Shown here: one piece after another, positions 1 to 64,000 of the stretch
Layout: each line of letters opens with the position of its first letter
Numbering within the stretch: position 1 is the first letter of the stretch
Source of the DNA: Aquirufa lenticrescens
GTDB taxonomy: Bacteria > Bacteroidota > Bacteroidia > Cytophagales > Spirosomataceae
DNA length: 64,000 bases
Reading direction: 5' to 3'
Assembly (NCBI RefSeq): GCF_019916085.1
Contig: NZ_CP049834.1
Coordinates: 62,001 to 126,000 of the forward strand
Translations under genes and position numbers: made by a program
The notes under the pieces: generated by a model
Seen by the model: the letters and a program-made list of their open reading frames with translations, nothing else
Database searches by the model: none
Told to the model about the DNA's origin: nothing

Positions 1-1343
1 CGAAAAGCAGCATTATAGGCCCAATTTTGAGCAATCGAAGGACTGATTGAGGTGCGACTAGCTTTTACTTGAAAGAAAGGAGATAGAAAGCTGGCCTGCA
101 GGCGGTAATCGGAACCTACTAAATATTCCCCATCCGCTGTAAAGTCAATCTTGTCATTGAATTTTTGCTGCAAAAACAAACCCACATAGTTTTCCAAGCG
201 GTTCTTTTGCAAACCTGCCATCGGGTTATTCACATCCCAATAGCGCTGTTTGAAATACGTTCGATAGGTAAAACCTCGAAATATTCCTTTTATACCTGTC
301 TGATGCGCATAGGATTGCCATTGATTCTCATTATACAAGGAATCCGTTTGCGTTCCGTAATTCTTCGAATAAAATGATTTAGTCAGATTCGTCGCAAAAT
401 TCAAGTCCTTAAACTTCGCAGTCCGATTTTCTACGTCTACGCGCTGAAAGAATTGCAGTCCTTTAAAACCGATGAACTCGTGGTAAAAATGGAATTTGAT
501 AAAAGAATCATTTGACTGGACTCCTGAAGTGGCAAAAAATGCTCCGTTATCCGTGTAATTTAAAGCCGTAGTCGGATCTAAGCCATTCAACAACTGTAAT
601 CCTCCCTGGTCTTGAATTCCTTGATCAAAATAGTTTAAATGGGATAACAATCGATACCGGTTATTGCGCGTTCTGAAATTAGTCTGGAATAATACACCCC
701 ATTGCTCTGTCAATGCTTGATTCCCTGATTTGTATTTCGAATCGGTCAAAAATTTATCAGAAACCTGCCTCTGAATCTCAAAACCCATATTCCAAAGCGA
801 ATCTACATTTCGCGCGAACGTAAAATTCAGACGCGTTTGCCCTCCAGCCCCTAAATAATATTCAATATCAGAATAGGGAGATTTTGTTTGGTAATACTTT
901 ACCTCGTCAGTCGCAAAAGCATAGGGCATATAGGCATTATAGCCTAAATGCGTCCCTATTTGATCCGGTTTATGGATGAAGATATTCCGAACCGCCGTTC
1001 CTTCATTCCCTAAATGAGCCGTTAAAAAACCCGATCTCTCCTGAAATAAATAGCGGTGAAACAGGTGTAAACTTGTATCCACTGATTTTTTTGCTCCTCG
1101 GCCATTCAACACATCTTCTTCGTTAAAATAAGACATGGTTTGAGGGCCATACATCATTTTAGTGGAGTCGTCCAAAGCCGCACGCCCTGACTTCCCATTT
1201 GAAACGGGCTTAGGTGCATTCGGATCCTTGGGTGCCATCGGATCAGGGAAGGAATTCCGATCCCCTCCTGCTGACTGCAAAGTCTGCGCAAAAACGGGCG
1301 AAATACCCCATAAAACAAGAAGAACAATCAGTCTATACTTCAC
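1..1343 (-). CDS. Putative outer-membrane porin (Porin_10-like), 3' end missing
   Basis: Partial gene that runs off the left edge; 447 codons are visible. The reading frame opens with GTG at 1341-1343, four codons after the in-frame lpxK stop, and starts with a signal peptide (hydrophobic LIVLLVLWGISPVFAQ, cleavage expected after the Ala). A Pro/Asp-rich linker and a MMYGPQTMSYF motif follow, resembling the YGPxTT region I associate with the Bacteroidota putative porin family. The rest alternates aromatic and polar residues as in a beta barrel. It probably sits in the outer membrane. Family assignment is from recalled motifs and the substrate is unknown. It lies 9 bp downstream of lpxK and is probably co-transcribed with it. 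Confidence 0.75.
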   Translation of the reverse strand, partial: MKYRLIVLLVLWGISPVFAQTLQSAGGDRNSFPDPMAPKDPNAPKPVSNGKSGRAALDDSTKMMYGPQTMSYFNEEDVLNGRGAKKSVDTSLHLFHRYLFQERSGFLTAHLGNEGTAVRNIFIHKPDQIGTHLGYNAYMPYAFATDEVKYYQTKSPYSDIEYYLGAGGQTRLNFTFARNVDSLWNMGFEIQRQVSDKFLTDSKYKSGNQALTEQWGVLFQTNFRTRNNRYRLLSHLNYFDQGIQDQGGLQLLNGLDPTTALNYTDNGAFFATSGVQSNDSFIKFHFYHEFIGFKGLQFFQRVDVENRTAKFKDLNFATNLTKSFYSKNYGTQTDSLYNENQWQSYAHQTGIKGIFRGFTYRTYFKQRYWDVNNPMAGLQKNRLENYVGLFLQQKFNDKIDFTADGEYLVGSDYRLQASFLSPFFQVKASRTSISPSIAQNWAYNAAF

Positions 1344-1352
1344 GCTACAAAT

Positions 1353-2357
1353 TTAGTTTTTTCCCAACCAGTCCCAAAACTGTTCTTCCTGATCAATGAA
1401 ATACATTTCCATTGGTAAATAATATAAGTGATTAGCCAGATTAGGCAATTGTGCTAATTCAGCCTTTAAACGCACATAATCCTTGTGAGTAGTCAAAAAT
1501 CCCTCATCGCCTGCCATCATTTTGGCCTGCTGTTCTAACTCTAACAATTCAATCTCTGTAAACCGGTGGTGATCAGCATACATCACTTCTTCTTGAATTT
1601 GACCTAGGCTAGAGGCATACGTAAAAAATGGCTTGGGATCCGCTATACCCGCAAATAATGACCATTTACTCGGCAAGTATTCTCTTGGACCTACCGGTTT
1701 GCCATACCTTACACCCGTATAAAAGATCGGTTTCTCCTCCTTCGTATTCCGCAAAACGCCTTGAGCAAAATTCGATTTTTGTTCTTTCGTTAAAATACTT
1801 GGACAACGCGTAACAATCACCGCATCTGCTCGTTTTATACCTTTAGCAGACTCCCGTAAACGTCCCTGCGGCAGCAAAGAATCAGTATAAAAAGGCTGAG
1901 AGAAGGTAGAACAAACTAAATTTACGGAACCTTTTATCGAGCGATGCTGAAAGGCATCATCTAATAATAGCACATCCACTTCCGGCATCTGCTGAACTCC
2001 TTTCACCCGGTTTTCGCAAACCACTACAGACAGCTCGGGAAATACAGACTTATAGGCCAAAGGTTCATCCCCCACCTCTTCTGCTGTCGAATCCACTGTT
2101 ACGTCCAAATAGCCCTTGGTTTTACGTCCATACCCACGACTTAAAATACCTAATCGATCGTCTCCGCGCCAGTTTTGGACCAAATAGGAAACTAAAGGAC
2201 TCTTCCCTGTTCCACCTATAGACAGATTACCCACCACAATGATGCGCGGTTTATCAAAGGGGGTAGACGGCAAAATTCCCCAGTCATAGAGTTTATTCCG
2301 GACGTAAGTAATCAGGCCAAAAAGCAAGGAAGGAAGAAAGGTAATTATCTGCTTCAT
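1353..2357 (-). CDS. lpxK: Tetraacyldisaccharide 4'-kinase LpxK
   Basis: Phosphorylates the 4' position of the lipid A disaccharide precursor, forming lipid IVA, at the inner membrane. The 334-residue length is normal for the family. A short hydrophobic N-terminal segment (about 1-20) fits membrane association. A Walker A loop, GNLSIGGTGKSP, lies at residues 43-54, and the family signature DDAFQHR at 133-139. The start is the ATG at 2355-2357, facing divergent menC across a 68-bp gap. The porin gene follows 9 bp after the stop, so the two probably form one envelope transcription unit. No other lpx gene is in the window. Confidence 0.95.
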   Translation of the reverse strand: MKQIITFLPSLLFGLITYVRNKLYDWGILPSTPFDKPRIIVVGNLSIGGTGKSPLVSYLVQNWRGDDRLGILSRGYGRKTKGYLDVTVDSTAEEVGDEPLAYKSVFPELSVVVCENRVKGVQQMPEVDVLLLDDAFQHRSIKGSVNLVCSTFSQPFYTDSLLPQGRLRESAKGIKRADAVIVTRCPSILTKEQKSNFAQGVLRNTKEEKPIFYTGVRYGKPVGPREYLPSKWSLFAGIADPKPFFTYASSLGQIQEEVMYADHHRFTEIELLELEQQAKMMAGDEGFLTTHKDYVRLKAELAQLPNLANHLYYLPMEMYFIDQEEQFWDWLGKN

Positions 2358-2425
2358 ATAATAACCTTAAAGCTAAAAATAATACGGGAGGGCACAAAAT
2401 CGAATAGAAAATAATAAATTGCAGG

Positions 2426-3475
2426 ATGTCCAAAATCAGCCTCCGATTTATTCCGCACGAACTCCTATTTCATTTCGAAGCAGGAACATCGCGTGGCGTT
2501 TTAACGAAAAAAAAATCCTACTACGTGGAACTTTCGGACGGCGTTCGATGCGGCATTGGAGAAGCTGGACCCTTATTCGGATTAAGTCCTGAATTTTCGG
2601 ATGATTGTGCCGCGGCTTTCGAAAAAGCATTAGAGCCTTTTCAAGGTTTGGCATTACCTGCAGACATCCAAGAATGGATTGCTGAAATCCCTTTTGAACA
2701 ACCCTCCTTTCGTTTCGCCTTAGAAACAGCTTACCACGATTTAACCGCGCCATTTACAAACAAATTTGCCTTAGGTGAAAAATCCTTACCCATAAACGGA
2801 CTCATCTGGATGGGAAGCGCCGAATTTATGCGTGAGCAAATTGAACAAAAATTAGCTCAAGGATATTCCTGTTTGAAACTCAAAATAGGTGCGATTGATT
2901 TTGAAACCGAGCTTTCGCTTTTGAAAAGCATTCGCTCTCGCTTTTCCGCAGAGCAATTAATTTTACGCGTAGACGCAAATGGCGCCTTTTCGCCTACTGA
3001 GGCACCCTATAAGCTAGAAAAATTAGCCGCTTACGACCTGCATTCCATCGAGCAACCCATCAAAGCTGGTCAGCCCGAAGAAATGCGAAAGCTCGTTGCT
3101 CATCAAATACTCCCCATCGCCTTAGATGAAGAATTGATAGGCATGCAAGATAAATCCATCGCTACATTCATCGACCCAGATTATATCATCTTAAAGCCCA
3201 GCTTTTTAGGAGGTATTCAGGCGACCCGGGATTGGATTAATTGGGCTACCGAAAAGGGAAAAGATTGGTGGATTACCTCTGCTTTGGAATCCAACATCGG
3301 CTTGCAAGCCATCGCGCAGTTAACGGGGGATTATGAAGTAAAAATTCCACAAGGCTTAGGAACTGGGCAACTCTACACGAATAATTTTGCCTCTGGATTA
3401 TCGATCAAAAAAGGAAATATTCTTTTTGACCCTACATTTCCAAGGGAATCTCCGTTTCAGCCCCTATCTTTGTGA
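2426..3475 (+). CDS. menC: o-Succinylbenzoate synthase-like enolase superfamily protein (MenC)
   Basis: Enolase-superfamily protein of 349 residues, expected to dehydrate SHCHC to o-succinylbenzoate in menaquinone synthesis. Catalytic elements are all visible: the K-x-K pair at 151/153 (LKLKIG), metal ligands D183 (RVDANG), E209 (SIEQP) and D234 (IALDEE), and the second-side lysine K257 (ILKPSFLGG). An N-terminal capping domain precedes the barrel. Related dipeptide epimerases or N-acylamino-acid racemases share this scaffold; respiration by menaquinone in Bacteroidota makes MenC the best call. No other men gene is present. The following small gene starts within or just after its stop codon. 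Confidence 0.85.
   Translation: MSKISLRFIPHELLFHFEAGTSRGVLTKKKSYYVELSDGVRCGIGEAGPLFGLSPEFSDDCAAAFEKALEPFQGLALPADIQEWIAEIPFEQPSFRFALETAYHDLTAPFTNKFALGEKSLPINGLIWMGSAEFMREQIEQKLAQGYSCLKLKIGAIDFETELSLLKSIRSRFSAEQLILRVDANGAFSPTEAPYKLEKLAAYDLHSIEQPIKAGQPEEMRKLVAHQILPIALDEELIGMQDKSIATFIDPDYIILKPSFLGGIQATRDWINWATEKGKDWWITSALESNIGLQAIAQLTGDYEVKIPQGLGTGQLYTNNFASGLSIKKGNILFDPTFPRESPFQPLSL
3465..3472 (+). promoter_or_regulatory. Candidate -7 element TATCTTTG inside the end of menC
   Basis: TATCTTTG matches the Bacteroidota -7 consensus TAnnTTTG exactly, but no TTTG lies at the right distance upstream, so only half the promoter is visible. If active, transcription would begin near 3480, which supports the ATG at 3493 rather than the GTG at 3472 as start of the next gene. 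Confidence 0.35.
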
Positions 3476-3492
3476 AAACAAATCCGTTTAGC

Positions 3493-3891
3493 ATGAATAC
3501 GATTGATGAGGCGATGATCGCCATCTTAGAAAAGCGATTAGAATTGAGCAAATTAAATTACTCAGATGATACTTACGATGATGTAGAGGAAATGCTACAC
3601 GATTTGGAAGATGATTTCAATGAGAAATATGGAGATCAATTAGAAGACATTTTGGAGAAAGTGCATTTAAAGCACTGCCCAGAATCGGATGTTTTATTAC
3701 CCACTGCCTATTTAGCGAAGAAATTCGTGGAAACGGCTGATGGAGAAATCGAAATTGGTAAAAAAGAAGGAGTTGAAGTAGAATGGATCGAAGATCCAGT
3801 TGCGAACGCTCGCTTGGTCTTGTTACCAGCTCCTACCCGCGTATTATTGATGACACCCAAGGGCATCGATATTGTCTGGGAAGCAGAATAA
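3493..3891 (+). CDS. Small acidic conserved-type protein, function unknown
   Basis: I do not recognise this protein. From the ATG at 3493 it has 132 residues; an in-frame GTG at 3472 would add seven and overlap menC by 4 bp. The N-terminal half is predicted helical and very acidic (YDDVEEMLHDLEDDFNEKYG), with an amphipathic pattern that could be a coiled coil or interaction helix. The C-terminal half looks beta-rich (VEVEWIEDPVANARLVLLP, RVLLMTPKG). There is no signal peptide or membrane segment, so it is probably cytoplasmic. Position directly after menC suggests co-transcription, and a strong terminator follows. Confidence 0.7.
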   Translation: MNTIDEAMIAILEKRLELSKLNYSDDTYDDVEEMLHDLEDDFNEKYGDQLEDILEKVHLKHCPESDVLLPTAYLAKKFVETADGEIEIGKKEGVEVEWIEDPVANARLVLLPAPTRVLLMTPKGIDIVWEAE

Positions 3892-3898
3892 ATTGAAA

Positions 3899-3922
3899 GG
3901 GGCTCAATGAGCCCCTTTTTTT
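3899..3922 (+). terminator. Intrinsic terminator after the small acidic gene
   Basis: Perfect 7-bp stem GGGGCTC/GAGCCCC with loop AAT, followed by seven T residues. The T-run overlaps the hemF stop codon (3921-3923), so it ends the plus-strand unit. The opposite strand has only a three-T tract and would terminate poorly. Confidence 0.85.
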
Positions 3923-4802
3923 ATATCCAGTTGATACCTTTTTTCAATAGATCAAAAGTCTTCTGACCTTCCGGAAACACCTTCGGATCATACATATATT
4001 CCCAAGCCGCCATCGGAGGCAAACTCATCAAGATCGATTCCGTTCTTCCGTTCGTCTCTAAGCCAAATTTCGTTCCTCTGTCGTGTACTAGATTAAATTC
4101 AACGTAGCGTCCACGGCGAATGTATTGAAACTCTTTTTCCGCTTGCGTATACTCACGCGATGCGTTCAATCGCATCAAATGGCTGTAAATAGGCTCGAAA
4201 GATTCAGCCACGGCTTTGACAAACTCAAACACTGTTTCTTTATCTCCTTTGATATAATCAAAGAAAATCCCTCCAATTCCACGTGTCTCTTCGCGGTGTG
4301 GACTGTAGAAATAGTCGTCCGCCCAGGTTTTGTATTTCGGATAATAGCTCGAATCAAATTGATCACATACGGCTTTTAATTGCTCGTGAAACCACTTCGC
4401 TTGCTCTGGAATGATAATATGCGGCGTCAAATCAATACCACCACCAAACCAAAACTCCCCATTACTCAACTCAAAATACCGCACATTCATGTGAATGATG
4501 GGTACCCAGGGATTTTCTGGATGCATGACGATAGAAACTCCGGTGGCAAAGAATTCAACTTCTTCGGTCACGTTTAAGCTTGTTACCATCTTCGGATGCA
4601 GTGGTCCTTCGACAGCTGAGAAATTAACCCCTGCTTTTTCTAAAATACCTCCCTTAGCTAAAACACGTGACCTTCCACCACCGCCTTCTGCCCGAGTCCA
4701 CTTGTCCTCTTGAAAAGATGCCACTCCATCTGTGGCAGCAATTCCGGCACAAATCCTGTCTTGTAAGCCTTGAAAATAGGCCGCAATATCGTGTTTATTC
4801 AT
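3921..4802 (-). CDS. hemF: Oxygen-dependent coproporphyrinogen III oxidase
   Basis: Converts coproporphyrinogen III to protoporphyrinogen IX with O2 in haem synthesis. Signatures in order: GGILEKAGVNFSAVEG near the N terminus, WFGGGIDLTP in the middle, GIGGIFFDY, and the C-terminal RRGRYVEFNLVHDRGTKFGL. From the ATG at 4800-4802 (MNKHDI) the protein has 293 residues, close to the 299 of E. coli HemF. A longer frame to 4847 would add 15 residues that overlap the upstream PBP gene and is rejected. The start is 1 bp from that gene's stop, so the two are likely co-transcribed. It implies aerobic haem synthesis. Confidence 0.95.
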   Translation of the reverse strand: MNKHDIAAYFQGLQDRICAGIAATDGVASFQEDKWTRAEGGGGRSRVLAKGGILEKAGVNFSAVEGPLHPKMVTSLNVTEEVEFFATGVSIVMHPENPWVPIIHMNVRYFELSNGEFWFGGGIDLTPHIIIPEQAKWFHEQLKAVCDQFDSSYYPKYKTWADDYFYSPHREETRGIGGIFFDYIKGDKETVFEFVKAVAESFEPIYSHLMRLNASREYTQAEKEFQYIRRGRYVEFNLVHDRGTKFGLETNGRTESILMSLPPMAAWEYMYDPKVFPEGQKTFDLLKKGINWI

Positions 4803-4803
4803 T

Positions 4804-7425
4804 TTATTGAGGAGAACCCGTCGAATCTGACGCGGTCGCATTATCATCTAACAAAGCATTCATCGAATCCAATTCAGCATCAGATACTTGAAGCGAATCT
4901 GGCAAGGCATAAGAACCGTTTGAACAATCGAAATCCTTCTTCACCACGCGGCGATCCAGTTTTTCAAATGGCTGCGGACGGTATTGAGCTAACATCGGAT
5001 CTTTGACCACTTTTATCATAAAGCGCTTAAAGATCGGCAAAGCTGTTTTCGAACCCTCCCCTAAAGCACCCGTCCTAAAGTGAATCGAACGATCATCGCC
5101 ACCTACCCAAACACCAGAAATCAAATTATGTGACATACCTATAAACCAACCATCGGAATGGTTCGAAGTCGTACCTGTTTTACCGGCGAAAACGCGAGCA
5201 TAGCGATTATCTTTGGGCAATAAAATATCGCCTTCCCCATACAACAAGGAGCTACCGGTTCCACTTTCGTGAATGACTCCCTCTAGCATGTAGCGAACTA
5301 ATTGCGCTGATTCCTTTCGAATAACTTGTTCCATCGTAGGATCAAATCGCTGCAACACCTTTCCATTTTGATCTTGGATCTCTTGAACGAGCATAGGCTC
5401 CACATGCATACCTTCATTCACAAAGGCAGAATAAGCGCCTATCATCTCAAAAAGATTCACATCAAAAGAACCTAAACCAATCGAGGCCACCGCCTTTAAA
5501 GGACTCTTAATCCCCATTTTCTTAGCGTAATACATCACGGTATCCGCACCTACCTCATTCGTAAGACGAGCGGTAACCGAGTTAATACTTTGGGCTAATG
5601 CTCGCTTAATGGGCATTTCTCTACCAGAGAAACTTCCATTTGCATTACCTGGACGCCACATTTCCTTCTCTCCCTTCGCGTTCTCTACTTCGATTTCGAA
5701 AGGCTCATCACGCATCATATAACATGGCGAAAGATCCTTAGGTCCATCAATTGCAGAAGTATACACGAATGGTTTAAACGTCGATCCCGGTTGTCGACGA
5801 CCTTGTTTAACATGATCGTATTTGAAATATTTAAAGTCCAAGCCACCCACCCAGGCCTTAATATGACCCGTAAATGGATCCATCGTCATCATACCTGCTT
5901 GCAAGAATTTCTTGTAATATTGAATAGAATCATAGGCACTCATCGTGCGCTTTTCTTCACCCATCGAGTTACGTGAATATACCCACATATCGCGCTTCAC
6001 ATCCTTCATGTAGTGTTTAACGGAGTCAGGGTTCTTGGGGAAACGGGCCGATAAGTACTTATAATATTCCGTACGTTTCGCTACCGTATCGATGAAACCA
6101 GGAATCTCTTGACCATTTTCACCTACCCAAGGGTTCTGGTTTGCCCAGTGATTATCAAAGTTCTTTTGCGTTGCACGCATCCCTTCTTCTACTGATTCTT
6201 CTGCATAAATCTGCATTTTGGAATCAATCGTCGTCACAATCTTTAGGCCATCCCGGTACAGATCTAATTCAATATCATTCTTTTCAGCCCACTCATTCAG
6301 GTATTTCGCCACAGCAACCTTGAAATAATTTCCCGTGCCATCATAAGGAGATTCCTCGTTTTCGCGCAACTCGATAGGCATGACAGAAAGTGAATCGTAA
6401 TCAGCTTTGCGCAAGTATCCTGCCTTCACCATTTGGGCTAAAACGACATTACGACGCTTCCAGGCTTTGTTTTCTGCCAAAGGTTTTCCTTTATAACGCT
6501 TCGGATTATAGGTCGTCGTCGCTTTTTGCAAACCTACTAAAATAGCCGCTTCCTGTATATTTAAACTATCCGGAGTGGTATTGAAATAGGTCTTCGAAGC
6601 TACCTTAATTCCATAGGCATTATTGCCATAATCCACCGTGTTCAGATACCATAAAATGATCTCGTCTTTGGTATAAAATCGCTCTAATTTGATAGCCGTA
6701 ACCCATTCTTTGGACTTATAGATTAACTTATTTAATCCCGGTATATAGCCCAACAGACCTGTCTTCACAAAGCCCTTCTTAGTTCTCGTTTTAAATAAAT
6801 TCTTAGCTAATTGCTGTGAAATCGTACTTCCACCCCCACGATCACCTCCTTTGGCAATACCCACTAACACACCTGCCCAAGCTTGAAAATCAATTCCGGT
6901 ATGCTCGTAAAAACGCGCATCTTCCGTCGCTACTAAGGCTTTCACTAAATAGGGAGAAATCTGATTGAAATCGCGAATAGGTGTTCTGTTTTCTGCAAAA
7001 AACTTACCAAGAAGTACCCCATCTGCAGAATAAATCTCAGAGGCTTGAGAAAGTTTAGGGTTCTGTAAGTCATCCACACTAGGCATTTCTCCCGTTAAAA
7101 AGAAGAAATTAGTCTCGATGACCAATAAATAAACCAACACAAAGAGAGCAGACTTTGCAAAGAACTTATATCCTTTTACAATGGGTTTGTAATAGGGAGT
7201 GGTTTTATCTACTTTGGAATCGTAATAGGCCTGCAATTTGCGTCCTTGCGTTTGAACAAAAACTTGCCCTAAAACTACATAGCCTACACAAATGCTGTAA
7301 ATACGCTCACCTACTACTTTTTTGAAACCCGCTAACAATAACAAGCATAAAGCGGACACTTTCGCAGAAACGAACGCTTTTCCTTGAGCATATTTCTCTT
7401 TGATGTTTGCTAGCATATTAGTCAA
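4804..7425 (-). CDS. mrcA: Class A penicillin-binding protein 1A (transglycosylase/transpeptidase)
   Basis: Bifunctional peptidoglycan synthase anchored in the inner membrane. The GT51 domain shows the catalytic Glu at residue 168 (ATEDARFYEHTG) and GGSTISQQLAKNLF near 197. The transpeptidase has the SxxK motif at 548-551 (GSTFK), SxN at 613-615 and KTG at 749-751. At 873 residues it is longer than many family members, mainly because of about 90 residues before the usual membrane anchor (92-110); this extension has two further hydrophobic stretches (about 24-34 and 43-58). An alternative ATG at 7414-7416 would remove the 8-bp overlap with the upstream TrpF-like gene. Confidence 0.93.
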   Translation of the reverse strand: MTNMLANIKEKYAQGKAFVSAKVSALCLLLLAGFKKVVGERIYSICVGYVVLGQVFVQTQGRKLQAYYDSKVDKTTPYYKPIVKGYKFFAKSALFVLVYLLVIETNFFFLTGEMPSVDDLQNPKLSQASEIYSADGVLLGKFFAENRTPIRDFNQISPYLVKALVATEDARFYEHTGIDFQAWAGVLVGIAKGGDRGGGSTISQQLAKNLFKTRTKKGFVKTGLLGYIPGLNKLIYKSKEWVTAIKLERFYTKDEIILWYLNTVDYGNNAYGIKVASKTYFNTTPDSLNIQEAAILVGLQKATTTYNPKRYKGKPLAENKAWKRRNVVLAQMVKAGYLRKADYDSLSVMPIELRENEESPYDGTGNYFKVAVAKYLNEWAEKNDIELDLYRDGLKIVTTIDSKMQIYAEESVEEGMRATQKNFDNHWANQNPWVGENGQEIPGFIDTVAKRTEYYKYLSARFPKNPDSVKHYMKDVKRDMWVYSRNSMGEEKRTMSAYDSIQYYKKFLQAGMMTMDPFTGHIKAWVGGLDFKYFKYDHVKQGRRQPGSTFKPFVYTSAIDGPKDLSPCYMMRDEPFEIEVENAKGEKEMWRPGNANGSFSGREMPIKRALAQSINSVTARLTNEVGADTVMYYAKKMGIKSPLKAVASIGLGSFDVNLFEMIGAYSAFVNEGMHVEPMLVQEIQDQNGKVLQRFDPTMEQVIRKESAQLVRYMLEGVIHESGTGSSLLYGEGDILLPKDNRYARVFAGKTGTTSNHSDGWFIGMSHNLISGVWVGGDDRSIHFRTGALGEGSKTALPIFKRFMIKVVKDPMLAQYRPQPFEKLDRRVVKKDFDCSNGSYALPDSLQVSDAELDSMNALLDDNATASDSTGSPQ

Positions 7426-8005
7426 TTTCTAATTTTTCCAAGATACTCATTAAATCAGAAAAATCGCGAAAACCGGGACGGTCTTCTTTTCCTGCCATTA
7501 AACCAATTCCTTGGATCGAAGTTTGTTCCACCCATTCCTCTAAATCCTCTTCTGGAACGTCTAAACCTAAAATAATTGGATACTGTGCCGCCCAAATTTC
7601 AATCGAGGATTCCATTCCCTGCAAAGATTCTGGCCCCTCGCCCACTAATAAAAAGTGACTTACATAGGGCGCCGCGGAAGCAAATAAGGCAGGTAAATTA
7701 TCTGTATCTATGTTTACACGAAGTATTTTGGGTAAAACAATGTCTTGAATAAGCACCAGATTCACTTTCGAATCAATCTCAATTGCGTCTGGTTGATGCG
7801 AAGCAACTAAGGCCTTTATTTCCTCCGGTTTCAATCCTGCATACTCGCCTACGATCTGAACACCAGCTAACCAGTTCCTAATCTCTGCAAATTTCTCTAA
7901 AGGCATCGCTAAAGGGAAACCCAACCATTCCACTCCCATTCCTGCACAGTAGCGCGCATCGGAGAGATTTTCAATCGAACTGACTTTAACTTTCGTTTTT
8001 AACAT
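7418..8005 (-). CDS. TrpF-like (phosphoribosylanthranilate isomerase fold) protein, probably not a true TrpF
   Basis: 195 residues of TIM-barrel character resembling phosphoribosylanthranilate isomerase. The N-terminal strand KVKVSSIENLSDARYCAGMG aligns with the KICG...A..A...G region and the end keeps a PGxxD motif (DRPGFRDFSDL). However, the KICG catalytic cysteine is replaced (KVSS) and the usual AGG phosphate motif is missing, so isomerase activity is doubtful. No other trp gene is nearby. The start at 8003-8005 is chosen because a complete promoter at 8027-8057 lies just upstream, whereas the longer frame from 8029 would begin inside the -7 box. It overlaps the PBP1A gene by 8 bp. Confidence 0.7.
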   Translation of the reverse strand: MLKTKVKVSSIENLSDARYCAGMGVEWLGFPLAMPLEKFAEIRNWLAGVQIVGEYAGLKPEEIKALVASHQPDAIEIDSKVNLVLIQDIVLPKILRVNIDTDNLPALFASAAPYVSHFLLVGEGPESLQGMESSIEIWAAQYPIILGLDVPEEDLEEWVEQTSIQGIGLMAGKEDRPGFRDFSDLMSILEKLEID

Positions 8006-8026
8006 AGACGGTATTTGAATAATGAG

Positions 8027-8057
8027 CAAAAATACGCTTTGTACACGTATTTACAAA
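8027..8057 (-). promoter_or_regulatory. Bacteroidota-type promoter for the TrpF-like/PBP1A/hemF unit
   Basis: On the minus strand, TTTG (8054-8057) is followed by a 19-bp spacer and TATTTTTG (8027-8034), an exact match to TTTG-N19/20-TAnnTTTG. It places the start of transcription about 15 bp before the ATG at 8003-8005 and decides that start codon. Confidence 0.75.
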
Positions 8058-8112
8058 GATTAGCCGTAACTTGCAGTATAATTTCGTCAGGCATTGAACC
8101 TGAGCAGCAAAT

Positions 8113-9255
8113 ATGGAGAAAAAAGGACGCGTTTTAGTCGCTATGAGCGGCGGAATTGACAGCTCGGTCGCAGCTGTTTTGCTACACGAACAAGGTTATG
8201 AGGTCATCGGAATGACGATGAAAACCTGGGATTATGCCAGCTCTGGTGGCGATAAAAAGGAAACTGGCTGCTGTTCTTTGGATTCTATAAATGACGCACG
8301 TCACATCGCCGTTTCCCTCGGATTCCCCCACTACATTTTAGATATTAGAGAAGAATTCGGTGATTCGGTTATCGATTACTTCACGAATGAATACATCGAA
8401 GGTCGCACCCCTAATCCTTGCGTGATGTGTAATACGCATATTAAATGGGACGCTTTATTGCGTCGTGCTGATCAATTAGGCTGCGAATTTATTGCGACTG
8501 GACACTATGCACAGATTCGTCAAGAGAATGGCCGTCATATTATTTCCAAAGGCGTAGACGTTTTGAAGGACCAGAGTTATGTGCTTTGGGGCGTTTCACA
8601 AGAGAGTCTTGCCCGTACAATTTTACCTTTAGGTCATTTAACAAAAGCACGTATTCGTGAGATGGCGACAGAGCGTGGATTTGTGGATTTAGTGAATAAG
8701 TCGGAGAGTTACGAGATCTGCTTCGTACCGGATAACGATTACCGCGGATTCTTAAAAAGACGCGTTCCTGAATTAGAGGAGCAAGTAAAGGGCGGAAATT
8801 TCATCGATACAGAAGGAAAAATCATTGGTAAACACGAGGGTTATCCTTTTTATACGGTGGGCCAAAGAAAGGGACTCGGAAAGGCTTTCGGCTATCCAGC
8901 CTTTGTCATCGAAATTCGAAAAGAGACGAATGAAGTGGTGATTGGCAAAGTAGAGGACTTAAATCGCACGGGGATGTGGGTAGGTCAATTAAACCTACAA
9001 AAATACGATTCTATTCCTGCAGAAGGCATTGAAACCATCACCAAAGTGCGCTATAAAGATGCCGGAACCGCTGGACACATTGAACAAGTAGGCGATCGCA
9101 TTAAAGTAGATTTCGCCTTTGATGTCTCCGGAATTGCTCCAGGTCAAGCTGCCGTATTTTACGAGGGCGATGATGTCGTGGGTGGTGGTTGGATCTTAAA
9201 GTCTTACCAAAAAGGTAGCGTCTTTGAAAACATCCAATCTTTCCAGACTACTTAA
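8113..9255 (+). CDS. mnmA: tRNA-specific 2-thiouridylase MnmA
   Basis: Thiolates U34 of Lys, Glu and Gln tRNAs using ATP and a persulfide relay. The ATP pyrophosphatase loop is MSGGIDSS (residues 11-18). The catalytic cysteine pair sits at C103 (NPCVMCN, with C106 next to it) and C203 (YEICFVPD). TGHYAQ at 129-134 and VGQRKGLG further on are also family signatures. Length (380) is normal. It stands alone on the plus strand and overlaps the convergent phosphoesterase gene by 8 bp. Confidence 0.96.
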   Translation: MEKKGRVLVAMSGGIDSSVAAVLLHEQGYEVIGMTMKTWDYASSGGDKKETGCCSLDSINDARHIAVSLGFPHYILDIREEFGDSVIDYFTNEYIEGRTPNPCVMCNTHIKWDALLRRADQLGCEFIATGHYAQIRQENGRHIISKGVDVLKDQSYVLWGVSQESLARTILPLGHLTKARIREMATERGFVDLVNKSESYEICFVPDNDYRGFLKRRVPELEEQVKGGNFIDTEGKIIGKHEGYPFYTVGQRKGLGKAFGYPAFVIEIRKETNEVVIGKVEDLNRTGMWVGQLNLQKYDSIPAEGIETITKVRYKDAGTAGHIEQVGDRIKVDFAFDVSGIAPGQAAVFYEGDDVVGGGWILKSYQKGSVFENIQSFQTT

Positions 9256-9763
9256 TTTTCGTGTGAATGCGGGGCATTTGAATCAGCTCCATATCAAAAA
9301 TCCGTTTGCCATCAATCTTGAATTGTAGCGCCGTTTGCTCGGAATGAAATCCGTGTTGTCCGGCAGCACCTGGATTTAAAAAGAGCATTTGATTGCGGTT
9401 TTGATCCCTTTTTACCTGTAATATGTGGGAATGACCACAGACAAAGATCATCGGTATTCCCATCGAAAAAGTCTCCAATGCATCGGGTTTATAGGACGAA
9501 GGCGCACCCGCAATATGCGTCATAGCGACCGTTACTTCCTCGCACGTAAATCGAGCGATTTTGGGAAACATATTACGAATTGTTCGATCATCGATATTCC
9601 CATACACGCCATACACAGGCTTCCCAAAACCCATGAGTGTATCCGCCACCGCAACAGAACCCCAATCTCCCCCATGCCAAATCTGATCACAAGCTTCCAC
9701 GTGTGGAATCAAGCGCGGATCGAGGTAAGAATGGGTATCTGAAAGGACTAAAATCTGCTGCAT
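9248..9763 (-). CDS. YfcE/MJ0936-type metallophosphoesterase
   Basis: Small (171 residues) calcineurin-like phosphoesterase of the YfcE group. Metal-binding motifs are complete: D9-x-H11 (SDTH), D33 (HGGD), N56 (GNID), H83 (THIAG) and H111-x-H113 (GHSH). No signal peptide is present, so it is cytoplasmic; such proteins hydrolyse phosphodiesters in vitro but the natural substrate is usually unknown. Its ATG overlaps the stop of the phospholipase-like gene by 1 bp (TAATG arrangement), indicating translational coupling in the operon headed by the hybrid two-component gene. Confidence 0.88.
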   Translation of the reverse strand: MQQILVLSDTHSYLDPRLIPHVEACDQIWHGGDWGSVAVADTLMGFGKPVYGVYGNIDDRTIRNMFPKIARFTCEEVTVAMTHIAGAPSSYKPDALETFSMGIPMIFVCGHSHILQVKRDQNRNQMLFLNPGAAGQHGFHSEQTALQFKIDGKRIFDMELIQMPRIHTKIK

Positions 9764-10728
9764 TACTTATGTAAAGAAATCAATTTACCCGTTGAAATCA
9801 ATGCTTCAGATTTCCACTGTGCCTTTTCAGCTTCAAATGCCGCTTTCTTATCTGTTGAAATATCCTTTGAAACCCAGGCAGGTGAACCTGCATCTCTCCA
9901 AGCAGAATACCAAAAGGACGCCACTCGATGAGAGGATTGAATCATGCGTGCATGTATCGAAGAACCTAACTTAGCACCATAGGCTTGAATAAATTCATCC
10001 GTGTAATAACGCTGTGTTTTACCATAACGCTCCACCATTTTGAATGACTTCTCCTCCCCCAAGGCCTGACGAACTTGCGTTTCTGCTTTAAACATATCCG
10101 GCAGCAACGCGTGTGACTCTAATAACACTTGGAAGATAAAATCCTGAGGTTTGGCAATATAAGATGCCGCTTGCGGTTGATACAAGGCATAATTCTTTAG
10201 CTGAGCTTCTGGAACAAGAGATTCCCACAGCACGTGCATCCCTTTTTGATTCGTTAATTGACCATCGTGATTCTTCGTGGTATGCAACGGAACGTGTGCA
10301 TCTGATACATAATGGCCTAAATCAGCCGCATAAAATAAGACAGAATCACGCATCTCCTGCTTAAATGCATTGACTAAACGACCATAAACCCGATTTACCT
10401 CCCAAGGCACTAAACCTTCTTTACGTAAACTGTCAAAAGAATATTTCGCCACAGCTTGTTTAAAATCATGGGGGATGTCCGTCCGGTAATTAGGACCAAA
10501 AACGTTTGCATCCATATCCAAATAATGCTTCGAATCCTCGGTCTTGTCATCTTTACGGCGCACATCTGGGCGAATGGATTGCTGTACGATGTAGTCCTGA
10601 TTGGCATAGAAAAACAAACCTAAATCTGCCGGCAAAGGGTAAATAGCGATCTGCTGAAGAGTTTTGTGAGCTAAAAAGCCCCAAGAAACCAAGAAACCAC
10701 AGACAAGAACAAGGGATAATTTGCGCAT
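9763..10728 (-). CDS. Secreted zinc-dependent phospholipase C/S1-P1-like protein
   Basis: Begins with a signal peptide (MRKLSLVLVCGFLVSWG) directly followed by FLAHKTL, fitting the family pattern where a conserved Trp/His pair at the mature N terminus binds zinc. DVRRKDD...KHYLDMD and LGHYVSDAHVPLHTTKNHDG carry further His/Asp ligands. The fold is that of zinc-dependent phospholipase C and S1/P1 nuclease; which activity applies is not clear. The start at 10726-10728 gives 321 residues and sits 1 bp after the stop of the hybrid sensor gene; the longer frame to 10806 would overlap that gene and mask the signal peptide. Probably periplasmic or exported. Confidence 0.82.
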   Translation of the reverse strand: MRKLSLVLVCGFLVSWGFLAHKTLQQIAIYPLPADLGLFFYANQDYIVQQSIRPDVRRKDDKTEDSKHYLDMDANVFGPNYRTDIPHDFKQAVAKYSFDSLRKEGLVPWEVNRVYGRLVNAFKQEMRDSVLFYAADLGHYVSDAHVPLHTTKNHDGQLTNQKGMHVLWESLVPEAQLKNYALYQPQAASYIAKPQDFIFQVLLESHALLPDMFKAETQVRQALGEEKSFKMVERYGKTQRYYTDEFIQAYGAKLGSSIHARMIQSSHRVASFWYSAWRDAGSPAWVSKDISTDKKAAFEAEKAQWKSEALISTGKLISLHK

Positions 10729-10729
10729 A

Positions 10730-13700
10730 TTATTTTTTAGTAAGGAATGTTTTAGGAGCGAATCCATATTGTTTTTTAAAGGCACGCGTGAAATAAGCTG
10801 GGTCATTAAATCCTACTTGGTAGGCAATTTCAGACACATTCAATTGACCTTTTTCTAATAGAAATCGAGCTTGTTGTAAACGAATCGAGCGAATAAATTC
10901 GTTTCCAGCCAGCGAAGTTAACATTTTCAATTTACGATACAGCTGCATTTTGCTCATATCCATTGCCTGCTCTAAATGCTCCACATCAAAATCTGCTTCT
11001 TCCAAATGGGAAATGACAACCTGTGTAGCTTTCGCTAAGAATTCATCTTCAAATACGACTTCCTTTTGCAAATCTTGATTCAGAACAGATTCCTGCCAGC
11101 TTTTGCGCAGACGCTCTTTCGCTTCTAGTAATTTAGCCACTCTTAATTCCAAAATATCCGCGTGGAATGGTTTGGATATAAAATCATCTGCACCAGACTG
11201 CATCCCTTCGATTTGGCTTTCTTGAGAGCTTTTAGAGGTCAATATAACGACAGGAATATGACTCGTCTTCGCATTTTTACGAATCGCTTTACACAAATTA
11301 ACACCTGACATTCCCGGCATCATCCAATCCGTAATCACCACATCAGGCAAATAAGTCAAGGCCATTTCTAAGCCAGTCTCTCCTCTATCCGCCTCTATCA
11401 CTTGGAAGGTTCCTTCAAAAATCTCGCGTATAAAGGCCCGCATTTCGGTGTGATCTTCTACAATTAATAAAATCTGTTTCTCTTGCTGAATAGTAACCAC
11501 TCTTTCACTCATTGACTCAGAAGCTACAGGAAAAGCTCCTGATTTTACCCACGCCGGATCAAAGGCCTCCAGCGTAACAGGGAAATGGATTTTAAAGTCA
11601 GAACCCGCACCAAGATCACTTTGGACCTCAATTGAACCTCTGTGCACCTCCATCAATTCTTTACAAAGAGAAAGACCTACTCCCGTTCCCACGCGATCCA
11701 CTTTCTCAGGAATTTGGTAAAAGCGGTCGAAAATATGCTGAATATGTTCCACACTAATTCCCTTTCCCGTATCAGAAACGTGAATCGAAACGCGTTTAAT
11801 GGAATCTGTTGTGCCTTGGTAAACCTTATGCAATTCCAACCGAATACCAATGATTCCTTCCTCTGGAGTGAATTTAAAGGCATTCGATAATAGATTCGTG
11901 ACACATTTTTCGATGATATCAGCATCGTAGTACACGAATAAAGATTCCACCGGAGCATCCCACTTCAATTTAATCTGCTTTTGTTGAGCATAGGCATCGA
12001 AGCTTTGTTTGATCGAATGCAATTGGCGAATCAAATCGTGCTTCTCCACGACGGGCTGGACGTTTCCGGATTCGATTTTGGACAAATCAAGCAGCTGATT
12101 GATGAGTCTTAGTAGTTTTTGGGCATTTTGGTAAATCGAATTAATCTTCGTCTTTTGGTCTTTATTCAGGCTCGCATTCGAAATAAAATATTTTTCTAAT
12201 GGACTAGTAATAAGGGTCAATGGCGTCCGCAATTCGTGAGAGATGTTCGTAAAGAAATGCGTCTTCACCTGCTCTAATTCCTGAATACGTTCCTTCTCGA
12301 TCTCCTTTAAACGCAAATCCGTCCTAAAGGCCTCACGCACTCGAACCTCGCGAATAAAGGCATAAATAATCGCCAATAACGTAATTGCATAAAGTAGATA
12401 AGCCCACCAGGTGCGGTACCAAGGTGGCAATACGGTGATCTTTAACACATAGGGTTTTTCTGCCCAAATACCATCCGAATTACTCGCCTTCACCTTGAAA
12501 GTATAATCCCCCGGACTCAAGTTAGTATAGGTCACAGAACGCTGTGTTCCTACAAGATTCCACTCCTTCTCAAAGCCTTCTAAGTAATAGGCATAGCGGT
12601 TGTTTTTAGGCCTCTGGTATTCTAAAGCCACAAAGTCCAAACTAAATACCGATTGATCCGGCTGCAATACGAGGTGTTTCGTGGACAAGATATCGTAGGT
12701 CAGTGGAGAATTTTCTTCTCCCGCTTCTACCTCCTTGTTAAAGATTTTGAGTTTCGTAAAATAGACCGGAGGCACATCTAATCGCATTCGCAAACTATCC
12801 GATTTCAAGTAATTCAGACCATTTACACCGCCAAAAAACAACCAGTTTTGGCTATTCTTCGCAATCGCATTCGTCATAAATTCCTTTCCTTGCAATCCAT
12901 CCGCTTCTTCGAAATTGACAAATTGCAATGTCCTTCCATCCATCTTCGATATCCCGCCATTGGTGGTGAACCACAAATCCCCTTTGGCATCCTCCACCAT
13001 TCCCCGTAACGAATTACTTCCTAACCCATTATTTACTGTATAGACTTTAAACCCTTTATCAGAGCCCAGGTATTGATTCAAACCTCCACCCTGCGTCATC
13101 ACCCAAATCCGTTTCTGCCGATCTTGGTAAATTTTATTCACGTGATTATAACTCAAAGCTCCCGATTCCACCGATTTCACATAATGCCGTAATTTCCCCG
13201 TGTTCAATTCCAACACATACAAGCCAAAACCCACGGTACCCACCCAAACCTCATTTCCATTCAAAACCCGAATAGCCGCAATGGATTTATTCAAGAAATT
13301 AACCTTACCTAAATCCACAAAGGGTACCCGGTATTGTTTGGTCAATGGATTAAAAGCGACCACACCCATTCCTGCCGTTCCTAATAGAAACTCCCCATTA
13401 AAGGATTCTAATGTATTAAAATTGGCCTCTCTAATTCCGGGTTTGAAAGGGAAATCCTTCAGCTGGTGGTCTTTGGTAAATAAATTAATCCCCTTACCCC
13501 ATAAACCTACCCAAACCCCACCATCACCTGAAGGATGGATAAAGTTCACATCGTAAGTCTCTGTGGAGTTCAACTTGTTACTGGAAGCACTTTGGAGATA
13601 ATGTGTTACCTGACCTGATTTATGATTGAAATAGGATAAACCCACATTGCTTCCTACCCAAACCCCTTTGTTGCCATCTGCTAGCAACGTACTTACCTTA

Positions 13701-14770
13701 TTACTGAGTAATCCTTGCAGGGTATTGGGTTTATAGCGGAGGACGGCGAAGCGCGGCTTTTGGAAAAAAGAAATATTTAATCCTGCTTCCCAAGTACCCA
13801 CCCAGGTGTTTTGATTCGCATCCGTAAAAAGACTCATCACGGAATTAGAAGATAGCCCTAATTCTGGATCGGGATTTGAAGGGATATTGGTGTAGGATTT
13901 AAAATCTTCTTCATTCAGCTTATAAACCCCATTATCCGTCCCTATCCAGAGATTTTGTAGCGCGTCTTTGGCAATTGAAGTCACAATATTTTGACGGGAC
14001 AAAGGGTCAGAAGCTTGGTAGAAAACGACCTTGAATTGCTGGGTCTTTGGCGTGAATCGATAAATACCCCGACCATCCGTTCCTACTAAAATATCCCCAT
14101 TTTTCGTTTCAAAAAGTGCGCGCACCCGGTAATTATTCGCCCCAAATTGATAGGGAATATAACTGTGTGCATTCAACTGAGATACTAAATACCCTGTCCG
14201 CGTTCCCATCCAAACCGTACCCGAAGAATGCTTGTACAGACGAGCTACTTCCTTCACTAGCGGATTATTCCACTCAGATTCAGCCTTGATGAGTTGATTC
14301 GTACGAATATCATAGACCAAATAACCCAGCCCTAAAACAGCCACACCCATTCTGCCTTTACCGATATTGAGAATACTTGGGATATTGGAATTGGACAAAT
14401 CTTGCCCGGTTGGACCTTTCGTGAAGCGCGTTATTTTACCCGTGGCTAATTCGATCTTATTCAATCCTGAATTACGTGTTCCCACCCATAAATTACCTTC
14501 ATCGTCTTCGGCTACCGTAAAGATTTCACTCCCGCTCAGGGTTTTGGGATCACTCGGATCATTGCGGTAAATCTTGAAATTATGGCCATCGTAGCGATTC
14601 AAACCGTCGCCCGTCGCAAACCAAAGAAAGCCTTTCTTGTCTTGGATGATTTTATAAACCGAACTTTGGGATAATCCTGAGGCCGTACTTAATCGTTCAT
14701 AACGCGTCTGCTTTTGAGCCTGAAGACTCAAAACGCTGCACAAGGCCAAGAAGAAAAATAGTCTTTTCAT
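10730..14770 (-). CDS. Hybrid two-component system protein (propeller-Y_Y_Y-HK-REC-AraC)
   Basis: One-polypeptide sensor/regulator of the Bacteroidota HTCS type, 1346 residues. Signal peptide 1-18; periplasmic beta-propeller repeats with recurring LWVGT/LWIGT signatures over about 25-650; Y_Y_Y domain about 710-780; one membrane span about 785-806; HisKA with phospho-acceptor H845 (NISHELRTPLTLI); HATPase with N box near 960 and DTGKGIS near 1000; receiver with D1148 (VVITDWMMPGMSG); AraC HTH about 1245-1343. The start (ATG 14768-14770) is set by the signal peptide; the frame extends upstream without one. It is followed within 1 bp by the phospholipase-like gene rather than by glycan-utilisation genes. 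Confidence 0.95.
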   Translation of the reverse strand: MKRLFFFLALCSVLSLQAQKQTRYERLSTASGLSQSSVYKIIQDKKGFLWFATGDGLNRYDGHNFKIYRNDPSDPKTLSGSEIFTVAEDDEGNLWVGTRNSGLNKIELATGKITRFTKGPTGQDLSNSNIPSILNIGKGRMGVAVLGLGYLVYDIRTNQLIKAESEWNNPLVKEVARLYKHSSGTVWMGTRTGYLVSQLNAHSYIPYQFGANNYRVRALFETKNGDILVGTDGRGIYRFTPKTQQFKVVFYQASDPLSRQNIVTSIAKDALQNLWIGTDNGVYKLNEEDFKSYTNIPSNPDPELGLSSNSVMSLFTDANQNTWVGTWEAGLNISFFQKPRFAVLRYKPNTLQGLLSNKVSTLLADGNKGVWVGSNVGLSYFNHKSGQVTHYLQSASSNKLNSTETYDVNFIHPSGDGGVWVGLWGKGINLFTKDHQLKDFPFKPGIREANFNTLESFNGEFLLGTAGMGVVAFNPLTKQYRVPFVDLGKVNFLNKSIAAIRVLNGNEVWVGTVGFGLYVLELNTGKLRHYVKSVESGALSYNHVNKIYQDRQKRIWVMTQGGGLNQYLGSDKGFKVYTVNNGLGSNSLRGMVEDAKGDLWFTTNGGISKMDGRTLQFVNFEEADGLQGKEFMTNAIAKNSQNWLFFGGVNGLNYLKSDSLRMRLDVPPVYFTKLKIFNKEVEAGEENSPLTYDILSTKHLVLQPDQSVFSLDFVALEYQRPKNNRYAYYLEGFEKEWNLVGTQRSVTYTNLSPGDYTFKVKASNSDGIWAEKPYVLKITVLPPWYRTWWAYLLYAITLLAIIYAFIREVRVREAFRTDLRLKEIEKERIQELEQVKTHFFTNISHELRTPLTLITSPLEKYFISNASLNKDQKTKINSIYQNAQKLLRLINQLLDLSKIESGNVQPVVEKHDLIRQLHSIKQSFDAYAQQKQIKLKWDAPVESLFVYYDADIIEKCVTNLLSNAFKFTPEEGIIGIRLELHKVYQGTTDSIKRVSIHVSDTGKGISVEHIQHIFDRFYQIPEKVDRVGTGVGLSLCKELMEVHRGSIEVQSDLGAGSDFKIHFPVTLEAFDPAWVKSGAFPVASESMSERVVTIQQEKQILLIVEDHTEMRAFIREIFEGTFQVIEADRGETGLEMALTYLPDVVITDWMMPGMSGVNLCKAIRKNAKTSHIPVVILTSKSSQESQIEGMQSGADDFISKPFHADILELRVAKLLEAKERLRKSWQESVLNQDLQKEVVFEDEFLAKATQVVISHLEEADFDVEHLEQAMDMSKMQLYRKLKMLTSLAGNEFIRSIRLQQARFLLEKGQLNVSEIAYQVGFNDPAYFTRAFKKQYGFAPKTFLTKK

Positions 14771-14799
14771 TTGAATCTTAAAATTAGGGAATATTACCA

Positions 14800-14868
14800 G
14801 GAAATTGGACGGATTTATCCTGAAATACGTATTTGCAAGAATTGTCCTCGAATTTGAAAGATTCGTCC
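14800..14868. repeat. Tandem 21-bp imperfect direct repeats, candidate operator
   Basis: Two adjacent 21-bp units (14827-14847 and 14848-14868) match at 16 of 21 positions and end in TTGTCC and TCGTCC. A third, weaker copy (13 of 21) ends in TATCC at 14800-14820. The 21-bp period is two helical turns. The pair ends 23 bp before the -7 box of the GntR gene, covering its -33 region, where no TTTG is found; the weak copy lies 30-50 bp before the hybrid sensor start. Confidence 0.55.
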
Positions 14869-14891
14869 TATGCAACACCATGCCATCACTG

Positions 14892-14899
14892 TAATTTTG
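14892..14899 (+). promoter_or_regulatory. -7 element TAATTTTG of the GntR regulator gene
   Basis: Exact TAnnTTTG match 21 bp before the ATG at 14921. No TTTG -33 element is present at 19-21 bp; the tandem repeats occupy that position instead, which would fit activator-dependent transcription. Confidence 0.5.
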
Positions 14900-14920
14900 G
14901 AATAAGAATTTTTCTTCGAT

Positions 14921-15943
14921 ATGAATAAAACATTTGTTTCATTTAACGTAAAGAATTCAGGAAATAAACTTCCTAAATACCAGCAATTAGTGAATTCACT
15001 TTTGCAGGATATTGAGATGGGAGAATTAAAACCTGGCGAGCGATTGCCTTCCATTAATGAGGCTTCGGAAGAATGCTACCTTTCCCGCGACACCGTGGAA
15101 AGAGCCTACACCGAATTACATAAAATGGGTGCGATCACGTCCATTTTCCGCAAAGGTTATTTCATCTCTGAATCGAGCTTGAAGGTAAAGACGAAAGTCC
15201 TTTTCCTGATCGGTCGGATGACAGAAACAAACCAAACCTTGTACAATGCGTTTCTCGATCATTTTGGCAAAAATGTGATGGTGGATATTTATACCTACCA
15301 ATACAAGCCGAGAGAGTTTAAAGAAATCATTGGCCAACAATTAGGCAATTACCATTACTACCTGATTCAACCCCATTTAATCGATGAGGATGAAGAAACG
15401 GTGAAGATTTTACAGAAAATAGCGGGGGATCGCTTGATTTTATTGGACCAAAACTTCGGAACCATCCGTCACTCCAGTCTCATCTGTCCACCTAACCCAT
15501 CGCTAAAAAAGATTTTTAATACCCAACTAAACCTGTTTAATAAGTACCGCAGTCTTAATTTAGTTTTGAGCGAAGACGAATACTTCGATCCTGAATTAAT
15601 CAATGCGTGTAGTGAATTCTGCGAAGCGAATTCATTGAAATTCCAAGTATTAGATGGCCTAGAAGAGGACGATTTTCAACAAAAGGAAATTTATTTCACT
15701 TTGTCAGATACCGATCTTTTCCAGGCTATCAAATACGCGGAGAAAAAGAACTGGACTTTAGGTAAAGATATTGGCATCATTTCCTTGAATGATCATCCCT
15801 TTAAGGAAATAATAGCCGGAGGAATCACGGTGGTGAGTACTCATCCGGAGAAGTTAGGCCAAAAAGCGGCCGAAATGATCCTCAACAATCAAAAGACGGT
15901 AGAGGTCATCGAACCTAGCCTGATTATACGACTATCACTTTAG
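14921..15943 (+). CDS. GntR-family transcriptional regulator with sugar-binding-like C-terminal domain
   Basis: 340 residues. The N-terminal winged helix (about 15-85) has the GntR signature KYQQLVNSLLQDIEMGELKPG, then LSRDTVERAYTELHKMG and KGYFIS. The rest resembles a LacI-type periplasmic-binding-protein fold (KTKVLFLIGRM, GIISLNDHP, GITVVSTHPEKLGQKAAEMI), as found in Bacteroidota regulators of sugar metabolism. The effector is unknown. It is transcribed divergently from the hybrid two-component gene across a 150-bp region holding the tandem repeats, so mutual or shared regulation is plausible. A terminator follows. Confidence 0.88.
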   Translation: MNKTFVSFNVKNSGNKLPKYQQLVNSLLQDIEMGELKPGERLPSINEASEECYLSRDTVERAYTELHKMGAITSIFRKGYFISESSLKVKTKVLFLIGRMTETNQTLYNAFLDHFGKNVMVDIYTYQYKPREFKEIIGQQLGNYHYYLIQPHLIDEDEETVKILQKIAGDRLILLDQNFGTIRHSSLICPPNPSLKKIFNTQLNLFNKYRSLNLVLSEDEYFDPELINACSEFCEANSLKFQVLDGLEEDDFQQKEIYFTLSDTDLFQAIKYAEKKNWTLGKDIGIISLNDHPFKEIIAGGITVVSTHPEKLGQKAAEMILNNQKTVEVIEPSLIIRLSL

Positions 15944-15964
15944 GGTTTTATTTTGCTTGAAAAG

Positions 15965-15992
15965 GGCCGTGGATTCACGGCCACTTTTTTTT
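15965..15992 (+). terminator. Intrinsic terminator after the GntR gene
   Basis: Perfect 7-bp stem GGCCGTG/CACGGCC with loop GATT, followed by AC and eight T residues. The queG stop codon (15975-15977) lies inside the hairpin, so the convergent genes share this sequence. Confidence 0.8.
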
Positions 15993-16892
15993 CACGTAAT
16001 CGATGTTTCGTTGAAGGCCATTCAACTTCGTTCGCTTGATCGCAGAATACTGAAAAAGGGTTTGAAATACTTCCTCAGACAAGCCTTCCCAATCCACATC
16101 TTGTAGATTCGAATCAAATCTCGGTTCATTATGTGGCTTAGAGAATCGATTCCAAGGACACACATCTTGGCAAATATCACAGCCAAAAATCCAGTTTTGA
16201 AAATCCCCTTGCAAACTTGCCGGCATTTGGTCTTTTAACTCGATCGTAAAATAGGAAATACATTTGCTTCCATCCACCACATAAGGTGTAATAGCCTCTG
16301 TAGGACAAGCGTCAATGCAACGCGTACAGGTGCCACAAAAATCCTTTATAGGACCATCTGGAATTGCCTTCAAATCAATTAGGAGCTCTGCTAGGAAATA
16401 AAAACTCCCCTTCTTGGGAATAATCAAATTCGCATTCTTCCCTATCCAACCCAAACCAGACTTCTTCGCCCACGCTTTTTCTAACACAGGTGCAGAATCG
16501 ACAAACATCCTCCCCGAAAACTCCCCTACCTCATTCTGCAAAGCATCCCATAACTCTTGCATCTTGTCTTTGATGACCCGGTGGTAATCTTCCCCATAGG
16601 CATACTTAGAAATCTTAAATGGATTGGCTCGAATTTCTTCCGCCGGAAAATAATTGTAGACTAGAGAAACGACGGTTTGGCAACCGTCCACCAGCTTTCT
16701 AGGATCAAGACGTTTATCGAAATGATTCGCCATATAGGCCATTTCTCCGTGTTGATTTGAGTTCAACCAAGCTTCTAAACGCGGCGCTTCTTCCTCCAAG
16801 AATCCTGCTTCAGAAATTCCACAAAAGGCAAAACCATACTGCTGTGCTTTGGCCTTAATTAAACGAGAAATTTCTGCTGGACTTTTTGACAT
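15975..16892 (-). CDS. queG: Epoxyqueuosine reductase QueG
   Basis: Cobalamin- and iron-sulfur-dependent enzyme for the last step of tRNA queuosine synthesis. The 305 residues include the catalytic-type Asp at 132 (FVDSAPVLE), [13 protein letters not shown] at 141-153, and two [4Fe-4S] motifs: C186, C189, C192, C196 ([12 protein letters not shown]) and C238, C241, C245 ([10 protein letters not shown]). The C-terminal HEAT-like part of some longer homologues is absent, as in many Bacteroidota. QueE, an earlier pathway enzyme, is encoded at 55116. The gene stands alone, divergent from grpE. Confidence 0.95.
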
Positions 16893-16958
16893 TTGTTTAA
16901 AATTACGAAGGTCATTTCATTTATGCCAAAGTGTCAGAAAATTGTTTTTGGTATTGAA

Positions 16959-16990
16959 TTTGTAAAGGGAAGAACGCAATCGTAATTTTG
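16959..16990 (+). promoter_or_regulatory. Promoter of grpE-dnaJ
   Basis: TTTG at 16959-16962, 20-bp spacer, TAATTTTG at 16983-16990: a full match to the Bacteroidota housekeeping consensus, 4 bp before the grpE ATG. Transcription would therefore begin at or very near the start codon, giving an almost leaderless mRNA. No CIRCE-type inverted repeat is visible. Confidence 0.7.
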
Positions 16991-16994
16991 TACC

Positions 16995-17504
16995 ATGAAA
17001 AAGAAAGAAAACGAACAAACGCCTGAGGAAGAAATTATCAATCAAACAGAAGAAACAAGCCCTGAAACGGAAGAAACAGCTCCCATCGATGAATTAGCGG
17101 AGATGAAGGAGAAATACCTTCGCCTGTATTCAGACTTCGAAAATTTCCGTAAACGTACGGCTAAAGAGAAAATAGAACTCATCCAAACCGCATCGGAACG
17201 TTTAATCGTTGACTTATTACCTGTCATAGATGACTATGAGCGTGCTTTGGCTAACGCACCCGAAGGAGAAATCTCCGAAGGAACGCAATTAATCTTCACT
17301 AAAATTGGTAACATTTTACAATCCAAAGGGTTGAAAGAATTACCGGCTAAAGGCGAAGTATTCGACGCAGAAATCCATGATTGCATTACGCAATTCCCAG
17401 CCCCATCTGAAGAGGAAAAAGGCAAAGTGGTCGAAGTTGTTGAGAAAGGATATACATTGAATGAAAAGGTCATCCGCTTTGCGAAAGTGGTGGTTGGAAA
17501 TTAA
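16995..17504 (+). CDS. grpE: Nucleotide exchange factor GrpE
   Basis: Releases ADP from DnaK. 169 residues: an acidic, Glu/Thr-rich N-terminal tail (1-35), a long helical coiled coil (about 35-90; LAEMKEKYLRLYSDFENFRKR) and the C-terminal beta domain with the conserved AEIHDCITQFPA and VEKGYTLNEKVIRFAKVVVG. dnaJ follows after 6 bp, forming a classic chaperone pair; dnaK itself is not in the window. Confidence 0.96.
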   Translation: MKKKENEQTPEEEIINQTEETSPETEETAPIDELAEMKEKYLRLYSDFENFRKRTAKEKIELIQTASERLIVDLLPVIDDYERALANAPEGEISEGTQLIFTKIGNILQSKGLKELPAKGEVFDAEIHDCITQFPAPSEEEKGKVVEVVEKGYTLNEKVIRFAKVVVGN

Positions 17505-17510
17505 TAGATA

Positions 17511-18671
17511 ATGGCGCAAAAAAGAGATTATTACGAGATATTAGGAGTTTCTAAATCCGCATCGGAAGACGAGATCAAGAAGGCATACCGCAAAATGGCG
17601 GTGAAATACCATCCAGATAAGAATCCTGATAATAAGGAGGCAGAGGAGAAATTCAAAGAAGCAGCGGAAGCCTATGAAGTGTTAAGCAATTCCCAAAAGA
17701 AAGCGCAATACGACCGTTTCGGTCACGCTGGAATGGGTGGCGCAGCTGGCGGTGGTTTTGGCGGTGGCGGAATGAACATGGAGGATATCTTCTCGCAATT
17801 TGGAGATATTTTCGGTGGTGGAGATGATAGCCCATTCGGTAGCTTCTTTAACCAAGGTCGTGGCGGCGGAAGACGTCAGCGCAAAGGAACCGACCTGCGT
17901 ATCAAACTCAAATTGAATTTAGAGGAGATCGCAAACGGTGTTGAAAAGAAAATCAAGGTAAAGCGCCACGTCGCTTGTAAATCATGCTCCGGTAACGGAT
18001 CTAAAAACGGAACAGACTTAAAAACCTGTGGCACTTGCCAAGGTTCAGGTCAAGTACGTCAAGTACAACAAACGATGCTAGGCCAAATGGTCACTTCTTC
18101 TACCTGCCCTCATTGTAATGGTGAAGGTAAATCCGTAGGAGCAAAATGTGGCGATTGCTTTGGTGAAGGACGCGTATTAGAAGAAGAAATCATCCCGATC
18201 AAAATCCCAGCTGGCGTTTCAAACGATATGCAGCTGTCGATGTCTGGAAAAGGAAACGTTCCCCCTCGTGGTGGCGTAGCCGGTGATTTGTTAATCGTCA
18301 TTGAAGAAGAAGCACACGATCTATTGCACCGCGACGGAAACAACGTGATCTACGATCTTTACGTCAACTTTGTGGATGCTGCCTTAGGTACCTCCGTAGA
18401 AGTTCCTACCATCAGTGGAAAAGCAAAGATCACCTTAGACGCTGGAACCCAAAGTGGTAAAATTCTCCGCTTAAAAGGCAAAGGGATCAAAGAACTAAAC
18501 GGATACTCGATCGGCGATCAATTAGTGCACGTGAACATTTGGACACCTAAGCAAGTGAGCAAAGAGGAAACCGAATTATTAGAAAAATTACGTGACTCCC
18601 CTAACTTCGCCCCACAACCTGGGAAATCGGAGAAAGGATTCTTTCATAAGGTGAGGGATATGTTTTCGTAG
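17511..18671 (+). CDS. dnaJ: Molecular chaperone DnaJ
   Basis: Full-length class A J-protein (386 residues). J domain 1-70 with the HPD motif ([11 protein letters not shown]); Gly/Phe-rich linker (about 75-120, [15 protein letters not shown]); four zinc-binding repeats [24 protein letters not shown] and CGDCFGEG; then the two substrate-binding beta domains. Stimulates DnaK ATP hydrolysis and delivers unfolded clients. Its TAG stop (18669-18671) is the first part of a short heptad-repeat tail. Confidence 0.97.
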
Positions 18672-18696
18672 AGTATAGATAATAGAGTAGAGAGAT
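18669..18696 (+). repeat. Short heptad-repeat tail starting at the dnaJ stop codon
   Basis: Four 7-bp units in register: TAGAGTA, TAGATAA, TAGAGTA, GAGAGAT. The dnaJ stop TAG is the first triplet of unit one. The 14-bp word GATAATAGAGTAGA (18678-18691) is identical to the unit repeated seven times after pepT. No gene lies between here and the terminator at 18747. Confidence 0.7.
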
Positions 18697-18746
18697 GAGA
18701 TTTATTACTTCGGACTCATTTCCTCCGGACTTACCTATCTGATACT

Positions 18747-18778
18747 AACAAAAAAGGGGCGAATGCCCCTTTTTTGTT
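18747..18778. terminator. Bidirectional terminator between dnaJ and the DUF2723 gene
   Basis: A 14-bp perfect inverted repeat, AACAAAAAAGGGGC with loop GAAT. The GC core is flanked by A and T runs on both sides, so either strand yields a hairpin followed by six Us; it can end both convergent units. Confidence 0.88.
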
Positions 18779-18793
18779 ATCCATATCTACACT

Positions 18794-21772
18794 CTACTGC
18801 AACCTACCTAACTGCTTATTAAACTTCGCCTCTAGGGCCTGGTATTTCGCAGGGCTCACTTTCGAAGCTTTCAAAGCAGAAACGACTAAGTTCATTTCGT
18901 AGATAGCTATTTGTACATCTCGTTCATGAGATGAATAGCGACCATCTAAATAGTAATCTAATAATTGATCATCGCGATCTACTATTCTTTTAGCGATTTT
19001 AAGGGCAGATTGAGCATCGCCAACAGCTACATATAATTCCACCATAGAAGCAGAGAATTGATCGTAAGGAATGACCTTATCAGGCATTTTTTGGTCTAGA
19101 TAATCCAAGACCTTTTTCGCATTTGCGTAATTTCCTTCGCGGACTAATTGATCCGCTAAACGATACACACTTAAGCGAGCTGTTACTGATGGAATTCCTA
19201 AGTAGAAATCACCATGGTAATAGATCTTGTCGTTATCCAAACCTCTCCAATACATCTTTTTCAAAATGTTGTCAGACATAATCTGTGTATTTACATAACC
19301 ATCATTCGCGCCAGGAATCTTGAAAGGCATCAAACGATAAGCGTAGCCTTCTAGTTGCATTGATTCCTTTAAACCTAAATATTGGTCATTCGGCAACGTG
19401 GACGCAAAATAGATCGGACGTTTCCAGCCTGAGACTGCGTTGTTTGAGATAATCTCTAATTGAATCAATTCCCCTTTGTAGATGTTGTGTGATGGTAATT
19501 TCCAACCCAGCGCTGGTGACATATAAGGAACAAATTGTTTAGGGAACCAATTTGTTTTAGCCACAGCAGCAATATCTACTGGAATCACCACCGAATCCGT
19601 TGGCAAGGTGTTGATCGTTTCACCTAATTGTGTTTGCTCCTGGATAGATGGGCTGTCTTTGTGCAATAGGTCCAAATAGTCCGGTAAAGACATCGCAGTC
19701 AAACCTTCTTTTGGATTGAATAAAATCTGGTCATTTACCCCTTCCATTAACTGATCCTTCGATAAAAGAATCGGTAAAGGCTGAGATTCATACGTCTTGC
19801 GCTTCATTTGATCGATGTACCAGTCTGTTCCTAATAGAGACAAGTTACACACGCGAACGTCCGTTCTGAATCCTTCGACTTCTTGTACGTACCAAAGTGG
19901 GAACGTATCATTGTCCCCTCCCGTAAATAGAATGGCGTTAGGAGCGCAGGAATTCAAGAGATTTTTGGCAAAATCGATTTGGTGCACACGACCGCTTCTA
20001 TCGTGGTCATCCCAGTTTTGTTGGGCCAAAATCGCAGGAGCCGTTAAACCTAATAGAGCAGCAATCGCCCATTTGGCCTTATCTGCTTTCACAAACTTCT
20101 GAATAAACTCTAGTATTTGCATCACCGCAAATCCCGCCCAAATCGACATAAAGTAGAATGAACCTACGAAGATGTAATCACGCTCACGCGGTTCTGTAGG
20201 CGGTGAATTCAGGTAAACCGTTAACGCCACACCTGTTAAAACAAACATCAAAATCGTCACCAAAAGGTCCTTATCGTTCTTGCGAAGCATATAGAAGAAT
20301 CCTAATAACACGAAGATGATCGGTAGGAAGAAGTAATTATTGCGGGCCTTATTGTTGCGTAAAATGTCCGGTAATTTCGACGTATCCTCAAATGTATTGA
20401 TCGCCCAAGCATCTTGGAAATCGCTTTCGCGACCCACGAAATTCCACAGTAAATAGCGCATGTACATATGCCCTAATTGATGCGTAAATAGGAATTCTAG
20501 GTTCTTGCCAAAGCTTGGCTTCTCCCCTGCAGGAATTCCTAACATTTCCTGGTATAATTTCACGTGATTCGCTTGATTTGAATAGACACGTGGTAATAAC
20601 ATCATTTGGGTCTTGTCGTATTCATACACCGGTTTCTTCGTGTATTCTACGTATTTCCCATCCTTCATTTTATAGATAGGCGTCTCAGCACCCTCTTTGT
20701 AACCCGTTACTTCAGCGGTATAAACAGGTCCGTAAATCAACGATCGCTCGCCATATTGCTCACGTTTCAAGTACTTCAAGAAGTTCAAGATGTTGCTCGG
20801 ATCATTCTCATTAATAGGCGTGTTATAACCTGAACGCACTAAAGCAACCGTGTAAGTTGAATAACCGATTAACAAGAAGACGAATGAGAATAGGGCTACG
20901 TTGAGTACTTCCTTTCCTTTGGCATACGAATAACGAATCCCAAAAACCACCGCAGCAATCAGTAGAATCAAGAAAACGATCGCACCAGAGCCATAAGAGA
21001 AGCCCAAGGTATTCACGAAAGTCAACTCAAATTGGAAAGCCAAACTAGGCAAACCTGGAATGATTCCCGCATTAATAATACCTAAAATGAAGAGCGCAGC
21101 TAAGATCGAAATCACTCCACCCGTTAACGTAGGTTTCTCATAGCGTTTGAAATAATACAATAAACCTAACGCCGGAAGCGTCACTAAATTCAATAAGTGG
21201 ACCCCAATCGATAATCCCACTAAATAGGCAATGAATAAAATCCAACGATTCGATTCCGCTCTATCCTCTACTAATTCCCACTTAAACGCCGCCCAAACCA
21301 CGATTGCAGTAAAGAAAGACGACATCGCATATACTTCGGCTTCCACTGCTGAGAACCAAAAAGTATCAGAAAACGTGTAAATCAACGATCCTACCACGCC
21401 TGACGCCAATAAACCAAAGCGCTCATTCGAGTTAAGATCTTCAAACGACTTATTAATCATCTTGCGACCAATCATCACAATCGTCCAATGCAAGAATAAA
21501 ATAGTCAATGCACTACTGACAACGGACATCATATTTACCCAATAAGCCACTTTCGTCACATCGCCTAAAGCTAGCAAAGAGAACATACGCCCTAATAAAA
21601 GGAATAAAGGCGCCCCTGGAGGGTGAGGTACTTGTAATTTGTAGGCACAGGCGATAAACTCACCACAGTCCCAAAAAGAGGCCGTAGGTTCCACCGTCAA
21701 GGTATACGTAATCAAGGCAATGAAGAAAACTCCCCAGCCTGTCCAATTATTTACTTTTTTAAAACTCCACAT
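18794..21772 (-). CDS. DUF2723 polytopic membrane protein (TMEM260-like glycosyltransferase family)
   Basis: 992 residues. The N terminus shows the DUF2723 signature, FFIALITYTLTVEPTASFWD then CGEFIACAYKLQVPHPPG, followed by many hydrophobic membrane spans up to about residue 590. A large soluble region (about 600-990) contains a GGDNDTFPLWYVQEVEG motif and TPR-like helices near the end (VREGNYANAKKVLDYLDQ). The family is related to the eukaryotic protein O-mannosyltransferase TMEM260, and a Bacteroidota role in protein or envelope glycosylation is plausible but inferred. It is 8 bp from pheS on the same strand. Confidence 0.9.
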   Translation of the reverse strand: MWSFKKVNNWTGWGVFFIALITYTLTVEPTASFWDCGEFIACAYKLQVPHPPGAPLFLLLGRMFSLLALGDVTKVAYWVNMMSVVSSALTILFLHWTIVMIGRKMINKSFEDLNSNERFGLLASGVVGSLIYTFSDTFWFSAVEAEVYAMSSFFTAIVVWAAFKWELVEDRAESNRWILFIAYLVGLSIGVHLLNLVTLPALGLLYYFKRYEKPTLTGGVISILAALFILGIINAGIIPGLPSLAFQFELTFVNTLGFSYGSGAIVFLILLIAAVVFGIRYSYAKGKEVLNVALFSFVFLLIGYSTYTVALVRSGYNTPINENDPSNILNFLKYLKREQYGERSLIYGPVYTAEVTGYKEGAETPIYKMKDGKYVEYTKKPVYEYDKTQMMLLPRVYSNQANHVKLYQEMLGIPAGEKPSFGKNLEFLFTHQLGHMYMRYLLWNFVGRESDFQDAWAINTFEDTSKLPDILRNNKARNNYFFLPIIFVLLGFFYMLRKNDKDLLVTILMFVLTGVALTVYLNSPPTEPRERDYIFVGSFYFMSIWAGFAVMQILEFIQKFVKADKAKWAIAALLGLTAPAILAQQNWDDHDRSGRVHQIDFAKNLLNSCAPNAILFTGGDNDTFPLWYVQEVEGFRTDVRVCNLSLLGTDWYIDQMKRKTYESQPLPILLSKDQLMEGVNDQILFNPKEGLTAMSLPDYLDLLHKDSPSIQEQTQLGETINTLPTDSVVIPVDIAAVAKTNWFPKQFVPYMSPALGWKLPSHNIYKGELIQLEIISNNAVSGWKRPIYFASTLPNDQYLGLKESMQLEGYAYRLMPFKIPGANDGYVNTQIMSDNILKKMYWRGLDNDKIYYHGDFYLGIPSVTARLSVYRLADQLVREGNYANAKKVLDYLDQKMPDKVIPYDQFSASMVELYVAVGDAQSALKIAKRIVDRDDQLLDYYLDGRYSSHERDVQIAIYEMNLVVSALKASKVSPAKYQALEAKFNKQLGRLQ

Positions 21773-21780
21773 AGGTCAGA

Positions 21781-22806
21781 TTAATTAAACTGTTTTAAGA
21801 AACGAACGTCATTCTCCGTGAATAAACGTAAGTCTTTGATCTGGTATTTTAACATCGTAATCCGCTCGATACCCATTCCAAAGGCAAAGCCATTGTACTT
21901 CTTCGAGTCAATTCCCACATTTTCCAAAACGTTCGGATCTACCATTCCGGCTCCGGCAATTTCCACCCAACCGGCTCCTTTGCACACATTACAACCATCA
22001 CCTTTGCACAATAGACAGGTGATGTCCATTTCAGCACTAGGCTCCGTAAAAGGGAAGTAAGATGGACGGAAACGAACTTTCGTGTCTTTACCGAACATCT
22101 CTTTGGCAAAATGATACAAGGTATCTTTCAAATCCTTGAAACTCACTTGCTCGTCCACATAAAGTCCTTCTACTTGGTGGAAAAGACAATGGGCACGCGC
22201 TGAAATCGCTTCGTTCCGATACACACGTCCTGGCATCACCGAGCGAATCGGTGGCTTTTGGTGTTGCATCAAGCGAATCTGTACATTAGACGTGTGAGTA
22301 CGCAATAAAACATCGTCTTGAATCTCTCCAGCCCCTTTTTCGATGAAGAAGGTATCCTGCATTTCGCGTGCTGGGTGATTCGCTGGGAAGTTCAACGCCG
22401 TAAAATTATAGAAATCGGTTTCGATCTCCGGTCCATCAGAAACCGAGAAACCCATCCGGTTAAATATCTCCAAAATACGCGCTCTCACCTTCGTCAAAGG
22501 ATGAAGACTGCCTTGCGAGATCGGATTATACAATGTTAAATCAGAGGGAACCTCGAAGCCAGCCGCATTCCCTGCGAATGATTCTTGCGCTTCTGCAAAC
22601 TTCGCCTCTGCGGAATTCTTCAAGCCATTCAAGGCCTGTCCCACCTCCCGGCGATTCTCAGCTGGCACATTTTTCAATTCATCAAAAAGCGATGCTAAGC
22701 GGCTCTTACGTCCAACAAATTGATTTCTAAAAGAGTCTAACTCGCCCTCATTTGAAATGACAAAAGCGTCGATTTCGGCCTGAAGAGCCTTTATTTGTTC
22801 ATTCAT
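21781..22806 (-). CDS. pheS: Phenylalanyl-tRNA synthetase alpha subunit
   Basis: Catalytic subunit of the alpha2beta2 synthetase charging tRNA-Phe. Helical N-terminal arm (1-95), then the class II core: motif 2 region RVYRNEAISARAHCLFHQVEG and motif 3 GMGIERITMLKYQIKDLR. A cysteine-rich insertion, CLLCKGDGCNVCKGAGW, near residue 275 looks like a small zinc site. Length 341 is normal. The partner pheT is not adjacent, so the subunits are unlinked here. A beta-barrel gene lies 8 bp upstream and the DUF2723 gene 8 bp downstream. Confidence 0.96.
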   Translation of the reverse strand: MNEQIKALQAEIDAFVISNEGELDSFRNQFVGRKSRLASLFDELKNVPAENRREVGQALNGLKNSAEAKFAEAQESFAGNAAGFEVPSDLTLYNPISQGSLHPLTKVRARILEIFNRMGFSVSDGPEIETDFYNFTALNFPANHPAREMQDTFFIEKGAGEIQDDVLLRTHTSNVQIRLMQHQKPPIRSVMPGRVYRNEAISARAHCLFHQVEGLYVDEQVSFKDLKDTLYHFAKEMFGKDTKVRFRPSYFPFTEPSAEMDITCLLCKGDGCNVCKGAGWVEIAGAGMVDPNVLENVGIDSKKYNGFAFGMGIERITMLKYQIKDLRLFTENDVRFLKQFN

Positions 22807-22814
22807 TTGTGTAA

Positions 22815-23456
22815 TTATAAAATGCGGAAACCAATAGTCGCCTGGTAATAACTCGGTTTTTGGGAATAATTAAAACCGCTAGGGACGGCTACTGTATTCT
22901 TCAATTCTGACATCGCGCCTTCGTAACGTAGATCAAGCGATAAGTTTAAGATATCAAATCCAATACCCGCTTGATAAGAGAAGCTAGAGCGATTAATAAT
23001 TTCTTGAGAAGTGCCTGAAAAATACGATTTAACGGCTGCATCAGGACTTGTCGAAGCTGAAAGAGCATAAGAGGCTACAGGACCGGCTAATACACGCAAG
23101 GGACCTAATTTAATCCCAGCTAACAAAGGCACATCTAACGATTTTTGAGAGAAACCCACGACACCTTGATTCGTTGTTAATGAGTTAAGCACATCTACGT
23201 TGACTTCTTTCGCTGTAAAATAGACTTCTGGTTGTATAAAAATTGTCCGACCTATGCGGGCAAATGCACCTAATTGATAGCCCGTCTTGTTTTCTAAATT
23301 CGTACTCAGGCTAGCTACTTTAACAGAAGAAAGATTAACCCCTCCCTTAATTCCAATTCTGAAATAATCAGCGCGTGAGTGCTTTTGAGCTGTGGCTACA
23401 GATAAGATGCCCATTACAAGGGCCATTGTCAATACTGATTTTAAGGCTTTCATCAC
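22815..23456 (-). CDS. Outer-membrane beta-barrel (porin-like) protein
   Basis: 213 residues with a signal peptide (MKALKSVLTMALVMGILSVATAQ) and then alternating strands typical of the small 8-stranded barrel family (GIKGGVNLSSV, YQLGAFARIGRTIFIQPEVYF, LDLRYEGAMSEL), ending in an aromatic/hydrophobic strand (YYQATIGFRIL) as outer-membrane proteins do. Function unknown; similar proteins are listed as PorT- or OmpX-like barrels. Adjacent ATGs make the start 23456 or 23453. The gene heads the pheS/DUF2723 group. Confidence 0.82.
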   Translation of the reverse strand: MMKALKSVLTMALVMGILSVATAQKHSRADYFRIGIKGGVNLSSVKVASLSTNLENKTGYQLGAFARIGRTIFIQPEVYFTAKEVNVDVLNSLTTNQGVVGFSQKSLDVPLLAGIKLGPLRVLAGPVASYALSASTSPDAAVKSYFSGTSQEIINRSSFSYQAGIGFDILNLSLDLRYEGAMSELKNTVAVPSGFNYSQKPSYYQATIGFRIL

Positions 23457-23526
23457 TATAGTGTTTTATTAACTTGTAAAATTATCCTTTTTCATCCGAA
23501 AAAAAAGAAAAAACGAAATCAAAGCG

Positions 23527-23534
23527 TAAATTTG
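23527..23534 (+). promoter_or_regulatory. Candidate -7 element TAAATTTG upstream of radA
   Basis: Exact TAnnTTTG match 22 bp before the radA ATG. The -33 position is A-rich without TTTG, so support is partial. Confidence 0.4.
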
Positions 23535-23556
23535 GGTATAAATATTCCTCCCCAAA

Positions 23557-24936
23557 ATGGCCAAAGCTAAAACGTCTTTTTTCTGTCAATCGTGTGGTCA
23601 CTCCGCTCCGAAGTGGTTAGGTAAGTGTCCCTCATGCGGAGAATGGAATACGTTCGTGGAGGAATTAGTGGAAGCGACTAATCATCCGGCAGAAGTTTGG
23701 AAAACAAAAGGTAGTCCGAAATCTGCTGCGAAGCCTAAGCTATTAAATGAAGTAAGCTTCGAAAACCTTCCTAAACTAACCTGTTCTGACCCCGAATTCA
23801 ACCGGGTTTTAGGTGGTGGAATCGTTCCTGGCTCCTTAGTATTAATCGGTGGAGAACCAGGCATCGGAAAATCAACCCTTTTATTGCAAGTAGCCCTTTC
23901 CTTAACCCAGACGCGTGTTTTATACGTCACTGGAGAGGAATCGGAACAACAAATTAAACTGAGAGCGGATCGTTTAGCTGCGAAATCTGACTCCTTATAT
24001 ATCCTTACGGAGACCAATACACAATCCATTTTTAGGCATTTAGTGGATTTAGAGCCTGAATTAATCATTGTGGATTCAATACAAACGCTGTTTTCTGATC
24101 AAATCGAATCCGGCCCGGGTTCCGTATCACAGATTCGGGAATGTGCATTGGAATTAATGCGATTCGCGAAGGAAAGTGGCACTCCTATCTTCTTAGTAGG
24201 TCACATTACCAAAGAAGGTTCCATCGCCGGACCTAAAGTCCTAGAGCACCTGGTGGACACCGTTTTACAATTCGAAGGAGATCGTCACATGATCTACCGC
24301 ATTTTGCGCACAACGAAGAACCGTTTTGGATCGACTTCCGAATTAGGCATCTACGAAATGCTAGGAAGCGGATTACGACCTGTCACTAATCCATCTGAAA
24401 TCCTCTTATCGCAACGCGATGAACCGTCATCAGGTATCGCCATTGGTACACTGATGGAAGGAAATCGTCCGCTTTTAGTAGAAATCCAATCTTTAGTGAG
24501 TGCGTCCTCTTATGGGAATGCCCAAAGAACAGCGAACGGATACGATGGAAAACGATTAAGTATGTTAATCGCCGTTTTAGAAAAAAGAGGGGGCTATAAA
24601 TTAGCGACGCAAGACGTTTTCTTGAACATTACGGGCGGAATACGGGTAGATGACCCCGCACTCGATTTAGCGACTTGCCTATCCTTAGTCTCTTCTTATG
24701 AGGATAAAATCATCGATTCTTCTATCTGTTTTGCGGCAGAGGTAGGCTTAGGAGGAGAATTACGTTCCGTAACGCGAATAGATCAGCGCATCGCTGAGGC
24801 AGAGAAATTAGGCTTTAAGGAAATCTGGATCAGCAAGTACAATCTGAAGGGCTTGAATTATAAGCCGAATAAAATCAAGGTACAATCAGCGGCGACCTTG
24901 TTGGATGTTATCCTGCACATTTGGCGTCAAAAATAG
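23557..24936 (+). CDS. radA: DNA repair protein RadA
   Basis: Branch-migration ATPase that processes recombination intermediates. An N-terminal zinc ribbon (C10, C13, C24, C27), Walker A GGEPGIGKST at 98-107, the RadA-specific KNRFG at 254-258 and a Lon-like C-terminal domain (from about 340, VFLNITGGIRVDDPALDLA) are all present. Length 459 is typical. Its last 29 bp overlap the end of convergent truA, so no terminator separates the two. Confidence 0.97.
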   Translation: MAKAKTSFFCQSCGHSAPKWLGKCPSCGEWNTFVEELVEATNHPAEVWKTKGSPKSAAKPKLLNEVSFENLPKLTCSDPEFNRVLGGGIVPGSLVLIGGEPGIGKSTLLLQVALSLTQTRVLYVTGEESEQQIKLRADRLAAKSDSLYILTETNTQSIFRHLVDLEPELIIVDSIQTLFSDQIESGPGSVSQIRECALELMRFAKESGTPIFLVGHITKEGSIAGPKVLEHLVDTVLQFEGDRHMIYRILRTTKNRFGSTSELGIYEMLGSGLRPVTNPSEILLSQRDEPSSGIAIGTLMEGNRPLLVEIQSLVSASSYGNAQRTANGYDGKRLSMLIAVLEKRGGYKLATQDVFLNITGGIRVDDPALDLATCLSLVSSYEDKIIDSSICFAAEVGLGGELRSVTRIDQRIAEAEKLGFKEIWISKYNLKGLNYKPNKIKVQSAATLLDVILHIWRQK

Positions 24937-25672
24937 CCGCCGGATATTCCACTTCTAAGAGATGTAATCCGTGAGCAGGTACGGCACGACCGGCTTTGCA
25001 GCGGTCTTTCGAGTCTAAAATTTCTTGCAATTGCGTTTTATTCAAGCGCCCCTGCCCTACTTCTAATAGCGTACCTACCACCGCTCTTACCATTCCACGC
25101 AAGAATCGATTGCCTTGAATCGTAAACACCAGTTCTTCCCCTCTCCATGCCCAAGAAGCCTGCATAATGGTACATTCAAAGGTGGCTACTTCCGTTTTTA
25201 CTTTGGAAAAACATTGGTAATCCGTGTGCTGAAAAAACAGAGCAGCTGCCTCATTCATCGCGTCTACATCTAGTTCAACACCGAAACGATAGGCATAAGC
25301 TGAATTAAATGGGCTTTTCGAAGGACTAATACGGTATTCATAAGTTCGCGACAATGCTGCGAATCGCGCATGAAAATCATCTGCCACCTGGTATATTCCT
25401 TGAACCGCTAAAGATTCAGGCAACATTCGATTCAAACGAAATACCCAGTTTTCCTTGACTTTTTTGACATCAGGCAAATCGAAATGAGCAAATTGTTGAT
25501 GCGCATGAACGCCCGTGTCTGTGCGAGAACTTCCGACAATTTCAAGCTGTGAACCGAGCAATAAACTTAATTTATCTTGCAAAACCGACTGAACCGTCGT
25601 TGCGTTAGGCTGAATTTGGTAGCCATGAAAAGAGCCGCCATCGTACGAAAAAGCGAGTAGATAGCGGCTCAT
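24908..25672 (-). CDS. truA: tRNA pseudouridine synthase A
   Basis: Makes pseudouridine at positions 38-40 of tRNA anticodon arms. The catalytic Asp is D52 in SSRTDTGVHA; other family blocks are GSFHGYQIQ near the N terminus and FRLNRMLPES and GNRFLRGMVRAVVGTLLEVG later. 254 residues is normal. The start is 4 bp after the purL stop, suggesting co-transcription. The 3' end overlaps radA by 29 bp. Confidence 0.96.
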   Translation of the reverse strand: MSRYLLAFSYDGGSFHGYQIQPNATTVQSVLQDKLSLLLGSQLEIVGSSRTDTGVHAHQQFAHFDLPDVKKVKENWVFRLNRMLPESLAVQGIYQVADDFHARFAALSRTYEYRISPSKSPFNSAYAYRFGVELDVDAMNEAAALFFQHTDYQCFSKVKTEVATFECTIMQASWAWRGEELVFTIQGNRFLRGMVRAVVGTLLEVGQGRLNKTQLQEILDSKDRCKAGRAVPAHGLHLLEVEYPAAIFDAKCAG

Positions 25673-25676
25673 TTTA

Positions 25677-27908
25677 CTATTTCATTAAAGCAGTTTCTAG
25701 AGCTGTATCAAATGATTGATACGCAGCAGCGACAGAGCTCAATACAGCTCCATCCGCCACCATATCCGTTCCTTGAACAGATCCTAGCGCGGAGAATTTA
25801 ACTCCATGTGCCTGTAAAGCAGATTCAAAGGCCACTTTCTTAGCAGCATCAACTGAAACGACCACACGTGATTGAGCTTCCCCGAACCAAAACGCATCCT
25901 GACGAATAGCTGAATCCGAAGTCACTTTAAATCCTAATCCACGAGGGAATGACGATTCCGCTAATGTCACTAACAAACCACCATCGGATACGTCGTGAGC
26001 AGATTCAATTAATTTTTCTGTAATTAAAGCCGAAATCGCCTTTTGTACCTTTTGTTCCGTCGCTAATTCAAAATGGGGTGCTGGAGTTGCTTTGATCCCT
26101 TTGTATGAATACACATATTCAGAAGAAGCAATATCATTTACCGATTCACCTACTAAATAGATCGCATCACCTTCTTTTTTGAAGTCTAAAGTCATCTTAT
26201 TCGCGGGATCCTCTAAAATACCCAACATACCGATCGTAGGCGTCGGGAATACTGGACCTTCGTCAGAAGATTGGTTGTAGAAGGAAACGTTTCCACCAGT
26301 TACTGGCGTTTCGAATGCCTCACAAGATTTCTTCATCCCTTTGATCGCACCCACAAATTGCCAATAAACTTCTGGAACGTATGGATTACCAAAGTTCAAG
26401 CAGTTCGTAATCGCCACCGGCACACCACCCGAACATACGATGTTACGAGCCGCTTCCGCTACCGCCATTGCACATCCTTCTTCCGGATCTGCGTTAACAT
26501 AACGCGAATTACAATCTACCGTAATAACAATGGATTTTTGAGAACCGTGTACTTTCACTACCGCCGCATCCGAAGGCGCATTCGTGTTGCGATTCGCACG
26601 GCCGATTGATGAATCATACTGTTGCGCTACCCACTTCTTTGAAGCGATATTCGGGTGATTCATCATGAAGTTCAAAGCCTTAGGCAATTCTTCTTTAGGC
26701 AAATCAGCAACTGAATCTATCTTAAATTTCTTGAATTCTTGGAAGTATGCAGGCTCTTTGTACTCACGGTGGTAAACTGGAGCACCACCACCTAACACTA
26801 AATCATCCGCTGGAACGTCAGCTACTAAAACCCCATCTTGATAGAACTCAAGGCGTTTAGTATCTGTAACCGTACCAATTTGCTCGCAATTTAGATCCCA
26901 CTTATCAAAAATACGTTTCGCTTCTTCCTCACGACCCTTCTCCACTACGATTAACATACGCTCTTGAGACTCAGATAACAAGATCTCAAATGGTTGCATG
27001 TTGGGTTGACGTGTAGGAACTTTGGAAAGATCAATAATCATCCCATGCTCTCCTTTCGCAGACATTTCAGACGTCGAGCAAATAATACCCGCCGCACCCA
27101 TATCTTGAATACCAATCACGCATCCTGCCTCGATGATTTCTAAAGAAGCCTCTAACAACAATTTCTCTTGGAATGGATCCCCTACTTGAACCGCAGGTAA
27201 TTTCTCCGATGATTTCGCCGTAATATCTTCTGATGCAAAACTTGCACCGCCAATTCCGTCTTTTCCAGTCGCAGATCCCACAATAAACACCGGGTTACCC
27301 ACGCCGTAAGAAATAGCAGATGCCTGCGTTCCTACTTTTAAAATACCCGCTGAAAACGCATTAACTAGCGGATTTACATTGTAACAATCATCGAATTGAA
27401 CCTCACCTCCCACGGTAGGAATTCCAAATGCATTACCATAATCCCCAATCCCCTTCACGACACCTTTCACTAACCACTTCGTTTTAGCTAAATCAATATT
27501 ACCAAAACGTAAGGAATTCAATTGCGCAATCGGACGCGCACCCATCGTGAAAATATCACGGTTGATACCACCCACACCTGTCGCCGCACCTTGGTAAGGC
27601 TCTAGTGCAGATGGGTGATTATGTGATTCAATCTTAAAAGCACAACCTAAACCGTCACCTAAATCAACCAAACCGGCATTTTCCTCACCCGCTTTCGCTA
27701 ACATACGTGGAGAGTCTTTAGGCAAAGTCTTCAACCAAACGATTGAATTCTTGTAGCTACAGTGCTCAGACCACATAACTGAGAAAATCGACAATTCGGT
27801 AAAATTAGGCTTGCGACCTAAAATCTCCTGAATGCGATCATACTCTTCGGGCAATAATCCTAATTTTTTGGCTGTTTCGACGGTGGGAAGGGTTCCGATT
27901 GATTCCAC
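25677..27908 (-). CDS. purL: Phosphoribosylformylglycinamidine synthase subunit PurL (small type)
   Basis: ATP-dependent FGAM synthase in purine synthesis. At 743 residues it is the small PurL form that needs separate PurQ and PurS, neither of which is in the window. Signatures: SVMWSEHCSYKNS near the N terminus, FKIESHNHPSALEPYQGAATGVGG (catalytic His and metal site), LGGGAPVY and the second ATP-binding half SAHDVSDGGLLVTLAE. The region upstream is the 105-bp heptad repeat, and no clear promoter is visible between it and the start. Confidence 0.96.
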   Translation of the reverse strand: MESIGTLPTVETAKKLGLLPEEYDRIQEILGRKPNFTELSIFSVMWSEHCSYKNSIVWLKTLPKDSPRMLAKAGEENAGLVDLGDGLGCAFKIESHNHPSALEPYQGAATGVGGINRDIFTMGARPIAQLNSLRFGNIDLAKTKWLVKGVVKGIGDYGNAFGIPTVGGEVQFDDCYNVNPLVNAFSAGILKVGTQASAISYGVGNPVFIVGSATGKDGIGGASFASEDITAKSSEKLPAVQVGDPFQEKLLLEASLEIIEAGCVIGIQDMGAAGIICSTSEMSAKGEHGMIIDLSKVPTRQPNMQPFEILLSESQERMLIVVEKGREEEAKRIFDKWDLNCEQIGTVTDTKRLEFYQDGVLVADVPADDLVLGGGAPVYHREYKEPAYFQEFKKFKIDSVADLPKEELPKALNFMMNHPNIASKKWVAQQYDSSIGRANRNTNAPSDAAVVKVHGSQKSIVITVDCNSRYVNADPEEGCAMAVAEAARNIVCSGGVPVAITNCLNFGNPYVPEVYWQFVGAIKGMKKSCEAFETPVTGGNVSFYNQSSDEGPVFPTPTIGMLGILEDPANKMTLDFKKEGDAIYLVGESVNDIASSEYVYSYKGIKATPAPHFELATEQKVQKAISALITEKLIESAHDVSDGGLLVTLAESSFPRGLGFKVTSDSAIRQDAFWFGEAQSRVVVSVDAAKKVAFESALQAHGVKFSALGSVQGTDMVADGAVLSSVAAAYQSFDTALETALMK

Positions 27909-27951
27909 TTAATTGAGTTTAAAATTGAAATGCAAAGATAGGAAACTTAGC

Positions 27952-28056
27952 TTAGAGAGCAAAGATTATAGAGTAGAGAGTATAGAGAAAATCATCTAAA
28001 ATATCTCCTCTATCATCTATAATCTCTACTCTATACTCTATAATCTAAAGTCTTTA
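27952..28056 (-). repeat. 105-bp heptad-repeat element (9+1+5) starting at the mobA-like stop codon
   Basis: Fifteen 7-bp units in unbroken register. On the minus strand from the TAA stop: nine units of TATAGAG type (TAAAGAC, TTTAGAT, TATAGAG, TATAGAG, TAGAGAT, TATAGAT, GATAGAG, GAGATAT, TTTAGAT), one transition unit GATTTTC, then five of the reverse type (TCTATAC, TCTCTAC, TCTATAA, TCTTTGC, TCTCTAA). The halves can pair in several registers. It fills most of the 145-bp gap before purL. The element at 40776-40880 has the same plan with different units. Confidence 0.8.
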
Positions 28057-28626
28057 AATCCCCCAATACTCCCGATCCTCCGGCACGTCAACATCTCGGA
28101 ATTTATCAGAAAAGTGAATGATTTCGCAGAGCATCGGATTTTGGCGCCAAAATTTCCCCAATCCCTGGTCTCCACTCCAACGGTTAAACAAAGGACGCAA
28201 TGCAGATGGTATTAATACCGGTGGAGAATTCACCCCTTGAAATGAGGCGACTATGGCTCTTTCAGGATTAGCCAGCGACGTTAAATTCTTAATGTGGCTA
28301 GAGGTCAAAAAAGGCAAATCACATAAGAGCACTAAGACATCTTTGGAGAAATCAATCGTTTTCAAGCCCACTGCCAATGACTCCCCCATACCTTTGTCCC
28401 AATGTTCAACCTGAACAAAAGATAAAGTAGGAAACTCCTTTTGTAAATTCTCGATGATACGAATGGATTGATCCACTTCAGCACCTAAACAAACTTGAAC
28501 TTCTTTACAGACACTAAATGCAAGTCGAATAGACCGCTCTAAAAGGCTTTGGCCTTGGTACACTAATAATTGTTTTGCTTCTCCTAAACGGGACGATGCG
28601 CCCGCCGCTAAAATTAATCCGGTCAT
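28054..28626 (-). CDS. MobA-like nucleotidyltransferase (molybdenum cofactor cytidylyl/guanylyltransferase family)
   Basis: 190 residues with the NTP-transferase signature LILAAGASSRLGEAKQLLVY at the N terminus, LLCDLPFL (metal-binding Asp) in the middle and GDQGLGKFW, which fits the MocA/MobA-like group. Such enzymes attach CMP or GMP to molybdopterin or activate sugars. No other molybdenum cofactor genes are nearby, so the substrate is uncertain. Its TAA stop opens the heptad element. It diverges from the methyltransferase gene across 64 bp. Confidence 0.85.
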   Translation of the reverse strand: MTGLILAAGASSRLGEAKQLLVYQGQSLLERSIRLAFSVCKEVQVCLGAEVDQSIRIIENLQKEFPTLSFVQVEHWDKGMGESLAVGLKTIDFSKDVLVLLCDLPFLTSSHIKNLTSLANPERAIVASFQGVNSPPVLIPSALRPLFNRWSGDQGLGKFWRQNPMLCEIIHFSDKFRDVDVPEDREYWGI

Positions 28627-28690
28627 CTGCTCTATTGAATTTCACTAATTTAAATAAAAATTATTAAAGCAGAGGTGCTAATTTTAGGGA

Positions 28691-29854
28691 ATGCTTCGAG
28701 AAAACGAAATCCAATTTATTCAAGAAAACCTCCACAGGGATCCGGTTGCGATTGCCCTGGAAGCAGCAAAATACCCTAATTTAGACATTCCTCAATTAGT
28801 GGGCCAAATAAAAGCCAGACAAAAACTCAAGGACAAAATGCCTCATTGGGTGGCGAATGGAAAGGTATTTTTTCCTCCTGCTTTGGCATTAGAGCAATCA
28901 TCCTCCGAAGAAACGGCAAACTTTAAGGCTTCCCTAATTCACGGAAAAGTCGTGGACCTAACGGGTGGAATGGGTTTAGATAGCTTCGCATTCGCACAAG
29001 CAGGCTGCGAGGTGGATTACATCGAAAGACAGGAAGAACTCGCGAAAATCACCACCCTAAATCACTCCGTATTAAAAGCAGGAAACATCCAGCACCACAT
29101 AGGCGATAGTTTAAAATGGCTTTCAGATTGTGTGGAATTATTCGACTTCCTTTATGTAGATCCAGCCAGAAGAGATGGCGACGGAAACAAAGTCGTCCTA
29201 TTACAAGATTGTGAACCCAATGCGCTTGAATTAATCCCCTACATAAACGAAAAAACCAGTTTATTGATAAAAACGAGTCCTCTATTGGATTTAGATCGGG
29301 CCACAAAAGAATTAGGTGGGGTAGAAAAGATCTATATTGTCTGCTTAAAAAACGAGGTGAAAGAATTGCTCTTTTTAAAGAGGTCTCAATCTTCTGAAGA
29401 TCCTTCTGTCGAAGTCATTGAATTAAGTCAAGCTGATTCACTATTATTTAAAGGGAATAAATCAATTGAATCTGCAAGCATTTGCGACTTCGGCCCTGTT
29501 TCAAACTTCCTCTATGAACCTCATGCAGGTGTACTGAAGGCTGGATTCTTTAAAATGGTAGGTAAAGGATTGAAGAAAATTGCTCCAAACACGCACCTAT
29601 ATACTTCTGAAGACCTACAAACTAATTTTGCAGGAAGAACGTTTGAAGTTTTAGCAGAGGGACCTCTGGAAAAAAAATGGATTCAGGCGGTGTTACCAGC
29701 AGGAAAAGCGAATATATCAACCCGAAATTTCCCTATCAAAGCGGATGAAATTCGGAAGAAATTCCAATTGAAAGATGGCGGGGACTTTACGCTTTTTGCA
29801 TTCAGAGATCATACAAACAAAAACAAGGTTGTCCTAGCTAAAAAAATCTCCTAA
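28691..29854 (+). CDS. Class I SAM-dependent methyltransferase with THUMP-like C-terminal domain
   Basis: 387 residues. A helical N-terminal region (1-85) precedes a Rossmann methyltransferase core with motif I VVDLTGGMGLDSFAFA (about 93-108), an acidic motif II VDYIERQEELA and motif IV FLYVDPARRDGDGNK, whose DPARR resembles RNA-methylating relatives. The C-terminal part (about 250-387; FEVLAEGPLEKKW, KADEIRKKFQLKDGGDF) fits the THUMP-like domain found with this family in Bacteroidota. The substrate, probably RNA, is unknown. It heads a five-gene plus-strand unit. Confidence 0.85.
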   Translation: MLRENEIQFIQENLHRDPVAIALEAAKYPNLDIPQLVGQIKARQKLKDKMPHWVANGKVFFPPALALEQSSSEETANFKASLIHGKVVDLTGGMGLDSFAFAQAGCEVDYIERQEELAKITTLNHSVLKAGNIQHHIGDSLKWLSDCVELFDFLYVDPARRDGDGNKVVLLQDCEPNALELIPYINEKTSLLIKTSPLLDLDRATKELGGVEKIYIVCLKNEVKELLFLKRSQSSEDPSVEVIELSQADSLLFKGNKSIESASICDFGPVSNFLYEPHAGVLKAGFFKMVGKGLKKIAPNTHLYTSEDLQTNFAGRTFEVLAEGPLEKKWIQAVLPAGKANISTRNFPIKADEIRKKFQLKDGGDFTLFAFRDHTNKNKVVLAKKIS

Positions 29855-29875
29855 CTTTAATAAAAATTTCACCTT

Positions 29876-30547
29876 ATGAAAAAGATCGCTATCCTACTTT
29901 TCCTTTCTGCTTTTGCCTTCCATGCGTCGGCTCAGGTTTTCTCTGGCATGTCTGAAGTAGATAAATCGAAGAAAGAAGGAGTTTACACTTTCGTTAATAC
30001 GCAAGAAAAATACGCGAGAGCAAGCTGGAAAGCTTATTTAAGCAAATTTGGTAAGGTAATCGAAGGGAAAAACGGAACATACTCTAGCTCCGATATCAAG
30101 ATTACTGGAATCTCGGATAGTCCTTTAGTACTAGTTTCTAAAGTTTCCGAAGAAAATAAGAAAGTGAAATTATTCGTCTCTATTGCCACAGGGACTGACG
30201 AATACATCCAAACAGGTCACGCAAAATTAAGTGAAACGAGCACTTGGATGGAGGATTTTATCAAAATCGTAGATCTAGAGGAAGCGGTAAGAATCGAGGA
30301 AAATAAATTAGCGGAATTAGTCTCAGCTCAAGCGAAGAATAGCAAACAAGCGGAACGTTTAATCCGTGAATTGGACTCTAATGCACGCCAAATAAACAAT
30401 TTAGAAGAGCGTTTAAAAGAAGCAAAAATCGAAAAAGAAAAGATTTTAACGAATCAGGTACAGAATAAAGTCGATCAAAAAACGAAAGAAGAGGAAATTG
30501 CTGCTCAAAAAGCAGCTGTTGAATCTGCGAAACAAAAAATCAAATGA
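29876..30547 (+). CDS. Secreted protein with C-terminal coiled coil, function unknown
   Basis: I do not recognise the family. 223 residues: signal peptide MKKIAILLFLSAFAFHASAQ; a compact mixed region (about 25-135; YARASWKAYLSKFGKVIEGK, then alternating strands with SPLVLVSKVSEENKKVKLFV); and a long charged coiled coil (about 135-220) with heptads of Leu/Ile. It probably works in the periplasm. It lies 21 bp after the methyltransferase and its stop overlaps the next start by 4 bp. Confidence 0.75.
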   Translation: MKKIAILLFLSAFAFHASAQVFSGMSEVDKSKKEGVYTFVNTQEKYARASWKAYLSKFGKVIEGKNGTYSSSDIKITGISDSPLVLVSKVSEENKKVKLFVSIATGTDEYIQTGHAKLSETSTWMEDFIKIVDLEEAVRIEENKLAELVSAQAKNSKQAERLIRELDSNARQINNLEERLKEAKIEKEKILTNQVQNKVDQKTKEEEIAAQKAAVESAKQKIK

Positions 30548-30816
30548 AGAAACTGATCATCGCCTTTTTCACGATTTCCTTATTCTGCAACTTTGGAAGA
30601 GTGGAGTATTCCGCGCTCAATCCGAAGGCGAAAACGATTCAAACAGATTCGACGGCCAGAATAGCTGCCTTGAATCCCTCTAAGGCAACGCGTAGCGAGT
30701 TACCTTCAGAGCAAGAATCACCGGAAGCTTCTGAAGAAAGTACAGGCTGGGCAAAATATGTTGCATTAGGCATTAAAACCTTTTTTGCGACTTTATTAAA
30801 ACTCTTGGTAGCTTAA
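30544..30816 (+). CDS. Small secreted or membrane-tethered protein, function unknown
   Basis: 90 residues, unrecognised. A short N-terminal hydrophobic stretch (LIIAFFTISLFCNFG) could be a signal peptide. A Ser/Glu-rich middle (SELPSEQESPEASEESTG) is followed by a C-terminal amphipathic or membrane helix, WAKYVALGIKTFFATLLKLL. The ATGA overlap with the preceding gene and the 1-bp gap to the next point to translational coupling. Confidence 0.65.
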   Translation: MKKLIIAFFTISLFCNFGRVEYSALNPKAKTIQTDSTARIAALNPSKATRSELPSEQESPEASEESTGWAKYVALGIKTFFATLLKLLVA

Positions 30817-30817
30817 T

Positions 30818-31273
30818 ATGCTATCCTACTCAATCTCCACACCTATTCAAGCTCCCATTAGCCACGTAAAAAAACTTTTTACGGCTGATTTGCTGCTTAA
30901 ATTATCGCCCCCTTTTCCTAGAGTCACCTTGCAGCGATTTGATGGATGTAAAAAAGACGATAACGTCGTTCTCGTTATCAATCTGATTTTCCTACAAGTT
31001 ACCTGGAGTTCCCTTATTACAGAAGACTTAGAAACAGGGAATGAATGGTACTTTATTGACCAAGGAGTTAAAATGCCTTTCGGACTTCAATATTGGCAGC
31101 ATAAGCATAGAGTGAAGAAAACCACCGAAGATGCTTGTGAAATTATCGATGAAATTTCATTCGATACCCGCAACGCATTTTTGAATTACCTTCTTTTCCC
31201 CTTTCTTTGGGGAATGATTTTCTATAGAAAACCATTTTACAAAAAGTATTTATCCCTCGTCAACCCACTATGA
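30818..31273 (+). CDS. SRPBCC (START-like) ligand-binding family protein
   Basis: 151 residues. The opening SYSISTPIQAPISHVKKLF is the typical first strand and helix of SRPBCC folds, followed by antiparallel strands (VVLVINLIFLQVTWSSLITED) and the long C-terminal helix ending in FLWGMIFYRKPFYKKYL. These folds bind hydrophobic ligands; the ligand here is unknown. It is coupled to the small secreted gene (1-bp gap) and overlaps the symporter start by 4 bp. Confidence 0.72.
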   Translation: MLSYSISTPIQAPISHVKKLFTADLLLKLSPPFPRVTLQRFDGCKKDDNVVLVINLIFLQVTWSSLITEDLETGNEWYFIDQGVKMPFGLQYWQHKHRVKKTTEDACEIIDEISFDTRNAFLNYLLFPFLWGMIFYRKPFYKKYLSLVNPL

Positions 31274-32508
31274 AATTAACCTTAACGAATAAAATTATCA
31301 TTGGATTTATCCTGGGCCTCGTGCTAGGGGAGTTCTTTTTCCTTTATTTTGAACCAGAAGTTAGCCACGATTTAGGAGCTAAAGTCCAAATCGTTTCCAA
31401 GATTTTCCTTCGACTGATCAAAATGATCGTTGGGCCATTAGTATTCTGTACACTCGTTGTAGGTATCGCGAAACTAGGCGACTTCAAGGCAGTTGGACGT
31501 ATTGGAGCGAAAACCATTGGTTACTTCTATTTTGCGACTATTTTATCATTAGTAACGGGCCTTGTGGTGGTAAACATCACTCAACCGGGTAGTTTGCAAA
31601 GTTGGCCTAAACCGGCCTCTGGCACAGAAACAGGTATTGATGCTTCCAAAGCTAAAACAATGGAAGATTTCATCTTGCATATCTTCCCAGATAGCTTTTT
31701 CAAGGCTTTGGCTGAAAATGAAATTCTTCAAATCGTCATCTTCTCCCTTTTCTTCGGCGTCGCTTTAGGCTCCATCGGTGAGGTAGGGAAACGCTTAATT
31801 CATGTCATTGAAAACTTAGCGGAGGTCATCTTCAAGATGGTGAACTACGTGATGGAAGTGGCACCATACGCGGTATTTGCAGCCATGACAACCGTTGTGG
31901 CAAACAAAGGATTAAGCATTTTAATCAGCTACGGCTATTTGATGATCTGCTTTATGGGTGGTCTTTTATTCTTTACTGTGGTTATATTATGGATCATCTG
32001 CTTAGCAAACGGCATTCCTTATTGGAAGCTTTTGAAAGAGTTAAAAGAGGCCTTATTGATCTCCTTCTCTACAGCGAGTTCGGAGGCGTCCTTTCCTCAA
32101 ACAATCGCAGCTTTGGAGAAATTCGGTTGTAGCAGACGTATTGTGGGCTTTGTATTGCCTTTAGGATACAGCTTTAACCTCGATGGGTCGATGTTGTATA
32201 TGACCTTCGCGACCGGTTTTATTGCGCAGGCTTACGGAGTTCATTTAAGTTTAGAGCAACAAATCACGATGCTATTGACTTTAATGATTACGTCCAAAGG
32301 TATTGCCGGCGTACCTCGCGCCTCACTTGTGATTATCGCGGGAACCTTAACGATGTTCAATTTACCAGCGGAAGGAATTGCCTTATTATTAGGGGTGGAT
32401 CCATTCTTAGATATGGGTAGAACGGTCACTTCAGTAGCAGGAAACGGCGTGGCGACTTGTGTGGTTTCGAAATGGGAAGGAGAATTTAATCCGCCTTTGG
32501 CAGATTAA
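31270..32508 (+). CDS. Dicarboxylate/amino acid:cation symporter (DAACS, GltP/DctA-like)
   Basis: 412-residue inner-membrane transporter of the glutamate/aspartate/dicarboxylate symporter family. N-terminal spans (IIIGFILGLVLGEFF, MIVGPLVFCTLVVGIAKLGD), the hairpin HP1 serine-rich motif SFSTASSEASFPQ, TM7 NLDGSMLYMTF, HP2 GIAGVPRASLVIIAGT and TM8 near DMGRTVTSVAGN are visible. Substrate (glutamate, aspartate or C4-dicarboxylate) cannot be decided. It overlaps the SRPBCC gene by 4 bp and the convergent permease by 23 bp. Confidence 0.93.
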   Translation: MKLTLTNKIIIGFILGLVLGEFFFLYFEPEVSHDLGAKVQIVSKIFLRLIKMIVGPLVFCTLVVGIAKLGDFKAVGRIGAKTIGYFYFATILSLVTGLVVVNITQPGSLQSWPKPASGTETGIDASKAKTMEDFILHIFPDSFFKALAENEILQIVIFSLFFGVALGSIGEVGKRLIHVIENLAEVIFKMVNYVMEVAPYAVFAAMTTVVANKGLSILISYGYLMICFMGGLLFFTVVILWIICLANGIPYWKLLKELKEALLISFSTASSEASFPQTIAALEKFGCSRRIVGFVLPLGYSFNLDGSMLYMTFATGFIAQAYGVHLSLEQQITMLLTLMITSKGIAGVPRASLVIIAGTLTMFNLPAEGIALLLGVDPFLDMGRTVTSVAGNGVATCVVSKWEGEFNPPLAD

Positions 32509-33733
32509 TTTTCTGATCAAAGGTTAATTGAACGGCTTTACGAGCTGGGATAATCGAAGCTAAAAAGGTGATCACCATCACCACTAAAGCAGTCATCAAA
32601 AAGTCAAACCATTCCATTTGAATGGGATAAGCATCAATCAAAGCGTTCGGGATTCCTAAAGGGATAATTCCGAACGTTTGTTGTATCCAGCCCAAAGCAA
32701 AACCAAGTATCATACCCACTAACGCCCCTGAAAAACTAATAAATAGTCCTACGGATAGAAAAATACGCAACAATTGTTGCTGTGTAATGCCCATCGCTAA
32801 TAAGGTTCGGAGGTCTTTCCGCTTTTCAATAACTAAAAGGGAAAGAGCATAAAAAAGGGTAAAAGACGCAATTCCCATGATGAAGGCCATCAAAATAAAC
32901 ACGAAAAGTTTCTCGATCTTAATGGCACGTAAAAGGATGGCGTGTTGTTGATCTCGCGTTTGAACTTGGAAATTTCCGCCTACAATTTTTTGTATGGCAG
33001 ACTGAACATCCTGTTCCTGAACACCTTCGGCTAACATTAGCTCGAAACGAGATACTGAGGTAGAATCAGCTAGCGTTAAATCACGCATCCAGCTCAAGGG
33101 AACAAGAATCATTTGGTTATCGAAAGTCTGTTCGACCTGCAACACTCCGGAAGGGAAAAAGCCCTTCTGATTTGCCGCTTCTTGAGTCACTTGGAATTTT
33201 GCTAATGCCTTTTGATTAGGATACCATGCCTCAATAGGATGGTAAATATCCTCAAAATTCATGCCCATCGCCATAAATACCCCAGCCCCCACCATCCCGA
33301 AAGGATGACCATCGTATTCTACGAGGTAATCGCCGTCGACTATTTGGTTTTTCAAACGTTTAGAGCCAATAAAGGTAGAATCAACTCCTTTTAAAGTAAC
33401 AACTAATTGCTTTCCATTATACCGAATAAGCGCCTGATCTTCTAAAATGGGTTGAACAGATTTCACGCCTGAAACGGAAGCAATCTGTTGAATTTGATTT
33501 GGACTTAATGAAAAACGCGTTTCAGAAGTTGATACGATGCTTAAATCGGGATCGAAGGTTTTGAAAAGGCCTTTTTGAAAATCTTCTAATCCATTAAAAA
33601 CAGATAAGATAAGGACCAAAGCCATGACTTCCACCCCCACCCCTATCATCGAAATACGGGAAATTAAGGTGATAAAACTCGCCTTAAATGGGGAAAAAAA
33701 ATACCTTTTCGCAACAAATAAGGAAACGCTCAT
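32486..33733 (-). CDS. FtsX-like ABC permease, LolC/LolE type
   Basis: 415 residues with one N-terminal span after RYFFSPFKASFITLISRISM, a periplasmic domain (about 45-270) and three C-terminal spans (IEKLFVFILMAFIMGIASFTL; the segment ending ALVGMILGFALG; and the last near VVMVITFLASIIPA), the MacB/LolE architecture. The likely role is as membrane half of a lipoprotein-release exporter, but the LolD-type ATPase is not adjacent. It follows rbfA by 4 bp. A second member lies at 62040. Confidence 0.88.
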   Translation of the reverse strand: MSVSLFVAKRYFFSPFKASFITLISRISMIGVGVEVMALVLILSVFNGLEDFQKGLFKTFDPDLSIVSTSETRFSLSPNQIQQIASVSGVKSVQPILEDQALIRYNGKQLVVTLKGVDSTFIGSKRLKNQIVDGDYLVEYDGHPFGMVGAGVFMAMGMNFEDIYHPIEAWYPNQKALAKFQVTQEAANQKGFFPSGVLQVEQTFDNQMILVPLSWMRDLTLADSTSVSRFELMLAEGVQEQDVQSAIQKIVGGNFQVQTRDQQHAILLRAIKIEKLFVFILMAFIMGIASFTLFYALSLLVIEKRKDLRTLLAMGITQQQLLRIFLSVGLFISFSGALVGMILGFALGWIQQTFGIIPLGIPNALIDAYPIQMEWFDFLMTALVVMVITFLASIIPARKAVQLTFDQKINLPKAD

Positions 33734-33738
33734 CTTAA

Positions 33739-34134
33739 TTAATCAATTTCGTCAGCCACACGATTAGGAACATCTCCCTCAGCTGGAGGAATCACTAAAC
33801 CTTCGAACAAGGCTTCAATTTTAGCCGCATAAGCCGCGGTGTCATCTAGGAAGAAAACTAGGTTAGGAATGATCCGCACCTGCTTGCGAATACGATTCGC
33901 TAAGGCATTGCGAATGGCTTTGTTTTGAAGCTCGATTTGATCCATCACCGCTTCGCGATCATCAATCAATAAAAAGCTCAAATAACAACGAGCTACCGAA
34001 AGATCTGGACTAATTTTCACCTCGGTCACCGTCACCATACCATTTCCAAAAAGCATTTTAAATTCTTTTTGAAAAATATCACTTAAATCTTTCTGTATTT
34101 GACGGCCAAATTTTTGCTGACGCTTCGTTTCCAT
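33739..34134 (-). CDS. rbfA: Ribosome-binding factor A
   Basis: Small-subunit maturation factor with a KH-like fold, 131 residues. Typical blocks: an N-terminal KFGRQIQKDLSDIFQKEF helix, then VTVTEVKISPDLSVARCYLSF, an ALANRIRKQVRIIPNLVFFLDD segment and an acidic tail. It is first in a minus-strand pair with the LolC/E-type permease. Confidence 0.94.
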   Translation of the reverse strand: METKRQQKFGRQIQKDLSDIFQKEFKMLFGNGMVTVTEVKISPDLSVARCYLSFLLIDDREAVMDQIELQNKAIRNALANRIRKQVRIIPNLVFFLDDTAAYAAKIEALFEGLVIPPAEGDVPNRVADEID

Positions 34135-34235
34135 GCTTGCTCTCTATTTTCTAGGTCTTTTTATCTCAAAAAACACCTACAAATTTCATAATAATAATTG
34201 GAATCACCGTAATTTAGGGCTTCGTTTAGCCAAAT

Positions 34236-35591
34236 ATGTTACAATTTATTAAATCCAACAGCTTAATCTCGATGCTATTCTTTATGGTGGCAGGCGGATT
34301 AGCAGCTTTTCTGTATACTCAGCAAGGATTTACCTATTTCCCGTGGGAAATTAAGAACTATTTGATTGGACAAAAACTAAACCAAGGATTTCGTCTATAC
34401 AAGGACATTCGCGATAATTCCGGTCCATTTGCAACTGGATTTTATCAGTTTCTTGATTTATTGACTATTCCACTTTCCTACAATCCTTTCATCGCCTTTG
34501 GACTAATTTCCTTTCAAGCCTTCATTTTCCACCAAACGATTACGACATTTGATTTAATGCCCAAATTAGGTGGATTAGCCTTCTGTACCTACCTTTTACT
34601 GTTCCATCTATGTACGGAGTTTCATGTACCTGACCCAGCGCTTATAGGACTAACCTTCCTATTGTTAGCCTGGAAAGAGATCATTCAGCAGCAAAAAACG
34701 TTACTAGTAAATGATCGTGTGTTCTTAGTGGGAATCTATTTAGCCACAGCAACCCTATTTTTCCCAGCCTATTTTTGGCTCTTGCCGTGGGCTTTAGTCA
34801 GTTTATTATTCTTCTCTGGTATCTCAATTCGCCAGATCATACTTATCATTATCGGTTATCTGATTGTGATGACCATCACTTCCATTGTATTTTCATTCCG
34901 TGGAAACCTATCAGATTTAATCCAAGTTTTCCAAAATTCGGCTTTTGAATTCCAATTAATTTCAGCTGAAGAGGCTAAAAAAGTCGTGTTATTTTATTCG
35001 CCAGCCATCGTTTTTGGACTGTTTGGGCTTTACAAAGTGGTAGGAAATCCTAAAATCAGGGCGCACGCACAGAAAGCACAACAAACGACGCTTATTTGGT
35101 TGTTTTTCAGTCTGATATCGGTGACGAATTTCCCTGCTTATCATCGAATTAACTTCGTTTTCTTACTGCCTCCATTCGCCTATCTGGGGCTTAACCTCTT
35201 TTATGTGATCAAAAAGAATTGGCAGCGAGAACTAATATTATGGACCTTAGTGGGTGCAGTAGCGTTAACCTACCAGTTAGACGAACCTAATATCGCTAAA
35301 CCGAGACGTCTTTCGATTAACCAGGAGAAATTACTCATTTTAGGACCGGAAATGGAGGAGTATTTATACAATCAAATGGCTGGCCCTTTTGTGAACTGGG
35401 AATTAGCTAAACCCCTTTTAAGCCAATTGAACACCTATAAAAATGTCATCATTGTACAGGAATATTTCAACAAGGATCAACCTACCTATATCTATGATTC
35501 AGAAGGTTACTTTGCCAAAATTGGGCAACACCTTCCCTCTCTCACCCAGCAATATGTGCTCGTGAGTCCTAAATTATACAAAAAGAAATAG
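34236..35591 (+). CDS. Polytopic membrane protein, possibly GT39-like glycosyltransferase
   Basis: 451 residues with about ten hydrophobic spans. After TM1 comes KLNQGFRLYKDIRDNSGPFA, similar to the G-x-x-x-YxDxxDNxxP pattern of the first periplasmic loop in lipid-dependent glycosyltransferases (GT39/ArnT-like), so a transferase role is an inference. The C-terminal soluble tail (about 370-451) has LLILGPEMEEYLYNQMAGPF. No partner is obvious. It ends 1 bp from the convergent rpiB stop. Confidence 0.6.
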   Translation: MLQFIKSNSLISMLFFMVAGGLAAFLYTQQGFTYFPWEIKNYLIGQKLNQGFRLYKDIRDNSGPFATGFYQFLDLLTIPLSYNPFIAFGLISFQAFIFHQTITTFDLMPKLGGLAFCTYLLLFHLCTEFHVPDPALIGLTFLLLAWKEIIQQQKTLLVNDRVFLVGIYLATATLFFPAYFWLLPWALVSLLFFSGISIRQIILIIIGYLIVMTITSIVFSFRGNLSDLIQVFQNSAFEFQLISAEEAKKVVLFYSPAIVFGLFGLYKVVGNPKIRAHAQKAQQTTLIWLFFSLISVTNFPAYHRINFVFLLPPFAYLGLNLFYVIKKNWQRELILWTLVGAVALTYQLDEPNIAKPRRLSINQEKLLILGPEMEEYLYNQMAGPFVNWELAKPLLSQLNTYKNVIIVQEYFNKDQPTYIYDSEGYFAKIGQHLPSLTQQYVLVSPKLYKKK

Positions 35592-35592
35592 C

Positions 35593-36036
35593 TTAGCAGC
35601 AAGAAATTTTGTTCACACGACCTTGGTGACGACCACCCTCAAAAGGTGTATCTAAAAACACCTGTAAACAAGCTTTCGCTTCCTCTAAAGAGATAAAACG
35701 CACGGGAAGACAAAGCACGTTCGCGTCATTGTGTTGGCGAACTAATGCGGCTACTTCAGTATTCCAGGCTAGACCAGCGCGAATACTTTGGTGTTTATTG
35801 GCTGTAATCGCCACACCATTCGCACTTCCACACAATAATAAACCAAAACTCACCTCCCCTTTTTCAACCGCATCAGCAACAGGATGTGCAAAATCTGGAT
35901 AATCCACAGAATCAGCAGAATAGGTACCACAATCTTTTACAGAGATACCTTTGGCCTCTAAAAAATCGATCAAATCATTCTTGTAATCAAAACCAGCGTG
36001 GTCACCACCTACCGCAAAACTTAAAGGAGCATTCAT
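35593..36036 (-). CDS. rpiB: Ribose-5-phosphate isomerase B
   Basis: Interconverts ribose 5-phosphate and ribulose 5-phosphate. The 147 residues from ATG 36034-36036 (MNAPLSFAVGGDHAGFDYK) carry the catalytic Cys69 in LLLCGSANGV and the phosphate-binding NKHQSIRAGLAW and HNDANVLCLPVRF blocks. A longer frame starting at a TTG (36058) is rejected because that codon lies in a -7 promoter box. Confidence 0.95.
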   Translation of the reverse strand: MNAPLSFAVGGDHAGFDYKNDLIDFLEAKGISVKDCGTYSADSVDYPDFAHPVADAVEKGEVSFGLLLCGSANGVAITANKHQSIRAGLAWNTEVAALVRQHNDANVLCLPVRFISLEEAKACLQVFLDTPFEGGRHQGRVNKISCC

Positions 36037-36057
36037 GAAATTGTGATTTATTTTTTG

Positions 36058-36065
36058 CAAAGGTA
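36058..36065 (-). promoter_or_regulatory. -7 element TACCTTTG upstream of rpiB
   Basis: Exact TAnnTTTG match on the minus strand, 21 bp before the rpiB ATG. No TTTG is visible at -33. It fixes the internal ATG as the start. Confidence 0.5.
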
Positions 36066-36104
36066 AAAGGAATAGTCCTACATTTAGGAAAGAAATTTAA
36101 AAAT

Positions 36105-36827
36105 ATGACGGAGAATAACTGGAAAGAGGAAGAAGAGAAAATCAAACAGGCTTTTGGAGATAAGACCTGGGCTCAGATTAAATCAGAGGAATCTTGGCGT
36201 ATTTTCAAGATTATGAGTGAGTTTGTGGAAGGCATTGATAAATTATCCAAAATTGGTCCCTGTGTTTCCATTTTTGGATCTGCTAGAACAAGCCCAGAAA
36301 GTCCTTATTACAAGATAGCAGAAGAAATTGCGGCGAAACTAGTGCGCCACGGTTATGGTGTCATCACCGGAGGTGGACCAGGAATTATGGAAGCTGGAAA
36401 TAAAGGTGCTGCGAGCGAAAGAGGCCGTAGTGTGGGTTTAAACATCGAATTACCTTTCGAACAGACGCCTAATCCCTATATCGATTCAGATAAAAATATG
36501 AACTTTGACTTCTTCTTTGTGCGCAAAGTGATGTTCGTGAAGTATTCCCAAGGTTTTATTATTATGCCGGGTGGATTTGGGACATTAGATGAAATGTTTG
36601 AATCATTGACCCTCATTCAAACCCATAAAATAGGGCGTTTCCCGGTTGTTTTGGTGGGAAAAGACTATTGGAGCGGCCTAATCGACTGGATGAAAAAGAC
36701 AATGGTTGCCGCTGGCAATATCCACGAAGAAGATTTGGAATTATTTGCCTTAGTGGATACACCTACAGAGGCTGTGCGCGTAATTGACGAATTCTATGCG
36801 AAGTATTTACTGAAACCGAATTTCTAG
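36105..36827 (+). CDS. LOG-family protein (TIGR00730, cytokinin-riboside-monophosphate phosphoribohydrolase type)
   Basis: 240 residues with a Rossmann fold: GSARTSPESPYYKIAEEIA, VITGGGPGIMEAGNKGA and the signature MPGGFGTLDEMFE, whose PGGxGTxxE motif binds the nucleotide. LOG proteins remove the base from nucleoside 5'-monophosphates; the bacterial role is unclear. It overlaps the convergent PolX-like gene by 4 bp at the stop codons. Confidence 0.9.
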   Translation: MTENNWKEEEEKIKQAFGDKTWAQIKSEESWRIFKIMSEFVEGIDKLSKIGPCVSIFGSARTSPESPYYKIAEEIAAKLVRHGYGVITGGGPGIMEAGNKGAASERGRSVGLNIELPFEQTPNPYIDSDKNMNFDFFFVRKVMFVKYSQGFIIMPGGFGTLDEMFESLTLIQTHKIGRFPVVLVGKDYWSGLIDWMKKTMVAAGNIHEEDLELFALVDTPTEAVRVIDEFYAKYLLKPNF

Positions 36828-38491
36828 TTTTTAGTGAAAAAGTTTTTGATATCGGCCAAAGACAAAGCATTCAAAGTCAACTCTTTTAAAAGGCCCCCTT
36901 TGCGACCCACTTTGACACCCCATTCCATATCCTGTAAACCGGCAATTGAGTGGGCATCCGGATTAATAGAGACAAATAAGCCCTTATCCATCGCCTCATA
37001 GATATAACGCCAGTCTAAGTCCAAACGATAAGGACTGGCATTTAATTCAATACTCACTCCATTCGCCTTGCAAGCATCTAAGATCTTCGACATTTGTAAG
37101 GAAAAGCCAGGTCTTGCTAGTAATAAACGTCCCGTCGGATGACCTAAAATAGACGTATACGGATTTTCAATGGCCTTCAACACGCGAGGCATAGCCTTCT
37201 CTAAATCCATCGTTAATCCAGCATGAACGGATGCCACTACATAATCAAAAGAGGCCAACACTGAGGCATCATAATCCAGATTACCATCCGGCAAAATATC
37301 CGCTTCGATCCCTTTTAAAATTTGAAAATCGGTCCATTGCGAATTCAAACGATCTATTTCTTCGTGTTGACGAATGACATCCTCCTCCTTCAATCCTCCT
37401 GCATAGGCAGCATATTTAGAGTGATCAGCAATTCCGAAATAACGCAAACCTAAAGTTCGACAGGCTTCCGCCATCTCACTAAGTGTATTCTTACCATCTG
37501 AATAAGTGGAATGATTGTGTAAACATCCTTGCAAATCAGCGTATTGAATTAAAGCCTTATCTCCGTGTTTAGCATACCAGTCAAATTCCTGTAAACCCTC
37601 CCTCATTTCAGGAACGATATACGGCAATTGTTGAGCTGTGTAGATCTCAAACTCTCCTTTCAACTCCTTACCGTCAAATCGCTCATAAAATTGAACCTGA
37701 GCTAAGTGATCTGGCGCCGCTGATAAAGCATATAATTTAGATACAAATTCACTAGCAGAGGCAAAGTGAATTTCAATGGGAATCAAATGATCTTTCGCAA
37801 AGCCTCTCCACGTAAATGGTGAGGACTCTTTCATATCTTCCTCTAAACCTTCTACTGATTGCAACAATCCAGACGCTCCAAACAAGTCGTTTGTTTCCAC
37901 TAAAAAAACTAAGGAATTAATCACCTCACAATGACGGCGCAATTCGCCAGCAATGGAGACATGAGAGAAAAGGCCAGTTAATGCTTGGGCAATTTCATCG
38001 GCTAAATCCTGCGCCTTATTAATACGCAATTTGCTGGAATTTGATTTGATAAAACGGATATTCAGTGTCACACTTTCCACTACTGCCCCACCAAATCCTT
38101 TGAGATTCGCTAGACGACCATCCTCACAAGCCGCTAAAAGGTCATCAATTTTGGTAATTTGTAATTCCTGCCAAATCGTCCTAACCTTTTTAGGACCTAA
38201 GCCCTTTATCTTCAACAAGGTTAATAAACCAGCTGGTGTTTGTTCTATAATCTGATCTAAATCAGGACAAGTTCCTGTAGCGGCCACATCTTGCACGATT
38301 TTGACAACCACTTTTCCTACTCCGGGAATCCCTAACAATTGCTCTTCTGACAACGACGAGATTAAACCAGGGAATTTATCAAGGCCACGCGCTGCAAAAG
38401 CGAGATTCTTACTTTTGAATTCATTTACACCATGTAAATCCCAAAGCTTAACTAAAAGTTCAAGTGCGTCGACGATTTGATCATTATCCAT
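36824..38491 (-). CDS. PolX-like protein: helix-hairpin-helix, degenerate Pol-beta palm and PHP domain
   Basis: 555 residues from ATG 38489-38491, near the 570 of B. subtilis PolX; the longer frame overlaps ogt. HhH motifs (GIPGVGKVVVKIV, IKGLGPKKVRTI, LKGFGGAVVES) cover 50-145. The palm keeps GELRRHCEV at 182-190, but the usual DxD metal pair that follows is INSLVF (Asn/Ser), and the third Asp is Glu in PIEIHF, so polymerase activity is probably lost. The C-terminal PHP domain has LHNHSTYSDG (324-333), IADHSKY and later His/Asp ligands, so 3'-5' exonuclease or phosphoesterase activity may remain. Confidence 0.85.
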   Translation of the reverse strand: MDNDQIVDALELLVKLWDLHGVNEFKSKNLAFAARGLDKFPGLISSLSEEQLLGIPGVGKVVVKIVQDVAATGTCPDLDQIIEQTPAGLLTLLKIKGLGPKKVRTIWQELQITKIDDLLAACEDGRLANLKGFGGAVVESVTLNIRFIKSNSSKLRINKAQDLADEIAQALTGLFSHVSIAGELRRHCEVINSLVFLVETNDLFGASGLLQSVEGLEEDMKESSPFTWRGFAKDHLIPIEIHFASASEFVSKLYALSAAPDHLAQVQFYERFDGKELKGEFEIYTAQQLPYIVPEMREGLQEFDWYAKHGDKALIQYADLQGCLHNHSTYSDGKNTLSEMAEACRTLGLRYFGIADHSKYAAYAGGLKEEDVIRQHEEIDRLNSQWTDFQILKGIEADILPDGNLDYDASVLASFDYVVASVHAGLTMDLEKAMPRVLKAIENPYTSILGHPTGRLLLARPGFSLQMSKILDACKANGVSIELNASPYRLDLDWRYIYEAMDKGLFVSINPDAHSIAGLQDMEWGVKVGRKGGLLKELTLNALSLADIKNFFTKN

Positions 38492-38502
38492 AGACAAATA
38501 TA

Positions 38503-38970
38503 CTAAAATAGCGTAGCTCCTTCCTTCGCAAGTAACCATTCCTTCCGCCACAATCCTCCACTATACCCTACCAGATTTCCAGTAGAACCTATCACGCGGT
38601 GACAAGGATGGAAGAGTAAAATGGGGTTTTGGCCATTTGCATTACCTACTGCCTGCGCTCCTTTAGGCATTTCTAAGCGTTTCGCAATTTCCGCATAGGT
38701 AGTGGTGGAACCAGCAGGAATTCCTTTCAAGGCCGACCAAACTTTTTGTTGAAAGGGAGTCCCAATAGTTGGATCAATGGGAAAATCTTGTAAAATGCCT
38801 GTATCAAAGAACGATTGCAAAATGTCTTTAATCCGCTGAATATCAACAGGATGATTTTCGGTAGTTGTTCCTTCCTCCTCTACAAAAGTACAAGAGCGCA
38901 AACCAGCATCTGCTAATTCCAAACGTAAAATGCCAATAGGGCTGATGAAATAAAATTCTGAGTGTAACAT
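38503..38970 (-). CDS. ogt: Methylated-DNA--protein-cysteine methyltransferase
   Basis: Removes O6-alkyl groups from guanine by suicidal transfer to Cys123 in the PCHRV motif (LLFHPCHRVIG). Other blocks: GTPFQQKVWSALKGIPAG, TYAEIAKRLE and YSGGLWRKEWLLAKE. The 155-residue length fits the Ogt form without an Ada regulatory domain. It lies 11 bp upstream of the PolX-like gene, a DNA-repair pairing. Confidence 0.95.
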   Translation of the reverse strand: MLHSEFYFISPIGILRLELADAGLRSCTFVEEEGTTTENHPVDIQRIKDILQSFFDTGILQDFPIDPTIGTPFQQKVWSALKGIPAGSTTTYAEIAKRLEMPKGAQAVGNANGQNPILLFHPCHRVIGSTGNLVGYSGGLWRKEWLLAKEGATLF

Positions 38971-39119
38971 AAGAACTCAATTTCTCACAAAAAATGGTAA
39001 ATTTCCAATAATTAAGAGGCTAAAATTGGAAATTTTGAAATTTAAGTCTGTTTTGGAAAATCAAAACAAAAATAAAATTCTAAATTATCTTCATATCAAG
39101 CATTTTAACATATCATACC

Positions 39120-40550
39120 ATGAATTTCTCCTTTAACAACTATGATCCGGAAGGCTTTTTCGATGAAATGTTCGAAGCGGACGGAAGTGTACGCATTGGA
39201 TACGAACACTTTAAAGAACGCGTGGAACAACTCAGCAAAGAGGAATTTTTAAGCCGTCAACAATCCGCAGAAAGAGCCTTAATGGCCATGGGAATCACGT
39301 TTAATGTCTATTCAGAAAACGAAGGAACCGAGCGCATCATGCCGGTGGACATTATTCCGCGCATTGTTGAAGCAAAAGAATGGGAGAAAATCGAAAAAGG
39401 ATTAATTCAACGAATCACTGCCTTGAATTTATTTTTAAATGATATTTATTCAGACCAAAAAATCATCAAAGACGGGATCATTCCCGCTGAAGTGATTAAC
39501 TCTTCTAAAGATTTTCTAAAAGCTTGTATCGGCATAAAGCCTGCCAAAAACATCTACATCCACATTACTGGAACCGATTTAATTCGAGGTAGCGATGGGG
39601 AATACATGATTTTAGAGGACAACTTACGCTGCCCTTCAGGTGTATCCTACATGATGGAAAACAGAGAGCTATTAAAGCAAACCTTTCCGGAAGTAGTAGC
39701 CAAAACCCAAATCAGACCCATTTCTGATTATCCTAATAAGTTATTAGAAATGCTGCGTTTCATCAGCGATCGACCAGATCCGACCGTCGTAGTTTTAACG
39801 CCAGGAATCTATAATTCTGCCTATTTTGAACATTCCTACCTAGCTCAACAAATGGGGGTGGAATTAGTCGATGCGCGTGATTTAGTCGTACACGAGGGGT
39901 ATGTCAAAATGCGCACTACTAAAGGTTTCCAAATCGTCGATGTTATCTACCGCCGGATTGATGACACATTTTTAGACCCTAACGTCTTTAATCCAGACTC
40001 AATGATAGGTATCCCAGGCATATTCGAAGTCTATAAAAATGGCAAAGTGGCGATAGCTAATGCGCCCGGAACCGGTGTTGCTGATGACAAAGTGATTTAT
40101 GCCTATGTTCCTCGAATAATTAAGTATTATCTAAACGAGGAACCAATTATTCAAAATGTCAAAACCTACATTTGCGCGGAAGAAGAAGATCGCAATTATG
40201 TCTTAGCCAATATTGAGAAATTAGTGGTGAAAGAAGCGAATGAGGCTGGAGGTTATGGCATGTTAATAGGGCCAAAATCAACCAAGGAAGAACAAGAAAA
40301 ATTCAAAGCCCTCATCCTCAGCAATCCAAGAAATTATATCGCACAACCGACCATCTCTTTATCCCGAGTACCTTGTTTAATCGAGGACCATGCGGAAGGT
40401 CGCCACGTGGATTTAAGACCCTATATTCTGTATGGAGATGGGGTAAATGTGATGCCAGGAGGTTTAACGCGAGTGGCGTTGAGAAAAGGTTCGCTAGTCG
40501 TTAACTCTTCGCAAGGGGGTGGGTCGAAGGATACGTGGGTTATGTATTAG
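39120..40550 (+). CDS. Circularly permuted type 2 ATP-grasp protein
   Basis: 476 residues matching the DUF404/DUF407 family: GYEHFKERVEQLSKEE, YSDQKIIKDGIIP, ILEDNLRCPSGVSYMMENR, GGYGMLIGP and LRPYILYGDG. Family members are thought to make amide bonds and usually sit beside an alpha-E domain protein and a transglutaminase-like protease; neither is here, so the gene is an orphan and may act alone or with a distant partner. Upstream 149 bp is AT-rich without a full promoter match. Its TAG stop is part of a 20-bp inverted-repeat arm. Confidence 0.88.
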   Translation: MNFSFNNYDPEGFFDEMFEADGSVRIGYEHFKERVEQLSKEEFLSRQQSAERALMAMGITFNVYSENEGTERIMPVDIIPRIVEAKEWEKIEKGLIQRITALNLFLNDIYSDQKIIKDGIIPAEVINSSKDFLKACIGIKPAKNIYIHITGTDLIRGSDGEYMILEDNLRCPSGVSYMMENRELLKQTFPEVVAKTQIRPISDYPNKLLEMLRFISDRPDPTVVVLTPGIYNSAYFEHSYLAQQMGVELVDARDLVVHEGYVKMRTTKGFQIVDVIYRRIDDTFLDPNVFNPDSMIGIPGIFEVYKNGKVAIANAPGTGVADDKVIYAYVPRIIKYYLNEEPIIQNVKTYICAEEEDRNYVLANIEKLVVKEANEAGGYGMLIGPKSTKEEQEKFKALILSNPRNYIAQPTISLSRVPCLIEDHAEGRHVDLRPYILYGDGVNVMPGGLTRVALRKGSLVVNSSQGGGSKDTWVMY

Positions 40551-40776
40551 GAATTCGGGTTCTGAATCGTCGACAGGTCAAATGATTCAGAACCCGAATT
40601 CCTATTACATATCTGGAACAAAATAAGAATCAAATGAATTCGCCCCTACATTTTTAATACATATCAAGGGAAATGAAAGATCAAATGATTCAGAACCCGA
40701 ATTCCTATTACATATCTGGAACAAAATAAGAATCAAATGAATTCGCCCCTACATTTTTAATACATACCAAGGGAAA
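40549..40776. repeat. Snap-back repeat: arm at the stop codon plus two tandem 96-bp copies
   Basis: Arm 40549-40568 overlaps the ATP-grasp stop. Its exact reverse complement occurs at 40584-40603 and again at 40687-40706. These lie in two 96-bp direct copies, 40578-40673 and 40681-40776, that differ at a single base and are separated by 7 bp. GTCGACAG flanks the pair on both sides (40569-40576 and 40777-40784). No gene is visible; with the heptad element it makes up the whole 327-bp convergent gap. Confidence 0.9.
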
Positions 40777-40880
40777 GTCGACAGTAGCTAGTAGTCAGTG
40801 GACAGTATTTGTGAATAGATACTGATTACTGACTACTACCCACTGGATACTGTCCACAAAAAACTGCCTACTGATTACTA
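40776..40880 (-). repeat. 105-bp heptad-repeat element (9+1+5) starting at the SnoaL-like stop codon
   Basis: Fifteen 7-bp units. Minus strand from the TAG stop: TAGTAAT, CAGTAGG, CAGTTTT, TTGTGGA, CAGTATC, CAGTGGG, TAGTAGT, CAGTAAT, CAGTATC (nine), TATTCAC (transition), then AAATACT, GTCCACT, GACTACT, AGCTACT, GTCGACT (five, reverse type). GTGGACAGTAT (minus strand, 40848-40858) pairs with ATACTGTCCAC (40798-40808). Same length and plan as 27952-28056, with different unit sequence. Confidence 0.8.
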
Positions 40881-41384
40881 CTTGAATAAGCTCATAATTC
40901 CGGCAGTGTCATAGGCTAACCACTCCTGCACGATCTTCCCGTTTTTAATCAGGTCTACCGCACTTATAACCACTTTTACCGTTTTATCCCCTTTGGTTAA
41001 TGCAGCATATTGATATGAAATCACATAATTGTTTGCCTCTTTCATATTTTTATTTTTGTGTACGTATTCCCAAATAGGAGCTACTTTCTCAAATTTCACA
41101 GAAATCCCATTTGCTTTTAAGGCTTTGAGAAAAGCCACATTCTGAGTTAAATTCTTTTCCTCGAGATTATCGTGGAATTTCACCTTTTCCGCATAAAAAG
41201 ATTTGTAAGTGACTGTATCCAACGCTTCTAAGGCTTTAATTGAATTTAAAACCCATTTTGTGTTGGGTGATTGCTCCAAGCTATACCCAGAATTAAAACC
41301 GGTTTCGGCATTACCTTCATGAGAAACGGATTGACCAGATGCAAAAGCTGAAATGGTCAAAAATACAAAGACTAATTTTTTCAT
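40878..41384 (-). CDS. Secreted SnoaL-like (NTF2-fold) protein
   Basis: 168 residues: signal peptide MKKLVFVFLTISAFASGQS, then an NTF2-like domain (WVLNSIKALEALDTVTYKSF, YAEKVKFHDN, VVISAVDLIKNGKIVQEWLAYD). Such domains serve as small enzymes or binding modules; no catalytic set is evident. It is probably periplasmic. The TAG stop begins the heptad element. It diverges from the AraC-type regulator across 162 bp. Confidence 0.78.
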   Translation of the reverse strand: MKKLVFVFLTISAFASGQSVSHEGNAETGFNSGYSLEQSPNTKWVLNSIKALEALDTVTYKSFYAEKVKFHDNLEEKNLTQNVAFLKALKANGISVKFEKVAPIWEYVHKNKNMKEANNYVISYQYAALTKGDKTVKVVISAVDLIKNGKIVQEWLAYDTAGIMSLFK

Positions 41385-41546
41385 TAGAATTAAGATTATA
41401 TGTTTAACAATGACGCAATTTGGAAAGAGGAAAGAAAAGTGACATCTAAAAATGAATCATTTATGTTCCACTTTGCGAGGATGGAACAAAATGAATTACT
41501 AATTTTTTATTTATCTTGGAAATGATTAGACAAAAACGCTTGCATT

Positions 41547-42737
41547 ATGGGCATTATTTTTCCCTTATTTGGCATATTTACCTCCTTTATACTGATCTAT
41601 TACTTAAGTTCATTAAATAGATCTAATGCTTTTTTAGCGCTATTTTTCTTGTGCTGCAATTGGGTGGTTCTTGTTTATTATGGGTTGCATTATACCCAAG
41701 ATCTATTCTGGGAAGGTATTTGTTTTGTCCACTTCTTACCTCTCTCCTATTTATTAGGTCCGTTTTTATTTTATTACGTAAAAACGCTCGTGACTGATAA
41801 GCGAAAACTAGAAAAAATCGATTTAATTCACCTTATTCCTGCTGTATTTATAGCTTTCAATTGCCTACCATTTACCACTTTACCCTTTGAGCAAAAAGCT
41901 AAAATTGCCCACGAAATCATTAATATAACGGAGAAATACACACTTGATTTCCAATTTGTTTCGTTTGAATTTATTCTTGTATCTAGATCATTACATTTAC
42001 TTGCCTATTGCCTTTTCTCATTGGTCTATTTTACTGTTCATTCCCAAAGAACAAAGACTAAATTGGGACAGTTGTCAACGAATCACGGGATTTTAAAAAG
42101 ATGGATATATTTATTATGTGCTATTCAATTCATCATATCAAGCAATAGTGTCTTGCATATGTTAACGGTAGTGGGTATTCATTTTGACTTTCAAAGTGAT
42201 GCCTACACACAAATTTTCACTTCAAAAAAACATTATTTTGCCGTGGCCGGAGGAGGTTTTTTTCTTCAAAATTTATTCTTGTTTTTATTTCCCAAAATTC
42301 TCTACGGTAACGTATCATTTATTCCAGACAAAGTCAGTACTAATTTGATTCGTGATATCAAATATAATCTTCCTAAGAAAAGAGATTTTGTAGAGACCAA
42401 CCAGGAATTCAAAGAAGAAATAGCTACTTATTTGCTTTCCCTTCCTTTCACAAAAAAGGAATTCTCTATAGCACAAATGTCATTTGATTTAAAAATTCCC
42501 GAAAGAACGCTTTCTCTCTATTTCAACACGTCACTAGGTTTATCATTTAGCGAATGGAGAAAAAAAATACGCATTGACTATGCAATTCAAATGATTGATT
42601 CAGGTGATTCTAAAAAAATCACCATTGAAGGCATTTCCTCTAATGCCGGTTTTGCCTCCAGATCAAAATTTATCGATGCCTTCAAGGAACAGACAGGTAT
42701 AACTCCATCTGCGTATATTAAATCATTAGAAAAATAG
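41547..42737 (+). CDS. Membrane-anchored AraC-family regulator (7-TM plus HTH)
   Basis: 396 residues. The N-terminal half has about seven hydrophobic spans (from IIFPLFGIFTSFILIYYLSS to GGGFFLQNLFLFLFPKIL, residues 1-255). The C-terminal AraC HTH (about 295-394) contains SIAQMSFDLKIPERTLSLYF and ITIEGISSNAGFASRSKFID, then AFKEQTGITPSAYIKSL. This domain plan is common in Bacteroidota and suggests a membrane-sensed signal controlling local genes; the divergent SnoaL-like gene is a possible target. A bidirectional terminator follows. Confidence 0.87.
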   Translation: MGIIFPLFGIFTSFILIYYLSSLNRSNAFLALFFLCCNWVVLVYYGLHYTQDLFWEGICFVHFLPLSYLLGPFLFYYVKTLVTDKRKLEKIDLIHLIPAVFIAFNCLPFTTLPFEQKAKIAHEIINITEKYTLDFQFVSFEFILVSRSLHLLAYCLFSLVYFTVHSQRTKTKLGQLSTNHGILKRWIYLLCAIQFIISSNSVLHMLTVVGIHFDFQSDAYTQIFTSKKHYFAVAGGGFFLQNLFLFLFPKILYGNVSFIPDKVSTNLIRDIKYNLPKKRDFVETNQEFKEEIATYLLSLPFTKKEFSIAQMSFDLKIPERTLSLYFNTSLGLSFSEWRKKIRIDYAIQMIDSGDSKKITIEGISSNAGFASRSKFIDAFKEQTGITPSAYIKSLEK

Positions 42738-42772
42738 TAATTACTCTAGCAGCTTAAGTCTATAGCCATCAT

Positions 42773-42813
42773 ATTCATCAAAAAAGGGGCTAATGCCCCC
42801 TTTTTTGATGAAT
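42773..42813. terminator. Bidirectional terminator between the AraC gene and lysA
   Basis: Arms ATTCATCAAAAAAGGGGC and GCCCCCTTTTTTGATGAAT, loop TAAT, paired over 18 bp with one extra C on the right arm. A/T runs flank the GC core on both sides, so it works for both convergent genes. Confidence 0.88.
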
Positions 42814-42815
42814 CT

Positions 42816-44048
42816 CTACTCTTGATTACGTAGTATATCCTCCAGCGTCTCTCTCTTCCGAACCACCCGTGCAACACCGCCATCTACTAACACTTCTGCT
42901 GGCAGGAAACGGGAATTATAATGAGAAGCCATAGTAAATCCATAGGCCCCTGCATTCGCTAAGGCAATGATATCGCCTTCCTTTACTTCATTTAATAAAC
43001 GCTCGTTTTGTTTGCCATGGAAGTCAAAAGAAAAGGTATCCGTTTCACAGATATAGCCAGTCACACGGTAATCTATTTGCTTCGAAGTATCTTGATTCGA
43101 AGCATTAAATATATAGTGATAAGAACCGTACATCATGGGGCGTATCAGGTGATTCAAACCGGAATTGATTCCAACAAATGTTTTAACTGGATCGCGTTTT
43201 ACTACATTGGTTTCTGCTAGGAAAGTTCCTGATTCGCTTACTAAAAACTTGCCTGGTTCTACCCAAAGGCGCAATTCCCGGCCATATTTAGCACAGAAAG
43301 CGCGGAAAGCGTCGCTCATGATTTGGCCTACTTCTTGCATATTTACTCCTGGATCTTCTGGAGAATAAGGAACTTTGAATCCACCACCTAGATCGATGAT
43401 TTGCAAGTCCTTGAAGTCATAAGCAAAATCAAAAAGGGCCGATGCAGCTTGCTCAAACGTCTTTCCGTCTTTAATATCAGAACCGGTATGCTGGTGCAAA
43501 CCGATTACATGGATTTTATATTTTTCTACAATAGCTAGGATTTCGGCTTTTTGGTGGATCGAAATACCAAATTTCGATTCTGGATGGGCCGTCATAATCT
43601 TCTCATTTCCCCCACCAAAAACGTGTGGCTTGATTCGAATTAAGCAGGGCTGAGTCGAACCGTAGGTTTGGCCAAATTTTTCTAAGACCGATAAATTATC
43701 GAGGTTGACGATGGCACCTTTGGAAACCGCATATTCAATCTCTGAAAAATGAACTCCAGAGGGTGTAAAGGTAATATTAGAACCTTCATAGCCGGCAATT
43801 AAACCTAGCTCTAATTCTTGTGGTGATACGACATCCATATCGACTCCATTCTCGCGCATTAGGCGTAAAATGGATAAATTCGTGTTCGCCTTCGCAGCAT
43901 ATTTTATGGTCAAGTCAATTCCTTCAAAAGCACTCCTCAAAACCGAGATTTTTTCCCTAATTTTGTCAGCATCGTATACATAGAGTGGAGTACCAAATTC
44001 TTTGGCCAAATCTGTTAAAGGAATGTTCTGAATTGAATAATATGCCAT
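42816..44048 (-). CDS. lysA: Diaminopimelate decarboxylase
   Basis: PLP enzyme that makes lysine from meso-diaminopimelate. From ATG 44046-44048 (MAYYSIQNIPL) it has 410 residues; PLP lysine K53 in IKYAAKAN, the GLHQHTGSDI loop, LGGGFKVPY, the phosphate-binding WVEPGKFLVSESG and the C-terminal CETDTFSFD and GAYGFTMASHYNSR are present. A longer frame to 44150 crosses the -7 box and overlaps the divergent gene, so it is rejected. Confidence 0.95.
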   Translation of the reverse strand: MAYYSIQNIPLTDLAKEFGTPLYVYDADKIREKISVLRSAFEGIDLTIKYAAKANTNLSILRLMRENGVDMDVVSPQELELGLIAGYEGSNITFTPSGVHFSEIEYAVSKGAIVNLDNLSVLEKFGQTYGSTQPCLIRIKPHVFGGGNEKIMTAHPESKFGISIHQKAEILAIVEKYKIHVIGLHQHTGSDIKDGKTFEQAASALFDFAYDFKDLQIIDLGGGFKVPYSPEDPGVNMQEVGQIMSDAFRAFCAKYGRELRLWVEPGKFLVSESGTFLAETNVVKRDPVKTFVGINSGLNHLIRPMMYGSYHYIFNASNQDTSKQIDYRVTGYICETDTFSFDFHGKQNERLLNEVKEGDIIALANAGAYGFTMASHYNSRFLPAEVLVDGGVARVVRKRETLEDILRNQE

Positions 44049-44066
44049 AGCGAAATTTGTAAGCCA

Positions 44067-44074
44067 CAAAGATA
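44067..44074 (-). promoter_or_regulatory. -7 element TATCTTTG upstream of lysA
   Basis: Exact TAnnTTTG match on the minus strand, 18 bp before the lysA ATG; -33 is a weak TTTTC. It supports the shorter lysA start and lies in the 40-bp gap to the divergent phoD-like gene. Confidence 0.5.
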
Positions 44075-44088
44075 CTAATCTAACGAAT

Positions 44089-45393
44089 ATGAAAAGAATA
44101 TTAATCGCCTTATTCCTTGCAGCGCCACTTTTAGCGAGTGCGCAAATCAAGAGTGGACCGATGTTAGGCTATTCTGAAATGAAGGAAGTTTTGGTTTGGG
44201 TACAGACCGAGAAACCAGCGGATGTTAGCATTCAATACTGGGAGAAGGGTGATAAAACGATACATAAGACGGATCCCGTACATACCGAGAAAACAACAGC
44301 ATTCATCGCACGAATCATCGCTGATGAGGTAACAATGGGCAAAAAATACGAATACGAAGTACTCGTGAATGGCAAAAAAATGGCATTTAATTATCCATTG
44401 GAGTTCCAAACACAGGAACTTTGGCAATACCGTAAAGATCCACCTGCCTTCTCTTTCCTTTTTGGAACGTGTAACTATGTAAACGAAGAAGCAACCGATC
44501 GCCCTGGACGTCCTTATGGTGGTGCAGATGAGGTCTATGCATCGATGTACTTGAAGAAACCTGATTTCATGTTATGGGGAGGTGATAATTTTTATTACCG
44601 CGAACCGGATTATACGAGAACGGGAATGATACACCGGAATGATCATGCGCGTGCCGTAAAGTCAATACAACCCTTATTAGGAAGTGTACATCAATACGCG
44701 ATTTGGGACGATCACGATTACGGCCCAAATGATGCAGATCGCTCATTTCCTTTGAAATACACTTCTTTAGAGATGTTCAAAATGTATTGGGGAAATCCGA
44801 ATTATGCCTTTCCAAACGAAGGTATTACCGGGAAATTCCAATGGGCTGATGTGGAATTCTTTTTGATGGATGACCGGTGGAATAAAGCTCCAAACGAGCT
44901 AAATGACCCAAATAAAGATTACTGGGGTGCTAAGCAAATGACTTGGTTATTGGATCAGTTGTCCACTTCTAGAGCTAGTTTCAAAATAATCGTCAACGGA
45001 GGTCAGGTCGTAAGCCCTGCCAAAGTATTCGAAAACATGGCGAACTACGAGGCAGAGAGAACGTATTTATTGAAAGAATTAAAGAACAGAAAAATCCCGG
45101 GAGTGCTCTTTTTCACAGGCGATCGACATATTTCAGATCTTAATAAATTAGAGCGCGAAGGCACCTATCCTTTGTATGACTTGACGGTTTCTCCAATGAC
45201 AGCAGGAAAGGCCGATGCGGTGAAGCTAGATTATAACGAGACCTTGGTTCCTGGGACTTTGGTTCAGGAAAGAGCCTTCTCTAAAATTGAAGTGACTGGT
45301 CCATTGAAGGATCGCACGTTAACCATTACCCTTTTCAATGTTAAAGGAGAGGTGTTATGGACCAAAGAACTGAAATCCAATTTATTAAAATAA
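44089..45393 (+). CDS. Secreted PhoD-like alkaline phosphatase family protein
   Basis: 434 residues with signal peptide MKRILIALFLAAPLLASAQ, an N-terminal Ig-like domain (25-115; GPMLGYSEMKEVLVWVQTE) and a metallophosphatase core: FGTCNYV, LWGGDNFYYRE (metal Asp), WDDHDYGPNDAD, VSPAKVFENMANYEAER and FFTGDRHISDL. The PhoD family hydrolyses phosphate monoesters and diesters. Exported, probably periplasmic. Followed by osmC-like and thyA with 3-bp and 1-bp gaps. Confidence 0.9.
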   Translation: MKRILIALFLAAPLLASAQIKSGPMLGYSEMKEVLVWVQTEKPADVSIQYWEKGDKTIHKTDPVHTEKTTAFIARIIADEVTMGKKYEYEVLVNGKKMAFNYPLEFQTQELWQYRKDPPAFSFLFGTCNYVNEEATDRPGRPYGGADEVYASMYLKKPDFMLWGGDNFYYREPDYTRTGMIHRNDHARAVKSIQPLLGSVHQYAIWDDHDYGPNDADRSFPLKYTSLEMFKMYWGNPNYAFPNEGITGKFQWADVEFFLMDDRWNKAPNELNDPNKDYWGAKQMTWLLDQLSTSRASFKIIVNGGQVVSPAKVFENMANYEAERTYLLKELKNRKIPGVLFFTGDRHISDLNKLEREGTYPLYDLTVSPMTAGKADAVKLDYNETLVPGTLVQERAFSKIEVTGPLKDRTLTITLFNVKGEVLWTKELKSNLLK

Positions 45394-45396
45394 GCC

Positions 45397-45834
45397 ATGG
45401 AAGTAGTATTAAATCGCTTAGATCAAGATTTTCATTTTGAGGCCAAAGGCTCCTCTCCCATCCCCGTGCACATCGATGCGGCGGAAGGTATTGGCGGACA
45501 CAATGCGGGCGCACGTCCCATGGAACTACTTTTAATGGGCTTAGGTGGTTGCACGGCCATTGATGTTATTCTTATTTTAAAGAAGCAACGTCAAATCGTA
45601 GAGGACTTCCAAATCCGTGTTTCAGGCGATCGCGAAAAGATCGAAGGAACGGAGAAAACCCCCTTCCGTCAGATCAACATACAATTTGAATTAAAAGGCC
45701 AAATCGACGGCTCAAAAGCCCTAAAAGCGATTCAAATGTCTATGGACAAATACTGTTCAGCTACCGCTCAATTAGAGCCTAGCTCAACCATTACTCATAC
45801 CTTAGTTTTAAACGGAGAAAAATTCGACGCCTAA
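45397..45834 (+). CDS. OsmC-family peroxiredoxin-like protein
   Basis: 145 residues of the OsmC/Ohr fold. The two redox cysteines appear in [13 protein letters not shown] and [12 protein letters not shown] preceding [13 protein letters not shown] and the final [12 protein letters not shown] complete the usual pattern, closest to the YhfA-like branch. Reduces organic hydroperoxides in characterised members; the natural substrate here is unknown. It is between phoD-like and thyA in a tight operon. Confidence 0.9.
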
Positions 45835-45835
45835 T

Positions 45836-46630
45836 ATGCAAGCCTACTTAGATTTATTAACCCACATTAAAGAAAACGGCACCTTCAAATCTGATCGCAC
45901 AGGTACGGGTACGACGAGCGTTTTTGGCTACCAAATGCGCTTTAACCTAGAAGAAGGTTTCCCTTTAGTTACAACGAAGAAAACGCACTTAAAATCGATC
46001 ATTCATGAATTATTGTGGTTCTTAAATGGCGAAACAAATATTGGTTATTTGACTGAGAATGGTGTGCGTATTTGGGATGAATGGGCAGACGAAAACGGAG
46101 ATCTAGGTCCTGTTTACGGAAAGCAATGGAGAAGCTGGGAAGGTGCAAATGGTGTGGTGATTGACCAAATCAAAGAGGCCGTTCACACACTTAAAACAAA
46201 CCCTGACTCCCGTCGCATCATTGTGAGTGCCTGGAACGTAGCAGACCTGCCTAAAATGGCACTAATGCCTTGCCATGCCTTCTTTCAGTTCTATGTGGCG
46301 AACGGAAAGCTTTCTTGTCAATTATACCAACGCTCTGCAGACGTATTCTTGGGAGTTCCCTTCAACATCGCTTCTTATGCCTTATTGACGATGATGATGG
46401 CGCAAGTATGTGATTTAGGTCTAGGTGATTTTATTTGGACGGGTGGAGACACTCACCTATACAGCAATCATATGGAGCAAGTGGATCTGCAATTAACGCG
46501 CACTCCACGTGCCTTACCTACGATGAAGATCAATCCCGAGGTGAAGGATATTTTGGATTTCAAATACGAAGACTTTACGCTGGAAGGATACGATCCTTAT
46601 CCGGGGATTAAGGCGCCTGTCGCCGTGTAG
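45836..46630 (+). CDS. thyA: Thymidylate synthase
   Basis: Methylates dUMP to dTMP with methylene-tetrahydrofolate. 264 residues, the E. coli length, with Arg21 (SDRTGTGT), the catalytic Cys146 ([11 protein letters not shown]) and the [16 protein letters not shown] and [14 protein letters not shown] blocks. The usual partner folA does not follow. A terminator lies 81 bp downstream. Confidence 0.97.
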
Positions 46631-46710
46631 TTTTCATTCCATTCAAAATTGTGCTTCGCAATAATTTAGAGAATTTCACCAAAGAAAAAACAACTCTGAA
46701 GACAGTAAAC

Positions 46711-46746
46711 AATCAAAAAAAGCGGCCTATGCCGTTTTTTTTGATT
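46711..46746. terminator. Terminator between thyA and surA
   Basis: 16-bp inverted repeat AATCAAAAAAAGCGGC / GCCGTTTTTTTTGATT, loop CTAT, with one G:U pair. Eight T follow on the plus strand and A-runs mirror them, so it is probably bidirectional. Between thyA and here (46631-46710) I see no gene. Confidence 0.85.
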
Positions 46747-46752
46747 CCAAAT

Positions 46753-46822
46753 TTATGCTTTGTGCTTTATGCTCTATGCTTTACATCTATACTCTCTACT
46801 CAATTATCTCTAATCTAGATTA
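46753..46822 (-). repeat. Heptad-repeat tail starting at the surA stop codon
   Basis: Ten 7-bp units on the minus strand: TAATCTA (containing the stop), GATTAGA, GATAATT, GAGTAGA, GAGTATA, GATGTAA, AGCATAG, AGCATAA, AGCACAA, AGCATAA. They then run into the terminator. The AGCATAA half resembles 59107-59141. Stops occur in all three frames. Confidence 0.72.
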
Positions 46823-48178
46823 CTCTCTTTGCTGCACATCCTCTAAGATCTTACAATCCTTATACTCGTCATCAATAAAGATAAACACATCGTCTTTCGC
46901 CTTCATAAACCACTTTTCGATGGCGTTGTTCTTTTTACGAGACAACGTGATTTGAGATAGCTTTTGGTAATCATCCTTTAGGTTAGCAAAGTGCGGAGGG
47001 TGTTTTGCTTTGAAAAACAAAATACGTACGGCTGAGCGGCCATCGTCTGTACGGAAAGGAATCGGCGCGGAAATGGTTCCCACCTTCATTGAATCCAAGG
47101 CAAAGAATAAGGCTGGATCCATTGTTCCATCATAGGCTAAACGATTAGCGCCATTACTAGGATCCATCAATACGCCACCAGCATCTTGGGTAGCTTTGTC
47201 TTCTGAGAATTCTTTTGCTGCCTTTTCAAACGTAGTTGAATCGCGCTGAACTAGTACGCGAATACTATCTAGGAATTTAGTAGGCTCAGTTAAATCAAGT
47301 TTCTGGTAATCGGGACGCAATAAGATATGGCGTGCGTGGTATTCTTGACCTCTGATTTCCAATAATTGGATTAAGTGGAAACCAAATTCTGACTCTACTA
47401 CATCCGACATTTGATTCGGCTTTAAGCGCAAGGCGGCTGCCTCGAAGGGAGCAACCATGGCACCACGTTTGGCAAATCCTAAATCTCCACCACGTTTTCC
47501 TGAACCTAAATCTTCTGAATGTACTTTGGCCAAATCCTCAAAACTCTCCCCTTTTTCTACCCGACGACGGAAATCCAATAACTTCGCATACAACTCTTCC
47601 TTCTGATTCTTATTCGGCTTTGCGACGCGAATGATGTGGCTAATCTCGACCTCTGCAGGCAAATAGGGTAATGAATCACGAGGAATCTCATTGAAAAATG
47701 CGGCAACCTCCTTAGGCGTAATTTTCACGTCATCCGTGATTTTATCCTGCATTTTACGGCCCGTCAATTGTTCTTTTAAAGAAGAACGTAAATCCTCTTT
47801 TAAGGTAGCAATAGATTTCCCATAGGCCTCAACGATGTTCTTTGCTGATCCATATTGACCCTCCATTTGCTCCATACGACTTGTTAGTTCAGCCTCGATT
47901 CGCTTATCTTCCACGATTACGGAATCAATCTCTGCTTTTGCGAGCATTAATTTGTTAACAACTAATCCTTCCAAAATTTGGCAGCGATTAGGTGTATTTG
48001 CTTGTCCGCTTGTCAGGTATTGCTGGTACTGATTCTCTACCTCAGATTTCAAAATGAAGTAATTATCTACCTTCACTATGATGCGATCTAACACATTCTT
48101 GTTTGCTTCCTCTTGCGCAAACGCAGATAAACTCCCTAACACTAAACACCAACCTAAAACCCAACGAGTCAATTTCAT
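46820..48178 (-). CDS. surA: SurA-like periplasmic peptidyl-prolyl isomerase/chaperone
   Basis: 452 residues: signal peptide MKLTRWVLGWCLVLGSLSAFAQ, a SurA N-terminal helical domain (RIIVKVDNYFILKSEVENQY, LEGLVVNKLMLAKAEID), a first parvulin domain (VEISHIIRVAK...GGDLGFAKRGAMVAPFE...FGFHLIQLLEI) and a second, weaker one (YHARHILLRPDYQ ... DDGRSAVRILFFK). It helps outer-membrane proteins cross the periplasm. The neighbouring PPIase gene lies 8 bp upstream. The stop opens a heptad tail. Confidence 0.93.
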   Translation of the reverse strand: MKLTRWVLGWCLVLGSLSAFAQEEANKNVLDRIIVKVDNYFILKSEVENQYQQYLTSGQANTPNRCQILEGLVVNKLMLAKAEIDSVIVEDKRIEAELTSRMEQMEGQYGSAKNIVEAYGKSIATLKEDLRSSLKEQLTGRKMQDKITDDVKITPKEVAAFFNEIPRDSLPYLPAEVEISHIIRVAKPNKNQKEELYAKLLDFRRRVEKGESFEDLAKVHSEDLGSGKRGGDLGFAKRGAMVAPFEAAALRLKPNQMSDVVESEFGFHLIQLLEIRGQEYHARHILLRPDYQKLDLTEPTKFLDSIRVLVQRDSTTFEKAAKEFSEDKATQDAGGVLMDPSNGANRLAYDGTMDPALFFALDSMKVGTISAPIPFRTDDGRSAVRILFFKAKHPPHFANLKDDYQKLSQITLSRKKNNAIEKWFMKAKDDVFIFIDDEYKDCKILEDVQQRE

Positions 48179-48185
48179 ATTTCTA

Positions 48186-50435
48186 TTATTTCAGTAATTT
48201 TTCTAATTCCACCTGGTTAATCTCTACCGGGTATTGTTGCTTTAATTTCGCAACCCATTCTTTTTCTAAACGCTCCTGAAGGGCACGAATAACTAAACCT
48301 CTCGCCTCTTCAAAAGAGCGTGAACGCTCAGGCTCCACTTTCTTCACCTCTACAAAGGCGAATTTACCCGCAGCTTCATAGTTTTTAGCACCTATCGTCC
48401 ATTCAATAGCATCGATCACAGGAGAAACGCCTTTTTTGAAATACCCTTCTTTCGCTTCCAAACTCTCAGGTTTCAAGGCATTAAAACGTTTCACCACATC
48501 GTCCATACTCGAGGAGAAGAAACGGAAGGAAACGCGGGCATTTTTAGTTTTCACTGTTTTGGAAGCCGCCTTTAAGTTCGCTTCATCCTTTTGAATGATG
48601 CGGTGGGAAGAAATTCCTTTGGCATTTAAATAAGAAACGACCTTATTAATACGCGCTTCTGACAAACTATCTTCTTCTGAGGCATCGCGGTGTCCTGAAA
48701 TTTCAACGACATAGTCCACGTTCTTCGCCATGGTCAAGAATAGTTCCGCTAATAATTTTGTTGATGACTCCTCTAACTTTGATTCCTTTAAACCAAAAGA
48801 AAGATCCGCAAACTTCTTATTCATCGGATAAGGCGACTTTTTTAATAAGTCCAAAGCCTCTTTCAACGTTTTCTGGGTATCTGCCACCACTAGTTTTGCT
48901 TCCACACGAGCCGGCATGACAAATTGTGCCTTGTTGGCCTGATAGAATTTGGCCTGAGTTAACGAGTCTAATGACTTTTCGAAAATCTCCCGATCCGTCA
49001 TCTTGCTAAACAAACTTCCCTCTAAGAAATCAGCCATCTGCTCTTTAAACGCAGGGTACTTACTTTCCAAATTCGCTTCTTCCACATTCAGTGTCTCTTT
49101 CTCAATCAACTCATCTAAATACGATTGCTCTGAAACGACAGGCAAATAACCTAACGATTTAATGCGTCTCTTTTGCTGAGACTGAACGTGTGAATAAAAA
49201 TCACCTACCGTGTATGTTTTATCTAAGACCGAAAATATAGGCTCTTGCAAGAAAGGCTCAGATCCCGTTCTTTCCACGTTCATCCGTTCAAACGCCGCTT
49301 TCTTAGTCGCTTCTTGCACAATCACCTTATTCTCCACGCGAACACGCTTCATAAAAGCTTGTTTGATCAAACCTTGGCGATCCGCATCTGTCAGTACTTT
49401 TTGTTTGATAAACTCTGACATATCTTCGAATGTCAAGAGCGGTTTCTTATCTAACAACTTAAATAATTGCCAGCCTAAATTCGTTCGAATTGGCTTGGAA
49501 AGATCTCCTAAACGCTCTAATCCAAACAAGGCATCTTGCAATTCCTCACTCAAATCAGAAGAAAAATACCAACGTCTAATCTCTCCACCACGCCCTCTTG
49601 AATAAGGATCTTCTGAATAATTCTTACAAACTAATTCAAAACTTTCTCCCGCCTTTAAATAGGCTTCCACTTGTTCAATTTTCTTTTTTGCTTCTACTTG
49701 TAAAGCTGTAGGCGCATCTACCGCAGCAGACACAATAATATGGGCTAAACGAATCTTACCTGAATTAGGGCGTTGATTCAAGATCTTCACAATATGGTAG
49801 CCGCTAGCTGTACGGAAAGGTTTTGAATATTCCCCTATTCCGATGGAATAGATGGCATTTTCGAAATCATACGCCGTTTGAAGTGAAGTGATGTAGCCTA
49901 AAACTCCACCTTTTGCAGCTGACATCTCATCTTCTGAAAAGCGAGTAGCTAAAGCAGCGAAATCTTCACCCGCTTTTAACTTTTGGTAGATATTCTCGAT
50001 TTTCTGAAAAGCGACTAAGGTATCCGAAGGGCTTGCGTTTTCCCCTAACTTCACTAAGATTTGGCTCACCTTTTTCTCCTCTTTCATTCGCTGATAAGCC
50101 TGCTTTACGAGCATATCCAACGTAGGTAAGTCCACCAAATAAGGTGTAGCTAATTCCTTTCTAAAACTTGCATACTCTTCCTTAAAGTCTGGTTGATCAG
50201 CTAATTTCTCTTGTTCCGCTGCTACGATTTTCAATTGGTAATCGATGTAATCAGATAAAAAAGCCGCTTGATTGTCTTTCGTGATACTATCAGACTCAAC
50301 TAATGGCTTGTACACTTGCAGAAAACTCTCTGCCGATATCTTCTTAGGACCAATCTGAATAGGCGATGCACTCTGCGCAAAAATCGCGAAAGGCAAATAC
50401 AAGACTAATCCAATAAATAATTTTAAATCCTTCAT
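48186..50435 (-). CDS. Periplasmic multi-domain PPIase with an OmpA-like segment
   Basis: 749 residues from ATG 50433-50435, chosen because the signal peptide (MKDLKLFIGLVLYLPFAIFAQ) starts there. Two parvulin domains follow (KVSQILVKLGENASP ... GGVLGYIT ... GYHIVKIL; then IRLAHIIVSAAVDA ... GGEIRRWYFS ... LGWQLFKLL). A third region (about 575-660) carries VVEISGHRDASEEDSLSEAR then VVSYLNAKGISSHRII, which resembles an OmpA-C peptidoglycan-binding domain with its Asp and Arg ligands kept. The end (RSFEEARGLVIRALQERLEK) is typical of Bacteroidota PPIases. It could tether a foldase to the wall; that is inferred. Confidence 0.85.
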   Translation of the reverse strand: MKDLKLFIGLVLYLPFAIFAQSASPIQIGPKKISAESFLQVYKPLVESDSITKDNQAAFLSDYIDYQLKIVAAEQEKLADQPDFKEEYASFRKELATPYLVDLPTLDMLVKQAYQRMKEEKKVSQILVKLGENASPSDTLVAFQKIENIYQKLKAGEDFAALATRFSEDEMSAAKGGVLGYITSLQTAYDFENAIYSIGIGEYSKPFRTASGYHIVKILNQRPNSGKIRLAHIIVSAAVDAPTALQVEAKKKIEQVEAYLKAGESFELVCKNYSEDPYSRGRGGEIRRWYFSSDLSEELQDALFGLERLGDLSKPIRTNLGWQLFKLLDKKPLLTFEDMSEFIKQKVLTDADRQGLIKQAFMKRVRVENKVIVQEATKKAAFERMNVERTGSEPFLQEPIFSVLDKTYTVGDFYSHVQSQQKRRIKSLGYLPVVSEQSYLDELIEKETLNVEEANLESKYPAFKEQMADFLEGSLFSKMTDREIFEKSLDSLTQAKFYQANKAQFVMPARVEAKLVVADTQKTLKEALDLLKKSPYPMNKKFADLSFGLKESKLEESSTKLLAELFLTMAKNVDYVVEISGHRDASEEDSLSEARINKVVSYLNAKGISSHRIIQKDEANLKAASKTVKTKNARVSFRFFSSSMDDVVKRFNALKPESLEAKEGYFKKGVSPVIDAIEWTIGAKNYEAAGKFAFVEVKKVEPERSRSFEEARGLVIRALQERLEKEWVAKLKQQYPVEINQVELEKLLK

Positions 50436-50483
50436 TCTTAAAAATAAGCTAACAAAATTACGAATAATCCCCGACAAAAACGG

Positions 50484-51125
50484 TTAATCTACGTTAATTT
50501 GAATCTGGTACCGGTATTCATAGGCATCGATGAATTTTCGACCACCCACCCATTTTCCAGTTCGAGTAGTGGACACTCCGGATTCGTAATCCCATTGGGT
50601 CTCTGAGACACCTAAAAGGTCTTTTACATCTAATTCACTCACCCAATCCAGTCCTAGAGATCCTGCTTTCATTCCCCATAAAAACCAGGCTACTGGATTT
50701 TCGGCAGAGCTTAAGGCCAAAGGCAAAGCCAATACCCCACTCACCGAATTAAACCGATTCACCCATTTCTTTGTGGGCTGGTAGTCTTCGATTTCGAAGA
50801 GGGAAAGTTGGAAGCTGGCTTTTTGGCCAGCATGTAAACGTATTTCCAACGCTTTAATTGTATCTAAGCGAATGACTTGTCCCTTCTTTACTTTCCCTAA
50901 ATACGATGAGAATACCTGAATTGGCTTCACCTTATCATTCTCTATGATACCTACGGCACCTACTAACAATAACTCATCCCCTAACATCTCCTGCGTCTTT
51001 ACCACTGACAATGTTTTCAATGATACCCGCGTATTTTTATCATCCGGAGTTGAAACCGGTTGAACAACAGGTTTTCGAGCACAAGAAAACAAGGTAATCA
51101 AGAAAAGAAAAGGGATTATACGCAC
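50484..51125 (-). CDS. Predicted lipoprotein, function unknown
   Basis: 213 residues from a GTG at 51123-51125, giving a compact lipoprotein signal (MRIIPFLFLITLFSC) with lipobox LFSC at Cys15. The mature part alternates strands (GDELLLVGAVGIIENDKVKP, KALEIRLHAGQKASFQLSLF) with a hydrophobic stretch near 120-145 (VSGVLALPLALS). I do not recognise the family. It overlaps aguA by 10 bp, and the PPIase gene follows 48 bp later. Confidence 0.7.
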   Translation of the reverse strand: MRIIPFLFLITLFSCARKPVVQPVSTPDDKNTRVSLKTLSVVKTQEMLGDELLLVGAVGIIENDKVKPIQVFSSYLGKVKKGQVIRLDTIKALEIRLHAGQKASFQLSLFEIEDYQPTKKWVNRFNSVSGVLALPLALSSAENPVAWFLWGMKAGSLGLDWVSELDVKDLLGVSETQWDYESGVSTTRTGKWVGGRKFIDAYEYRYQIQINVD

Positions 51126-52159
51126 GGCGCTGGTTCTTGCTGAGTCAAACAATGAAAACTACCTTGTCCCCAAATAATCTCCCGTGCCGACAATCCTATC
51201 ACCGGACGATCCGTAAATAATTGACGCAATATTCCTAAGGCAATTTCGTCTTGTGTACAATCGAAAATAGGCACTAAAACTCCTGCATTACAGATATAAA
51301 AGTTCGCATACGAACCAGGAGCCCTAAAACCATCAATTACCACGGCATCCGGCATGGGAATCTCCACTATTTGTAAAGGCGAGCCGTCTAGCAGCGTCAT
51401 TTGCTTTAATTCTGCCAAATTAGCCGCTAACACCGCGTGATTTTCATCCTCCACATTCGGTTCCACCATCGTGATCACCGTATTTGCATTCACAAATCTC
51501 ACCGTATCATCAATATGACCATCCGTATCATCCCCCACAATTCCATCAGATACCCAAAGCACCTGTGAAACGCCGTAATAATTTTTCAAATAGTCTTCGA
51601 TCTGCTCTTGACTTAGGTGAGGATTTCGATTTGGATTCAATAAACAAGAACGACTCGTTAAAACCGTACCTGCTCCATTAAAGTCTACCGATCCTCCCTC
51701 CATAATGATACCAGGAGAAACAGAAGGAAGAGTTAAACGGGTCGCTATCGTAGCCGGCAACGCATTATCATCCGAAAATGGCGGATATTTACCACCCCAG
51801 GCATTGTATTCCCAATTTACCACTAAACGTTCTGTACTTCCTTCTTTGACTAAAAAGGCTGGCCCATGGTCACGGCACCACGCATCATTTGTGGGTTGAA
51901 TATTGAATTCAATTTTAGCTGGATCAATGCCATAAACAGGCAATTGGCTTTCCACAAAAGCCTGCAAAGCAGCGGAATTCACATTTATTCGCACTTGTTC
52001 TCCTTCAGAAATTGCCTTAATTAAGGCAAAATATTCCGGGTACATCTGGTCTAATTTCTCCTCTTGCCACGAATGATCGTTATGCGGAAAAGTGATCCAG
52101 GTAGCTACATGTTTATGCCATTCGGCGGGGAAAAAATATCCTTGTTCTTTCGGAAACAT
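51116..52159 (-). CDS. aguA: Agmatine deiminase (peptidyl-arginine deiminase family)
   Basis: Hydrolyses agmatine to N-carbamoylputrescine and ammonia, towards polyamines. 347 residues: WHKHVATWITFPHND, TNDAWCRDHGP, MEGGSVDFNGAGT, VGDDTDGHIDD, and the catalytic Cys337 in GSFHCLTQQEP. Length fits bacterial AguA. Partner aguB is not adjacent. It is 4 bp from coaX. Confidence 0.93.
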   Translation of the reverse strand: MFPKEQGYFFPAEWHKHVATWITFPHNDHSWQEEKLDQMYPEYFALIKAISEGEQVRINVNSAALQAFVESQLPVYGIDPAKIEFNIQPTNDAWCRDHGPAFLVKEGSTERLVVNWEYNAWGGKYPPFSDDNALPATIATRLTLPSVSPGIIMEGGSVDFNGAGTVLTSRSCLLNPNRNPHLSQEQIEDYLKNYYGVSQVLWVSDGIVGDDTDGHIDDTVRFVNANTVITMVEPNVEDENHAVLAANLAELKQMTLLDGSPLQIVEIPMPDAVVIDGFRAPGSYANFYICNAGVLVPIFDCTQDEIALGILRQLFTDRPVIGLSAREIIWGQGSFHCLTQQEPAPCV

Positions 52160-52163
52160 CGGC

Positions 52164-52931
52164 TTAGGCTTTTAAACGTTCGGCAATCAGGCGCAAACCT
52201 TCTAACGTAATTAATTTATTTACCTCATCGAAATACGAGGCTAATGGGGTCAAAATCGAGGACAATCCGCCCGTCGCTACTACTTTCAAATCCCCATTTT
52301 TGTCTTCCTTTACGCGGCTAATCATCTCTTTCACCATTCCCACATAACCCCATAAAATCCCAGCTTGAATCGCCGAAACCGTATCGGTTCCTAGATTAAA
52401 TTCAGGCATTTCGAGTGGAACTTCTGGTAATTGCGCTGTTTGAGAGAACAAAGATTTAACGGCCGTTTTAAGACCAGGCGCTATGGAAACGCCTTCCATT
52501 TTACCATCTGCATTCACTAGCGTAAAGGTTAAGGCAGTTCCAAAATCCACAATCAACACATTCGATTTATAGTTTTCGTGCGCATACACGGCGTTAGCGA
52601 CTAAATCTGAGCCTATTTCTTCCGGAACAATAACCTGAATTGCTAAGGTCTCATATAGTTTAGGCCGCATGACAGCTGGTGTATAACCTAGCCATAAAGC
52701 TAGGCCTCGTTGAATTTGAGGCGAAATAGAAGGTACTACAGAGGAAATTAAGGCTAAAGAAGGCAAAGTATCCCCTAAGTCTTTTGATGCCCATTCCTTC
52801 TTAATCCAATTCACCACCCCGTTGGCGCTCCATGGCTGGTGCGTAGGCGTTCTCAAAACTGCTTTCCAGGTTTGATCTTCATAAAAACCAAACACGATAT
52901 CCGTGTTCCCCACATCCACAACTAATAACAT
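52164..52931 (-). CDS. coaX: Type III pantothenate kinase
   Basis: First step of coenzyme A synthesis. 255 residues of the ASKHA fold: phosphate-binding VDVGNTDIVFG at the N terminus, DFGTALTFTLV (P-loop-like block 2, with the Asp) and ISIAPGLKTAVKSLFSQTAQ-type region near 155-180, and VVATGGLSS near 215. It lies between nadE (19-bp gap) and aguA (4-bp gap). Confidence 0.95.
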   Translation of the reverse strand: MLLVVDVGNTDIVFGFYEDQTWKAVLRTPTHQPWSANGVVNWIKKEWASKDLGDTLPSLALISSVVPSISPQIQRGLALWLGYTPAVMRPKLYETLAIQVIVPEEIGSDLVANAVYAHENYKSNVLIVDFGTALTFTLVNADGKMEGVSIAPGLKTAVKSLFSQTAQLPEVPLEMPEFNLGTDTVSAIQAGILWGYVGMVKEMISRVKEDKNGDLKVVATGGLSSILTPLASYFDEVNKLITLEGLRLIAERLKA

Positions 52932-52950
52932 CTGCTTGTTCGTGTTTTGT

Positions 52951-54834
52951 TTATATATCTTTTTCTAATCCCGCTGATAAAATCGGGAAGCGTAACCAAC
53001 TCTTCGGATCTAAACTATAATCATCCACATGGAATCCAGGCGCATAACGCTCTCTTTTCCACTGATTTCGAGCCCAAAGACGGAAGAATCGGCGAACGAA
53101 TTCTTCGAGCTTTTCTTTGGCAAAAACAGCACCATAGCGCTTATTCACCTCTTCTAAACAGTCATGCGGCGACATTAAATCATAAAATACTAATCGTTCA
53201 ATCGTATTTAAAATCGGATATGGCATCAAATCCTCCTCATCCACCTGCTTTTCAGACAATGGACGCAATTCCGCACTCGGTTCTAGACTATTCACTAAAT
53301 GCAATCCTTTAAAGCCCTGAGCCTCTAACCAAAGCAACCAAGTCCGTACAAAACTCTTATCGATACCAGAAATAGGTGAAATCGAACCCGACGTATCGCC
53401 GTCCATCGTTGCATAACCCACACTCGCCTCCGAGCGATTCGACGTCGCTAGTAATAAAGCATTTTTGATATTAGCGAGCATCCAGGCACTAGGGGCACGG
53501 ACGCGGGCTTGTACGTTTTGGAGGGTGATATCGTCCTGTTCCCAGGTCAAAGGACGCCCAATGGCTCCTTCGATTAAGTCTCGGTAACCTTGAACAATCG
53601 AATCAATTTCGATCACATAATGCTGTGTTCCGATCCATTCCGCTAATTCACGGGCAGAATCGCGCGTGCTTTGGGAGGAATTAACCGTTCCCTGATAAAT
53701 GGTCGTTAATAATTCAGACATCGCCTTATCTGGCGTAGTCAAGGGAATGTAATGCAGCTTTTGCTTCAAACCCTCCCAGCCTAATTCTTCTTTTGCATAC
53801 TGAATACTCAACGCACAAAGGGAAACAATGGCAGAAGAATCAGCTCCTCCGGACAATGATAAAACCCAGCCCTGCGAGCGAGATTTACGTAAATAATCAA
53901 ATAAACCTAAAGCTACGGCGCGAGAAAATTCGTGCTCTTTTTTCGTCTTTGAACTTTCCCAAGCTGGGACTTCGACGGTTTTTGTTGAATGCGTTTCAGG
54001 AATAGGAATTTCAAAGGACACTACATCCTCTCCTGAATCCTTTCGTTTTTCCAACGTTAATTCGTGGGAAACTACCGTATAATCTTGAAAGGAGAATCGA
54101 GGTGTTTGGGCTAAAATAGAACCTTCGTGCGCTATGTAGGAATCTCCATCAAAAATGATCCGACCTGCTTCGTTGCCCAGTAAATTTGCGAATAGATAAG
54201 CGCCATTGATAATCTGAGCGCCTTCTAAACTTAATGACTTTCTAATTTCTGCTTTACCAAACGCAAAGTGAGAAGCCGTCGGATTACAAATCACCGAAAC
54301 GCCCCGACGTGCTAAATCATACGCTGGACGTTTCTCCCCTTCCCAAGCATCTTGGCAAATCTCAATACCTAAGGTGATTCCACTAAAATGGATACGGTAA
54401 TCCCCTAATGGAATTCCTTTGTACATTTTCCGCTGTCCTCGAGGCCAAGGTTTGAACCAGCGCGGTTCATAATGCACGCCATCATCCGCCAAAAATTGTT
54501 TGGGGATCAAGGCTTGTATCTTACCCTGCGCTAAAATGGCAGAGACATTATATAAATCTCCTTCAAAAGGCAAAGCTAAACCCACCACTGCGACCATTTC
54601 TGAAACTTCTGAAGCGATCAACTCCAATGACTCCCACGATTTAGCGGCCGTAAAAGGGGCTAAAAACTGATCCTCACAGCCATATCCAGAAATACATAAT
54701 TCAGGCAAACACAAAAGGGACGACCCTTCAGCAGAGGCCTGAGAAATAGCGGCCAAAATACGCTGGCGATTTCCCTCCCAATCTAAGGGCAATTGATTCA
54801 GCGATCCCGCGGAAAAAACGACGTTCTGCTTCAT
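52951..54834 (-). CDS. nadE: Glutamine-dependent NAD+ synthetase
   Basis: Two-domain enzyme of 627 residues. The N-terminal nitrilase-type glutaminase has triad residues E45 (CLPELCISGYG), K112 (LIPKQFLADD) and C160 (GIEICQDAWEG). The synthetase P-loop is SLSGGADSSA at 326-335, followed by SNRSEASVGYATMDGDTSG. It converts NaAD to NAD with Gln-derived ammonia. The start overlaps the upstream lipoprotein gene by 4 bp. Confidence 0.96.
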   Translation of the reverse strand: MKQNVVFSAGSLNQLPLDWEGNRQRILAAISQASAEGSSLLCLPELCISGYGCEDQFLAPFTAAKSWESLELIASEVSEMVAVVGLALPFEGDLYNVSAILAQGKIQALIPKQFLADDGVHYEPRWFKPWPRGQRKMYKGIPLGDYRIHFSGITLGIEICQDAWEGEKRPAYDLARRGVSVICNPTASHFAFGKAEIRKSLSLEGAQIINGAYLFANLLGNEAGRIIFDGDSYIAHEGSILAQTPRFSFQDYTVVSHELTLEKRKDSGEDVVSFEIPIPETHSTKTVEVPAWESSKTKKEHEFSRAVALGLFDYLRKSRSQGWVLSLSGGADSSAIVSLCALSIQYAKEELGWEGLKQKLHYIPLTTPDKAMSELLTTIYQGTVNSSQSTRDSARELAEWIGTQHYVIEIDSIVQGYRDLIEGAIGRPLTWEQDDITLQNVQARVRAPSAWMLANIKNALLLATSNRSEASVGYATMDGDTSGSISPISGIDKSFVRTWLLWLEAQGFKGLHLVNSLEPSAELRPLSEKQVDEEDLMPYPILNTIERLVFYDLMSPHDCLEEVNKRYGAVFAKEKLEEFVRRFFRLWARNQWKRERYAPGFHVDDYSLDPKSWLRFPILSAGLEKDI

Positions 54835-55061
54835 CTGGATTTCTTTTTAGATTGATCAGCACGAATATGCTTGTAACGTGGAGTCCACATCCAAGAAAAG
54901 GCCACATTCGGACGGTAGTAACCTACACCGTGTCGGTGTTCTACTTTGACGCGACAGGTTTGATACGGACAACGAGCTGACCAACAAGCGGATAACAAGC
55001 ACAAAGTGCCCACTAGCCCTATAGCAAGAAATAGTCGATTTTTTGCGTTTGTTGGATTCAT
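54831..55061 (-). CDS. Small predicted lipoprotein, function unknown
   Basis: 76 residues. Lipobox LLSAC with Cys at residue 26 after a hydrophobic segment (RLFLAIGLVGTLCLLSAC). The mature part is Arg/His/Tyr-rich (CRVKVEHRHGVGYYRPNVAF) and ends in a basic tail KKKSR. It overlaps nadE by 4 bp and is the first gene of the run ending at surA. Confidence 0.75.
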   Translation of the reverse strand: MNPTNAKNRLFLAIGLVGTLCLLSACWSARCPYQTCRVKVEHRHGVGYYRPNVAFSWMWTPRYKHIRADQSKKKSR

Positions 55062-55088
55062 CGATTAGTTAAATTACAATTCTAGACT

Positions 55089-55096
55089 TAATTTTG
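55089..55096 (+). promoter_or_regulatory. -7 element TAATTTTG upstream of queE
   Basis: Exact TAnnTTTG match 19 bp before the queE ATG; no TTTG at -33. It lies in the 54-bp divergent gap with the small lipoprotein gene. Confidence 0.5.
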
Positions 55097-55115
55097 TGAT
55101 TCAATTTAAGTCCAA

Positions 55116-55763
55116 ATGCAATCCAACCCCAAAGATATAAAAACCGCCGTAAAAAGAGCCGAATTTACCTATCCAGTGATGGAATCTTTTTACACCCTGC
55201 AAGGGGAAGGTAAATACCAGGGACACGCCGCCTATTTTATTCGTTTGGGAGGTTGTGACGTGGGTTGCCATTGGTGCGACGTGAAAGAATCCTGGCCAGT
55301 GGATACGCATCCCGTAAAAACAGTAGAAACATTAGTGGCTGAAGCACTTGAGAATCCAGGCCGATTAGTGGTCATCACGGGTGGTGAACCATTGATGCAC
55401 GATTTAGGTCCTTTGACGGAAGCCCTACAAGAAACTGGATTCAGAACGCATATTGAAACTTCCGGTGTCGCAACGACTATTACCGGAACTTGGGATTGGA
55501 TCTGTTTCTCCCCTAAAAAATTCAAAGCCCCTAATGAAGGTATTTTAGCCCTTACGAACGAACTTAAAGTCGTGGTCAATCATCCTACAGATATCCCTTG
55601 GGCACAAGAGTGGGCTGAAAAATTACCTGATACGACGGAATTATACTTGCAACCCGAGTGGTCCAAGCAAGAACAAATGAATCCCCTTATTGTGGATTTC
55701 GTGAAAGCGAATCCGACGTGGCGGATTTCGGTTCAAACTCATAAATTTCTTCAGATTCCATAG
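55116..55763 (+). CDS. queE: 7-carboxy-7-deazaguanine synthase
   Basis: Radical SAM enzyme of the queuosine/preQ0 pathway. 215 residues with cluster motif C47xxxC51xxC54 (GGCDVGCHWCD), an ESFYTLQGEG substrate loop, VVITGGEPLMH and HIETSG. It pairs with queG at 15975, consistent with complete Q synthesis. Its last 77 bp are antisense to the end of rlpA. Confidence 0.95.
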   Translation: MQSNPKDIKTAVKRAEFTYPVMESFYTLQGEGKYQGHAAYFIRLGGCDVGCHWCDVKESWPVDTHPVKTVETLVAEALENPGRLVVITGGEPLMHDLGPLTEALQETGFRTHIETSGVATTITGTWDWICFSPKKFKAPNEGILALTNELKVVVNHPTDIPWAQEWAEKLPDTTELYLQPEWSKQEQMNPLIVDFVKANPTWRISVQTHKFLQIP

Positions 55764-56124
55764 CATTCAAGGAATCAATTCGAGACTTCTCCGTTACCGG
55801 TTTAATATGAACCGTCGCAAAACCATAGGGAATTAATCCCAAATCTTTGGCCGCAGCTCTCGATACATCAATAATTCGTTTGCGACTGTGAGGACCACGG
55901 TCGATAATTCGAACGAAAGTGGTTTTCTTTGTTTTGGGCATATACACCTCTAGCCACGTATTAAAAGGCAGCTTTCGATGTGCAGCCGTGAATTTAGCTG
56001 GATTATACTTCTCCCCACTACTTGTCCGATGTCCTTTCAATCGATTAGAATAGAAAGACGCCTGCCCTTTTTGGACCTGAGCGCTGACAGAAAAACAAAA
56101 CAGAAGGAAAAATAGTATCCGCAT
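55687..56124 (-). CDS. rlpA: RlpA-like septal ring lytic transglycosylase family protein
   Basis: 145 residues: signal peptide MRILFFLLFCFSVSAQ, then the double-psi beta-barrel domain (QASFYSNRLKGHRTSSGEKY, FTAAHRKLPFNTWLEV, VRIIDRGPHSRKRIIDVSRA, AAKDLGLIPYGFATVHI). Conserved His and Asp are in place for lytic transglycosylase activity on denuded glycan, known for some members. No SPOR domain. The acidic tail is encoded opposite queE for 77 bp. Confidence 0.9.
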   Translation of the reverse strand: MRILFFLLFCFSVSAQVQKGQASFYSNRLKGHRTSSGEKYNPAKFTAAHRKLPFNTWLEVYMPKTKKTTFVRIIDRGPHSRKRIIDVSRAAAKDLGLIPYGFATVHIKPVTEKSRIDSLNAMESEEIYEFEPKSATSDSLSRNPQ

Positions 56125-56157
56125 AAGGATACAAAGCTAGGCCGAATCTCCCCGTAA

Positions 56158-56190
56158 AACAAAAAAGCCCCCGAAATCGGAGGCTTTTTC
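56158..56190 (-). terminator. Terminator downstream of gltA
   Basis: Inverted repeat GCCTCCGA / TCGGGGGC read on the minus strand with one mismatch, followed by a T-run (AAAAAA at 56161-56166 on the plus strand). It lies between gltA and rlpA, both on the minus strand. Confidence 0.78.
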
Positions 56191-56207
56191 AATCTGCTTA
56201 AAAAAGA

Positions 56208-57470
56208 TTAACGATTCGCGATATCGACAAATGCACGCGCAGGAGAACCTACGTAGATTTGACGAGGACGACCGATAGGCTCCTTGTTTGTCATCATTTC
56301 TTGGTGTTGAGAAATCCAACCTGGAAGACGTCCGATCGCAAATAAGATCGTAAACATGTCCGTAGGAATGCCCAAAGCGCGGTAAATGATACCAGAGTAG
56401 AAATCTACGTTCGGGTATAATTTACGAGCCACGAAATACTCATCACTTAAAGCCGCAGCTTCTAATTCTTGAGCGATCGTTAACACAGGATCTTTAACGC
56501 CTAAAGCCGTTAACACATCATCCGCAGCTACCTTAATAATACGAGCACGAGGATCAAAATTCTTGTATACACGGTGTCCAAAACCCATCAAACGGAAGCC
56601 TGATGTCTTATCCTTAGCCATGGCTACGAATTTAGACGTATCACCACCCGCTTGCTTGATCTCTTCTAACATCTCAATCACGGCTTGGTTTGCACCACCG
56701 TGTAATGGACCAAATAACGCTTGTATACCACCTGAAATACTAGAGAATAAACTTGCATGAGAAGAACCAATCAAACGAACAGTAGAAGTTGAGCAGTTTT
56801 GCTCGTGATCTGCATGCAAGATTAATAATTTGTTCAATGCCTTAGAAACGATTGGATCTACTTTGTAATCTTCGCCTGGTTTAGCGAACATCATTTTCAA
56901 GAAGTTCGAGCAATAGTCCAAAGATTGATCCGGAGCTACTAATGCTTCGCCAATTGATTTCTTGTAGTTCCATGCAGCGAAAATAGGCAAGGCAGCAATC
57001 AAACGTAAGATGTTTTCTTTCGTTTCAGCAGGATTATATTGACCTTCCATTAAACCTACCAGAGCTGATAATTCGCTCATTGGGTGCGTAGAAGTCGGAA
57101 TAACTTGTTCGATTTTCAATAAAGCTTCGTTCGTTACCGTGTATTTCTTTACCGCAGCTTCGAACTCATCTAATTGAGCTTGTGTAGGCAATTCACCATT
57201 TAATAATAAATAAGCCACTTCTAAGAAGCTAGCTTTATCGGCTAATTCTTCGATGCTATAACCACAATGTCTCAGAATTCCTTCCTCGCCATCTAAAAAA
57301 GTAATCGCACTTTTTGTTGCACCCGTGTTCTTGTAACCTGGATCATACGTAACGTATCCAGATAAATCGCGAAGTTTCGCAATGTCGATTGCCTTTTCAT
57401 TTTCAGTTCCTACTAGAGTAGGTAATTCGAACGTTTGGCCGTCGAGGTTAATCACAGCATTTTGAGACAT
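56208..57470 (-). CDS. gltA: Citrate synthase (type II)
   Basis: 420 residues, like E. coli GltA. An N-terminal beta hairpin (MSQNAVINLDGQTFELPTLV), then the core with LHADHEQNCSTSTVRLIGSS (catalytic His), GPLHGGANQAVIEML, GFGHRVYKNFDPRA (oxaloacetate His/Arg) and YSGIIYRALGIP. Condenses oxaloacetate and acetyl-CoA. A near-match -7 box TATCTTAG lies upstream; a terminator follows. Confidence 0.97.
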   Translation of the reverse strand: MSQNAVINLDGQTFELPTLVGTENEKAIDIAKLRDLSGYVTYDPGYKNTGATKSAITFLDGEEGILRHCGYSIEELADKASFLEVAYLLLNGELPTQAQLDEFEAAVKKYTVTNEALLKIEQVIPTSTHPMSELSALVGLMEGQYNPAETKENILRLIAALPIFAAWNYKKSIGEALVAPDQSLDYCSNFLKMMFAKPGEDYKVDPIVSKALNKLLILHADHEQNCSTSTVRLIGSSHASLFSSISGGIQALFGPLHGGANQAVIEMLEEIKQAGGDTSKFVAMAKDKTSGFRLMGFGHRVYKNFDPRARIIKVAADDVLTALGVKDPVLTIAQELEAAALSDEYFVARKLYPNVDFYSGIIYRALGIPTDMFTILFAIGRLPGWISQHQEMMTNKEPIGRPRQIYVGSPARAFVDIANR

Positions 57471-57605
57471 AGTTGTAAGCTTATAAAATTCAAGGCACTA
57501 AGATAATACGTAATTCTGAAAGGTGTATTACCTTTATAATTCCACAAGAAATAAATTTAATAAAGACAATTTTTTCTTATAATATTTCAATATAAATCGA
57601 TTTTT

Positions 57606-58874
57606 ATGCCGCAGCTCTCGGAATTGATCCAAAAATACGCCTTCACATCGAAAGAACGTTTTCTTGACTATGTCCAAATAGACACCCAATCCGACCCCCA
57701 CTCGAGCATCAGCCCCACGACAGAAAAACAAAAAAATCTAGGAAAGGTTTTGGTTCAGGAACTTCATTCCCTCGGAATTTCCAATGCACACCTTGATGAT
57801 TTTGGCTATGTCTATGCGCACATTGCCTCCAATGTACCTCACGAAGTACCTGGCCTTTGTTTTTGTGCCCACATGGATACCTCTCCAGATTGCTCTGGTG
57901 AAAATGTAAAACCAATCGTTCACCCCTATTACCACGGACAAGATTTGGTTTTGCCGGATGATCCATCCGTCATTATCCGGCTAAGTGAACACCCAGACTT
58001 AGCGGAACAAATCGGCAATGATATCATCACGGCCAGTGGAACGACGCTTTTAGGGGCAGATAATAAAGCCGGAGTCGCTGAAATTATGGACGTAGCTGCC
58101 TTTTATGCAGCACATCCGGAGGTTCCTCACGGCCCCATCACGATTCTTTTCACACCGGACGAAGAAGTCGGTCGCGGTACGGATCATGTGGATATGGAGA
58201 AGATTAATGCCCAATACGGCTACACCTTAGATGGCGAAAAGCGCGGGCATTTAGAGAATGAAACCTTCTCTGCGGATGGATTTGTTGTAAAAATTCAAGG
58301 CATTTCTCAGCATCCGGGTTTTGCCAAAGGCCGTATGGAAAGCGCCCTTAAAATAGCCGCAGAAATCGTCAACACCCTCCCTAAGGACCGCCTAAGCCCC
58401 GAAACCACCGAAGGAAAAGAAGGCTTCATTCATCCCACGGACATATCAGGCAGTGTGGAAGAAGCAACCATCGAATTCATTATCCGCGATTTTGAAACGG
58501 AAAAATTGCGCGAATACGGATTCATTATCCAACAGATTTCCGAGATGGTCTTGCGCAAATACCCTAATTCATCTGCGACTTACACCCAAACGGAGCAATA
58601 CCGCAATATGAACGAAATTCTGGTCAATCACCCAGAATGCATCGACCTGGCGATGGAAGCCATGCGCCTTGCTGGCCTAAAAGCCGAAACCACCAGCATT
58701 CGCGGCGGAACTGACGGATCCCGCCTAACTTTTATGGGCTTACCTTGTCCTAATATCTTCGCTGGCGAACACGCCTTCCACAGCAAACAAGAATGGGTTT
58801 CCGTACAGGATATGCAGAAAGCGACGGAGACGGTGCTTTATCTCGTTAGTTTGTTCGTGGAGCGTTCTCGCTGA
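57606..58874 (+). CDS. pepT: Peptidase T (tripeptidase)
   Basis: M20-family zinc aminotripeptidase, 422 residues. Metal and catalytic residues appear in CAHMDTSPD, LGADNKAGVAE, TPDEEVGRGTD, GYTLDGEKRG and the C-terminal FAGEHAFHSKQEWV. The dimerisation domain (about 210-320) has GISQHPGFAKGRMESALK. Cytoplasmic, peptide nutrient use. Its TGA stop is followed at once by the seven-copy 14-bp repeat. Confidence 0.95.
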   Translation: MPQLSELIQKYAFTSKERFLDYVQIDTQSDPHSSISPTTEKQKNLGKVLVQELHSLGISNAHLDDFGYVYAHIASNVPHEVPGLCFCAHMDTSPDCSGENVKPIVHPYYHGQDLVLPDDPSVIIRLSEHPDLAEQIGNDIITASGTTLLGADNKAGVAEIMDVAAFYAAHPEVPHGPITILFTPDEEVGRGTDHVDMEKINAQYGYTLDGEKRGHLENETFSADGFVVKIQGISQHPGFAKGRMESALKIAAEIVNTLPKDRLSPETTEGKEGFIHPTDISGSVEEATIEFIIRDFETEKLREYGFIIQQISEMVLRKYPNSSATYTQTEQYRNMNEILVNHPECIDLAMEAMRLAGLKAETTSIRGGTDGSRLTFMGLPCPNIFAGEHAFHSKQEWVSVQDMQKATETVLYLVSLFVERSR

Positions 58875-58972
58875 GATAATAGAGTAGAGATAATAGAGTA
58901 GAGATAATAGAGTAGAGATAATAGAGTAGAGATAATAGAGTAGAGATAATAGAGTAGAGATAATAGAGTAGA
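58872..58972 (+). repeat. Seven perfect tandem copies of a 14-bp (2 x 7) unit after pepT
   Basis: GATAATAGAGTAGA repeated seven times without change from 58875 to 58972, directly after the TGA stop. Each unit is two heptads (GATAATA, GAGTAGA). Copy identity suggests recent slippage expansion. The rest of the gap to guaA holds, in order, a small hairpin (ATCGCC/GGCGAT, 58981-58995), the pepT terminator, another hairpin (59086-59100), a heptad run and a snap-back repeat; GATGGAATC (58976-58984) pairs with GATTCCATC (59098-59106). No gene. Confidence 0.92.
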
Positions 58973-59025
58973 GAGATGGAATCGCCTCCGGCGATGAATT
59001 CAGAAATGATTTTCATTAATACAAT

Positions 59026-59053
59026 AAAAGGGATCGAATTCGATCCCTTTTTT
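59026..59053 (+). terminator. Terminator downstream of pepT
   Basis: Palindrome of 13-bp arms around GGGATCGAATTCGATCCC (AATT loop), ending in six T. The A-run on the left would also serve the minus strand, so it may act on guaA transcripts too. Confidence 0.82.
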
Positions 59054-59106
59054 AATACGTATATGAAAAAATCACTCCTGAAATTATCCCCATCGGGGAT
59101 TCCATC

Positions 59107-59141
59107 TTTATGCTTTATTCTTTGTGCTTTATACTTTACCA
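59107..59141 (-). repeat. Heptad run downstream of guaA
   Basis: Five units in register; minus strand TGGTAAA, GTATAAA, GCACAAA, GAATAAA, GCATAAA. The run then reaches TGGAATC, as the surA tail does (GCATAAATTTGGAATC there, GCATAAAGATGGAATC here), so the two loci share a common element. Confidence 0.65.
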
Positions 59142-59266
59142 CTGAAATAAATTGTTTTGTGATGTGAAGAAATCATTGCGAAGCACGCAATACCACTGAA
59201 ATAAATTGTTGTGTGATGTGAAGAAAATATTGCGCAGCACATTTTCGAACACACACAACAATTTAT
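59137..59266. repeat. Snap-back repeat at the guaA stop codon: arm plus two 50-bp copies
   Basis: CACACAACAATTTAT (59252-59266) contains the guaA stop (59263-59265). Its exact reverse complement is at 59201-59215, and with one mismatch at 59147-59161. Those lie in two 50-bp direct copies, 59137-59186 and 59191-59240, identical at 46 of 50 positions and 54 bp apart. Layout matches 40549-40776. Confidence 0.85.
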
Positions 59267-60786
59267 TCCCACTCAATCGTAGCCGGCGGCTTACTCGAAA
59301 TATCATACACCACGCGATTCACGCCTTTGACCTTATTGATAATCTCATTCGAAATGCGACCTAAGAATTCATAAGGTAAATGACACCAGTCTGCGGTCAT
59401 TCCATCCACACTAGAAACGGCACGCAAAGCAACTACTTGCTCATACGTACGCTCATCCCCCATTACACCTACGGATTGGATAGGTAAAAGGATAGCGCCT
59501 GCTTGCCAAACTTGGTCATACAAACCATCTTCCTTCAAACCATTAATGAAAATGGCATCCACTTTTTGTAAAATATCCACTTTCGCTGGAGTAATATCGC
59601 CTAGAATTCGGATACCTAAACCTGGACCAGGGAAAGGATGGCGGCCTAAAATATCTTTAGGTACACCTAAGGTTTTACCCACTAAACGAACCTCATCTTT
59701 GAACAAGGCATCTAATGGCTCTACCACTTTTAACTTCATGAAATCGGGTAAGCCACCCACGTTGTGGTGCGATTTGATGGTTGCACTTGGTCCTTTTAGG
59801 GAAACAGATTCGATTTTATCTGGGTAAATCGTGCCTTGGCCTAACCAAGAAACGCCCTCAATTAAATGTGCCTCCTCATCGAATACCTCAATAAAGGTCT
59901 TCCCGATGGCTTTGCGCTTGTCCTCTGGATCTGTTAAACCTTTAAGGGCGTCGTAAAAACGTTGTTTGGAGTTTACTCCTTTTACGTTTAGGCCTAGTGT
60001 TTCGTAGGATGCCAAAACTTGTTCGAATTCATCCTTGCGCAACAAGCCATTATCTACGAAGATGCAATACAGGTTTTTGCCAATCGCGCGGTGTAATAAT
60101 ACCGCAGCCACTGAGCTATCTACCCCGCCAGAAAGACCTAGAACGACTTTGTCATTCCCTAATTTGGCCTGTAACTCTGAAACGGTTCTATCTACGAAAG
60201 AATCCGATGTCCACGTCTGAGCGCAGCCACAAATCCCCACGATAAAGTTCTTAATTAAAATGCTTCCCTCCGTCGAGTGCGTCACTTCTGGGTGGAATTG
60301 AATACCGAAAATGGGCTTCGAAATGTGTGCAAAGGCTGCTACACGAACCGTCTCTGTTGAACCGATTAACTCGTATTCAGACGGCAATTCCATAATCGTA
60401 TCGCCGTGTGACATCCAAACCTGGCCAGTCGCAGATAAGCCTTTCAATAAAGGACTCTCTTTTACGCTCGTCATGTGAGCACGACCGTATTCGCGATGAC
60501 CCGATGCTTGAACAGAGCCTCCGCCTTGGTGCGCTAATAATTGCGCTCCATAGCAAATACCTAAAATGGGTAAAGAACCAAACAGACTTAAATCTACGCG
60601 AGGAGAATCTTCATCTCTCACCGAGCAAGGACTTCCGGAAAGAATAATTCCTTTCACCGATTCGTCGATTTCTGGAATGTGATTAAAAGGATGTATTTCG
60701 CAATAGACTTGCGCTTCTCTGATGCGACGCGCAATTAATTGGGTCACCTGAGAACCAAAATCAAGTATAAGGATCTTTTCCGCCAT
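59263..60786 (-). CDS. guaA: GMP synthase (glutamine-hydrolysing)
   Basis: Converts XMP to GMP. 507 residues: class I glutaminase with C78 (GICYGAQ), H165 and E167 (FHPEVTHS); ATP pyrophosphatase loop LSGGVDSS at 218-225; and the C-terminal dimer domain with [16 protein letters not shown] and the closing [18 protein letters not shown] near-match -7 box (TATTTTTA) is upstream. The stop codon is part of an inverted-repeat arm. Confidence 0.97.
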
Positions 60787-60838
60787 GTTTGTTTTTGCTT
60801 AAAAATAAACGGCAAATGTCGGAATTTTTTGCCTAATT

Positions 60839-61999
60839 CTAACGATAAAGCAGGTAATTTTGGCGCATTTTTCGGTATTGAACTAATCCTGGCTCCCAAG
60901 AATCCCGAATATCCTTCTCCGTTTTACCCGCAATGATGGCTAAACGCAATTGATCTGTGCCCGCTAGCTTATCAAAGAAAGACGGTGACGTAAAGAACTT
61001 CTCCCCTAAACCTGATTTGCTGTAGAAATACAAAAGGTACTTCAGGCTGAATCCTACATTTCGTGCAGGCAAGGTAGACAGGTTAAATCCGTAACACTTC
61101 TGATCTTTCAAAGGAGGATCCATCGCGCCTGGCTTTGGTACCGGCGTAAAGGTATAGTCACCCAGGCCGGCGATATTCGTTCCTACCACTTGAAACTGCA
61201 AATCGGTTCCTCGACCGATACTTACATTCGTTCCTTCGAACAAGCAAAGGGATGGGTATAAGGCAATGGATTGATCGTTTGGTAAATTAGGCGATGGCGC
61301 TATAGCCACATGGACTGGGGATGAGTGAGTATAATTCGCAACAGGAATGACATTCAGAGAGGCTTTGGCACTATTCGCTAACCAACCTTCCCCATTAATC
61401 ATCCTGGCTAATTCCCCCAGGGTACATCCGTGCACGACCGGAATCGGATTTAAACCCACGAAAGAGGCCTGCGCCTTTTCGAGTACAGGTCCATCTACAT
61501 AATGTCCGTTCGGGTTAGGACGATCTAAAACCGTTAAAGGCACCTTATTTTCTGCACAAGCCTCTAATACATAATGCAACGTGGACGAATAGGTGTAGAA
61601 ACGCGCTCCCACGTCCTGGATATCAAAAAGAACGACATCGATCCCCTGCAAATCCTCCGGCGTAGGTTTTTTGTGTTTACCGTATAGAGAGATAAGGGCA
61701 AGACCTGTTTTGCGATCCACCTCGTTATCAATGTGAGCACCGGCATCTGCCGTACCTCTAAAACCATGCTCTGGAGCAAAAATCTTTTTCACTGAAACTC
61801 CAAGTGACAATAAAGTGTCTGCTAAATGCGTCTTACCAATCATGGAGGTATGATTAACGACTAAAGCAACTTGTTTGCCTTTTAGAGCTGGCAAGTAAGC
61901 GGGAAATTGAGCGGCGCCCGGAATGAGCGTTTTTTGACCCAATCCCATAAAAGCCAAAAGGCTGAACAATAAGACAATACTATTTGATTTACGCCCCAT
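60839..61999 (-). CDS. namZ: NamZ-type exo-beta-N-acetylmuramidase (DUF1343)
   Basis: 386 residues with signal peptide (SIVLLFSLLAFMGLGQ) and the DUF1343 core: VALVVNHTSMIG, IFAPEHGFRGTADAGAHID, VVLFDIQDVGARFYTYSSTL, LDRPNPNGHYVDGP and VVHGCTLGELARMINGE. Characterised NamZ from a Bacteroidota removes MurNAc from the non-reducing ends of peptidoglycan fragments. This copy is likely periplasmic, in muropeptide recycling. TAGATTTG (62032-62039, minus) may be its -7 box. Divergent from the permease. Confidence 0.92.
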   Translation of the reverse strand: MGRKSNSIVLLFSLLAFMGLGQKTLIPGAAQFPAYLPALKGKQVALVVNHTSMIGKTHLADTLLSLGVSVKKIFAPEHGFRGTADAGAHIDNEVDRKTGLALISLYGKHKKPTPEDLQGIDVVLFDIQDVGARFYTYSSTLHYVLEACAENKVPLTVLDRPNPNGHYVDGPVLEKAQASFVGLNPIPVVHGCTLGELARMINGEGWLANSAKASLNVIPVANYTHSSPVHVAIAPSPNLPNDQSIALYPSLCLFEGTNVSIGRGTDLQFQVVGTNIAGLGDYTFTPVPKPGAMDPPLKDQKCYGFNLSTLPARNVGFSLKYLLYFYSKSGLGEKFFTSPSFFDKLAGTDQLRLAIIAGKTEKDIRDSWEPGLVQYRKMRQNYLLYR

Positions 62000-62039
62000 T
62001 CGTGTTTTCTTTGCGGTTCAGAATTGAAAATCAAATCTA

Positions 62040-63248
62040 ATGAATTTCCCTCTTTTTGTCGCTAGGCGTATTCGGAAAACTCAGGACACCTCCTTTTCTA
62101 AGACGGTGACCTATGTGGGTATCGGGACGGTGGCGGTAGGAACGGCGATTATTCTGGTGGCATTCGCTATTCTTTTTGGTTTTAAGACGACTATTCAAGA
62201 CAAATTGACCAGCTTTTCAGGGGATGCGCGCATTTCTCAGATATCGGGTAATCGTTCTTTGGCAGAAAGTCCACTGACTCGTAATAGGGCATGGGAGTCC
62301 AAGACAGCACAGCTCCCGGAGATTGATCACATTCAAGCCCACGTGCAAAGGCCTGGCATTATTGTGGGGAAAGAAGGATTAGCCGGCATTGTCGTAAAGG
62401 GAATTGGGAAAGATCTTCCGGCAGAGCAATTACAAAAAAACATAAGCAGCGGTTCTAATAGCCTAAATGGCCCACAGGAGGTTATTTTAAGTGAGGCTTT
62501 GGCCAAACAATTAAAGGTCAAAACAAATGGTTCACTAATTCTCTATTTCCTCAGCGCTCCAGAGAGACCGCGTAAAGTGAAAGTCGCCGGCATTTATGAA
62601 ACGGGACTCGAAGAGCTGGACAAAATCTTTATCCTAGCTGATCGGGATTGGGTTCAAAAGATGAACGGTTGGACGGCGGACTCGCTGGGCACCTATGAGG
62701 TGTTCTTTAAAAACAAGGAGAACCTCCAGGCAAAAACCGAAGCCTTAGCTAAAACGATGCCTCCTGAATGGCGTATTCAACCCGTGACCGAGATCTATCC
62801 TGCGCTATTTGATTGGATGACGATGCTCGACCGAAATATCGTCATCTTCATTAGCCTCCTCTTTGTGGTGGCCTGCTTTAACCTCATCGCTACGCTTTGG
62901 GTGCTTATCATGGAACGCGTTCCCATGGTAGGACTCTTAAAATCCATGGGTGCCTCCGCGGCTCAGATTCGCCGTATATTTTGGTGGAATGGCTTGTTCA
63001 TTTTAGTTCGTGGACTGCTTATTGGAAACGGACTTGCCTTCCTGTTTTGCTACCTGCAATCAAGCTACCACTTAATCCCATTGGATCCAGAAAGTTATTA
63101 TATGAATAGCGTGCCCATTGAATGGGATGCGGCCACTTGGGGAATCGTCAATGCGCTGACAATTGTGTTAGTGAGTTTTATGATGTCCATCCCTACCCTG
63201 TTGATTACTAAAATCCAGCCTTCTGAGGCACTGAACTTCAAGAATTAA
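62040..63248 (+). CDS. FtsX-like permease, LolC/LolE type (second copy)
   Basis: 402 residues: FPLFVARRIRKTQDTSFSKT, one N-terminal span (about 25-50), periplasmic domain, then spans beginning at VIFISLLFVVACFNLIATLW (about 262), GLFILVRGLLIGNGLAFLF and IVNALTIVLVSFMMSIPTLL. The MEx-VGLLKSMGAS motif after TM2 contacts the ATPase in LolCDE. The ATPase is not adjacent. It overlaps the next gene by 1 bp (TAATG). Confidence 0.87.
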   Translation: MNFPLFVARRIRKTQDTSFSKTVTYVGIGTVAVGTAIILVAFAILFGFKTTIQDKLTSFSGDARISQISGNRSLAESPLTRNRAWESKTAQLPEIDHIQAHVQRPGIIVGKEGLAGIVVKGIGKDLPAEQLQKNISSGSNSLNGPQEVILSEALAKQLKVKTNGSLILYFLSAPERPRKVKVAGIYETGLEELDKIFILADRDWVQKMNGWTADSLGTYEVFFKNKENLQAKTEALAKTMPPEWRIQPVTEIYPALFDWMTMLDRNIVIFISLLFVVACFNLIATLWVLIMERVPMVGLLKSMGASAAQIRRIFWWNGLFILVRGLLIGNGLAFLFCYLQSSYHLIPLDPESYYMNSVPIEWDAATWGIVNALTIVLVSFMMSIPTLLITKIQPSEALNFKN

Positions 63249-64000
63249 TGTTGAAAAAACTACTATTTCTATTGTGCTTTGTTTACACTATAAATGCACA
63301 AGACAGCCTCCGCTATTCTATTGACTTGAATCGACTCAAAAATGATCGATTGACCGTAGAAGTTCAATTGCCAGCTGGTGCAAAGGAATACTGCTTTCCT
63401 AAAATCGTTCCAGGTACTTATGCTATTTATGATTTTGGCCGCTATGTGAGTAACCTGCAAGCCTTTGATGCTGCCGGTAAATCAGTTAAGTTGAAACAAA
63501 ATGACATCAATTCCTATGTCATTGGTGGGGCCTTTCGCCTCAGCTACGAGGTGGATGACACTTGGGATAGTCCTGAGATCGAGGGCAAATACATATTTGA
63601 GCCAGCAGGAACGAACTTTCAAGAAGATACGCTCTTTGCGCTGAACACTCATGCGCTTTTAGGCTATGTGAAAGGTGGGGAGAAAATGCCTGTTTCGCTT
63701 CATTTAACCGTCCCGTTCGGAATGACAGCTTCCAGCTCATTAGTAGATAATAACGGATTTTACAAAGCAGATAATTACCAAAGCCTAACGGATGCACCCA
63801 TTCTAGTCGCGCACCCAGATACAGCTATGCTGAAAGTGGGTGATGCTGACATTCTGATTTCAGTCTTTTCCCCTAATCAGGTGATTCGCGCCTCCCAAAT
63901 TGCGGAGAAAATCCTTCCGTTATTGAAGTCGCAGCAAGCCTATTTAGGAGGCACATTCCCAGTGAAGAACTACGCTTTCTTAGTCGTGATGTCGACTCAT
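63248..64000 (+). CDS. M61-family peptidase (glycyl aminopeptidase-like), 3' part missing
   Basis: 251 codons are visible before the right edge, without a stop. Signal peptide MLKKLLFLLCFVYTINAQ, then the M61 N-terminal beta domain (YSIDLNRLKNDRLTVEVQLP, FPKIVPGTYAIYDFGRYVSN, FRLSYEVDDTWDSPEI, SLHLTVPFGM). The HExxH zinc site and PDZ domain would lie beyond the window. Coupled to the permease gene by TAATG. Confidence 0.8.
   Translation, partial: MLKKLLFLLCFVYTINAQDSLRYSIDLNRLKNDRLTVEVQLPAGAKEYCFPKIVPGTYAIYDFGRYVSNLQAFDAAGKSVKLKQNDINSYVIGGAFRLSYEVDDTWDSPEIEGKYIFEPAGTNFQEDTLFALNTHALLGYVKGGEKMPVSLHLTVPFGMTASSSLVDNNGFYKADNYQSLTDAPILVAHPDTAMLKVGDADILISVFSPNQVIRASQIAEKILPLLKSQQAYLGGTFPVKNYAFLVVMSTH

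Follow-up and report, generated by a model that had tools for sequence, protein, structure and literature searches.

The 64,000-nucleotide stretch analysed here from the genome of the freshwater bacterium Aquirufa lenticrescens (the window; positions 62,001 to 126,000 of NZ_CP049834.1, the genome being a single contig of 2.505 Mb) contains, at positions 40776–40880, a run of heptads that switches orientation along its length. This raises the questions of (i) whether the element forms a special pair with a second one at 27952–28056, both following a 9+1+5 plan and each written from a local seed, as a sequence-only reading had suggested, and (ii) whether a copying process or selection on structure rather than sequence lies behind it. 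The coordinates and the stop codon were correct in that reading: the open reading frame at 40878–41384 (minus strand) ends in TAG at 40880–40878, from which the heptads run outward. Its description as SnoaL-like is unconfirmed, with no Pfam match at E ≤ 0.001. The 105 bp can, on our reading, be divided into nine heptad slots, one transition slot and five reverse slots (Table 1), and scoring against CAGTANN (minus-strand sense) returned eight forward-type and four reverse-type units with at least 6/7 positions matching, spaced at 7 bp within each arm. The minus strand of this region folds at -38.6 kcal/mol versus a mean of -22.1 kcal/mol for shuffled sequences (z -5.16; 0/200 shuffles as good); as a hairpin, the element is more than a product of chance. 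Its units are so degenerate that it is listed neither by Tandem Repeats Finder nor by a period-7 detector at score 12, and the case for it therefore consists of its fold and its family. The stem is followed by a T run on neither strand, leaving the element outside the terminator definition of a G+C-rich stem plus T run, and an Rfam search over the window gave no match.

Table 1. Heptad elements and neighbouring repeats of the window (window coordinates)
Feature	Position	Strand	Basis
Arm 1: nine CAGTANN-like slots, outward from the TAG stop of ORF 40878–41384	40818..40880	-	sequence, unit scoring
Transition slot separating the arms	40811..40817	.	slot reading, unit scoring
Arm 2: oppositely oriented CAGTANN-type units; outermost slot below 6/7	40776..40810	+	unit scoring; pairs with arm 1 in the fold
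Hairpin without heptads (28 pairs), spanning the ATP-grasp stop codon	40542..40610	+	fold, relatives' alignment
103-bp tandem duplication, 1.9 copies, between hairpin 40542–40610 and the heptad element	40578..40776	+	Tandem Repeats Finder
Two-armed TAGAG-type element, codirectional gap after a MobA-like gene	27949..28057	.	comparison element of the sequence-only reading
Convergent gap with TAGAG-type arms	18672..18793	.	array detection, relatives' comparison
CATAAAG-type and TAGAG-type arrays, outward from gene 46820–48178 (-), beyond a terminator-like hairpin	46752..46840	-	
Perfect 14-bp repeat (two TAGAG-type heptads) x 7.3, from the stop of ORF 57606–58874 (+)	58873..58974	+	Tandem Repeats Finder
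CATAAAG-type array, opposite orientation, same convergent gap as 58873..58974	59105..59138	-	

Arrays with a 7-bp period form a class in the Aquirufa genomes sampled and lie at the 3' ends of genes, chiefly between convergent ones. We grouped the units, in gene-sense orientation, into families A (CAGTANN), B (TAGAGNN), C (AAAGNAY), D (GGTRAAT) and E (AAAGNNC), to which F (GGTAWKA) and H (TRGACGY) were added. Three consecutive CAGTANN units, with at most one mismatch, occur 114 times in the 2.505 Mb of the A. lenticrescens genome (hereafter the own genome), and the reversed pattern 0 times. Across 464 kb of this genome (the window together with twenty 20-kb stretches at even spacing), periods of 7, 14 and 21 yielded 19, 15 and 7 segments at score 14, followed by periods 15 and 18 with 5 and 4, and by 0 or 1 for each of the remaining periods from 2 to 24. 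Among 38 genomes of the genus, of varied completeness, A was detected in 16, D in 15, F in 20 and H in 8 (in one of these family searches the reversed control was invalid, the reversed pattern being a rotation of the family), while F and H were searched for and not found in the own genome. Beyond the genus, a search of 296 Bacteroidota genomes found four consecutive CAGTANN units in 42 (28 of 140 genera) and the reversed control in 16, so that part of the former count may reflect a general abundance of heptads; among 16 stretches of 20 kb taken from the phylum, period-7 arrays were seen in two, one being an inverted pair that abuts two convergent stops. Families A to E each recur at many loci of one genome, and a family can be missing from other Aquirufa species; the proposed local seed is therefore rejected, and the heptad words are not locus-specific, neither CAGTANN nor TATAGAG being confined to its own locus. 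The likeness of the two compared elements was correct in so far as 27952–28056 can be divided in the same manner, but its stop is TAA and its first slots match poorly; moreover, it belongs to family B, and the two are thus two of many. The element at 40776–40880 is real, but it is not a member of a special pair. Three further repeats may be recorded here: the array at 58873–58974 is much more uniform than the others in Table 1, perhaps owing to recent expansion; a 54-bp tandem repeat (1.9 copies) with small palindromes lies beside the GMP synthase gene (window 59137–59240); and a short G+C-rich palindromic motif resembling TCCGGAGGAAATGAGTCCG is found between heptad arms at L032 2252–2263, near 6520 in L054 and near 18720 in the window.

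Array density differs with gap type. In the own-genome sample, arrays amount to 146 bp per kb of convergent gap, 25 of codirectional gap and 0 of divergent gap (36, 73 and 64 gaps), and in two further sets the corresponding values were 102, 23 and 6, and 249, 80 and 13; genes were called simply as the longest open reading frames of at least 80 codons, and some gap types are therefore wrong. With no array in the 64 divergent gaps, placement upstream of start codons, as in Beggiatoaceae, was not seen in this sample. When the rate of period-7 matches was averaged over 56 convergent gene ends of the own genome and 134 of its relatives, it stayed at 0.24–0.28 up to the last ten bases of the gene (counted to the end of the stop codon), where it was 0.32, and ranged from 0.32 to 0.45 beyond; period 14 rises as well, a rise not seen for periods 6 and 8. 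The period-7 signal thus begins at the stop codon. Within convergent gaps, 37 of 43 left-half arrays are purine-rich and 35 of 41 right-half arrays pyrimidine-rich (L051, L052 and five loci from genomes already sampled being left out of this count), and with convergent placement and a purine-rich outward polarity the arms face each other and can pair. Additionally, in the own genome the ends of two rRNA operons, near copies of one another, carry A and B arrays of the same polarity from 47 bp past the 5S gene, indicating that translation is not required and that stop codons are not essential. At these two sites (L188 1013–1087 and L195 1059–1133) the first arm is near-identical, and the farther arrays are of different families.

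Arm length was compared over 26 two-armed gaps from seven genomes, eight of the gaps being from the own genome. Detected arrays summed to 25–104 bp on the left side and 16–99 bp on the right; therefore, while the 9+1+5 division can be cut at both of the loci for which it was proposed, it is not a rule, arm lengths elsewhere varying several-fold. Of the properties expected to be constant among such elements, length, unit count and switch point are not kept, whereas the switch of orientation between arms is general. Both arms also occur in some codirectional gaps, which contain one gene 3' end (window 27949–28057, L033, L053 and L138), and the inverted plan is thus not simply the meeting of two independent gene ends. 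Compared with arms drawn from other gaps of the same genome, the two arms of a gap align better (permutation, p = 0.0008, 23 gaps) and also pair better, by permutation of pairing energy (p = 0.0003, 26 gaps). Some gaps of the own genome have arms of unmatched families. In 22 alignments the partner from the same gap came top only 9 times, against an expectation of 5.0, and recent inverted copying is therefore not general: the family usually agrees between the arms of one gap while the order of units usually differs, the exceptions being L053 and the G001 counterpart of gap 46631–46819, which fold as near-perfect inverted arms.

Comparison of the same gap among relatives identified the variable part of these structures. 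The ATP-grasp protein of the window has its nearest named relatives in Aquirufa (98% to A. antheringensis), and among 21 relatives' loci its stop codon is followed by A, B and then B', A' in L053, by GAGTKAA in L057, L058 and L085, by TRGACGY in L059, L061, L086 and L090, by GGTAWKA in L063, L065 and L070, and by A-like mixtures in L051 and L054; several others, including L062, L064, L066, L071 and L089, carry no heptads at this place. Similarly, over a 126-kb region compared between the own genome, G017 and G001 (median protein identity to the own genome of 94.7% and 95.9%, respectively), the three genomes carry, in this order, B, C/C' and E/E' at gap 18672–18793; B/B', C/C' and D/D' at gap 27909–28053; and C'B', B with C'B', and E/E' at gap 46631–46819. 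In the remaining gaps of this region the family is kept, or the case is ambiguous. At several gaps the heptad family is thus replaced between close relatives, often in both arms together, while place and fold are kept. The suggestion of structure rather than sequence was accordingly well aimed, given that several orthologous gaps keep their position, polarity and two arms with different heptad families, and that the pairing of the arms is specific to the locus.

We favour, at somewhat less than even confidence, the reading that two-armed heptameric repeats, of which the element is one, are dispersed at the 3' ends of transcripts and arise by slippage of units and by strand switching from arm to arm. 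Slippage would make and trim arrays in 3' flanks, where it would do little harm; strand switching between the inverted arms would copy words of one arm into the other; exchange between loci would spread the vocabulary across the genome; and perfect adjacent units would be lost again, leaving degenerate arrays. Arm-to-arm switching would thus give both arms one family; their unit order would be shuffled, and perfect neighbours removed, by slippage. The outcome would be a long hairpin, serving both directions, where transcripts end. It may have a mild effect on how 3' ends form or on how stable the transcript is, and such a two-way function appears plausible. A stronger version of this proposal, which we put forward more hesitantly, is that the hairpin sequence is disposable: a heptad vocabulary, specific to the species and used genome-wide, would be written into both arms together by arm-to-arm copying at the DNA level, with place, polarity and pairing persisting as the word itself is exchanged entirely from one sister genome to another. 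If true, this would be concerted evolution of structure without conservation of sequence.

At three inherited family A loci the own genome and G001 differ in length by 14, 8 and 41 bp (the pair L048/L201 was left out, its anchor not being unique), of which the first corresponds to two units and the others are not multiples of 7. No excess of adjacent identical units was observed, the number being at or below the mean of within-array shuffles in all eight family tests, and simple slippage of single units is therefore not enough. Copying of unit blocks between loci was considered and rejected, since the sharing of family A words is not above that of shuffles: one pair of loci has a four-unit word in common, versus a shuffle mean of 0.25, and 104 of 500 shuffles reach one (L195, the near copy of the rRNA locus L188, was left out of both the word-sharing and the adjacent-unit tests). 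Exchange between loci would consequently be deduced only from the shared vocabulary; loci have words in common, not sentences. The copying process suggested by the sequence-only reading is, in its arm-to-arm form, consistent with the joint replacement of arms and with the two-sided changes of the adjacent hairpin described below, but the two arms of a gap generally share unit order little more than arms from different gaps do. Overall, the observation made in that reading is partly confirmed and its interpretation partly supported.

The hairpin at the ATP-grasp stop codon (40542–40610) permits a closer view of how paired sequences change. Across six genomes 93.5% of 168 cells are paired although the stem sequence is largely replaced, and of these cells 30 differ on both sides, 11 are unpaired and none shows a one-sided difference that preserves the pair. 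The six rows represent only two or three sequence groups, and the events are therefore few. These changes support copying at this place; the pairing is just as well accounted for by selection acting on the hairpin RNA. The loop, resembling GTCGACAGGTCAAATGA, is kept, and a search for the loop motif returned only this locus in the stretches examined; the 103-bp unit at 40578–40776 repeats the 3' half of the hairpin.

The foremost alternative to slippage and strand switching is a selected RNA device, in which the arms are kept as a two-way terminator or as a hairpin protecting the 3' end and the heptads are raw material, any family serving. We consider this a possible but rather unlikely account. 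That the pairing between arms exceeds that of swapped arms and outlasts a change of family is what such a device would display, as are the density of arrays in convergent gaps and their presence after rRNA operons. The absence of one-sided changes of the G-U type from the 28 pairs of the adjacent hairpin points instead to DNA-level copying, albeit from few independent events, and gaps with arms of unmatched families fit the device poorly. Terminator-like sites are present beside some arrays and are equally common in convergent gaps with arrays (16/37) and without (19/45), a comparison that counts against the device and by which the notion of arrays as substitutes for terminators was rejected.

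A neutral expansion tied to transcription, which we regard as unlikely, would proceed from purine-rich nascent RNA that is free of ribosomes past the stop codon and re-anneals to DNA, replication then expanding the heptads. Such re-annealing of nascent RNA to DNA is the R-loop part of this account. The onset of arrays at the stop codon, the purine-rich sense strand and the lack of arrays in the 64 divergent gaps of the own sample are all in agreement with it; however, arrays also follow rRNA operons, whose transcripts are ribosome-free anyway, and the matched second arms and the period of 7 are left unexplained.

It is more improbable that the arms are mobile palindromes moved by an enzyme, in the manner of REP sequences with their Y1 transposase, or of a MITE. 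REP/BIME sequences are extragenic palindromes with a fixed sequence of 20–40 bp, and have been suggested to act in termination and mRNA stability; the Aquirufa arms have no fixed sequence, varying in both length and composition of their letters, and a search of 38 genus genomes for Y1_Tnp (12 with a match at E ≤ 0.001, 10 over the cut-off) found it absent from the own genome, G001 and G013, all of which bear arrays. In favour of mobility are the dispersal of families genome-wide and the differences in whole intergenic elements between conserved borders.

A translational fail-safe, whereby a period not divisible by three would place stop triplets in all frames past the gene end, is very improbable. 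Many sense-strand units do contain TAG, TAA or TGA, and stop triplets are commoner on the sense than on the antisense strand in 17/24, 11/15 and 23/32 arrays of three sets; nevertheless family E, as we read it, has no sense-strand stop, arrays follow rRNA operons, and, according to MacGregor (2015, PMC4679880), repeats containing stop triplets can only sit at the ends of open reading frames, which would explain the overlap with stop codons without a function. That a dedicated reverse-transcriptase-like enzyme writes the heptads from a template is barely credible, for although the unit is constant at 7 bp with a limited set of variants and the own genome has one such gene (L235 1096–2481, 461 aa from the first ATG), PF00078 matches, at the threshold used, in only 5 of 38 genus genomes and is absent from G001, which is 99% complete and rich in arrays. 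A REP-type transposase and a reverse transcriptase therefore both seem unnecessary.

The occurrence of different words at the same gap, in the same gene order, makes the choice between function, mutation pattern and mobile DNA answerable by comparison of strains and by exchange of arms, and it implies that 3' hairpins can persist and yet escape methods that seek conserved sequence. To our knowledge, no accepted reason exists for the over-representation of heptamer repeats in many bacteria. Among known systems, the STRR heptanucleotides of cyanobacteria are tandem repeats dispersed through the genome, and the Aquirufa arrays resemble them in both respects. The closest counterparts are the heptameric repeats GGGAATC and GGGGA(C/T)T of Xanthomonas and Nostoc (Rehm et al. 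2015, PMC4692102; a Calothrix STRR case is also mentioned in that paper), which are there described as dispersed, intergenic 7-bp units, some of whose positions vary; those that follow genes are mostly on the coding strand 0–50 bp from the stop codon or overlapping it, and the repeats are rare between divergent genes, variable in the same gap among relatives and, in Xanthomonas, forming inverted pairs (70 and 75 cases in two genomes). The Aquirufa arrays likewise occupy the coding strand close to or across the stop codon, are rare in divergent gaps and form inverted pairs; inverted heptads near stop codons are therefore already published. In that study Xanthomonas and Nostoc each have one G-rich, quadruplex-forming family, whereas Aquirufa has several interchangeable families, most of whose units are without G-tracts (judged from the unit letters, GGG is absent from the common units of A, C, D, E, F and H, the rare CAGTGGG excepted), and which can differ at the same gap in sister genomes. 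In literature that included few subscription papers, no account was found of Aquirufa repeats or of replacement of heptad families at orthologous gaps, and within the sources available to us interchangeable families swapped at such gaps are not found in print. Finally, MacGregor (2015, PMC4679880) describes dispersed TAACTGA heptads in Beggiatoaceae, Cyanobacteria and some Bacteroidetes, and mentions other heptamers for intergenic regions of Bacteroidetes; on the opposite strand this repeat is close to family A (TCAGTTA vs CAGTANN). In the Beggiatoaceae genome it is reported to lie mostly just upstream of start codons in 2–6 copies, with one indirect repeat, whereas the arrays of Aquirufa lie downstream of genes and are two-armed.
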